Source of the DNA: Candidatus Nitrosopumilus sp.
Lineage (GTDB): Archaea; Thermoproteota; Nitrososphaeria; Nitrososphaerales; Nitrosopumilaceae
Length of the DNA: 33,357 bases
Direction of reading: 5' to 3'
NCBI GenBank assembly: GCA_020431995.1
Contig: JAGQHE010000057.1
Location: forward strand, 1 to 33,357
The translations under genes were made by a program, and so were the position numbers. The notes beneath the pieces are model-generated. The model was given only the letters and a program-made list of their open reading frames with translations, was not told the origin of the DNA and did no database searches. Shown here piece by piece: positions 1 through 33,357 of the stretch (the stretch's first letter is position 1; each line of letters starts with the position of its first letter).

Positions 1-1219
1 TGTCAACAATTTCTGAATACTTTCCTTTTTCGTCCTTTACGTTAAAGTACATTGCAGAGTTCTTGTACGGATAATTTTTGAGTCCTGATGCAAGATAGTA
101 TTGCTTGTCGCCATCAACTAGTGTCAACACTCTGCCGTACTGGCTAAGAAAACTGTTGGCAGGCAGTTCTTCCATGTGGAAATCCTTGCCCTTGTTGTTG
201 CTTGTGCCGACAAACGTTTTGATGGTCTGGCTTTCACCGTCCCAATAGTCTGATTCCCACAACACATTCACTGTTTCACCAGTTACAAAAATTCCCAATC
301 CGTCAGGATGATACGTGTCAATAGAATCAGGATCAGATGGCAGGTATTTTGACTTCTCAAACGTCATTCCCCCATCATGGCTTGCTGTAAAACTGGAATA
401 CCACCTTGTATCATTTGGCCTGTCTAGCCAAGACACATAAACATCGCCTCCAGATACTGCAATTTTCTGATTATGGATAGAGGTTTCTGCATTGTTGACA
501 CTGACCCTTTCAGTAACTGTGCCGTCAGGCAAAATCTTAATCAGGTATAGGTGACCTTTTTCGTCAAAATCTTTTTCATCATCCATGAGTAGATAGATCA
601 CATCATTACTGACAGTGGTTACAATGTCTTGCCTTACTTTGCCTTGATTGAAGATCTTTGTTGGCGCTGAGAATGTGTTACCAAAATCATCACTGACTGA
701 ATAAAACACATAGCTTGTATTTTCTGCCATGGTCCACAAAGTGCCAAAAACGTACAACTTTTGATTTGCAATTTCCACAATGCCGATATCATAATACACA
801 TTATCGCTAGTCAAGAGCAGCTTTGGCACTGAGAATGTTTTACCATCATCATAGCTAGATAGCATAAAGAAACTTGGTGGGGACTGGTTATTTGGTGTGT
901 ATTGTTCGTAAACCACAAGGATGTTGTCATCATGTGAGACGATTTTGGTAAAGCCAATTCTTGGCTCCTTTAGAATTGTTTTGGGTTGGATGGTTGTTTT
1001 GCCATCGACTATTTGGGTAAAGGTGATTTCTGAATCCGCATTTTGGTTATGAGCCTTCCATATTATGTTGGCCTTGTCGTCTTGAATCGAGATTACGGGA
1101 TCGTCCAGATTGGTTTGATGTTCATCTTCATGCAAACCAAATGCAAAGGGATACTCATGGTAGTCATTTAAAATAACGCCTGAAAACCCGACTAGAATCA
1201 AAAGAACAAGAAATTTCAT
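1..1219 (-). CDS. Secreted Asp-box (BNR) sialidase-like beta-propeller, 3' end cut by window
   Basis: Reading leftward from the ATG at 1219-1217, 406 codons stay open to the window edge, so the C-terminus is missing. The first ~16 residues are a short Lys followed by a hydrophobic stretch, consistent with a signal peptide or anchor. Four Asp-box-like motifs are visible: SYDDGKTF (residues 122-129), SDDFGNTF (176-183), SHDGGMTF (280-287) and a weaker SNNKGKDF (340-347). Such repeats sit in turns of six-bladed sialidase-type propellers. I do not see a sialidase active-site Arg triad that I could assign, so the activity is unknown; it may be a cell-surface binding protein. Family assignment is good; enzyme function is not supported. 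Confidence 0.85.
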   Translation of the reverse strand, partial: MKFLVLLILVGFSGVILNDYHEYPFAFGLHEDEHQTNLDDPVISIQDDKANIIWKAHNQNADSEITFTQIVDGKTTIQPKTILKEPRIGFTKIVSHDDNILVVYEQYTPNNQSPPSFFMLSSYDDGKTFSVPKLLLTSDNVYYDIGIVEIANQKLYVFGTLWTMAENTSYVFYSVSDDFGNTFSAPTKIFNQGKVRQDIVTTVSNDVIYLLMDDEKDFDEKGHLYLIKILPDGTVTERVSVNNAETSIHNQKIAVSGGDVYVSWLDRPNDTRWYSSFTASHDGGMTFEKSKYLPSDPDSIDTYHPDGLGIFVTGETVNVLWESDYWDGESQTIKTFVGTSNNKGKDFHMEELPANSFLSQYGRVLTLVDGDKQYYLASGLKNYPYKNSAMYFNVKDEKGKYSEIVD

Positions 1220-1285
1220 TGTTTGATCAGGTGAATTATGACAAGTTCATAAGTTGTTCCATTCATTGGTATTGTGATAATTTTT

Positions 1286-1435
1286 TCATAGAAGTGATGA
1301 TATTACAAACCCACCGATTCCTATTGCAATACTTGCAATTCCAAGCATGCACTGCTTTTTCTCACAAAGGCAGCTTTCCTCATTTTCTTCCAGGGTTTGT
1401 TTTGCATCATTTATGATATACTCGTTTTGGGACAT
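1286..1435 (-). CDS. Small (49 aa) membrane peptide with Cys-rich N-terminal half
   Basis: A short open frame from ATG 1435 to a TGA at 1288-1286. The first ~29 residues are polar and acidic with three cysteines (CLC around residues 22-24 and C29). The last ~20 residues (GIASIAIGIGGFVISSLL) form one transmembrane helix that ends the protein. An in-frame ATG nine bases upstream (1444) would add three residues. The TATA-like stretch around 1455-1465 lies about 26 nt from ATG 1435, which fits a leaderless transcript from that start. It is divergent from the winged-helix regulator at 1554. Function unknown; could be a tail-anchored peptide. The ORF is too short for composition to prove it. Confidence 0.5.
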   Translation of the reverse strand: MSQNEYIINDAKQTLEENEESCLCEKKQCMLGIASIAIGIGGFVISSLL

Positions 1436-1553
1436 GCATTGCATTGGGTCTATAATTAATTAAGAATTTGCTTCAATTGTAACTGAACCAAAATCCTGTA
1501 CATATTCTCAATTAATTAGAAATTCTCTTAACTATGAACCACAAAACAATACT
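1436..1553. promoter_or_regulatory. Divergent promoter region with a 20-bp imperfect direct repeat
   Basis: Two AT-rich 20-bp stretches at 1454-1473 and 1510-1529 match at 16 of 20 positions (both begin aattaatta) and are spaced 56 bp apart. The first overlaps the TATA-like region of the leftward membrane-peptide gene and the second that of the rightward winged-helix gene, so they could be paired operators, perhaps autoregulatory. AT-rich promoter similarity alone could also explain them. Confidence 0.35.
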
Positions 1554-1952
1554 GTGAACAAGGACAACGCCAAATCCAATGACATGACAGATGGTCTTGA
1601 CAAATGCTGCAATCACGTCATTCTTGCATCTGATGACCAGAGACTAAAGATGTTAGGTGAGATATTTGGTAATAACACCAGCAGAAGCATCATGTCTCTT
1701 TTGATAGAAAATCAAATGACTGCAACCCAAATATCTGACAGACTAGGCATAAAGCTAAACCTTGTGATGTATCATCTAGACAAAATGATGGGCCTTGAAA
1801 TAATATCAATTACAGAAAGGACAAAAAACAGCAGGGGTCACCAAGTAAAGCATTACAGGGCAAAACAGGCAGTGATGATATTCTCAAAGAATGCAAAAAA
1901 CAGGACAGAATCAGTTTATGCTGCCATTGCTCCAACTGATAGTGTCTTGTAA
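1554..1952 (+). CDS. Winged-helix (ArsR-like) DNA-binding regulator
   Basis: A 132-residue protein starting at GTG 1554; no better in-frame start exists upstream. After an N-terminal tail with a CCNH motif (residues ~18-21), residues ~35-105 form a winged HTH: SRSIMSLLIENQMTATQISDRL, then the recognition helix region IKLNLVMYHLDKM, then a charged wing (TERTKNSRGHQVKHYRAK). The form LxxxMYHLDKM followed by a wing is typical of archaeal ArsR/MarR-like regulators. The Cys-Cys-x-His near the N-terminus might bind metal, but this is speculative. The 3' end overlaps the oppositely oriented 68-aa gene by 37 bp. Targets are unknown; it is adjacent to the cluster of genes sharing a common promoter box. 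Confidence 0.85.
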   Translation: MNKDNAKSNDMTDGLDKCCNHVILASDDQRLKMLGEIFGNNTSRSIMSLLIENQMTATQISDRLGIKLNLVMYHLDKMMGLEIISITERTKNSRGHQVKHYRAKQAVMIFSKNAKNRTESVYAAIAPTDSVL

Positions 1953-2122
1953 TGATTTGCAAGAAGGTGGTATTGCCCATAAAAGACATCACAGTCACGC
2001 ATCAGCGACTCGATCTCCTCATACAGCAGTCTTGCGCACTCTGCATCTGACATTTTGGTCTCTCTAATCCACCTTCTGGCATTCTTTGAATCAGGCATCA
2101 TCTTATGTGAATTATGGCTCAT
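1916..2122 (-). CDS. Small unknown protein, third gene of a coupled operon
   Basis: 68 residues from ATG 2122. The start overlaps the TGA of the preceding 59-aa gene in an ATGA arrangement, and a GGAGG (complement of 2133-2137) lies 10 nt upstream, so both coupling and a ribosome-binding site support this start. Residues ~24-60 look like one or two amphipathic helices (MSDAECARLLYEEIESLM, then CDVFYGQYHLLANHYKTL). No family recognised. Its last 37 bp overlap the 3' end of the winged-helix gene on the other strand. Confidence 0.55.
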   Translation of the reverse strand: MSHNSHKMMPDSKNARRWIRETKMSDAECARLLYEEIESLMRDCDVFYGQYHLLANHYKTLSVGAMAA

Positions 2123-2298
2123 GCAGCATGTGCCTCCGTGTATGCATTTGTAGTGTATCTCTGTTCGGATCTTGCAGTATTTAGATTGATTTGTGCATGT
2201 TTGATTCCAATCGTATTTTTTCGACGATGCTGCTCAATGGCACTCATCACCTTATAGAATTCCATCTCAACATCACAAAACAATGAGTTGCTGTGCAT
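2119..2298 (-). CDS. Small unknown protein (59 aa), middle gene of the coupled operon
   Basis: An open frame of 59 codons from ATG 2298 to TGA 2121-2119. The ATG follows directly on the TAG of the upstream 76-aa frame (tagATG), and GGAGG lies 8 nt before the ATG inside that gene's last codons. Its own stop overlaps the next gene's ATG. The protein begins MHSNSLFCDVEMEFYKVM and continues as a polar, probably helical chain rich in Gln, Arg and Asn. No family recognised. The two junctions and the Shine-Dalgarno sequence are the reason to call it. Confidence 0.5.
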   Translation of the reverse strand: MHSNSLFCDVEMEFYKVMSAIEQHRRKNTIGIKHAQINLNTARSEQRYTTNAYTEAHAA

Positions 2299-2529
2299 CT
2301 AGTATTCCTCCACATCCTCAAGAAACAGCCACGATAGTCCCTCTATCTGTTTCCAGGAATTTACAGATCTCTGTGGTGTCTCCTTGTGGTATCTTGGACT
2401 CTTGGATTTTGTACGATTCGTTTGAAAGTTATCAAGTTCTAATCCTTCTTTTACTGGGTTGCTTGTAACCAGGTTTTCTGTTGGCTCGGACTGCCAATTT
2501 TTTTGTTGTAAAATTGTTTGCGTGAACAT
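2299..2529 (-). CDS. Small unknown protein (76 aa), first gene of the coupled operon
   Basis: From ATG 2529 to TAG 2301-2299. The protein is polar, rich in Gln, Asn, Thr and Lys, with an aromatic/acidic C-terminus (WLFLEDVEEY). No recognised domain. It is supported by context: its start lies 24 nt downstream of a promoter box that is nearly identical to the ones in front of the starts at 3642, 4099 and 5118, and its stop abuts the ATG of the next small gene. On sequence alone it would be weak. Confidence 0.45.
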   Translation of the reverse strand: MFTQTILQQKNWQSEPTENLVTSNPVKEGLELDNFQTNRTKSKSPRYHKETPQRSVNSWKQIEGLSWLFLEDVEEY

Positions 2530-2552
2530 GGTTATGTTATGGCAGTTTAGTT

Positions 2553-2577
2553 ATTAACAAATGTGAGACAAACATCT
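2553..2577 (-). promoter_or_regulatory. Shared promoter box, copy 1
   Basis: Plus-strand attaacaaatgtgagacaaa followed by catct. Read on the minus strand it gives a GTTAAT TATA-like element preceded by a conserved TTTGTCTC block. It begins 24 nt before ATG 2529. Matches copy 3 at 22 of 25 positions by eye. Confidence 0.6.
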
Positions 2578-2961
2578 AATTTGTTTTTAAAAATCATTCA
2601 CATTGTAATGGTTGCAAGCAATCGATCGTAACAGGATTGTACTATGGTTCAAGACATGATTCTTTACATGGAGAACAATAGACGCTGCAGAAATCAACTT
2701 TAAACAAATCCCTTCCAGTCATTAGGCAATTGTTCGCTAGAGCACATATGTTTTATGCTGTGTAATGCAGTATTGTTACGATTAAGCAGTTAGTGCTTGT
2801 TGCAGAAAATATCTCTTTGTTATTTTTGACATGCTTCTGAGTATGCAGATGTATTTCATGAATGCATCACAAATAAGCATCTTGAAATATGATGAAATTA
2901 TGTTTTTTAGGAATTCATGGTGTTAGTAGACGATTCAAAAAAAGAAAATGGGATTTGTTGC
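2578..2961. other. Non-coding stretch, nothing convincing
   Basis: About 380 bases with only very short open frames in all readings and no hairpin, repeat or RNA gene that I can support. The right end receives the 3' end of the PepSY-protein gene. Confidence 0.5.
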
Positions 2962-3642
2962 TTATTGGATGTCGTCGGTTGTATCCTCAAAACCCACAGA
3001 TTCGCGTTCGACGTTTAGGATATCTCCAGTATTGGGGTCTATCTCTACTGAAACATCTTCATCCACAATGATAAAATCAACAGAGTATGTGAAAGAGTTG
3101 TTTTCCTTGTCTGTGTCAGCATCTACAAGATTGGATAGAACAGCGCCTACATGATCCATTGCAATCTGTATTGCGTCCCCTAGCGAGTTTTTAGGATTTG
3201 CAGATATGAAATAACCCTCCACATTGTCATCTGTCTCATTGTCGTCATTGGTCTCGCCGTCTCCATCACTGACTGACTTTCCATCGTTGGATTCGTCTTC
3301 GTTTTCTGCTGTCTCAGTAGGATCCTCTTCAACTTTGACTACTTTGCCGCTTCGTGGGTCTACCTTGACGTCAAATTCGCTTCCATCTTTGTGAATCTCC
3401 ACTCCGTACAGGTAATTCCCATCCTCGCTGTCATAGTCTACTGTGACTAGCTGTGATGGCTGCGCACCAATATGGTTGACTCCTATTGTTACAGCTTCGC
3501 CTGGGGTTATCTTGGCAAAAGCCAAACTTGCAGGAGAGATTGCAGCAAAGGAATCCCCAACACCTGCTGCGCCAACCATGAGAACTGCCATGGCTGCCGC
3601 AAAGAATGCAACATGTCTTTTTTGTGCAATTTTGTGTGTCAT
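2962..3642 (-). CDS. Secreted protein with two PepSY-like domains
   Basis: 226 residues with a signal peptide (basic MTHKIAQKRH, then a hydrophobic segment to about residue 33). Two related domains follow, each starting with a helix (TPGEAVTIGVNHIGAQPSQL at ~47-66 and SLGDAIQIAMDHVGAVLSNL at ~153-172). Each then has beta strands ending in a PepSY-type hairpin (FDVKVDPRSGKVVKVE and VSVEIDPNTGDILNVE). They are joined by a ~40-residue, very acidic Asp/Glu/Asn/Ser-rich linker. PepSY domains are small extracytoplasmic modules often linked to peptidase inhibition or substrate binding. It is expressed from the shared promoter box at 3667. Confidence 0.85.
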   Translation of the reverse strand: MTHKIAQKRHVAFFAAAMAVLMVGAAGVGDSFAAISPASLAFAKITPGEAVTIGVNHIGAQPSQLVTVDYDSEDGNYLYGVEIHKDGSEFDVKVDPRSGKVVKVEEDPTETAENEDESNDGKSVSDGDGETNDDNETDDNVEGYFISANPKNSLGDAIQIAMDHVGAVLSNLVDADTDKENNSFTYSVDFIIVDEDVSVEIDPNTGDILNVERESVGFEDTTDDIQ

Positions 3643-3666
3643 GGAGCCATTTGTGTTTTTTTGCTT

Positions 3667-3685
3667 ATTACAATTGAGAGACAGA
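3667..3685 (-). promoter_or_regulatory. Shared promoter box, copy 2
   Basis: attacaattgagagacaga on the plus strand, 25 nt before ATG 3642 of the PepSY-protein gene. The ttgagagaca core is identical to that of copy 3; the TATA-like part differs by one base (attaca versus attaac). Confidence 0.55.
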
Positions 3686-3859
3686 AAGCTAAGGAAGAAT
3701 TTGAAACGGTCATGGAATATTCATGATTTGTCTTGTTTAGTTAGCTGATTGTACCACATTTGACTTAGATTTTACGATAAAATTAGAAAAAACATGACAA
3801 TGATTGTTTTTATCAATCTTGTTTTCTCGCATCTTAAAAATATACTACAATAATTTGTT

Positions 3860-4099
3860 TCATAATAAATTAATTGAAATTCCATAATCTTCAAACTCGA
3901 TAATTAATTCATTATACATGTCATTATTTTTATCATTTTTTTCTATCTTGTATTCTCTCTCTGGTTTGCTTTCTGGAATATGAACATAATCTGGCATGTC
4001 AATTTCAGCAATTGCCTTGGCGATTGTTTCAGTGGATATTGTAACTAAAACAATCAGAATAATTGTGACTGTCATAGTTTTCGTCATTTTAATTTTCAT
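3860..4099 (-). CDS. Truncated paralogue of the adjacent secreted acidic protein
   Basis: 79 residues. The N-terminus (MKIKMTKTMTVTIILIVLV) and the region around the predicted signal cleavage (ETIAKAIAE, then IPES) mirror the 286-residue protein encoded at 4258-5118 (MKAKLTKTTIIAVLVMTLA, TQAIAE, IPES). After about residue 50 the similarity stops and the protein ends with a short acidic tail (IIEFEDYGISINLL). The promoter boxes of the two genes are also near-identical. I read it as a duplicated gene that lost its C-terminal domain, still with an intact promoter; a small secreted protein remains possible. Confidence 0.6.
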   Translation of the reverse strand: MKIKMTKTMTVTIILIVLVTISTETIAKAIAEIDMPDYVHIPESKPEREYKIEKNDKNNDMYNELIIEFEDYGISINLL

Positions 4100-4122
4100 A
4101 AATCAAAAACATTCTGAAAGAT

Positions 4123-4147
4123 ATTAACAGTTGAGAGACAAACATCT
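4123..4147 (-). promoter_or_regulatory. Shared promoter box, copy 3
   Basis: attaacagttgagagacaaa followed by catct on the plus strand, 24 nt before ATG 4099. It is the best match to copy 4 (attaacagttgaga core) and to copy 1 (gagacaaacatct end). Confidence 0.6.
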
Positions 4148-4257
4148 GAGAGTTGATCTTGTATTGATAAAATGTTGTTCTTATTTTTCTTGTCTAGTTA
4201 GATGATTGCATTAGGATCAGATTAGATTGTAAATTCTCAAATAAAAAATAAAAAGTT

Positions 4258-5118
4258 TTAGGAAACAGAGACCAATTCCATGGATGTGTTCCCGCTAACT
4301 GACTTGACCAGCCCTACTCCCGGTGCGAAATAGTTTGTTCCATAATTTCCGTCATTGAAATCATAGAGTCTTACAGACAGTGCGTCACTGTACGCGCCAA
4401 ACTTTACTTTGATTGGCATGTGAAGATTTTTTACAATGCTTTTCTCATGAACTAATCCTGGCACGTCTTCTACTGTGTATGAGAATCCAACTCCAAGACC
4501 TGGATTTGAGGGCATCATGATTCCTGGCAATGGTGTATCGTCACCAACAAGCCAGCTTCCCTCATGTCCAATGGCTTGGCCATCCTCATAGTCTGTAGAG
4601 TATTCGCCAAAGAAATACACCACACCGTTGTTTCCCTGTGCGTAAAAATCAGTGGCAATCTCAATTATCTTTCCATCCTCATACTCTGTAACTATTACAG
4701 GAACTGTCAAAACATCGTCGATCTCTACCGCTTGGTCTAGTACTTGCCATTCTTCGGCAATCTCAATTATATCTCCGCCATCACTCATAGTGCCTGCAAA
4801 ACGTAGTGTCTTGCCTTCATATTTTGAAATGGGAAAGTACTGGTTGTCAATGTTCTCAGTAAAGTTACATGGATTAAAAGATGAATCCTCTTCTGTTTCA
4901 TAGGCTGACTCATCATCTGTCTCATCCGTGTCCTCCAGAGGGTTTTCGGCCTTACATTCTCTCTGTTTTTCTTTAAACTCTCCCTCACTTTCTGGAATTT
5001 CAATTCCAATTTGGGTACTGGACTCTGCTATTGCCTGAGTTACAGTGCTCACAGATGTTGCAGCTAGAGTCATAACCAAGACAGCGATTATTGTAGTTTT
5101 TGTTAGTTTTGCTTTCAT
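4258..5118 (-). CDS. Secreted acidic protein of unknown function, full-length paralogue
   Basis: 286 residues. A signal peptide (residues 1 to ~32) is followed by an acidic, low-complexity linker (~40-80) and then a compact beta-rich domain of ~200 residues (starts CNFTENIDNQYFPISKYEG, ends SGNTSMELVSVS). It contains repeated short YEDGK/EDGQ turns and a GVGLVKSVSG-like final hairpin of the kind found in secreted beta-sandwich or beta-barrel domains. It reminds me of domains in archaeal and bacterial exoproteins with a FxPGVGLV motif, but I cannot name the family. A truncated paralogue lies just downstream, and both carry the same promoter box. Confidence 0.8.
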   Translation of the reverse strand: MKAKLTKTTIIAVLVMTLAATSVSTVTQAIAESSTQIGIEIPESEGEFKEKQRECKAENPLEDTDETDDESAYETEEDSSFNPCNFTENIDNQYFPISKYEGKTLRFAGTMSDGGDIIEIAEEWQVLDQAVEIDDVLTVPVIVTEYEDGKIIEIATDFYAQGNNGVVYFFGEYSTDYEDGQAIGHEGSWLVGDDTPLPGIMMPSNPGLGVGFSYTVEDVPGLVHEKSIVKNLHMPIKVKFGAYSDALSVRLYDFNDGNYGTNYFAPGVGLVKSVSGNTSMELVSVS

Positions 5119-5142
5119 TGATGGAAAGACTGCCTGGATAAT

Positions 5143-5165
5143 ATTAACAGTTGAGATACAATTCT
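5143..5165 (-). promoter_or_regulatory. Shared promoter box, copy 4
   Basis: attaacagttgagatacaat followed by tct on the plus strand, starting 25 nt before ATG 5118. One base differs from copy 3 within the gagagaca core (gagataca). Confidence 0.6.
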
Positions 5166-5278
5166 CGTTGCATCAGTGGTTTTTTTAGAAAAATAGGCGT
5201 TGTTTTCTGAAAAGATTTGTCAATACCCAGAGAGTTGTTCTACAAACATTATATCAAAAGAACATGTGACTCGAACTA

Positions 5279-5341
5279 ATGTCGAAGCATGAGACTAGCA
5301 GGATTTTTCTAACGGATAGAAGGTTGGTGAATTGTGAATGA
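5279..5341 (+). other. Possible 20-codon leader ORF overlapping the next start
   Basis: ATG 5279 opens a 20-codon frame (MSKHETSRIF...) whose TGA (5339-5341) falls just inside the following GTG-initiated regulator gene. It could couple or attenuate translation of the regulator, or be chance. Confidence 0.2.
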
Positions 5342-5867
5342 AGAGCCCAACAGTAATACTGTCAAAGTATTACAATTCATACAAGACAATCCTGGATGCC
5401 ACATGCGATACATCAAGAGGAAGGTAGAAATGTCAATGGGCACGATTCAATACCATCTAAATTTACTTGAAAAGCAAGGAAAGATAATCTCCGAGAGCCA
5501 GAATTTTCACAAATATTATTTTCCGATAGGACTTTTTGAGCAAGATCAAAGGGAAATCTTAAAAGTTCTCAATCAAGAATCTGCACGAGAAATCATAATG
5601 ATAATCTTAGAGAAAACAGATCCTACTCAAGCAGAGATTGCCAGGCATGTGGGCATCGCACCTGCTTCAATTAACTGGCACCTGAAAAGAATCGAGGAAA
5701 CTGGATTGATTGAGAACATCCAGGAGGGAAAGTTCAAGAGGTACAAGCTAAAAATATCCTCCAAACAGGTAATATCCATTATGAAGCATTACCATCCGAA
5801 CCTGTGGAGTAAGTTGAGCAGCAGACTAGCTGAGATGTTCCTTGTAATGTCATCGGAGAACGAGTAA
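5334..5867 (+). CDS. Regulator with two winged-helix domains
   Basis: 177 residues. The GTG at 5334 is forced as start because an in-frame TGA lies two codons upstream. The first winged helix spans ~8-65 (LQFIQDNPGCHMRYIKRKV, MSMGTIQYHLNLLEKQG, then wing SESQNFHKYYFP). The second spans ~75-140 (QESAREIIMIILEKTDPTQ, IAPASINWHLKRIEETG, then wing EGKFKRYKLK). Tandem HTH proteins of this form are common archaeal transcription regulators. It heads a compact operon with a membrane protein (4 nt gap) and an MFS transporter (no gap), so control of transporter expression is the simplest guess. It also lies next to the genes with the shared promoter box. Confidence 0.85.
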   Translation: MNEEPNSNTVKVLQFIQDNPGCHMRYIKRKVEMSMGTIQYHLNLLEKQGKIISESQNFHKYYFPIGLFEQDQREILKVLNQESAREIIMIILEKTDPTQAEIARHVGIAPASINWHLKRIEETGLIENIQEGKFKRYKLKISSKQVISIMKHYHPNLWSKLSSRLAEMFLVMSSENE

Positions 5868-5871
5868 TAGC

Positions 5872-6171
5872 ATGTTGTCGGAAATATTTCTGCAAATGGA
5901 GTCATTGGGTATTTCAGATGTCGTAGAGTTTGCAATCATTGGATTTTCATTGGGGTTGTTTGGGTTGTCGCTTTCTGCATATCGCAATACAGGCATGAAA
6001 AGAATTTTGTTTGCGGCAGGGGCATTTGCTTTGTTTGCAATTCAGTTATTTTTTGACTATTTTGAAGAATTTTTCAATTTGTTGGACGAAGATACTGCCG
6101 ATATTGTGCTCTCGTTGGTAACTTTGGGCATATTGATACTGTTCTTCATGGCAATAGTAAAAAGAAAGTAG
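5872..6171 (+). CDS. Small three-helix membrane protein
   Basis: 99 residues with three predicted transmembrane helices (around 16-36, 44-62 and 78-95), separated by a basic loop (YRNTGMKR) and an acidic loop (FEEFFNLLDEDTAD). It ends in KRK, giving a positive cytoplasmic tail. It starts four bases after the two-wing regulator stops, and its stop codon abuts the ATG of the MFS gene. No named family recognised; probably a regulator-linked membrane partner or sensor. Confidence 0.75.
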   Translation: MLSEIFLQMESLGISDVVEFAIIGFSLGLFGLSLSAYRNTGMKRILFAAGAFALFAIQLFFDYFEEFFNLLDEDTADIVLSLVTLGILILFFMAIVKRK

Positions 6172-7341
6172 ATGAAGGAACCCGGAAAACATGTCTGGAA
6201 GAATGTAAGAAATCTTGGTTTTGTGAGTTTTTTCACAGACATGTCATCGGAGATGATATTTGGCATATTGCCACTTTTCATCATGGATGATCTTGGAGCC
6301 GGAAAAGCAGTTTTGGGTCTTGTGGAGGGAATGGGTGAAGCTGTGGGTTATGGCACAAGAACCGTATCTGGCACAATCTCAGATAAAATAGGAAAGAGAA
6401 AACCACTCGTACTGTTAGGATATGGTCTATCAACAATAGCAAAACCGTTCTTTGCATTGTCTGCAAGTTGGGCACATGCATTTGGCATTAGAATAACTGA
6501 CAGGGTCGGAAAGGGAATCCGCACATCGCCAAGAGATGCATTGCTTGCAGACTCGACAGACATTACCAATCAAGGGCGAGCGTTTGGTCTGCATAGAACA
6601 ATGGATCAAGCAGGAGCAATAGTTGGACCACTGATCGCATTTGGTTTATTGTATTATTTTGAGATAAGGGACATCTTTTGGTTTTCATTAATTCCTGGAA
6701 TAATTGCATTGTTTATCTTGGCACGTCATGTAAAGGAAAGAAAAATAACTCCAAAGAAACAAAGCGTGTTTGCAAACTTTAGAGAAGTCCTACGTGGCAA
6801 GTTTTTGATATTTTTACTGATCATGACAGTCTTCTCTGTGGGTGCATTCAACTTTTCATTTATTCTTGTAGAATCATCAGAATTGGGTCTGAATGATAAT
6901 TTTGTACCCCTTGTCTATGTAGTCATCAACATGATGCACGCAGTAGTTGGCTTGCCATCTGGAATACTTGCAGACAAAATAGGCACTGAAAAAGTGATAC
7001 TTGTAAGCTTTGCATTGTTCCTTTTGACATGTGTTATCGGATTTTTTGAAACCGAGTTTGTCCTGGTGGGATTTGTTATGGCTGCAATATTTGGTTTGTA
7101 TCATGGGATGACTGTAACATCTCAAAGAACAATGGTTTCAAGATATGTCTCTGAACAACTCAGAGGAACTGCGTTTGGGATGTACTATCTCTTTGCAGGC
7201 ATATCGTTTCTTGTAGCCAATCTGACCTTTGGGGCGTTATGGGATAATCTTGGATCACAACTTGCATTTGGGTATAGCATAGCTACAACTATGACTGCGC
7301 TTATTTTACTGTCTTTATTTGTTGCAAGAAACAGGAGATAA
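6172..7341 (+). CDS. Major facilitator superfamily transporter
   Basis: 389 residues with about twelve hydrophobic helices, the usual MFS size. A motif A-type loop (SGTISDKIGKRKP, residues ~66-78) lies between helices 2 and 3, and a second half-repeat loop (SGILADKIGTEK, ~263-274) between 8 and 9. A conserved cytoplasmic stretch ITDRVGKGIRTSPRDALLA (~108-126) marks a prokaryotic MFS subfamily often annotated as drug or metabolite exporters. Substrate is unknown. It is the last gene of an operon with a regulator and a small membrane protein and is followed by a T-rich stretch. Confidence 0.88.
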   Translation: MKEPGKHVWKNVRNLGFVSFFTDMSSEMIFGILPLFIMDDLGAGKAVLGLVEGMGEAVGYGTRTVSGTISDKIGKRKPLVLLGYGLSTIAKPFFALSASWAHAFGIRITDRVGKGIRTSPRDALLADSTDITNQGRAFGLHRTMDQAGAIVGPLIAFGLLYYFEIRDIFWFSLIPGIIALFILARHVKERKITPKKQSVFANFREVLRGKFLIFLLIMTVFSVGAFNFSFILVESSELGLNDNFVPLVYVVINMMHAVVGLPSGILADKIGTEKVILVSFALFLLTCVIGFFETEFVLVGFVMAAIFGLYHGMTVTSQRTMVSRYVSEQLRGTAFGMYYLFAGISFLVANLTFGALWDNLGSQLAFGYSIATTMTALILLSLFVARNRR

Positions 7342-7352
7342 GGTATTTTCTC

Positions 7353-7371
7353 TAGTTTTCTTTTTTGCTGA
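7353..7371 (+). terminator. T-rich archaeal-type terminator
   Basis: ctagttttcttttttgc just downstream of the MFS stop. Pyrimidine/T runs like this commonly end archaeal transcripts. No hairpin. Confidence 0.35.
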
Positions 7372-7782
7372 GATATGCTTCCATGTGGGTCTTAGAATAA
7401 CCACCTTAACTATATCCCCATACACGTTGTGCTCCCAATACAATTTAAACCGCCAAAATTTACAGCAAATAAACCTCAGTTAACATAATACAGGATCAGA
7501 ATTTTGTGCCTAACAGAAAGGCCTTCCTTTTTATCGATTTTTGAGGGACTGTTCATGTTTTATTCCAAAATATCTAGTTGATATTACCTTTTTCTAAAAC
7601 TCTATGTTGTACAAAGCATCAATATGCCAAATATTTGCTTGCCACACATCAGAACAACAGATGTTTGTAGCATAATTTATTATACTAAATGTTGATCGTG
7701 ATATTGTAATAACTGGAAGAGAATGGAAATTTTTTAGGCATAAAATGACAATATCTCATGAATGTATTGGCAGTCAATTGGA
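7372..7782. other. Non-coding stretch left of the integrase
   Basis: About 410 AT-rich bases with no supported gene. I looked here for a copy of the tRNA-Phe 3' end (a possible second attachment site) and saw none. Confidence 0.45.
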
Positions 7783-7926
7783 ATGGATTATAAAAGATCG
7801 ATAGACCTTCAGAAAGATTTACTGCATTACCTTGAAACTAAATTTTCTTTTGATAATCTGTATTTCTTATCTTCTATTCAACTGTTTTTCTTTGTGTATG
7901 ATTATGTACCAAAAATGCAGGGATGA
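7783..7926 (+). CDS. Possible 47-aa small protein
   Basis: ATG 7783 to TGA 7924-7926, encoding a peptide starting MDYKRSIDLQKDLLHYLE with an aromatic, hydrophobic C-terminal half (LYFLSSIQLFFFVYDYV). It ends 15 nt from the convergent integrase stop. No ribosome-binding site or family; could be chance. Confidence 0.2.
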   Translation: MDYKRSIDLQKDLLHYLETKFSFDNLYFLSSIQLFFFVYDYVPKMQG

Positions 7927-7941
7927 AAGGATGTTTTGTTC

Positions 7942-9174
7942 CTATTGTGCAGGCTGTGTATACTGTGTAGGATAGATAGAGTGTTGTTGTCTTAGTATCT
8001 CATTCATCATTCTTCTCATATATTCCCTGACGCTTTCTTCTCTTAGCAGGGCTTCTTTTAGATCAAGTGGTTTTCCATATCTGTTACACATCTTCATTTC
8101 TGGTGAATTACGTCCTGTACAGATAGGGCATATCTTTGGTTGTTGTATTATCTCTTCTTGGTTATTCTTCTTCAATCCATAGATTCCCAAGATTTTGTCC
8201 TCTACGTCAGAATCTACCATGTGGACATATCTGGCTGGCATCTTGCTTGATGCTGTCCATCCCTGTCTTTTCTTCAGTTCTGGTTCTGTCAGGATTGTTG
8301 CCATTCTTGTGGCCTCTGAGTGTCTAAAGAGATTCATAAACACTCTCTTCTGTAATGTTGAACTTGCACCTATTCTTCGGATATAGTTTCTTGCCGAAAA
8401 ATATGTCAAGGCATTTCCAAACTGTTTCTTGTTTCTCATTATCCATAATGGTGCATCATAGTTTTCTTTCAGAGGATGCGCATTTATCCAAGCAACCAAG
8501 TCAGGAACACTTTCAATTAATCTGACAGGTCTGGCATTTGTTTTGCCATCCACTAAGATTACTGCACCATATTCATCTGCCTTGACGTGTTTTATTTTGA
8601 GATTCAGTAGTTCTCCAGGTCTTGTTCCTGCCTCATATTGAACATGGATCATGGCCTTTAGCATTGCGTCTCCTGCACAAGCATCTAGTAGCTGGCCTAG
8701 GTCTTCTTTTGTAAGCAGATCTTCTCGTGATAGTCTATCTTTTACCGTCTTCATTCGGATTCCCCTAATTTCCTTGGGATCGCCATCCTCACTCATGCTT
8801 CGGCTGCCTGTCATAACCCACCTAAGGAAAATCTTGATGTGTTTTTTGTTGTCATAACTGGAATATGTTTCCTGTCCTTTGTTGTCGGCGAATCTCTGCA
8901 TAATTTGATACATTAGAGAATCAACGTCTTCTCGGTTCATAGTATCATAGTCTTTTCCGACTACGTTTCCAAGTGTTAGTATAGTTCTCAATGCTTTTCG
9001 TCTGGTTGCTTTTGCCAGACTGTTTGTTACCATTACCTGATCGTATTTGCAAAAAAGTTCATAGTTTCTTTTTGAGAAATGTGCCTCTGCCTGTTTGTAT
9101 GTTGCCCTGATCTCTGAATCAAAGTTGTAAATCTCCAAAGTGTTCTCTTTTCTTGTTGTTTTTAGTGATTCCAT
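7942..9174 (-). CDS. Tyrosine recombinase/integrase with C-terminal zinc ribbon
   Basis: 410 residues. An N-terminal core-binding (SAM-like) domain spans ~20-125 and a catalytic domain ~150-330. Visible catalytic residues are Arg185 (EAGTRPGELLNL), Lys211 (VDGKT), Arg284-His285 (NLFRHSEAT), Trp306 (GW) and the nucleophile Tyr316 (ARYVH). The usual first His of the HxxR box is Asn281. A C-terminal ribbon follows with CPIC (349-352) and a second knuckle C363-N-R-Y366, in which Tyr replaces the last Cys, so zinc binding may be lost. It is transcribed in the same direction as tRNA-Phe, starting 43 nt past its 3' end, the classic position for an element inserted at that tRNA. No second attachment site was seen. 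Confidence 0.92.
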   Translation of the reverse strand: MESLKTTRKENTLEIYNFDSEIRATYKQAEAHFSKRNYELFCKYDQVMVTNSLAKATRRKALRTILTLGNVVGKDYDTMNREDVDSLMYQIMQRFADNKGQETYSSYDNKKHIKIFLRWVMTGSRSMSEDGDPKEIRGIRMKTVKDRLSREDLLTKEDLGQLLDACAGDAMLKAMIHVQYEAGTRPGELLNLKIKHVKADEYGAVILVDGKTNARPVRLIESVPDLVAWINAHPLKENYDAPLWIMRNKKQFGNALTYFSARNYIRRIGASSTLQKRVFMNLFRHSEATRMATILTEPELKKRQGWTASSKMPARYVHMVDSDVEDKILGIYGLKKNNQEEIIQQPKICPICTGRNSPEMKMCNRYGKPLDLKEALLREESVREYMRRMMNEILRQQHSIYPTQYTQPAQ

Positions 9175-9216
9175 GAAGATTTAACGTCAAGTTAGGTATT
9201 TAGTCAAAAAGGTCAA

Positions 9217-9290
9217 TGCCAGGGGCGAGATTTGAACGCGCGACAGCCCGGTCTTCAGCCGAGTGCTCTCCCAGGCTGAGCTACCCTGGC
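9217..9290 (-). tRNA. tRNA-Phe (anticodon GAA)
   Basis: A full cloverleaf reads on the minus strand. The acceptor stem pairs gccaggg (9290-9284) with ccctggc (9224-9218), with discriminator A at 9217. The anticodon stem ctcgg/ccggg carries loop CTGAAGA, giving anticodon GAA (9256-9254), and the T-arm contains gttcaaatc. CCA is not encoded and no intron is seen. A TATA-like tttaatt around 9317-9323 lies ~26 nt upstream. The integrase gene begins just beyond the 3' end. Confidence 0.95.
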
Positions 9291-9434
9291 ACTTAGAAAA
9301 ATGCATTCTGTTGAGGAATTAAAGTTTGTCTCTTTGACTCGATCTATGACAAACTCTTTACGTGATTCCAACTGATGCCCAATAAGATTGGTCCCTCTTT
9401 GATGTGCCTGCCTTTGCAGTCCAGACTTGCAAAA

Positions 9435-9641
9435 TCATAGTCTTACCAGATAGACTGACTTTTCTTTCATCTTGACATATCGCGACGAACCTCTTAGTCG
9501 CATATTGCAACAAGGACAATACAATCCGTCATGACACAAAGTGTCGCATGTCTGGCATCTTTTCTGACTGTTCTCATACCTGCCACACCTTTCTGGGGGT
9601 TTGGTTCCCTTGAAACTGTTACAAATCCTATTACAAGTCAT
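9435..9641 (-). CDS. Small zinc-ribbon protein
   Basis: 68 residues. The core GRYENSQKRCQTC...CHDGLYCPCCNMRLR contains two CxxC knuckles (CQTC at ~29-32, CPCC at ~43-46) plus extra cysteines, followed by a basic tail. Small proteins with this layout (KRCQxC, then LxCPCCxxRLR) recur in ammonia-oxidising archaea and are usually left unnamed. Likely a zinc-bound nucleic-acid-binding protein; function unknown. An inverted repeat sits directly before the ATG. Confidence 0.7.
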   Translation of the reverse strand: MTCNRICNSFKGTKPPERCGRYENSQKRCQTCDTLCHDGLYCPCCNMRLRGSSRYVKMKEKSVYLVRL

Positions 9642-9658
9642 TCCCGTAAATGCGGGAA
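9641..9658. promoter_or_regulatory. Inverted repeat at the zinc-ribbon gene start
   Basis: ttcccg-taaatg-cgggaa: a perfect 6-bp inverted repeat whose left arm touches the first base of the ATG at 9641. It could act as an operator or a start-region hairpin. Confidence 0.35.
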
Positions 9659-9749
9659 AACCAAATCAATTTAAATTTTCGGCAAATTATGAAGTGATTA
9701 AATTAGGCTTATATGATCCAATTTAAACTGCAGACGGATCCAAAAAAAT

Positions 9750-10041
9750 ATGCAAGGCAGATTTGTAACAACACTTCTGGCAATTACATCGATCGGAGGG
9801 ATTGTAATTGGAACGTAAATTGAATCTGTTGACGCAAAAAAAGATCAAGGCACTTACATCCAAAAGTATGGAAGTGCAATAAAATACATTGTAAGCGACT
9901 CCAGTACGGCAATCTAGTTTTTGGCTGGGACTGAAACCATCAAGATATTTGGAAATCAGTTTCCAAATATTTGATTTTTTACAATCTGAGAACGGCCATA
10001 TCCACAATGTCTTCTCGCCGTACTCAGGAATTGATTTCTAA
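9750..10041 (+). pseudogene. Decayed secreted-protein gene
   Basis: From ATG 9750 the frame reads as a signal peptide (MQGRFVTTLLAITSIGGIV...), then TAA at 9816-9818, then continues sensibly (IESVDAKKDQGTYIQKYGSA) to TAG at 9915-9917. After a frameshift around 9945-9980 the next frame reads SENGHIHNVFSPYSGIDF to a stop at 10039-10041. The DAKKDQGTY...KYG segment after a signal peptide is typical of small secreted proteins in ammonia-oxidising archaea. The first TAA could come from a CAA Gln codon. At least two nonsense codons and one frameshift make it a pseudogene. Confidence 0.65.
9945..9970. repeat. 11-bp perfect inverted repeat inside the pseudogene
   Basis: atatttggaaa, spacer tcag, tttccaaatat. 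The palindrome lies where the reading frame of the decayed gene shifts. It may be a hairpin that promoted the indel or a remnant of a regulatory site. Confidence 0.5.
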
Positions 10042-10064
10042 GGTTCGGGTAAAAATCTGGCTGC

Positions 10065-10601
10065 TTAGATTCTCCACAGGACATCGTCTCTTCTCTTCCG
10101 CTTATTGATCAGACGGCCCATCACGAAAAACAAGTCTGACAGTCTGTTGAGATATCGGATGCAGTTGGAGTTGATCTCGTCTCTCTCACTTAATTGAACC
10201 ACCAATGTTTCGGCCCGTCTGACCACGGTTCTGGCATAATGCAGCTGTGCGGCTTCAGGAGATCCTCCCGGAAGTATGAAATTAGTGAGAGCAGGCAGGT
10301 CTAACTCGAATCTGTCAATGTGCTTTTCTAGATTCTCAATCATGTCTAATGACACCCTGTTTTTCACATCATTGAGGTTAGAATTGGAAAGATCCGCGCC
10401 TACCAAAAAAAGATCGTTCTGAATATCTGTCAAAACTTGAGCGACATCATCATCTAGTGTGTTTGCAAGGACTATGCCAAGGGCAGCGTTTGCCTCATCA
10501 ACGGTGCCGTATGCGATAATTCTCGGGTGGGACTTGGATATCCTGAAATTGCCTTGCAGTCCTGTGTTCCCGTCGTCGCCTGTTTTTGTATATATCTTCA
10601 T
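10065..10601 (-). CDS. pduO: PduO-type ATP:cob(I)alamin adenosyltransferase
   Basis: 178 residues, the normal length. The enzyme transfers adenosyl from ATP to cob(I)alamin to make coenzyme B12 in the cytosol. The N-terminus MKIYTKTGDDGNTGLQG is the family's ATP-binding start. The helical core follows, with GTVDEANAALG (~32-42), ILPGGSPEAAQLHYARTVVRRAE (~108-130, split around its Arg residues) and RYLNRLSDLFFVMGR near the C-terminus, all hallmarks of PduO/MMAB proteins. Cobalamin-dependent enzymes such as methylmalonyl-CoA mutase are expected in these archaea; none is in the window. Divergent from the HD-domain gene. Confidence 0.93.
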   Translation of the reverse strand: MKIYTKTGDDGNTGLQGNFRISKSHPRIIAYGTVDEANAALGIVLANTLDDDVAQVLTDIQNDLFLVGADLSNSNLNDVKNRVSLDMIENLEKHIDRFELDLPALTNFILPGGSPEAAQLHYARTVVRRAETLVVQLSERDEINSNCIRYLNRLSDLFFVMGRLINKRKRRDDVLWRI

Positions 10602-10687
10602 CAGGGTGCCTTCACATGATCAACTATTATGTCAATCGAAACCAAAGAACATGAAAATTCATTAGGCGAAATGTTGTTGGATAGCGT

Positions 10688-11221
10688 ATGCTTTTGGATT
10701 TTTTCAAAACAGCCGCAAACCTCAAAAACATTCCAAGGCAGGGCTGGATAGACAAGCTATCCATGAACGACCCTGAATCCGTGGCTGATCATTCGTATTC
10801 CATGGCCATAATCGGGATGGTGATCTCGGATCTTGAAAACTGCGACTCTGAAAAGATTCTCAGAATGATATTGCTGCACGATTTGGCCGAATCAAGAATT
10901 GGCGATTTGACTCCGGGACAATTAAGCGAAGAAAGGAAGGCAGTCATGGAGAACGATGCATTTTGCCAGATCACAGACGGATTGCCCGACGTAATCAAGT
11001 CACAATACCTGAAAATTTGGACAGAGTACCAAGAAGACACGTCACCTGAATCAAGACTGGTGCACCAGATGGACAAACTGGAGATGGCACTTCAGGCAAG
11101 ATCATACCAAAACGACGGGTATGATCCTGAAAGACTGGAATCTTTTTTTGAATCGGCAAAAGCAGGCATTACAAACCCCAGACTAAAAGAAATATTTGCA
11201 GAGATTGTGGGCGGTTCTTAA
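10688..11221 (+). CDS. HD-domain hydrolase, YfbR/HDDC2-like 5'-deoxynucleotidase
   Basis: 177 residues. The metal-binding set is visible: His35 (VADHSYSMA), His64-Asp65 (LLHDLAES) and Asp129 (HQMDKLEMALQA). The spacing and the early RQGWI segment match the YfbR/HDDC2 group, which removes phosphate from deoxynucleoside monophosphates. Substrate is inferred from family only. It is followed after 3 nt by a small coiled-coil gene, so the two are probably co-transcribed. Confidence 0.85.
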   Translation: MLLDFFKTAANLKNIPRQGWIDKLSMNDPESVADHSYSMAIIGMVISDLENCDSEKILRMILLHDLAESRIGDLTPGQLSEERKAVMENDAFCQITDGLPDVIKSQYLKIWTEYQEDTSPESRLVHQMDKLEMALQARSYQNDGYDPERLESFFESAKAGITNPRLKEIFAEIVGGS

Positions 11222-11224
11222 AGC

Positions 11225-11446
11225 ATGTCTGACAGTAAAGACGAATTAATTGATGCACAAAAACAAGTGATAGGCATTCTGTTTGAGGTGATCAAGAGGC
11301 TGCAAGCAAATAACGATTTGGATGACGAGTATTTCCAGATTATCACAAATGAGGAAAAAAATGAGACCCGCCTAAAAGAAATTCTGGATGAAAGAACAGA
11401 GAATGCGAAGATTGCCGGCCGTTTGTTGGAACAGCTGCAGATCTAG
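11225..11446 (+). CDS. Small coiled-coil protein of unknown function
   Basis: 73 residues, highly charged and predicted helical throughout (ELIDAQKQVIGILFEVIKRL; a second helix from about residue 38). It begins three bases after the HD-hydrolase stop and overlaps the end of the convergent 98-aa gene by four bases. No family recognised. Confidence 0.7.
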   Translation: MSDSKDELIDAQKQVIGILFEVIKRLQANNDLDDEYFQIITNEEKNETRLKEILDERTENAKIAGRLLEQLQI

Positions 11447-11739
11447 CTGCATCCGCAATCGTCATCTGAGAGAACCCTGAGGTGGGCCGTTTGTTGATAT
11501 TTGTCTTGAAGGTAGTTTGCAAGGTTGGCAATTCTCACTCGTGGTTCTTTTGCATGCCAACTGCCCTCGTTCTCAAACCAGAATTCAATCTCATCCACGT
11601 CATATCGCTCGTTGCTCTTGACAAGTTCTTTAAAAATAGACTTTATCATGTCGACGTCGGATTCGGAAAGTCTTGACTTGTCTTCCACCATGCTGGTTAT
11701 CTCGTTTAATTTGATTATCACATTGTTTGTCAGTGGCAT
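11443..11739 (-). CDS. Conserved-looking small protein ending in DDDCGCS
   Basis: 98 residues: helical N-terminal half (IIKLNEITSMVEDKSRLSES, DMIKSIFKELVKS), then a beta/aromatic section (EIEFWFENEGSWHAKEPRV) and a C-terminal DDDCGCS. The CxC pair might be redox-active or metal-binding, but that is only a suggestion. Its 3' end overlaps the convergent neighbour by 4 nt. Function unknown. Confidence 0.72.
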   Translation of the reverse strand: MPLTNNVIIKLNEITSMVEDKSRLSESDVDMIKSIFKELVKSNERYDVDEIEFWFENEGSWHAKEPRVRIANLANYLQDKYQQTAHLRVLSDDDCGCS

Positions 11740-11992
11740 AGAAGTGCTGTGGCTTGGATTCTATAACAGTCTTTTGTGTTGCTGCCTAAAGATGGCATGT
11801 GACATGCCAGTGCATCAAACGCATGTTTTGAATCCCTATTCTATGGAATGACAGGCATTTTTCAAGCATTTGGCATATCGTTTCTGAGCTCATGTCGATA
11901 ACCTACAATGCCGTATAAACTGGCAAGACATGGATCTGCCATATGGCCTTGAGTGGAAATTGTTTTTATAACAACCGAAATATTTCTCAGGT

Positions 11993-12340
11993 ATGCAGTA
12001 TTTTCAGGCCCTAAAACTGGGACAGAAGAGAGTTGCAGCGGCAAGGGAATACCTTAACAAGCTAACCAATGGAAAAGCAATGCCAGCGCTGGCATTAGTC
12101 GACACAAAATCAAATGTCTGGGAGCCTGTTGGAGAAGAGAACCTGTACGCGTTTGTTGACGAATCAGCTGGCTTTGTCTTGACTGACAACAGTGGATATA
12201 TTCTTGCATTGGTAGACAAGACAGGATCTTCCAAGACAATCGTTCAGGGCGTAACAAAGCAGCAAAAAGAAAATCTGGAAAAAGCATTTGAAAATGACAA
12301 CATTCCAAAATTTGTAGGCAAGGTAATTCTTCCGGTATAG
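11993..12340 (+). CDS. Unknown soluble protein (115 aa), leaderless
   Basis: 115 residues with a helical N-terminus (YFQALKLGQKRVAAAREYLNK) and then a beta-rich body (PALALVDTKSNVWEPVGEEN, FVLTDNSGYILALVDK) that resembles a roadblock/PAS-like alpha-beta fold in alternation only; I cannot assign a family. The TATA-like tttttata at 11963-11970 lies about 25 nt before ATG 11993, so the transcript is probably leaderless. It stands alone before the ornithine cyclodeaminase gene. Confidence 0.75.
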   Translation: MQYFQALKLGQKRVAAAREYLNKLTNGKAMPALALVDTKSNVWEPVGEENLYAFVDESAGFVLTDNSGYILALVDKTGSSKTIVQGVTKQQKENLEKAFENDNIPKFVGKVILPV

Positions 12341-12391
12341 CCTCAAAACAAAACGTAAAGCTTTAGTTATGATGGCAGGTATGATGATAAA

Positions 12392-13615
12392 ATGAGTAAA
12401 TTTTCACAGGAGATCGAAGTCAGCGGCCACCTGATTGACTCTTCAATCCTTACCAAAATATTCGACAAGATAATGGACCTTCAAGGTGAATTCAATGTGC
12501 AGGAAATCAAGATCGGGAAAAAGAAAAAGGATCAGTCGTATGCACGATTGCTTGTCAAAGGGAAAAACCAAGAGCATCTAGATAAAATTCTAAAAACAAT
12601 TTATCGCGAAGGCGCAACATCTAAAATTCAAAAAGAGATAACCCTGAAGAGATCCCCAAAAAACAATGTGATGCCTGATGAGTTTTACAGTACCACAAAC
12701 AACCACACGCAGGTATTTCATAAAGGCAAATGGATCCAGGTGGAAAACATGATGATGGACAAGTGCGTCGTAGTAAAAGATGGCAGGGCGTTCTGTGTTC
12801 CAGTACGGGATGTCAAGAAAGGGGATCAGATAATTGTAGGGGAGGACGGAATCAAAATCACACCGCCTGAACGACCACGAGAGGGGGTCAACGTCTTTGA
12901 GTTTATGGGAAGCTCAAGCTCAAGCGAGAGGCCTACCCAGCACATTGCAAAAAAAGTAGCCGAGGACATATTCAACACCAAAAAGAAAGGGGGCAGGATT
13001 GTCCTTGTGGGTGGGCCGGCAATCGTGCATACAGGAGCAGACGATGCCGTATCTGAGCTTATTCGATCAGGATACATTGACGGCGTACTTGCAGGAAATG
13101 CTCTTGCAGTACATGACATTGAATATGCCACTCTGGGGACTTCTCTTGGAATGAATGTCCATGACGCGACCTTGGCATACAAGGGACATCGTAACCATAT
13201 GGACACAATCAACGCCGTATTCAAAGCAGGCTCTATTGTAAACATGGTAAAGGCAAAAAAACTGACAAAAGGAATAATGTATGAATGCGTGAAAAACAAT
13301 GTGCCATTTGTCTTGGCAGGCTCTATTCGAGATGATGGGCCATTGCCTGATGTGATTACGGATGTGGCTCAGGCCCAAAGAGAATACAAAAAAGTTCTAA
13401 AAGATGCAAGCATGGTGATCATGGTTTCAACAATGCTTCATTCCATTGCAACTGGAAACATGCTTCCTGCCAACGTAAAGGTAATCGTAGTCGATATCAA
13501 CCAGCCAACAGTTACCAAGCTGATGGACAGGGGCACATGGCAAGCACTGGGGATTGTCTCCGATGTGGGGGCATTTTTGCCGATGGTCGTGCAACAAATC
13601 AGAAAAAAGAAATAG
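12392..13615 (+). CDS. Archaeal ornithine cyclodeaminase (LOR/SDH family)
   Basis: 407 residues matching the archaeal LOR/SDH-type family, whose methanogen member converts ornithine to proline and ammonia using NAD. The N-terminal LOR/SDH domain begins with the EVSGHLIDSSILTKI signature and includes DEFYSTTNNHTQVFHKGKW. The C-terminal part binds NAD and carries GGPAIVHTGADDAVSELIR (~210-228), GNALAVHDIEYATLGTSLG (~244-262) and FVLAGSIRDDGPLPDV (~318-333). It lacks the extra N-terminal guanidine-hydrolysing domain of cyanobacterial ArgZ/AgrE, so ornithine, not arginine, is the expected substrate. Alternative family annotation: saccharopine-dehydrogenase-like. Confidence 0.88.
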   Translation: MSKFSQEIEVSGHLIDSSILTKIFDKIMDLQGEFNVQEIKIGKKKKDQSYARLLVKGKNQEHLDKILKTIYREGATSKIQKEITLKRSPKNNVMPDEFYSTTNNHTQVFHKGKWIQVENMMMDKCVVVKDGRAFCVPVRDVKKGDQIIVGEDGIKITPPERPREGVNVFEFMGSSSSSERPTQHIAKKVAEDIFNTKKKGGRIVLVGGPAIVHTGADDAVSELIRSGYIDGVLAGNALAVHDIEYATLGTSLGMNVHDATLAYKGHRNHMDTINAVFKAGSIVNMVKAKKLTKGIMYECVKNNVPFVLAGSIRDDGPLPDVITDVAQAQREYKKVLKDASMVIMVSTMLHSIATGNMLPANVKVIVVDINQPTVTKLMDRGTWQALGIVSDVGAFLPMVVQQIRKKK

Positions 13616-13773
13616 ATACGGTACAGCGAAGCAGGTTTGGGCCTACGAATTCATCAGACATGCATGGTTAAGCAGGCATCATATCAGACATCACAAAAGC
13701 AATCCAACTATGGCCACACAAAACATTCCAACCAAGATTTGCCTGTCAATAAGATATCAAAAACCGCGATTGA

Positions 13774-15132
13774 TCAGCTCGTGGTCATCATGGAGCTAGT
13801 CTTTATCTGGGAACTCTTGACCGCGTCATTTCTGACGTCTTCAAAAAACCTCTTTATCATTTCAATCCCTGCGACAATCTTTGGGGCAGATTTTTTCACA
13901 AATTCTGTTTTTTCTGCGCTTGATTTGGGCTTGCTGTCGAGGTAGTTCTGATAAACTCTGACACCGTCATAATCAACGTATGCGATTCTTGCGCTAAAGT
14001 CAGTCCTCTCCAAGACAAGACTGTCCCCGCCTACTATCGCTGTATGGTATGGGTGCACCATCAGTGATTCTGACAGCTTTTGGGAAGTGTAAATTTTTGC
14101 TTTTTGCAAATCTGGAGCAAACACATTGAAATCTGCAAGAAGGTAAAACGTCGCATCAGGCTTTGTGACCTTTATCCCTTCTATTGCAGACAATGCGTGG
14201 TATGTGTATTCCCCCATTACCTGATGAATGCCTCTTGTCACTTTGAAATACTCGTCAAGATCTTCGCTGATTTCAAACCCTGCTACTGCCGCGTGCTGAA
14301 TCGGCGTAGACACTGCGGTGTATTCTGTTGCAAGTATTTTTTTGAACTGTATCTTCAGATCATTTGCGTGCTGTGGAAAAACCACGTATCCGAGCCTGTA
14401 CCCGCCTGCGGCGTGTGATTTGGACAGCCCGTTTGTAACAAACGTGCCTTCGGGGTAGATTTTTCCCATGCTTACAAACTTTGCAAAGTCATATGTAGTC
14501 TGCGCATAAATCTCGTCAGAAAGGACGATAATGTTTTGCTCCCTGCAGACGTCTGCTATTTCTTCAAGCTCCAATCGGTCATAAAGCAGTCCGGTAGGAT
14601 TGTTAGGATTGTTCAGAATCAGGATCTTTTGCCTGTCTTGCAACCGTAATGCTAACCTTCTCAGATCATTTGGGGCAATTTTCTTGTTTGCACGTGTTGG
14701 AAGCATGTGATAGTTTTTCTTCAAAAATCTGATCTGTGGAAGATAGCCAAGCCAGGCAGGAGTAGGCAGGATTACAGTTCCGTGCAGGATCTCTAGCAGG
14801 TTGAAGAGCAGTTCCTTTGTTCCAGGACCTACATAGATTCTGTCCGGCGTGACATCCATGCCAAAATAATGCCGGTTGTACTTTGATATCGCATTGCGCA
14901 GCTCTGGAATCCCAGATATTGCAGCATATGCACCCTTTGACGCATTTTTTATCAGCGCATCCTGAATCGGTTTTGGAACAGGAAAAGGTGACTGGCCAAA
15001 CGCAAACCCGTAATAGCCAAAGCTGCATTCCTGTGAAGAACAATCAGAATGAAATTCCTGCAAGAACGTGTTTAGTTTGAGGTTTTCAGGCATCTCGATA
15101 TCCTGAACCTGTTGATCCACTATGAACTTCAT
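13774..15132 (-). CDS. PLP-dependent class I/II aminotransferase
   Basis: 452 residues. Fold-type I aminotransferase motifs are in order: NNPNNPTG (~174-181), SDEIYA with Asp206 for the pyridine nitrogen, GLSKSHAAGGYRLGY with the PLP-binding Lys238 and Arg246. The N-terminal ~50 residues (with CSSQECSFGYYGFAFGQSP) and a ~25-residue Ser/Thr-rich tail exceed the common ~400-residue length. Substrate amino acid is not readable from sequence. It is convergent with the ornithine cyclodeaminase gene. Confidence 0.88.
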   Translation of the reverse strand: MKFIVDQQVQDIEMPENLKLNTFLQEFHSDCSSQECSFGYYGFAFGQSPFPVPKPIQDALIKNASKGAYAAISGIPELRNAISKYNRHYFGMDVTPDRIYVGPGTKELLFNLLEILHGTVILPTPAWLGYLPQIRFLKKNYHMLPTRANKKIAPNDLRRLALRLQDRQKILILNNPNNPTGLLYDRLELEEIADVCREQNIIVLSDEIYAQTTYDFAKFVSMGKIYPEGTFVTNGLSKSHAAGGYRLGYVVFPQHANDLKIQFKKILATEYTAVSTPIQHAAVAGFEISEDLDEYFKVTRGIHQVMGEYTYHALSAIEGIKVTKPDATFYLLADFNVFAPDLQKAKIYTSQKLSESLMVHPYHTAIVGGDSLVLERTDFSARIAYVDYDGVRVYQNYLDSKPKSSAEKTEFVKKSAPKIVAGIEMIKRFFEDVRNDAVKSSQIKTSSMMTTS

Positions 15133-15195
15133 GGGCTTGTTTCATCCGGATAAGATTTAGACTTATCTCTTAAGTCACCGTCTGTATCAGTTCAA

Positions 15196-17136
15196 TTAGC
15201 ATATCCGTTTGATCTCGTCCAAAACGTGCGGGTTGTCAAGAGACGACAAATCGCCCAGTTCATCACCTAGTAGTTTTGACTTCAATAGCCTGCGCATGAT
15301 TTTACCTGTTCTTGTTTTTGGCAGATCAGACAGCTGGAAAACATGTTTGGGACGTGCAATCTTGCCGATTTTCTCTGAGACATGATCGGAAATTGCAGAT
15401 TCCAGGCCCTTGCCAAGAGGATCATCTGCAACAAAAAAGATCACGATTGCCTCGCCAGTAAGATCATCGGAGATGGCAACAGACGCAGCATCAGATACTT
15501 TGGGATGGGATATTACGGCATGCTCTATCTCTGCAGTGCTCATGCGGTGACCTGAGACATTGATTACGTCGTCTGCCCTGCCCTGCATATACCACAGATT
15601 GTCGTCATCCACATAGACATAGTCTCCATGAAACCATACATCCTCAAATCTTGACCAATATGTCTCAAGGTATCTTTTGTCGTCATTTAGAAGCCCTCTT
15701 GTCATTGCAGGCCATGGCGATTTTATCACAAGATATCCGTTCTGGTTTCGTACTGGCCTCCCTGCATCGTCAAAAACGTCAAGGTTCATCCCAGGCACAG
15801 GTATGCCCACGGTGCTTGGCTTTAGCATCATTCCGGGAAATACAGACAGCATGGCACCCCCGATTTCCGTACCTCCAGACAGGTTCATTATCGGGATTTT
15901 TCCGTTCCCAACTTTCTCATAGAGCCACCACCACGAGTCCTCATCAAGCGGCTCGCCTGTCGTCGGGATGTTCTTGATTTTGTCTAATGAGAACAGTTTC
16001 AACGGCTCTACATTGTTTTTTTTGAAAAGTCTTACTGCAGTAGGGGATATCCCAAAAATGGTCGCGCCGTATTCTGATAACATCTTCCAAATTCGGTCGG
16101 ATGTCGGAAAATCCAACGTTCCGTCATAAATGACTGCAGATGCTCCCATCATCAGCAGTCCATAGACATTCCAGACCAGACCTGTGATCCAACCAATGTC
16201 TGCAGGCCAGAACAGCGTGTCACTCTCATTGATGTCAACAAGATATGCGGCCTGATGGCCTGCAAAAACAGAAAAACCGCCATGTGTGTGGACCACGCCT
16301 TTGGGCTTGCCAGTAGTCCCTGACGTATACATTATGAACAGCGGATCCTCAGAATCCATCGGCTCAGTATGGCACTGACTGTTTTGTGATTTTACCAAAT
16401 CATTATAAAAAATAATTTTTTCCGACTCGGCATAGTTGTCAACTCCCTTGTATGGGACAACGACAATTTTTTCAACACTGGTTCCAACCACCGCAGTTTC
16501 GGCAGACTGTCTTTGTGATACTGGTTTTCCTTTCCTGTAGAACCCGTCTGAGATGACGAGGATCTTTGCATTGCAGTCCTTTAGCCGTACGTGGAGTGAC
16601 TCAGAGCTGTACCCGGAAAAAATCACCGTTTGGACTGCCCCGATCTTGGAGGCTGCAAGGATGGTCAGAATTGCCTCCTCAATCATCGGCATGTATGCTG
16701 CGACCACGTCTCCTTTTTTTATCCCCAGTGATCTCAGGCCGTTTGCAAGCCGGGATACCTTGGAGTCCAGTTCAGAATAAGAGATTTTTGATCTGATCCC
16801 GTCTTCAGATTCAAAGTAATACGCAGTCTTTTGCGGATTTCTCTTTGCAAATTTTTCAACAGTCGACTTGTAGATGTTTGTCTTCCCTCCTACGAACCAT
16901 TTAGGCCATGCTATGCCTTTGGAGACGTCAAGTATTTTCTCATACGGGGCATCCCAAACTATGCCGACATCCTCGCTTACTGATTCCCAGAACCACTCCA
17001 AGTCATCTGTTGCCTTTTTGGACATCTCCTCAAAAGATGACATGCCATGTTTTTTCATGAATCTGAAAATATTTGAGTTCTGGATTTGGTCTTCTGTCGG
17101 GACAAATGCAAAATCAGGCAATTTACAGTTCTTCAA
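15196..17136 (-). CDS. AMP-forming acyl-CoA synthetase (acetyl-CoA synthetase-like, wider acyl pocket)
   Basis: 646 residues, ANL superfamily, Acs length. Visible are the P-loop YTSGTTGKPKGV (~270-281), TTGEPLD (~392-398), HGDYVY (~503-508), the hinge region GRADDVINVSGHR (~519-531) and the catalytic Lys612 in PKTRTGKIMRR, also the usual lysine-acetylation site. The motif DTWWQTETGG of acetate enzymes reads NLSGGTEIGG here, so the Trp that closes the acetate pocket is Gly421. In Metallosphaera the same Trp-to-Gly difference separates acetate from 4-hydroxybutyrate activity, so a larger acid (4-hydroxybutyrate, 3-hydroxypropionate, propionate) is likely. It lies 30 nt after the small gene that ends the gat operon. 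Confidence 0.9.
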   Translation of the reverse strand: MKNCKLPDFAFVPTEDQIQNSNIFRFMKKHGMSSFEEMSKKATDDLEWFWESVSEDVGIVWDAPYEKILDVSKGIAWPKWFVGGKTNIYKSTVEKFAKRNPQKTAYYFESEDGIRSKISYSELDSKVSRLANGLRSLGIKKGDVVAAYMPMIEEAILTILAASKIGAVQTVIFSGYSSESLHVRLKDCNAKILVISDGFYRKGKPVSQRQSAETAVVGTSVEKIVVVPYKGVDNYAESEKIIFYNDLVKSQNSQCHTEPMDSEDPLFIMYTSGTTGKPKGVVHTHGGFSVFAGHQAAYLVDINESDTLFWPADIGWITGLVWNVYGLLMMGASAVIYDGTLDFPTSDRIWKMLSEYGATIFGISPTAVRLFKKNNVEPLKLFSLDKIKNIPTTGEPLDEDSWWWLYEKVGNGKIPIMNLSGGTEIGGAMLSVFPGMMLKPSTVGIPVPGMNLDVFDDAGRPVRNQNGYLVIKSPWPAMTRGLLNDDKRYLETYWSRFEDVWFHGDYVYVDDDNLWYMQGRADDVINVSGHRMSTAEIEHAVISHPKVSDAASVAISDDLTGEAIVIFFVADDPLGKGLESAISDHVSEKIGKIARPKHVFQLSDLPKTRTGKIMRRLLKSKLLGDELGDLSSLDNPHVLDEIKRIC

Positions 17137-17166
17137 GACCTGCAGAGCGTTAAAAGATTTTTTGGC

Positions 17167-17430
17167 CTATGATATGTCAATTCCAAGACGTCTGGCACAT
17201 GTAATTGCAGACTTGCCATCATCTTCGGTAATCCCTGCTTTTAGGAACTTTTTAGTCAGTTCGGTGCCTGTATTCATGGTGTTTTCACGATAATACTCCC
17301 TTAGGATTGCACCGATCCGCCCATCTAGTCTGTGCCAAGTGGCATCATTCATGCCCATCTGAAGTATCGAAGCGTCAGAGATTGAAAGCATTTTGATAAA
17401 CTCAATATCTTCTAATGATAGTTCAGTCAT
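17167..17430 (-). CDS. Small unknown protein at the end of the gat operon
   Basis: 87 residues, mostly helical (LSLEDIEFIKMLSISDASIL; LDGRIGAILREYYREN; a C-terminal GKSAITCARRLGIDIS). Its ATG lies eight bases inside the gatB 3' end, implying co-transcription and coupled translation. The arrangement gatC-gatA-gatB-small gene suggests a link to translation or just genomic economy. No recognised family. Confidence 0.7.
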   Translation of the reverse strand: MTELSLEDIEFIKMLSISDASILQMGMNDATWHRLDGRIGAILREYYRENTMNTGTELTKKFLKAGITEDDGKSAITCARRLGIDIS

Positions 17431-18835
17431 CAGACACCAATCTGTTTTTTAGCAAATTCAGAGTCATTGCAGGATCTGCCTTGCCTTTCGTTTTCTGCAT
17501 GACCTTGCCTACCAAGTAGTTTATTGTTTTAGGGTTTGATTTTGCCTCCTTAACTGCCTGTTGCTCCTCTGACATTATCTGCTGTATGACTTCAGACAAT
17601 TCTGATTCGTCTGAGACATTACCAAGATCCAATTCTGACATTATCTGTGACAGGCTCTTTCCAGTCCTTACAATTTCATGCAACGCATTCTTTGCAGAGT
17701 TTCTAGAAATTTTTCCTGATTGAATTGACTCTGCCAGATCCTTGAGGTGTGTGGCAGTGAATTTGGAGTCCCTGCGTTTTTCCCTTGTATCTACCAGTCC
17801 CATCAGATCCGTAGTGATGATATTTGCAATTTCCTTTGCGTTCTCCGGAGTATGGGATTCCTCAAAAAGATCCGAATAAAACTTGTCCGAGGACAGCACA
17901 TCTGCAACCTGTCCTGGGATGTTGTATTTTGAGACATACCTTTCTTTTTTTGAGCTTATGCTTTCAGGCATTTTTGATTTTAACTCGTCTTTGATTTCAT
18001 CGCTAATTGACACCCAAGGTATGTCCCCCTCAAGAAAATAGCGATAGTCAAGGTCTTCCTCTTTTGATCGGGATGAGATCGTGATCTTTCGCCTGTCATC
18101 CCAATGACGCGTTTCCTGAACTATCTGTATGTCTCTGGAATGTAGGCTTTCTTGGCGTGTGATTTCAAAGTGTACGGCCTTTTCCAAGTCGTGAAACGAG
18201 CCGATGTTTTTTATCTCGACTTTGTTCCCGCCTTGAATTGATACATTGGCATCTGCTCTCATCGCGCCCTCCAGACTCGGATCAGAGACGCCCAGATTTT
18301 CTAGCAGATCAGACAGAATGTTCAAGAAGTCCCTTACTTGTTTTGGATTCTCAAAGTCTGGTTCCGTGACAATCTCTACTAACGGGGTGCCGGCACGGTT
18401 GTAATCGACCAGAGTTATTTGGTTTTTTGAGGAACTTCCCTCGTAAATGAGCCTGCCAGGGTCTTCCTCAAGCTGAATCCTGGTGATTCTGATCTTCTTG
18501 TCGCCCACCATGATAGAGCCTGGACCGCCGACACTGGTATTACCGTAGATGTTTAGCTGGGTTATTTGGAAGTTTTTAGGGAGATCAGGATAAAAGTAAT
18601 TTTTTCTAAAAAACGCAATCTTTTCAGGGGTTGTGCAGTTTAAAGCCATTGCAATGATTGTTGCTTTTTTTACTGCCTCTTGGTTTAACCGAGGAAGGCT
18701 TCCTGGCAAGCCCATGCATATAGGACAGATGTTTTCATTTATCTTAAACTCCCTGTAGTTTGCCTTGCACGAGCAAAATAACTTGCTTTCCAAGTTTGTC
18801 AGCTGGCAGTGAATTTCCAGGCCAATCTTGGTCAT
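17423..18835 (-). CDS. gatB: Asp/Glu-tRNA amidotransferase subunit B
   Basis: 470 residues. GatB binds the mischarged tRNA and activates Asp (or Glu) on it with ATP. It opens with IGLEIHCQL and has the zinc-site cysteines CSC and CPICMGLPGSLP, then FFRKNYFYPDLPKNFQITQ, RIQLEEDPGRLIYEG and the family motif DYRYFLEGDIPW (~272-283). A helical YqeY-like tail domain ends the protein. The start overlaps the gatA stop by 4 nt (ATGA). Confidence 0.96.
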   Translation of the reverse strand: MTKIGLEIHCQLTNLESKLFCSCKANYREFKINENICPICMGLPGSLPRLNQEAVKKATIIAMALNCTTPEKIAFFRKNYFYPDLPKNFQITQLNIYGNTSVGGPGSIMVGDKKIRITRIQLEEDPGRLIYEGSSSKNQITLVDYNRAGTPLVEIVTEPDFENPKQVRDFLNILSDLLENLGVSDPSLEGAMRADANVSIQGGNKVEIKNIGSFHDLEKAVHFEITRQESLHSRDIQIVQETRHWDDRRKITISSRSKEEDLDYRYFLEGDIPWVSISDEIKDELKSKMPESISSKKERYVSKYNIPGQVADVLSSDKFYSDLFEESHTPENAKEIANIITTDLMGLVDTREKRRDSKFTATHLKDLAESIQSGKISRNSAKNALHEIVRTGKSLSQIMSELDLGNVSDESELSEVIQQIMSEEQQAVKEAKSNPKTINYLVGKVMQKTKGKADPAMTLNLLKNRLVSDD

Positions 18836-20277
18836 GTTGGAACCTCCGGCAGCGTTATAGTGCTTTCTAATGCAAATGCTGCTTGGAGTAGCAGCTTGTC
18901 GTTCATGGAGTCTGCCATAAGCTGAATTCCTATTGGAAGCCCGTTTGCAATAGCAAAAGGAACCGATATTGCAGGCTTTCCAGTAAGGTTTGCAGTGACA
19001 GTGTTGATGTCTACCAAAAACAGAGAGATAGGATCATCAATCTTCTCGCCTATTCTGAATGGGAGTATTGGGACAGTTGGGGATATCAGAAGATCAAACC
19101 TCTTGAATGCCTCGTTTACTTCTTTTGTGAGCTTGCTTTTTACCTTCAATGCCTTTAGGAAATATTTCCCAGCATGACCTGCAGACGGGACAAACCCACC
19201 AATCATCATCCTTCTTTTGACTTCCGGCCCAAAGTTTCTACGAGCCTTTGAAATGTACGAGTTAAACTCGTAGCCTTCGACAGTGAAATCATAGCCATAC
19301 CTGATGTTGTCATACCTTGCAAGATTGCTTCCAGCCTCTGTCGCAGTGATGGTATAGTATGCAGCTACAGAATACTTTACCATGTCAAGTGATACTTCCT
19401 CGCATATTGCACCTAGGCTTTCTAGTTTTGATATCGCATCTTTTGTAGCAGACAGGACTCTTGAATCAATCCCCTCACCAATCATCTCCTTGATTATTCC
19501 TATCCTCTTTCCTTCAATGCCTGAATCAATGCCTGAGAGATAGTCCGTATTTTTGCTGTCCACCGTAGTGTTGTCATTCTCATCCAACCCTGCGATGATG
19601 TTAAGCATGAATGCCGCATCTTTGACAGTCCTGGTAAGAGGCCCAATCTGCTCTATGCTGTTTGCGTATGAAATCAGACCATATCTGCTGATTAGCCCGT
19701 ATGTTGGCTTGTATCCAACCGTGGAACAGAAGCTTGCGGGATTCCTGACAGATCCTCCCGTGTCAGAGCCAAGGGACGCAATGCATTCAAAGGCGCTTAC
19801 AGAGACTGCACTTCCTCCAGACGAACCGCCAGGTACATACTCTGTATTCCAGGGATTCTTGCTAGGACCGAATGCGCTAAACTCCGTACTCAGCCCCATT
19901 GCAAACTCGTCAAGGTTTACTTTTCCAACAAATACTGCGTCCTGATTTCTTAGTTTAGTTATTACTGTCGCATCATACGGCGCTATGAAATTCTCAAGCA
20001 TTTTTGATGCACATGTTGTCTTTGAATTTTTGATGCATATGTTATCTTTGATGGATATCGGCATTCCAAAGCAGGCCCCTACTTTATCTCCGGATTTTAC
20101 CTTCTTGTCAATACTGCGAGCCTGATCAACCGCATCATCATTAACGCTCAGGAAAGCATGAAGTCTTTCATCGATATCAGATATTCTTTCCAGGGTACTT
20201 GCAACAAAATCCTCGGCAGACACGTTTCCATTTTTGACTCCTTGCACATAATCAAGGGCAGATATTCTCAGATTCAT
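18832..20277 (-). CDS. gatA: Asp/Glu-tRNA amidotransferase subunit A (amidase)
   Basis: 481 residues. GatA releases ammonia from glutamine with an amidase-signature Ser-cisSer-Lys triad: Lys77 (PISIKDN), cis-Ser152 (PGGSSGGSA) and nucleophile Ser176 (GSDTGGSVRNPA). The full domain is present, ending QLMADSMNDKLLLQAAFALE. The start overlaps the gatC stop by 4 nt. Together with gatB and gatC it encodes the complete GatCAB complex. Confidence 0.96.
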   Translation of the reverse strand: MNLRISALDYVQGVKNGNVSAEDFVASTLERISDIDERLHAFLSVNDDAVDQARSIDKKVKSGDKVGACFGMPISIKDNICIKNSKTTCASKMLENFIAPYDATVITKLRNQDAVFVGKVNLDEFAMGLSTEFSAFGPSKNPWNTEYVPGGSSGGSAVSVSAFECIASLGSDTGGSVRNPASFCSTVGYKPTYGLISRYGLISYANSIEQIGPLTRTVKDAAFMLNIIAGLDENDNTTVDSKNTDYLSGIDSGIEGKRIGIIKEMIGEGIDSRVLSATKDAISKLESLGAICEEVSLDMVKYSVAAYYTITATEAGSNLARYDNIRYGYDFTVEGYEFNSYISKARRNFGPEVKRRMMIGGFVPSAGHAGKYFLKALKVKSKLTKEVNEAFKRFDLLISPTVPILPFRIGEKIDDPISLFLVDINTVTANLTGKPAISVPFAIANGLPIGIQLMADSMNDKLLLQAAFALESTITLPEVPT

Positions 20278-20543
20278 GACGACATCTTCGGTGCGCGAAC
20301 ATAGGTTCCTTTGTAGTGGTTTAACTTCTCAATCAGTTTGTCTGAAAATGGAATGTATCTGTCTTCCCTGAGAGATGATATTTGAATTTCAGGCATCGAG
20401 ATTTCTTCGGATTCAACTCCTGCAGAATCCAGGACGTCAAAGTATCCTATCATTTTTTTGACCTTGTCGACATATTCCCTGTGATCATCGATTTCTATTT
20501 TCATTAATTTTGAAACATGCTCAATTTCTTCTTGTGTAACCAT
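20274..20543 (-). CDS. gatC: Asp/Glu-tRNA amidotransferase subunit C
   Basis: 89 residues from ATG 20543, which has an AGGTGA Shine-Dalgarno-like sequence just upstream; GTG 20552 would add three residues. The N-terminus TQEEIEHVSKLMKIEIDD and the middle MIGYFDVLDSAGVESEEI match GatC helices, with the C-terminal RAP segment. GatC clamps GatA to GatB. First gene of the overlapping gatCAB operon. Confidence 0.92.
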   Translation of the reverse strand: MVTQEEIEHVSKLMKIEIDDHREYVDKVKKMIGYFDVLDSAGVESEEISMPEIQISSLREDRYIPFSDKLIEKLNHYKGTYVRAPKMSS

Positions 20544-20552
20544 CCAATTCAC

Positions 20553-20857
20553 CTATTGTGTTAATCTGTAAACAGTCAATATTGTCACATGTACCCCATA
20601 TGTACATAATGAGGCATGCCAGTCCAACAACCGCCCAACATTTCAGTCATGAACTGTGGATATTTTTTATATTATTAAACTATCATAAAACAACTCGAAA
20701 AAAATGTTCAAACACTTTGAGCACTTTACATATCATATGGGAATCCAATATGGACAGTCTTGCTCTGACATCTTTTTAAAAAGAATTGATGTTCGGCTCA
20801 GTGCAACATACAAGAATTGCCCAAGCCCTTAAAAACAAACGGGCCATACTATGACTG
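20553..20857. other. Divergent intergenic region, no gene supported
   Basis: Holds the leftward gatC promoter and, at 20829-20836, a TATA-like ttaaaaac 26 nt before the TTG start of the zinc-finger gene. An AT-rich block (around 20670-20700) has no further feature I can support. Confidence 0.5.
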
Positions 20858-21046
20858 TTGAATTTCAGCTGCGTATTCCCATCTTGCAGTTACAGACGCA
20901 ATGATATTGAGGAAGATGAGTTCCTAAAGCACCTAAAAGAAGAACATCATGATGAAATGCTAGAGATTTCAAAAAAAGAGTGCATTCCAATCAGAATAGC
21001 AGAGATGATGGCATCATCCAACTCCAAGATGTTCATTAATTCTTAA
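20858..21046 (+). CDS. Small C2H2-type zinc-finger protein
   Basis: 62 residues. C5-VFPS-C10 with downstream H24, H29 and H30 (FLKHLKEEHHDEM) forms a C2H2 finger. The start is a TTG: an in-frame TGA precedes it by two codons and the TATA-like box sits ~26 nt upstream, implying a leaderless transcript. The second half is helical. The spacing of the finger resembles the first finger in the protein at 27044 (HVRHEHH). Single small C2H2 proteins occur across these archaea; DNA targets are unknown. Confidence 0.7.
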   Translation: MNFSCVFPSCSYRRNDIEEDEFLKHLKEEHHDEMLEISKKECIPIRIAEMMASSNSKMFINS

Positions 21047-21133
21047 ATTGCAAACTCGGTATGCTTCCAAATTTTTGGGGCTATGGATGCAAAATGATTT
21101 AGAATTTGGATTCTGGACAGATAGCGCATATGC

Positions 21134-21592
21134 CTAGATTCGATCCAGGATCTTTTTCTTTTTCTCATCGAATTCCTTGTCTGTAATGATTCCCAGCTCT
21201 TTGAGCTTGGCCAGTTTTTCCAGGATCTCAAGACTTGACGCGCCGTACTGTGTACCGAGTTTTATTCTTCCTACAAGGAGCTCAAAAAAATAAAAAAACC
21301 CGTTAATGATTTTCTTGTAAAATTTAGGGCTGTTCTTTTTTAGCATGTTTTTTTGCTCCAGGCCTTTCTCCATGATCTTTAGCGAATTGGTTTTTAGCGT
21401 TTTTAGATGCTCTTGGGATCTGAGAAATTCTGCGGTGCTATTGGTGACCTGGCTTATCTTTGACAGGGATTCTTTTCCAATCTGTTTTCCATGCTCTGCT
21501 GCATTGGCATAATTCTTTGCAATGTCTTCTATGACACGCTCTTGTTTTTTGAGCGTTTTAGAATCCTCTGGTTTTTCTATGCCACCATCCAT
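21134..21592 (-). CDS. SHOCT-domain protein with long helical N-terminus
   Basis: 152 residues. Residues ~1-90 are highly charged helix, probably coiled coil. A short amphipathic or hydrophobic segment (IINGFFYFFELLVG, ~95-108) could touch the membrane. The last ~30 residues, EILEKLAKLKELGIITDKEF and on, are a SHOCT domain, a short oligomerisation module. Function unknown. Confidence 0.82.
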   Translation of the reverse strand: MDGGIEKPEDSKTLKKQERVIEDIAKNYANAAEHGKQIGKESLSKISQVTNSTAEFLRSQEHLKTLKTNSLKIMEKGLEQKNMLKKNSPKFYKKIINGFFYFFELLVGRIKLGTQYGASSLEILEKLAKLKELGIITDKEFDEKKKKILDRI

Positions 21593-21660
21593 CGTGTGTC
21601 CTCGTAATCATAACCCATCCGGATTATTTTAACATCTTCATTGTCAGGACAAGCACATGA

Positions 21661-22077
21661 TCAATTTTTGATGGTGATTTTATCTCCGACCCCAACAATC
21701 CGGTCAGAAAGGACTGTCTGCGATTTAAAGCGCGACTTTATCTCAAGGGATTCTATCTTGTTTGTGTCTGGATTCAAGTTTATCTTGATTACCTTGCCTA
21801 CATTTTTCCCGTCTATGCTTACAATCCTGTCGTTTGGTTTTATCGGGACTGAGTTCAGTATGAGAGAAGACTTGCTCAAAGTTCCAAAATAAGTGGCAGA
21901 TATGAAATACTCTGAAGACACTCTCTTTTTTGCAATGATTCCAGAAACCGAGAAGGTTTTTGGATCTATGCACAGCGACTGTATTTTTCCACAGTCATTT
22001 CCCTTGCTGTCGACAACAGGTATCCCAACAAACTGCTGGCCAGACCAATACTTTGTCAAGAATCCATCTTGTTTCAT
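21661..22077 (-). CDS. PRC-barrel domain protein
   Basis: 138 residues with two PRC-barrel-like halves: FVGIPVVDSKGNDCGKIQSL (residues ~16-35) and DRIVSIDGKNVGKVIKINLN (~83-102), each continuing into strands. PRC barrels are small beta barrels used in RNA processing and photosystem assembly; archaeal stand-alone versions have no firm role. Single gene, between the SHOCT gene and aspS, all on the minus strand. Confidence 0.82.
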   Translation of the reverse strand: MKQDGFLTKYWSGQQFVGIPVVDSKGNDCGKIQSLCIDPKTFSVSGIIAKKRVSSEYFISATYFGTLSKSSLILNSVPIKPNDRIVSIDGKNVGKVIKINLNPDTNKIESLEIKSRFKSQTVLSDRIVGVGDKITIKN

Positions 22078-22373
22078 GTCTCAGTCCTGTAATTCATTTT
22101 CAAAATGTTCGTGCATTATTGTCATATTCATATAACGAGATGAAAAATACAGATAATCAAAAACAGGATCAAACAAAATTGACATTTCATATACTGCATC
22201 ATGTCATTTTAGCATCGTCAGGATCAAAACATGAACAGCATATTGGAATGCATGTTCTCAATGCCATGACAAACTGTTGCCTATTGTCATGCAACTACAG
22301 GAAGAGCCGTCCAGAGCAATAAGGATGAGACAACCTGGCAATAATTCTGAGCATGTCTCAAAAAGACCGTGCT

Positions 22374-23684
22374 CTATGGTGTCAGTCTGTCGACATCCCT
22401 TGGGTAGAATGTCACATCTCGTATGTTTTCTGTGCCTGTAAGTGCCATTATCAGCCGCTCAAGCCCTATACCGCATCCTGCGTGCGGCGGCACGCCATAG
22501 TCAAATGCCCCAAGATGATACTCAAACGCATCCGTGTTCATTCCCTTGTTCTTCATCCTTGCTGCCAGCTCGTCACGTTTTTCAATTCGTGTGCTGCCGG
22601 AAGACAGTTCCAAATCCCCAAACATCAGGTCAAATGATTCTGAGACCTTGGGATTGGACTTGCTACCTTTGACATAAAACGGCTTTGGCGCAAGCGGCCA
22701 GTCCTTGATAAAGTAAAACCCTTCGACGCCGATTTTCTTGAGGTTTGACGGATACAGATCATCACCCCACTCTGTCTTTGCGCCTGCCTTCTGCATTCTC
22801 TCAACCAGTTCGTCATAAGAGTACCGCGGAATCTTCTCAGATACTTGAGGCGCAGTAAACTCCGCATCAGGGTTGTCCTTGAGGTAATCGTTGACTGCCT
22901 TGATTGAGATTTTGATGATGTCCTCAATCCTGCTCATGATGTCATTATAGTCTACGAATGCCTCCTCCAAGTCAATGGATATTGCCTCTGCAAGGTGGCG
23001 GTTTGTTCTTGACGCCTCTGCCCTGAAAATGGGCGCAATCTCAAAGACTTTCTCAAAGCTCATTGTGAGCTGTTCCTTGTACAATTGCGGGCTTTGGGCC
23101 AGGAAGGCCTCCTTGTTATAATAGAATATTGGAAAGAGCGCAGCACCGCCCTCGGTGGCAGTTGCAATCATCTTAGGCGTGTTAATCTCTACGAATTTCT
23201 GATCATTGAAATAGTCCCTGATTGAACTTAGCACTGCACTTCTTGCCTTGAAGATATGCTGCAGCATGCTGCGCCTAAGATCAATAGGCCTTACCTCCAA
23301 CCTGGTATCTATGTTCTTCACGGTCTTTGCAGTGGGCTCAAAAGGCGGGATTTTCTCAACCTGTGAGAACACCCTCAGTTCTGTAGGAATTATCTCATAC
23401 CCTCCAGGGGCCTTTTCAGAGGACTTTACTTTTCCCACTATTCCGATTGAAGAGTGTGCCTTCAGCGAAGATATCTTCTCACGAATGTCATCCTGGCAGT
23501 CCCCCTTCTTTGCCACGACCGAGATGCTCCCGTTTTTGTCGCAGATGGTGGCAAAGCTGATGTTCCCATGCCCTCTGACTGTTAGGATCCAGCCCATCAC
23601 GGTGACTATGATCCCGTCCATGGATGAGTTGATTTCGTCAGAGTAGTGAGTTCTGCGCAAAGATCCCAGTTCGGTTTCTATCAT
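22374..23684 (-). CDS. aspS: Archaeal-type aspartyl-tRNA synthetase, probably non-discriminating
   Basis: 436 residues, class IIb. An N-terminal OB-fold anticodon domain (RTHYSDEI, GWILTVRGHG) precedes the catalytic domain with motif 2 (FRAEASRTNRHLAEA), motif 3 (GIGLERLIMAL) and the PRDVDRLTP ending. In the Thermococcus enzyme, Trp26 and Lys85 enforce tRNA-Asp specificity; the aligned positions here are Leu34 (GWIL) and Pro93 (EKAPGGYE). Proline at the second site is found in non-discriminating enzymes. With GatCAB nearby, it should make Asp-tRNA(Asn) for conversion to Asn-tRNA(Asn). Confidence 0.95.
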   Translation of the reverse strand: MIETELGSLRRTHYSDEINSSMDGIIVTVMGWILTVRGHGNISFATICDKNGSISVVAKKGDCQDDIREKISSLKAHSSIGIVGKVKSSEKAPGGYEIIPTELRVFSQVEKIPPFEPTAKTVKNIDTRLEVRPIDLRRSMLQHIFKARSAVLSSIRDYFNDQKFVEINTPKMIATATEGGAALFPIFYYNKEAFLAQSPQLYKEQLTMSFEKVFEIAPIFRAEASRTNRHLAEAISIDLEEAFVDYNDIMSRIEDIIKISIKAVNDYLKDNPDAEFTAPQVSEKIPRYSYDELVERMQKAGAKTEWGDDLYPSNLKKIGVEGFYFIKDWPLAPKPFYVKGSKSNPKVSESFDLMFGDLELSSGSTRIEKRDELAARMKNKGMNTDAFEYHLGAFDYGVPPHAGCGIGLERLIMALTGTENIRDVTFYPRDVDRLTP

Positions 23685-23947
23685 AATTCACTTTATTCCA
23701 CATATTATGGTGTAATTAATTTTTAGGCACACATCTAGCATAAATGCCAAAAATCATCATGAAATTTGAAGGGCTTCTTTTTTTAGATAATTTCAGGAAA
23801 ATATGGATTTGTAGACAATATGGATAACCAAAATTGAAGGTCATGGTTTTACATTGTTAATGACATATTTCTACAGAGCATAGTCATGCCATTCTCATTT
23901 GAAATATGAGCAAGAAATGATAAAAATACCAAATATTCTTAATCTGT

Positions 23948-24589
23948 GTGCAAGATACTTTATCTGTAGAAATCCCAAATGCGATTACAGTATTATTCGC
24001 ATTGATGAATCCTTTTGCGTTACTTGGAATTTACATTAACTTAACTTCAAAATACTCATCTGTTGACAGGAAAAAAATTCTTCTAGTCATGGTTCTAGCA
24101 GTAAATGTAATTTTATTCGTATTCTTGTTTTCTGGAATACGACTACTCAATTTTTTTGGAGTGGATATTGCGGGATTTACAATGGCGGGAGGAATCATTA
24201 TTTTTCTAATTGGTTTAGGGATGATATCTGCAAAACATGAAGAAGACAAAACACGTGGAAATGAGGATGCTCACAAGATAGAAAATCCATCCTCTGTTGC
24301 AACAGTTCCATTGGCAATACCTCTTCTTGCAGGGCCAGGAACGATTAGCACAATAATCAATCTATCCCACACATACAATTCCACTACAGGATTTTTGGCC
24401 ATAGGGATAGGAATTATTGTAGTGTCTTTAGTGGTTTTTGTTGTTTTTTATTTTGCACCTCCTATTGCTAAAAAGTTGGGCAAGACAGGACTGAACGTCA
24501 TCACTCGAATAATGGGGCTGATATTGATGGCCATGGCATTTGATATGCTTGCAAAAGGACTGATAGGCTTATTCCCAATCTTGCAATAA
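23948..24589 (+). CDS. MarC-family integral membrane protein
   Basis: 213 residues, six predicted transmembrane helices, the MarC/UPF0056 size. Family motifs are LMNPFALLGIYINLT near the N-terminus, AGGIIIFLIGLGMI in the middle and VPLAIPLLAGPGTISTII (~117-134), then ITRIMGLILMAMAFDM. The GTG at 23948 is the start; a gataaaaat TATA-like box lies ~26 nt upstream. Despite the old name, the family has no proven drug-resistance role. Confidence 0.92.
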   Translation: MQDTLSVEIPNAITVLFALMNPFALLGIYINLTSKYSSVDRKKILLVMVLAVNVILFVFLFSGIRLLNFFGVDIAGFTMAGGIIIFLIGLGMISAKHEEDKTRGNEDAHKIENPSSVATVPLAIPLLAGPGTISTIINLSHTYNSTTGFLAIGIGIIVVSLVVFVVFYFAPPIAKKLGKTGLNVITRIMGLILMAMAFDMLAKGLIGLFPILQ

Positions 24590-24906
24590 ACAATTAATCA
24601 AAACATCATGTAATTTAACATGTTAGTTTGTTTTGCACTATCGTTAATCTTACACTTTTTCTACTGGCAAAAACGGTAATTGAATTAGATGACGCAATGA
24701 GCATTACAGAAAGAGAGACAGTGAAGCAATGATTTTTTTATGTACCATGATTGTTTTGCATTAATTATTAATGACATTAGATATTTCATAGTATTTTTAC
24801 CCATTATACTATAACAAAAAAAATAAAGATGGTGCAAACCCGAAAATCAATAATTAAAAAACAACATTTCAAATAGATGAATTTGTTCTGAATTGATGTC
24901 TAAAAT
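24590..24906. other. AT-rich intergenic region
   Basis: About 317 bases. One 21-codon open stretch ending at a TGA around 24731 reads like protein (LAKTVIELDDAMSITERETV) but has no start or domain; it could be a gene fragment. Promoter of the pentapeptide gene lies at the right end. Confidence 0.4.
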
Positions 24907-25341
24907 ATGAATAATCTGGCAAAATCTGTGATTGGTATTGTTGTAGGTGTTGGCCTTGCAATAGGCACGGTTGTAATATTTGGTATGGTGTTCTTTGGAG
25001 AGTGTAATGCAGAAGCAGGACCAGGTATCAACTGGAAGGACTGCAACATTGTCAACATTGATTTGTCAGGAAAGGACTTGTCTGGGGCAAATCTGGAAAA
25101 TACAAGGCTAGAATATGTGATCTTTGACAATGCGGATCTTACAAACGTAAATCTCAGGGGAGCGTTTCTGCTTGGTGTAAGCATGGAGCAGGCAATACTG
25201 GTAAATGCAACACTGGCAGACGCAATTGTAGAGAACAGCAGCTTACGATTTGCAGACTTGAGTGAGGCAGATCTGACAAACACCCAATTTAAGAATACGG
25301 ACTTGGAATGCTTTGAAAATGACATTTGTCATGGAAAATGA
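24907..25341 (+). CDS. Membrane-anchored pentapeptide-repeat protein
   Basis: 144 residues. One hydrophobic N-terminal helix (~7-31) anchors or exports the protein. Residues ~50-135 are a pentapeptide repeat with A(D/N)LxN-like units: DLSGKDLSGANLENTRLEYV, then NADLTNVNLRGAFLLGVSM, then DLSEADLTNTQF. This folds as a right-handed quadrilateral beta helix. Cysteines at ~33, ~46 and near the C-terminus (CFENDIC) could form disulfides outside the cell. Ligand unknown. Confidence 0.9.
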   Translation: MNNLAKSVIGIVVGVGLAIGTVVIFGMVFFGECNAEAGPGINWKDCNIVNIDLSGKDLSGANLENTRLEYVIFDNADLTNVNLRGAFLLGVSMEQAILVNATLADAIVENSSLRFADLSEADLTNTQFKNTDLECFENDICHGK

Positions 25342-25513
25342 TCATAAAAATAATACATGTGCGATTTTGTGCGTAATCTACTAATGACTTGGATGGACAA
25401 CTATGATTTGAAATAGCAAAAATAGGCTCCGTCTCATTTGTTTAAATACTACATTATGTCTAATGAAACCTCTTGATTCTCGATCATCATGGTCGCAGTT
25501 TTGTTGTAACTAA

Positions 25514-26581
25514 TTATTGTGTTTGTTTTAAAACATATTCTGCATCACGTTTGCCTTCTTCAATCAGGTGTTTGATTTTTGATAACGAAAAATCTGCATC
25601 TTCTAAAAGAAAATGAGTGTTTTCCTTCCTTTCAATCCTTACAATGTTTTGTATTATTGCACCACGCTTTGATGCGAGCTTGCGGTATTCAGACTCCAAC
25701 TTTTCCATCTCTTCCATGCTCTTTTTGTCAAGTTCTGCTTTTTGTAAGAGATCGTGCATTTTCTTTATGATATCTACATATCTTGAGATGACTTTTGACA
25801 TTTTTACATTATGTTCTGTTTTATCGCTGTGCATAATGTCTCTTGCCCTGTGCCACGACTCTGTCATGTTTTTTGGAAGCGATTCTTGTCGTCTCGGAAA
25901 CAGGCTTACCAAGTATACGTCTTTATCCAAAATTGGCGACGCGTCGATTGCCTCTCTAAGGGGAGTGTTGCTCAAAAGGCTTCCGTCCCAAAGGTATCTT
26001 CCATCCTTTCTTGTCCATGAAATTCCATAGAACGGATAGCCGGCGCTTGCCATGATGTGATCAACATCTATCCGAACTTTTTCACTATCAAAGGACACGG
26101 CATTTCCTTCCATAATGTCTACTGAAGTCAAAATTACTCTTGGGTGTTTCCTGTTTAGTTTTTTAAAATCAATGAATTCTGTCAGTGTTTCTTTGAGCGG
26201 AGTATTGTCATAAAGAAAAGGTTGATTCAATGAAAATAGCCAGGGGTTTGGAATTCCATATATCGGAAGTGCAACGCGTGGATTTCCCCAAATTGAAGCA
26301 TATGCCGTAGAAAAATAGGCCCGTTCAAATTCAGGGATAACCGAGGTCATATTCTCTGCCAGTCCTAGCCAAAAATTTTCTAAATTCATTGCCGCATCAT
26401 CTTCTTTTGAGCCTGTAATGACTGATGCGTTTACTGCCCCTATTGAAGTTCCAACTATTACATCAAATTGGATGTTGTGTTTGGTAAGTGTCTTGAACGC
26501 CCCACATTCGTAAGCACCAAGTGAGCCCCCACCTTGTAAAACTAGAACTAATTCATGGTCTGATTTTGTTTCTTTGTCCAT
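25514..26581 (-). CDS. Patatin-like phospholipase
   Basis: 355 residues. Patatin motifs are an oxyanion-hole glycine loop LQGGGSLGAYECG (15-27), nucleophile Ser46 in GTSIG, and the catalytic Asp199 in WDGSLLSNTP, a Ser-Asp dyad. After ~230, a ~110-residue helical charged tail follows (KMHDLLQKAELDKKSMEEME), possibly coiled coil. This layout fits a bacterial/archaeal patatin with a C-terminal extension. Acyl hydrolase activity on membrane lipid esters is expected from family, but archaeal ether lipids are not substrates, so the natural substrate is unclear. Confidence 0.92.
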   Translation of the reverse strand: MDKETKSDHELVLVLQGGGSLGAYECGAFKTLTKHNIQFDVIVGTSIGAVNASVITGSKEDDAAMNLENFWLGLAENMTSVIPEFERAYFSTAYASIWGNPRVALPIYGIPNPWLFSLNQPFLYDNTPLKETLTEFIDFKKLNRKHPRVILTSVDIMEGNAVSFDSEKVRIDVDHIMASAGYPFYGISWTRKDGRYLWDGSLLSNTPLREAIDASPILDKDVYLVSLFPRRQESLPKNMTESWHRARDIMHSDKTEHNVKMSKVISRYVDIIKKMHDLLQKAELDKKSMEEMEKLESEYRKLASKRGAIIQNIVRIERKENTHFLLEDADFSLSKIKHLIEEGKRDAEYVLKQTQ

Positions 26582-26748
26582 CAGATTGAAATTAAGATAT
26601 CATGCGAAGTATTTAGATTATAACGTATTCTCGATATTGTTTTGTATATGATTTGTCGGATTTTGTTTGGTATTTGATACGATTTTTCTTATTTTCCCTA
26701 ATTTCTTTTTAAGCTCTGTATGTCTTGTCAAATCTTCAGATGTGAGCC

Positions 26749-26955
26749 TCACTTTCCACCATACTCTCTTGCCTCATCTGCAGCAGATTCGCCTCGCTCA
26801 TTTTCCTCCTGAAGATTGTATGTCTTTTCAATCCCTTCCTCACCTGGCAACTCTGCTGCGTCATCCCCCAATGTTGTTTTTAATGCAATAACCACCAAAA
26901 GTGAAGACATTATTACTGCAGCAACCGCCACACTTACAATTATTTTTTTATTCAT
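26749..26955 (-). CDS. Small membrane-anchored acidic protein
   Basis: 68 residues from ATG 26955 (MNKKIIVSVAVAAVIM). An upstream in-frame ATG at 26997 would add 14 residues that break the signal-anchor pattern; a gttattac TATA-like element ~25 nt before 26955 favours the shorter form. One transmembrane helix (~5-26) is followed by a Glu-rich extracellular tail (AELPGEEGIEKTYNLQEENE). Divergent from the zinc-finger gene. Function unknown. Confidence 0.6.
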   Translation of the reverse strand: MNKKIIVSVAVAAVIMSSLLVVIALKTTLGDDAAELPGEEGIEKTYNLQEENERGESAADEAREYGGK

Positions 26956-27043
26956 GTGTTTGATGTATGAATGCAAGTAATAACCATCGATTAACATGGT
27001 TAACCAATCCTTATTACCATTCAGGTGTCAGTTTGCATGACAT

Positions 27044-27331
27044 ATGAAAAATCCATTCAGTAAAAAGGACAACTGCACTCAATGTGATGCAAAATTCTTA
27101 AATCATGATGAGTTGGTAGTTCATGTAAGGCATGAGCACCATAAAACCATTCTAAAATGTGAGAAATGCGGTCAAGAATTCATTCATGAAAAAGACAGAC
27201 TGCACCACGCAAGAAAAGAACGCGAGGAGGAACTGCGAGATAGATCTCACAGAGAGTCATATCCCAAAGAATCCGGAAGTACACAAGACAGAGTGACTCG
27301 GCACACTAGTCATTTTGATGACAAATTATAA
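27044..27331 (+). CDS. Two-finger C2H2 zinc-finger protein
   Basis: 95 residues. Finger 1: CTQCDAKFLNHDELVVHVRH. Finger 2: CEKCGQEFIHEKDRLHHARK. Each has CxxC and a His pair in eukaryotic-like C2H2 spacing. The C-terminal ~40 residues are charged and disordered (Arg/Glu/Ser-rich). It is followed 11 nt later by a flavoprotein reductase gene, possibly co-transcribed. Confidence 0.8.
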   Translation: MKNPFSKKDNCTQCDAKFLNHDELVVHVRHEHHKTILKCEKCGQEFIHEKDRLHHARKEREEELRDRSHRESYPKESGSTQDRVTRHTSHFDDKL

Positions 27332-27342
27332 AGTGGTAATGT

Positions 27343-28170
27343 TTGGAACCCATTCAAGGACGATTAATCTACAAAAAGAACATTACAGACGATTTGGCTG
27401 TTTTCAGGTTTGAGTATGCAGATCGTTCTCCAATTAATGACTTCAAGCCAGGGCAATTTGTCAATTTAGGCCTAAAACTAGATGAAAAAGAAATCACCCA
27501 TAGAGCCTATTCATTGGCATCACCACCCCATGTAAAAAACTATTACGAGTTTTACATAAAACATAAAGAGCATCCTACAATAGGAAAATTTACAACTGCT
27601 CTTTTTAAAATGAATTTAGGTGATCTGGTTTTTTTGCAATCCCCGCACGGTGCTTTTACAATTGAGGACAAAAAACCGGATGGAACCCACGACCAAAGAC
27701 AGATGATACTTGTTTGTTCTGGCACAGGACTTGCTCCCTTTATGAGCTATGTGCTTTATTTGAAAAAAATCGGTACATCCAAAAAAATAACATTGCTTCA
27801 CGGGGTCAGTTTTGCTCAAGAACTAGGTTACAGAGGATTGCTGGAAAGCATGTCTTGTGAAAAAAATGACTCATGGGATTTTACATACGTTCCAACTGTT
27901 AGCCGTCCCAATGACACGCTGTCTGAGAATTGGAAAGGCAATAATGGAAGAGTCGAAAGTCTTCTTTCTGGAATTGATAGACATGATTCAAAATTAGAAC
28001 AAATTTTAGGAAAACCAATAACTCATGATAATTCATTTTTTTACCTCTGCGGGTACAAAAGTATGATAGATTATATTTCTGCAATGTTATCACCTTTAGG
28101 TTTTGTCCCCAGTCATAACAAAAGAGAAGATGGAACGTTTGACATAAAGTTCGAATTGTATGGAATTTAA
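27343..28170 (+). CDS. Ferredoxin--NADP reductase-like flavoprotein
   Basis: 275 residues. The FAD domain carries HRAYSLASPP (Arg54, Tyr56, Ser57) and a GKFTTALF phosphate-binding turn (~81-88). The NAD(P) domain has LVCSGTGLAPFMSYV (~123-137) and FYLCGYKSMIDYI (~233-245), and the chain ends ELYGI. The start is TTG 27343; an in-frame TAA two codons upstream rules out an earlier one. It likely shuttles electrons between NAD(P)H and ferredoxin or flavodoxin-like partners. Partner not identifiable here. Confidence 0.88.
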   Translation: MEPIQGRLIYKKNITDDLAVFRFEYADRSPINDFKPGQFVNLGLKLDEKEITHRAYSLASPPHVKNYYEFYIKHKEHPTIGKFTTALFKMNLGDLVFLQSPHGAFTIEDKKPDGTHDQRQMILVCSGTGLAPFMSYVLYLKKIGTSKKITLLHGVSFAQELGYRGLLESMSCEKNDSWDFTYVPTVSRPNDTLSENWKGNNGRVESLLSGIDRHDSKLEQILGKPITHDNSFFYLCGYKSMIDYISAMLSPLGFVPSHNKREDGTFDIKFELYGI

Positions 28171-28342
28171 TTTTTGAATATGATTTTTTGCATCGAACAT
28201 ATTTTTAATAATCCGCTGTGAGAATTACAAGATGACCTAAATAATTTGTATTATCTTGATCCTTTTGATTCATTCATGAATTAAAATTTGATGCCACCCT
28301 AGTTTAACAAGGGATTTTTCCAGGCTGTCCAGTGCCATCATA

Positions 28343-28615
28343 TCATCTATCGCTGGTGCACAATCCATATTGCAGTGTCTTGGAATTTTTGTTGACATTG
28401 CCTACATGATATTCGATATTGTCTACTGTGTTATCGTCATTTTTGTCCACACTGTCGACATTATCGTATACATTTTTAGAATTGCGCAGGCGCTCAAACG
28501 TCTTGTATGTTGCCTTTGGCTTTACACCAGTCATCGTGCCAATCTCAGACACGGGAGTACCGTTGAGGTATAACTGGCATGGTTCCTCTTAATCGTTTTT
28601 AATTTCCATTTTCAT
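28343..28615 (-). pseudogene. HTH protein gene with one early TAA and a degenerate NVD repeat tail
   Basis: A GGAGG Shine-Dalgarno precedes ATG 28615. The frame reads MKMEIKND, TAA (28591-28589), then 81 codons with no further lesion. The resumed part contains an HTH-like segment (YLNGTPVSEIGTMTGVKPKA, then TYKTFERLRN), followed by a low-complexity Asn/Val/Asp stretch (NVYDNVDSVDKNDDN). A GTG at 28552 could start a shortened 69-residue protein but would cut into the HTH and has no ribosome-binding site. Either a recently disrupted gene or a sequencing error; readthrough is a remote alternative. Confidence 0.55.
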
Positions 28616-28857
28616 GTTATCGCCTCCTCATGACCCATGATCTTAGATTGCGAAGATAATCTGGAACAATTTTGTAGAATCTTTCGAATTGTTAAGTCGT
28701 ATATCTTCGGAATGGCGTTTTGTCTTGTTTTTTTATGCAATGAATGAGGTATCTTGCAGATATCCCTAAAAACATTGTTCTGTAAATGCCTCTGACAAAA
28801 CCAGATCTTAAAAACACAGGTTTAGGAACAGTATAAAATAAAAATAAAAATGGGGAT

Positions 28858-29703
28858 CTATACTTGCAGGAACGAGCCAGATTTTTTGGTTACTGCAATG
28901 ATGCTAACTATGGATAATGCAAGCATCATCAAGACAAGAGATCCGAATTCCGGAACGACCTTCTTCGTAGTTATCTCTCCAAAAGATTCCACATACTGGT
29001 CATCGTGTCCAAAGCCTACTGCATTCACAGAAATGTTGACAGGAGTGTCATCAGATGCAGCGACTGTCAAGGCTTTTGTCTTGTGAGTTGCGGTTGTGAC
29101 CCCATTATGCATGTGACCTTCTTCGTTTAACAGGACTATGGTTCCTTGCATTGCCTGAATATTGTATGTTAGATGCTGTGGCGGATTTCCTTGCAAGTCG
29201 GTGATCTTGACGTCAATGGTCATTTCTTCGCCCTGTTTGCCACTGGTGGAAGTGATCTCGGCCATGAGGTCATTGGTAGAGCTGTTTGCAGCTGTGTTCC
29301 CTATTGTGATTGCGCCCAGATTAGCCTCAGGCATTCCTCCGACAGTTACAAGCACACTTCCTTTCATCCATGGGTGGACCATGCAAAAGTAATTGTACTC
29401 GCCTAATGTGTCAAACTTTGCGGAAAATGAAGTTCCAGCCATGAATATGCCGCTATCAAAACCATCATCAGTGTTTTCACTAGTTACTGTGTGTGCTGCG
29501 GAATCATCATTGCTCCACACGACTGTGTCACCAGGATGAACCGTGACTTTGCTTGGAATGTAACATTCGTTTGTTTCATCACATCCAGGAGCAGATGTTC
29601 CGGTAGGGATGCTGATGTTAATCTCTTCAGCAAAGACATATGGAGTAGCAGATAGTGTCAGCGCACTAAGAAGTATTGAAGTCATTATTTGGTATTTGTT
29701 CAT
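28858..29703 (-). CDS. Secreted cupredoxin with PEFG-type C-terminal sorting signal
   Basis: 281 residues from ATG 29703; an upstream ATG at 29724 would add seven residues before the signal peptide. A signal peptide (~1-25) leads to a type 1 copper domain with ligands His71 (AAHTVTSE), Cys107, His110 and Met113 (YFCMVHPWM). A second beta domain (~150-245) follows, then VPEFG and a hydrophobic helix with a Lys-Lys-Ser end, the archaeal PEFG-CTERM form recognised by an archaeosortase. It is probably an electron carrier or copper-binding surface protein, as plentiful in ammonia-oxidising archaea. An 8-bp inverted repeat lies in its promoter. Confidence 0.92.
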   Translation of the reverse strand: MNKYQIMTSILLSALTLSATPYVFAEEINISIPTGTSAPGCDETNECYIPSKVTVHPGDTVVWSNDDSAAHTVTSENTDDGFDSGIFMAGTSFSAKFDTLGEYNYFCMVHPWMKGSVLVTVGGMPEANLGAITIGNTAANSSTNDLMAEITSTSGKQGEEMTIDVKITDLQGNPPQHLTYNIQAMQGTIVLLNEEGHMHNGVTTATHKTKALTVAASDDTPVNISVNAVGFGHDDQYVESFGEITTKKVVPEFGSLVLMMLALSIVSIIAVTKKSGSFLQV

Positions 29704-29714
29704 TACGAAGTTGT

Positions 29715-29752
29715 CTGTGTACAAGGTAAAAAAAGGTTAGTAACGTACACAG
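29715..29752. promoter_or_regulatory. Inverted repeat in the cupredoxin promoter
   Basis: ctgtgtac (29715-29722) and gtacacag (29745-29752), perfect 8-bp arms whose centres are 30 bp apart, about three helical turns. The T-rich core promoter of the cupredoxin gene lies between them. Looks like a dimer operator, possibly metal-responsive. Confidence 0.45.
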
Positions 29753-30008
29753 CAGTTTCACGAAAGAAAGGAAGTTGGCATTCAATCAGAAAATCAATTA
29801 GTTTCCTTTGAGATTAAGTCAGGTGTAACATGTGTCATAATTGGCAAGATGCATGCTTTTATCATTGAGTGACTTTTCAGAAAAGGTTTTTCTCTTCCAA
29901 CATGCCTGACAACATTTTGACAAAAAAAATCTGTGTGTCCTTCCAAGTTCAGGCAAACCATGTTTGGTGGTGAGAAAAAGATATTATCTTCAAAGGAGGA
30001 ATAAGATC

Positions 30009-30515
30009 ATGGCATCATTCACAGTAAACACTCACAGAACAGACCCTTACAAGAATTTCAAGTTCAGAGTAAAATGGAATGGCAGGTATGTCGCAGGAGT
30101 CTCAAGGGTATCCCCATTAAAAAGAAGCACCGAGGTCATAGAGTACAGAGACGGTGCAAACTCTAGCAGCATAAAAAAAATGCCAGGATTTACAAAGTAT
30201 GGCCCAATCACACTGGAACGTGGAATTACCCATGATACCGAATTTGAGAACTGGGCAAATCAGGTATTCAACATTAGCGGAAGCATGGGTTCTGAGATGT
30301 CCTTGAAGAATTTTCGCAGGGACATAATCATTGAGATGTTTAACGAGGCTGGGATGCTGGTAATCTCATACATGATCAGAAGGTGCTGGGTTTCAGAATA
30401 CACCGCATTGCCAGAACTTGATGCTAATTCTTTCTCTGTTGCAATAGAGAGCATCACTCTAGAAAACGAGGGATGGGAAAGGGACCTGTCAGTAAAAGAA
30501 CCTGCCGAGCAGTAA
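30009..30515 (+). CDS. Contractile-tail tube protein, divergent (T4 gp19/Afp1/Pvc1-like)
   Basis: 168 residues from ATG 30009, chosen because AAAGGAGG (29992-29999) lies nine bases upstream; the longer frame from 29964 would put that site inside the gene. The tube fold signature is clear: DPYKNFKFRVKWNGRYVAGV (~11-30), TEVIEYRDGAN (~41-51), MPGFTKYGPITLERGITHDT (~59-78), the variable loop, and a C-terminal NSFSVAIESITLENEGWERD. This is the inner-tube family of contractile phage tails and extracellular contractile injection systems. The canonical NAWPxKWxGP segment is changed (RRCWVSEYTALPELD). Second gene of the pair is convergent; no sheath gene follows. Confidence 0.85.
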   Translation: MASFTVNTHRTDPYKNFKFRVKWNGRYVAGVSRVSPLKRSTEVIEYRDGANSSSIKKMPGFTKYGPITLERGITHDTEFENWANQVFNISGSMGSEMSLKNFRRDIIIEMFNEAGMLVISYMIRRCWVSEYTALPELDANSFSVAIESITLENEGWERDLSVKEPAEQ

Positions 30516-30527
30516 TCCTTCTTCAAC

Positions 30528-31010
30528 ATGGCCGCCAAAAGATCCAAAACAGATGATGAAAATACCAACCCAGTAAAAAAAGATCTAGGCAAACCAACCC
30601 GCAAAGTGGCAATGGCGACTCAGACAGATCCTGACCTATCAAGAAAACCAGATGTTATAGTTGATTTTGAGCACAATGACGGGTTGATTTCCATCGTGAT
30701 TGAGAACATAGGGGATGATTCGGCATACAACACATCAGTCAGATTCAACAAAAAAATTCTGGGCATGCAAAAAACAAAGGATATCTCGTCACTCAGAATC
30801 TTCCAGTCATTGAGCTTCTTGCCACCAGGAAAAAAAATCAAGATGCTGGTAGACTCGTTTCAATTCTATGTTGCATGCAGGCAGCCAATGCAGATAACCA
30901 CGGTTGTATCATTTAGCAACAAGCTAAAACAAACGTTTCAAAACTCAATACAGCATGACCTATCAATATACACGGACTTCACAGATGTTTGCAGCGTTAA
31001 AACCACCTGA
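30528..31010 (+). CDS. Unknown companion of the tube protein
   Basis: 160 residues starting 12 nt after the tube gene stops, so probably co-transcribed. The first ~40 residues are basic, polar and likely disordered (AAKRSKTDDENTNPVKKD). The rest alternates short strands (PDVIVDFEHNDGLISIVIEN, SAYNTSVRFN, FLPPGKKIKMLVDSFQFYV, MQITTVVSFSNKLKQTFQ), suggesting an immunoglobulin-like beta sandwich. It has no signal peptide. I do not recognise the family. Position between two tube genes suggests a tube-binding, capping or cargo-docking role, which is inference. Confidence 0.75.
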   Translation: MAAKRSKTDDENTNPVKKDLGKPTRKVAMATQTDPDLSRKPDVIVDFEHNDGLISIVIENIGDDSAYNTSVRFNKKILGMQKTKDISSLRIFQSLSFLPPGKKIKMLVDSFQFYVACRQPMQITTVVSFSNKLKQTFQNSIQHDLSIYTDFTDVCSVKTT

Positions 31011-31024
31011 AAAAATCAGTCAGA

Positions 31025-31459
31025 TCATACTGTTTCCACGTCAACGTCCTCAGTTGCAATTTCCAATGTCTCTATTGCAACCTCGTTGCCCTTTGCACTT
31101 AATGTCGGGCCGCTGTATTTTACAGGCCAGCAGTTCCTTAGTTTCCATATCACAAAAGGCTCGTGCTCCTCATTCAGAATGCTGACTGTGATATCTTTTC
31201 TTTCAGGAATGCCTTGCTTGGCCTGCTTGAACCAACCATGCAGTTCAGGCGACTTTATCAGACCACGTTTCAGGATCAGATTTGAGTATTTGACAAGTCC
31301 GGGGATTTTCCTTGTACTGGAGTAAACGTCAGAGCCGTTCCTGTACTCTAACACTTCGATTTCAGATTCTGGAAGAATTACCTCTTGAAACGCAGTAATT
31401 TCGCCTCCAAGACTTACCGTGAACTGAAAATTTCTTATTAGATCATCAGATCCTGCCAT
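31025..31459 (-). CDS. Contractile-tail tube protein, canonical form (T4 gp19/Afp1/Pvc1-like)
   Basis: 144 residues, close to the ~150 of Afp1/Pvc1 tubes. Motifs run IRNFQFTVSLGGEITAFQEV (~8-27), IEVLEYRNGSDVYSSTRKIP (~33-52), VKYSNLILKRGLIKSPELHG (~56-75), ITVSILNEEHEPFVIWKLRN, then WPVKYSGPTLSAKGNEVAIE and TLEIATED. The last two segments are the family hallmark. The minus-strand TATA-like atttatttaata lies about 25 nt before ATG 31459, consistent with a leaderless transcript. It is convergent with the other tube gene and its companion, 15 nt from the latter's stop. Confidence 0.92.
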   Translation of the reverse strand: MAGSDDLIRNFQFTVSLGGEITAFQEVILPESEIEVLEYRNGSDVYSSTRKIPGLVKYSNLILKRGLIKSPELHGWFKQAKQGIPERKDITVSILNEEHEPFVIWKLRNCWPVKYSGPTLSAKGNEVAIETLEIATEDVDVETV

Positions 31460-31786
31460 AAGTTAATCATACCCAAGTATTAAATAAATCTAGAATAAGA
31501 TTTCACATCAATGCAATTTCAAACGAAGAAACGGTTATGGCAATGCAGGTTTTAAAAATACTAGTTCTGAAACAATGACAGGTCAACCTTCCATGACATT
31601 GTATTTGAACCATCAGATGCTTTTGAATTATTCCAAATCCTGAAGGTTGTTCCAGATCATTAGTAAGATCATGCTTTTTGATCCGAGATCCTATCTTCAT
31701 TGGAACAAGTCATTCTTATGCTGAATTACGTACAGCCGTCAATTTTCATAATGCTTATAGCATGTAGGCATTCAATTCAAAATAAC

Positions 31787-31972
31787 ATGAACATCCTGAT
31801 TCTGCTGGTAATTACAATGTTTGTCATCACTGCAGGGTATGTAGGATACCACGCATCACAGAACCAGCCTGTTAAAGAGACAAAAGGACATGGCATGGAG
31901 TTTGAGACACTAGACGTAGAAGAATCGATTCAAACCCTGCAAAGTCTGAGACTGGACAAGTCATATGCCTGA
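31787..31972 (+). CDS. Small protein with N-terminal membrane helix
   Basis: 61 residues from ATG 31787, MNILILLVITMFVITAGYVG, followed by a polar tail with a small helix (ESIQTLQSLRLDKS). An upstream in-frame ATG (31700) would add 29 residues of mixed character; the gcttatag TATA-like box (~31753-31760) supports the shorter form. Single-spanning, C-terminus outside or inside not determined. Function unknown. Confidence 0.55.
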   Translation: MNILILLVITMFVITAGYVGYHASQNQPVKETKGHGMEFETLDVEESIQTLQSLRLDKSYA

Positions 31973-32014
31973 AAGCCGGATTTATATTAAATCAGAACCG
32001 TTTTCCATAAAGTC

Positions 32015-32224
32015 ATGACGCTTTCAGACAAGGAGAAGATGATTGCAATAATCTCAAATGGTATTGCTGTGTTCTCACTCTTACAAGAAAGAGACAGCCT
32101 TCCTAAAAACACCACAATGTATGATTTTGTCCTGAAAGTAATCCCTGAGAACATCAAATCCGAGCTGAGTGTGGAGTTGATTGATGAGGTGTTTCAGTAC
32201 GTCTCATCCGTACATAGTTCATAG
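32015..32224 (+). CDS. Small unknown helical protein
   Basis: 69 residues, soluble and helical (SDKEKMIAIISNGIAVFSLL; ENIKSELSVELIDEVFQYVS). A TATA-like tttatatt (~31980-31987) lies ~30 nt before ATG 32015, so it is probably leaderless. It sits between the tail-tube genes and the decayed integrase. No family recognised. Confidence 0.6.
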   Translation: MTLSDKEKMIAIISNGIAVFSLLQERDSLPKNTTMYDFVLKVIPENIKSELSVELIDEVFQYVSSVHSS

Positions 32225-32271
32225 TGTGATAAAATCATCCACCTTGCATTTAGCCATGAAAATGTACTGCA

Positions 32272-32760
32272 TTGATTCAAAGAGAGAAGACTTTTGATAA
32301 CTTTCTAAAAGACAAGATTGCAAATCTGTCTAGAAGTGCAGAGAAAACATTATTCACTCCAATAAAATCTTCAATGAATTTTGTATCAAAACTCACAACC
32401 AAACACTAGATGAAATTATCATTGAATCATGAAAAGAAGAATTCCCAGATGAGATCATTCTGGAAGTAATTCAAGATTTGATAAATCATGTTGCCGGCAA
32501 GTTGCAACATAACACACTTGTAAACTATATTTCTGGACTGAACCGTTACCTAAAGTATCAAAAAATTAGAATTGATCAAAGAGTCAGAGTGGCCGCAAAA
32601 TATTCAGGAAGAGAGACACACCATTTCACATGAAGAGATTGAAAAGATTCTAAGGATTGCCTCATATGAGAGAAGAGCGTATTACCTTGCGTTGATAAGC
32701 TCCGGCGCACGACCCGTTGAGATTGTCGGGCGGAGAAAAAAAGAAAAAGAGAGGTTTTGA
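32272..32760 (+). pseudogene. Decayed tyrosine recombinase (integrase remnant)
   Basis: Three frame segments join into one integrase-like chain. From TTG 32272: EKTFDNFLKDKIANLSRSAE. After a frameshift near 32368: FNEFCIKTHNQTLDEIIIES, TGA (32430-32432), then KEEFPDEIILEVIQDL and QHNTLVNYISGLNRYLKYQK. After a second shift near 32570: HTISHEEIEKILRIASYERR and LISSGARPVEIVG. That is a core-binding domain followed by the first catalytic box (Arg in SSGARPVE). The protein then ends after KKEKERF at 32760, without Lys, HxxR or Tyr boxes. It is clearly non-functional and smaller than, and distinct from, the intact recombinase at 7942. Confidence 0.75.
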
Positions 32761-32769
32761 TTGTATGGG

Positions 32770-33294
32770 TCATTGAGTGATAGTCCTAAAGGGTTCGTTG
32801 TCAAGACAGGTAGCCCTTACACTTAGGAATTCATTGCCATCTTGAATTTTGACTTCCACTGCTTCCCATCCACTAGTTCCACCACTATCAGAAGACTTCT
32901 TCACGAGAATAGCATCGCATGAAATGAATCCTCTTCCTGTGGCGATATCTCCTTTATCACAGGTAGTCGCTGCTCGAATAGTACCATCAAACAATACCTC
33001 CGTTGATGCTTTTACTATTGTGTAAAACCTTAGCTCTCCTGCTGGTCCCTGATCACCCGGTGGTCCCTGAACTCCAACCACTTCAACCTGTATTGCGTCT
33101 TCTGGAACTATCATTTCATTATCAACATTTACCGTTGGTTCAATTCCTTGTACGGTAGCAGTCAATGCATTGAGTGCATCAACTATTGGATTGTCTATGC
33201 CTGCTTATTGGGCAGATGCAACGGATCCTGTTGCAAGACCTCCTGCAACAAAGGCAATGGCAATGATTCCGCCCAGTATTGTTTTACTTGTCAT
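32770..33294 (-). pseudogene. Secreted collagen-like protein gene interrupted by one TAA
   Basis: From ATG 33294 the frame encodes a signal peptide (MTSKTILGGIIAIAFVAGGL ... ATGSVASAQ, 29 residues). It meets TAA at 33207-33205, then stays open for 144 more codons to TGA 32772-32770. The resumed part contains NPIVDALNALTATVQGIEP, a collagen-like GVQGPPGDQGPAGELRFYTI and a beta domain with paired cysteines (TTCDKGD, ISCDA, ATCLDNE). It reads as a secreted surface protein. Only one lesion is visible; a shortened protein from ATG 33165 would lack the signal. Recent mutation, assembly error or recoding cannot be separated here. Confidence 0.65.
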
Positions 33295-33357
33295 CAAAGG
33301 CAACCTAAAAAATTAATTAATAAAATAATGTATGTATTAATTCATATTTTATGATAA

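Follow-up and report, generated by a model that had tools for sequence, protein, structure and literature searches.

Between the winged-helix genes at 1554 and 5334 lie four leftward genes (2299-5118), each preceded at a similar distance by a near-identical sequence box. This raises the question of whether the boxes form the operator of a small regulon and, if so, which protein reads them and with what effect. The question was addressed in the window, the whole stretch of 33,357 nucleotides analyzed here, which forms contig C94 of a thaumarchaeal genome of 1.73 Mb with relatives in Nitrosopumilus and Nitrosarchaeum.

Four promoter boxes in one gene cluster

The four boxes described in the sequence-only reading are all present, on the minus strand, at 2552-2569, 3665-3682, 4122-4139, and 5142-5159. 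Their sense-strand consensus, including flanking bases, is TTAG-N5-T-GTMTCWCA-AYTGT-TAATA. Each box is given below as a putative operator with its TATA-like element, together with the distance from the G of GTMTC to the ATG.

Box 1, 2551..2579 (-): TTAGATGTTTGTCTCACATTTGTTAATAA; G to ATG 40 nt; before the small-protein operon
Box 2, 3664..3692 (-): TTAGCTTTCTGTCTCTCAATTGTAATAAG; G to ATG 40 nt; before the PepSY gene
Box 3, 4121..4149 (-): TCAGATGTTTGTCTCTCAACTGTTAATAT; G to ATG 40 nt; before the gene for a 79-aa secreted-type protein
Box 4, 5141..5169 (-): AACGAGAATTGTATCTCAACTGTTAATAT; G to ATG 41 nt; before the gene for a 286-aa secreted-type protein

The constant spacing claimed earlier was thus found again when measured to the A of the ATG (40, 40, 40, and 41 nt). 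The boxes had also been said to start 24 to 25 nt before the ATG; the constancy of this distance held, but what sits there is the center of the AT-rich end (TTAATA/TAATAA), at 25 to 26 nt in all four boxes, which is the expected position of a TATA box in a leaderless mRNA. Because of this distance, the mRNAs are probably leaderless, with transcription starting at the ATG itself. In most relatives, the end of the box is found 22 to 24 nt before the ATG. Conservation had been proposed to continue beyond the TATA box into the block upstream of it; this was borne out, and it reaches further upstream than described at the time, as boxes 1 and 2 have TTAG 10 nt upstream of GTCTC, box 3 has TCAG there, and box 4 has a degenerate form. 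The hexamer preceding the TATA-like element is CAACTG, CATTTG, or CAATTG and is not purine-rich. In 77 long ORFs of the genome, the base composition of the upstream regions showed no sharp TATA peak, probably because first-ATG starts are often wrong. Genome-wide confirmation of leaderless mRNAs was therefore not obtained, and no usable thaumarchaeal start-site maps were found in the literature searched.

The rarity of the box was assessed by pattern searches of the 1.73-Mb genome. With at most 1 mismatch, GTMTCWCAWYTGTWAWWA matched four times, always in the window, while the reversed control gave 0 matches. As these only four matches all fall in the cluster, a random genome-wide occurrence of the box is excluded. 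A stricter pattern with up to 3 mismatches gave 57 genome matches versus 49 in the control; all of its 0-mismatch matches (three) belong to the window cluster, as does box 2, and the sole outside match with two mismatches, on contig C88, has no ORF of at least 40 aa at the right distance. A search with just the upstream half of the box (TTAGNNNNNTGTMTCWCA) gave only two exact matches in the genome, boxes 1 and 2, and seven with one mismatch, of which one is box 3 and six have no ORF of at least 40 aa at the right distance. Stray genome matches on C88, C5, C7, C57, C100, and C116 were rejected for the same lack. A weaker, window-only shuffle test with 3 mismatches gave 4 sites against 0.92 expected, and 2 of 100 shuffles reached 4. 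As in a regulon, several promoters carry the putative operator, which is otherwise rare in the genome.

The genes behind the boxes are listed here, with L numbers denoting loci of relatives.

2299..2529 (-): 76-aa first gene of the small-protein operon, behind box 1; relatives in L111 and L114 are box-bearing
2119..2298 (-): 59-aa second small ORF of the operon; no Pfam match
1916..2122 (-): 68-aa third small ORF of the operon; relative in L114 with 66% identity
2962..3642 (-): 226-aa secreted protein behind box 2; two PepSY domains (PF03413, E 2.9e-15) and the acidic stretch DGKSVSDGDGETNDD
3860..4099 (-): 79-aa secreted-type protein behind box 3; N-terminal paralog of the protein at 4258-5118
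4258..5118 (-): 286-aa secreted-type protein behind box 4; family members in L113, L119, L123, L124, and L131

The copies at boxes 3 and 4 had been suspected of simply reflecting gene duplication. Indeed, these two boxes stand before paralogs (36% identity between the 79-aa and 286-aa proteins over residues 1-53), and they may share their origin by one duplication. The suspicion does not extend to the whole set, as the genes behind boxes 1 and 2 are unrelated and the sites are conserved across genera before different gene families. Moreover, boxes 3 and 4 are identical at 17 of 18 positions, compared with 11 of 22 in the spacer and 53 of 93 in the coding start, which indicates continued selection on the boxes and speaks against duplication alone. 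Although two identical box-gene copies also occur in L114, the explanation that box similarity is only the result of a recent duplication of promoter and gene is already largely refuted, and we regard it as extremely improbable.

Linkage of the box to the regulator gene at 5334

Both flanking winged-helix proteins had been named as possible regulators. The one at 5334 tracks the box, and it is accompanied by a small membrane protein:

5334..5867 (+): tandem winged-helix regulator of 177 aa, with an HVO_0163_N-type first domain and an HTH_24/ArsR-like second domain; putative box-binding protein
5872..6171 (+): predicted membrane protein of ~99 aa; constant partner of the regulator and candidate signal receiver

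The winged-helix protein at 1554 does not track the box, and it was rejected as its binder: the box-bearing genome G045 gives no match to it at E<=1e-12, and other relatives give only partial matches (<=49% identity). Its one relative in the box loci, found in L114, has 31% identity.

The N-terminal domain of the 5334 protein matched Pfam family PF24266 (HVO_0163_N; E 4e-15, 56 bits versus a cutoff of 31), and its second domain matched HTH_24 (E 5.7e-17, 61.5 bits). This combination of PF24266 with a second winged helix defines the HVO_0163-like tandem winged-helix proteins. The AlphaFold2 model (mean pLDDT 91) contains two winged-helix units followed by C-terminal helices; Foldseek searches with it returned single domains of the ArsR/SmtB type and tandem winged-helix proteins, among them ScpB, and no full-length match. 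The protein scored 47.5 bits against HTH_metalloreg, below the cutoff of 55, and was therefore not classed as an ArsR/SmtB metal sensor. In haloarchaea, HVO_0163-type proteins are paired with a small DUF7521-like membrane neighbor. The 5334 protein resembles them in its N-terminal domain match and in an adjacent membrane protein with weak DUF7521 matches in 2 of 12 members. No operator or target of the PF24266 family is described in the papers searched.

Since the 286-aa protein at 4258-5118 is nearly an orphan among 150 relatives, footprinting by that gene failed, and the regulator was taken as the anchor instead. A search of named genomes yielded 21 regulator loci, in relatives of Nitrosopumilus, Nitrosarchaeum, Nitrosotenuis, Nitrososphaera, and Nitrosocosmicus. 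A weight matrix trained on the four window sites only was applied to 17 of these loci, from relatives of Nitrosopumilus, Nitrosarchaeum, Nitrososphaera, and Nitrosocosmicus, counting opposite-strand sites that lie upstream of the regulator gene and have an ATG 21 to 25 nt beyond them. Such a divergent, correctly spaced site was present in 13 of the 17 loci, compared with a mean of 0.04 and a maximum of 1 locus in 100 runs with dinucleotide shuffles. The site lies 154 to 187 bp from the regulator start in 11 of these 13 loci and 340 to 364 bp from it in the other 2. In the window, box 4 occupies the same position: it diverges from the regulator gene, and its G is 175 bp before the regulator start. 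Correctly spaced matches were concentrated around the regulator, with 27 in the 89 kb within 3.2 kb of it and 1 in the 76 kb further off; control loci contained 4 in 265 kb. Regulator orthologs stand beside boxes in L111-L120, L122-L124, and L126, and in part in L130 and L131. Loci L111, L112, L125, and L127 have no divergent site, with L111 and L112 having boxes nearby, and some box-like sites (L111 at 5807 and L117 at 9049) lack an ORF at the usual distance; both observations weigh against the boxes being the operator of this regulator.

The same association is seen within the genus. Among ~90 genomes searched, only two others have a close ortholog of the 5334 protein (91% and 58% identity), and these are also the only ones with relatives of the PepSY protein. 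In both, the box ends 22 to 24 nt before the ATG of the PepSY gene and of neighboring genes. In genomes lacking a close ortholog, none of 29 matches with at most 1 mismatch lies 21 to 25 nt before an ORF of at least 40 aa. A 30th match scanned (L067) belongs to G044, an ortholog-bearing genome, and has a 19-codon leader ORF at 23 nt.

The two outcomes named in advance as arguing against a regulon, a box scattered over random genome positions and a box lost in relatives that keep the genes, were both looked for; neither occurred, and the box is kept in relatives together with the genes. As in a regulon, operator and regulator gene co-occur across species (13 of 17 loci). The proposed regulon, with an element of the activator or BRE type preceding the TATA box, thereby finds support, and the comparative evidence speaks strongly for reading these genes as a regulon. 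The four boxes and the linked regulator very probably constitute a small, ancient gene-control circuit.

Anatomy of the site and direction of control

Among 29 sites, G0, T1, C4, and T12 are invariant, and T-1 and T3 are almost invariant. Conservation is also strong for TTAG at -10 to -7, and it drops close to background in the flanks and over most of the spacer that leads to the ATG. Counted from the ATG, the best-conserved part lies at about -50 to -33 and the TATA-like element at about -28 to -22. The most conserved part of the site thus falls outside a six-base BRE. The site stands directly upstream of the BRE position, as do those of TFB-recruiting activators, and its conserved core reaches into the BRE/TATA region. 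A dyad-symmetric operator was tested for and not supported: complementarity was 0.41, versus 0.40 expected from the columns, which makes it plausible that a protein with two domains reads an asymmetric site. Variants in Nitrosopumilaceae are mostly GTCTCTCA, GTCTCACA, or GTATCTCA, that in Nitrososphaera is mostly GTATCACA, and that in Nitrososphaerales and Nitrosocosmicus mostly GTATCAAATTTCTT. The outer TAGA/TCT-like bases of the site partly mirror each other.

Bacterial-type one-component regulators acting on an archaeal core promoter are a known kind of system, to which this one belongs. TFB-RF1 (PF1088) of Pyrococcus furiosus binds just upstream of a weak BRE and TATA box and activates by TFB recruitment (PMC5937170). 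Like the 5334 protein, it is small and phylogenetically conserved with its operator; it regulates its own neighborhood and one other operon (PMC5937170). Its site is a palindrome, TCTG-N5-CAGA, whereas dyad symmetry in the boxes here does not exceed what the columns predict. EarA of Methanococcus and Thermococcales is a winged-helix activator with a motif ~9 nt upstream of a weak BRE, and it probably also recruits TFB (PMC10665913). It shares with the 5334 system a winged-helix protein and a site at a fixed distance upstream of the BRE, and differs in its targets, the archaellum genes, and in its motif, TACATA.

On these grounds, we consider it likely that the 5334 regulator has its operator in the boxes, immediately 5' of the BRE, and that it activates by recruiting TFB; such recruitment was shown for TFB-RF1 and is proposed here by likeness of site position. 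The four boxes would be copies of one operator, each fused to a leaderless core promoter. Its recognition part, TTAG-N5-TGTMTCWCA, would cover about -50 to -33 from the ATG, the likely transcription start, abutting the BRE position on its upstream side and reaching partly into it, with the TATA-like element following at about -28 to -22. Once bound, the regulator would help TFB/TBP onto a promoter that has no purine-rich BRE, and so turn on a few genes whose products are mainly secreted, with the membrane protein of ~100 aa as a candidate relay of an envelope or ion signal. We have good confidence that the 5334 protein is the regulator of the boxes and moderate confidence in the direction of control; another protein encoded nearby could also be the binder.

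The main rival keeps the same operator and regulator and reverses the effect: binding next to or over the BRE would block TFB/TBP until a signal, perhaps through the membrane partner, releases the regulator. In its favor, the fold is ArsR/MarR-like, many regulators of this fold repress, and a conserved core reaching into the BRE/TATA region fits repression too. A precedent is CsmR (HVO_1209) of Haloferax volcanii, a winged-helix protein that represses motility genes from a site adjoining the TATA box and has reported homologs in Nitrosopumilaceae (PMC13286277); it differs from the 5334 system in being a 13-kDa protein with the motif TATCA-N4-TGATA. However, most of the site described here lies upstream of the BRE, and not over the TATA box or the start, in a placement resembling that of TFB-RF1 and EarA, and the hexamer before TATA is not purine-rich, as in activator-dependent promoters. 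Placement and hexamer together favor activation, so that we judge this rival unlikely as a whole; if binding by the regulator is granted, activation would be the probable outcome and repression a doubtful one.

Two further explanations do without the regulator. Several TFBs are usual in Thaumarchaeota, and the box, which abuts a TATA-like element at a fixed distance, might be an extended BRE for one of these paralogs. A TFB-specific BRE would be expected at many promoters, however, whereas the box occurs at only four in the genome; its presence also tracks the winged-helix gene, and its best-conserved bases lie beyond a six-base BRE, making this reading very improbable. That the box is an RNA-level or DNA-structural element and not a protein operator has nothing in its favor beyond the closeness to the start codon. 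The box lies upstream of the predicted transcription start, and Rfam found only a tRNA in the window; the chance of this reading being right is negligible. Shown here are the sites, their uniqueness and even spacing, and their linkage to the regulator across the class; binding by the 5334 protein, most likely as an activator, the leaderless start, and the signal are inferred.

Box-led genes and a paralogous module

The genes led by boxes mainly encode secreted proteins: PepSY proteins, acidic DGKSVSDGDGE proteins, and a family of 244-410 aa. The PepSY genes of L111, L112, L113, L114, and L115 have the box end 22 to 24 nt upstream of their ATG. The short acidic secreted proteins behind boxes carry the stretch DGKSVSDGDGETDD, which also occurs in the PepSY proteins. 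The 244-410-aa secreted-type family includes the protein at 4258-5118; its relatives in L119 and L131 lie behind a box in the same divergent position, and the L113 member ends in a PepSY domain. The same box precedes the genes for homologs of the first small protein, 104 aa long in L111 and 74 aa long in L114, and ends 22 nt before their ATG. Going by domain names, one may guess at a response related to the cell envelope or to ions.

The membrane protein of ~100 aa is encoded directly 3' of the regulator in nearly all full-length regulator loci. Some members have weak Pfam matches to DUF7521 or DUF5985, DUF7521 being matched in 2 of 12. The genome itself contains a second pair of regulator and membrane protein on contig C74, ~36% identical. 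Relatives of the C74 pair have one or two upstream copies of TTGTATCACA or TTGTATCATA, with a related core, and the putative operator core TGTATCACA may be common to the four-box regulon and the C74-type paralogous module. Tentatively, a membrane-coupled one-component module, present in paralogous copies across Nitrososphaeria and acting through TGTMTCWCA-variant operators upstream of the BRE, may control secreted PepSY and acidic envelope proteins.

If true, this module would be an undescribed archaeal envelope-sensing system. The papers searched report no regulator-operator pair for these ammonia-oxidizing archaea, nor this regulator, operator, and target set. Genetics is hard in ammonia-oxidizing archaea. 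A regulator, an exact operator, a promoter geometry, and targets, conserved class-wide and compact enough to be assayed directly in vitro, would open transcription activation in these organisms to immediate testing and would offer a first clue to how they sense changes of the cell envelope.

An origin of the cluster as an island, by way of an integrase and tRNA-Phe, was also considered, and no second copy of the tRNA 3' end was found in the assembly. Finally, a DUF347 membrane protein is encoded near the regulator in seven loci, and in two of these the gene is preceded by a variant box, GTACTACAA.

Box-like sites with unusual downstream context

Three sites resembling the box, which comprises a putative operator and a TATA-like element, were found apart from the usual arrangement, one in the window and two in relatives.

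Window 3741-3758, plus strand: TTAGCTGATTGTACCACA, matching the box's upstream half at all positions but one
L111 5807, minus strand: strong box
L117 9049, minus strand: strong box

The window site is intergenic and lies on the strand opposite to the boxes, with an ATG 25 nt past it that opens just 19 codons; it is possibly a decayed fifth box site. For the strong boxes of L111 and L117, no ORF was evident at the usual distance, and these may be promoters of small RNAs, of ORFs that are very short, or of genes that have decayed. In one relative (L069 9976-10090), the box precedes a 19-codon leader ORF, whose stop codon shares bases with the start codon of a gene for a secreted protein (ATGA), an overlap that suggests translational coupling.

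Relatives of the regulator and its membrane-protein partner

A frameshift splits the ortholog of the tandem winged-helix regulator in one relative (G140, L077 7455-7945), where it adjoins a relative of the secreted-type 286-aa protein. Paralogous winged-helix and membrane-protein modules are preceded by conserved CTTGTATCACA elements at L140, L128, L139, and L141, and probably constitute a sister regulatory circuit that many Nitrosopumilus genomes carry.

L140 (contig C74 of the same genome), near 3000-3355: paralogous module with upstream CTTGTATCACA

Other genes of the window

Window 7942-9174: tyrosine-recombinase-type integrase gene
Window 9216-9291: tRNA-Phe, intact
Window 28858-29724, minus strand: secreted cupredoxin (plastocyanin-like) protein
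Window 29964-30515, plus strand: T4 gp19-like tail-tube protein
Window 31025-31459, minus strand: T4 gp19-like tail-tube protein

The integrase gene starts approximately 40 bp past the 3′ end of the tRNA, the same layout as that of integrated elements. As no second copy of the tRNA-Phe 3′ end was found in the assembly, an island border here stays putative. The presence of the two tail-tube genes, on facing strands, suggests that this archaeon has a locus for a contractile tail-like structure or an injection system.
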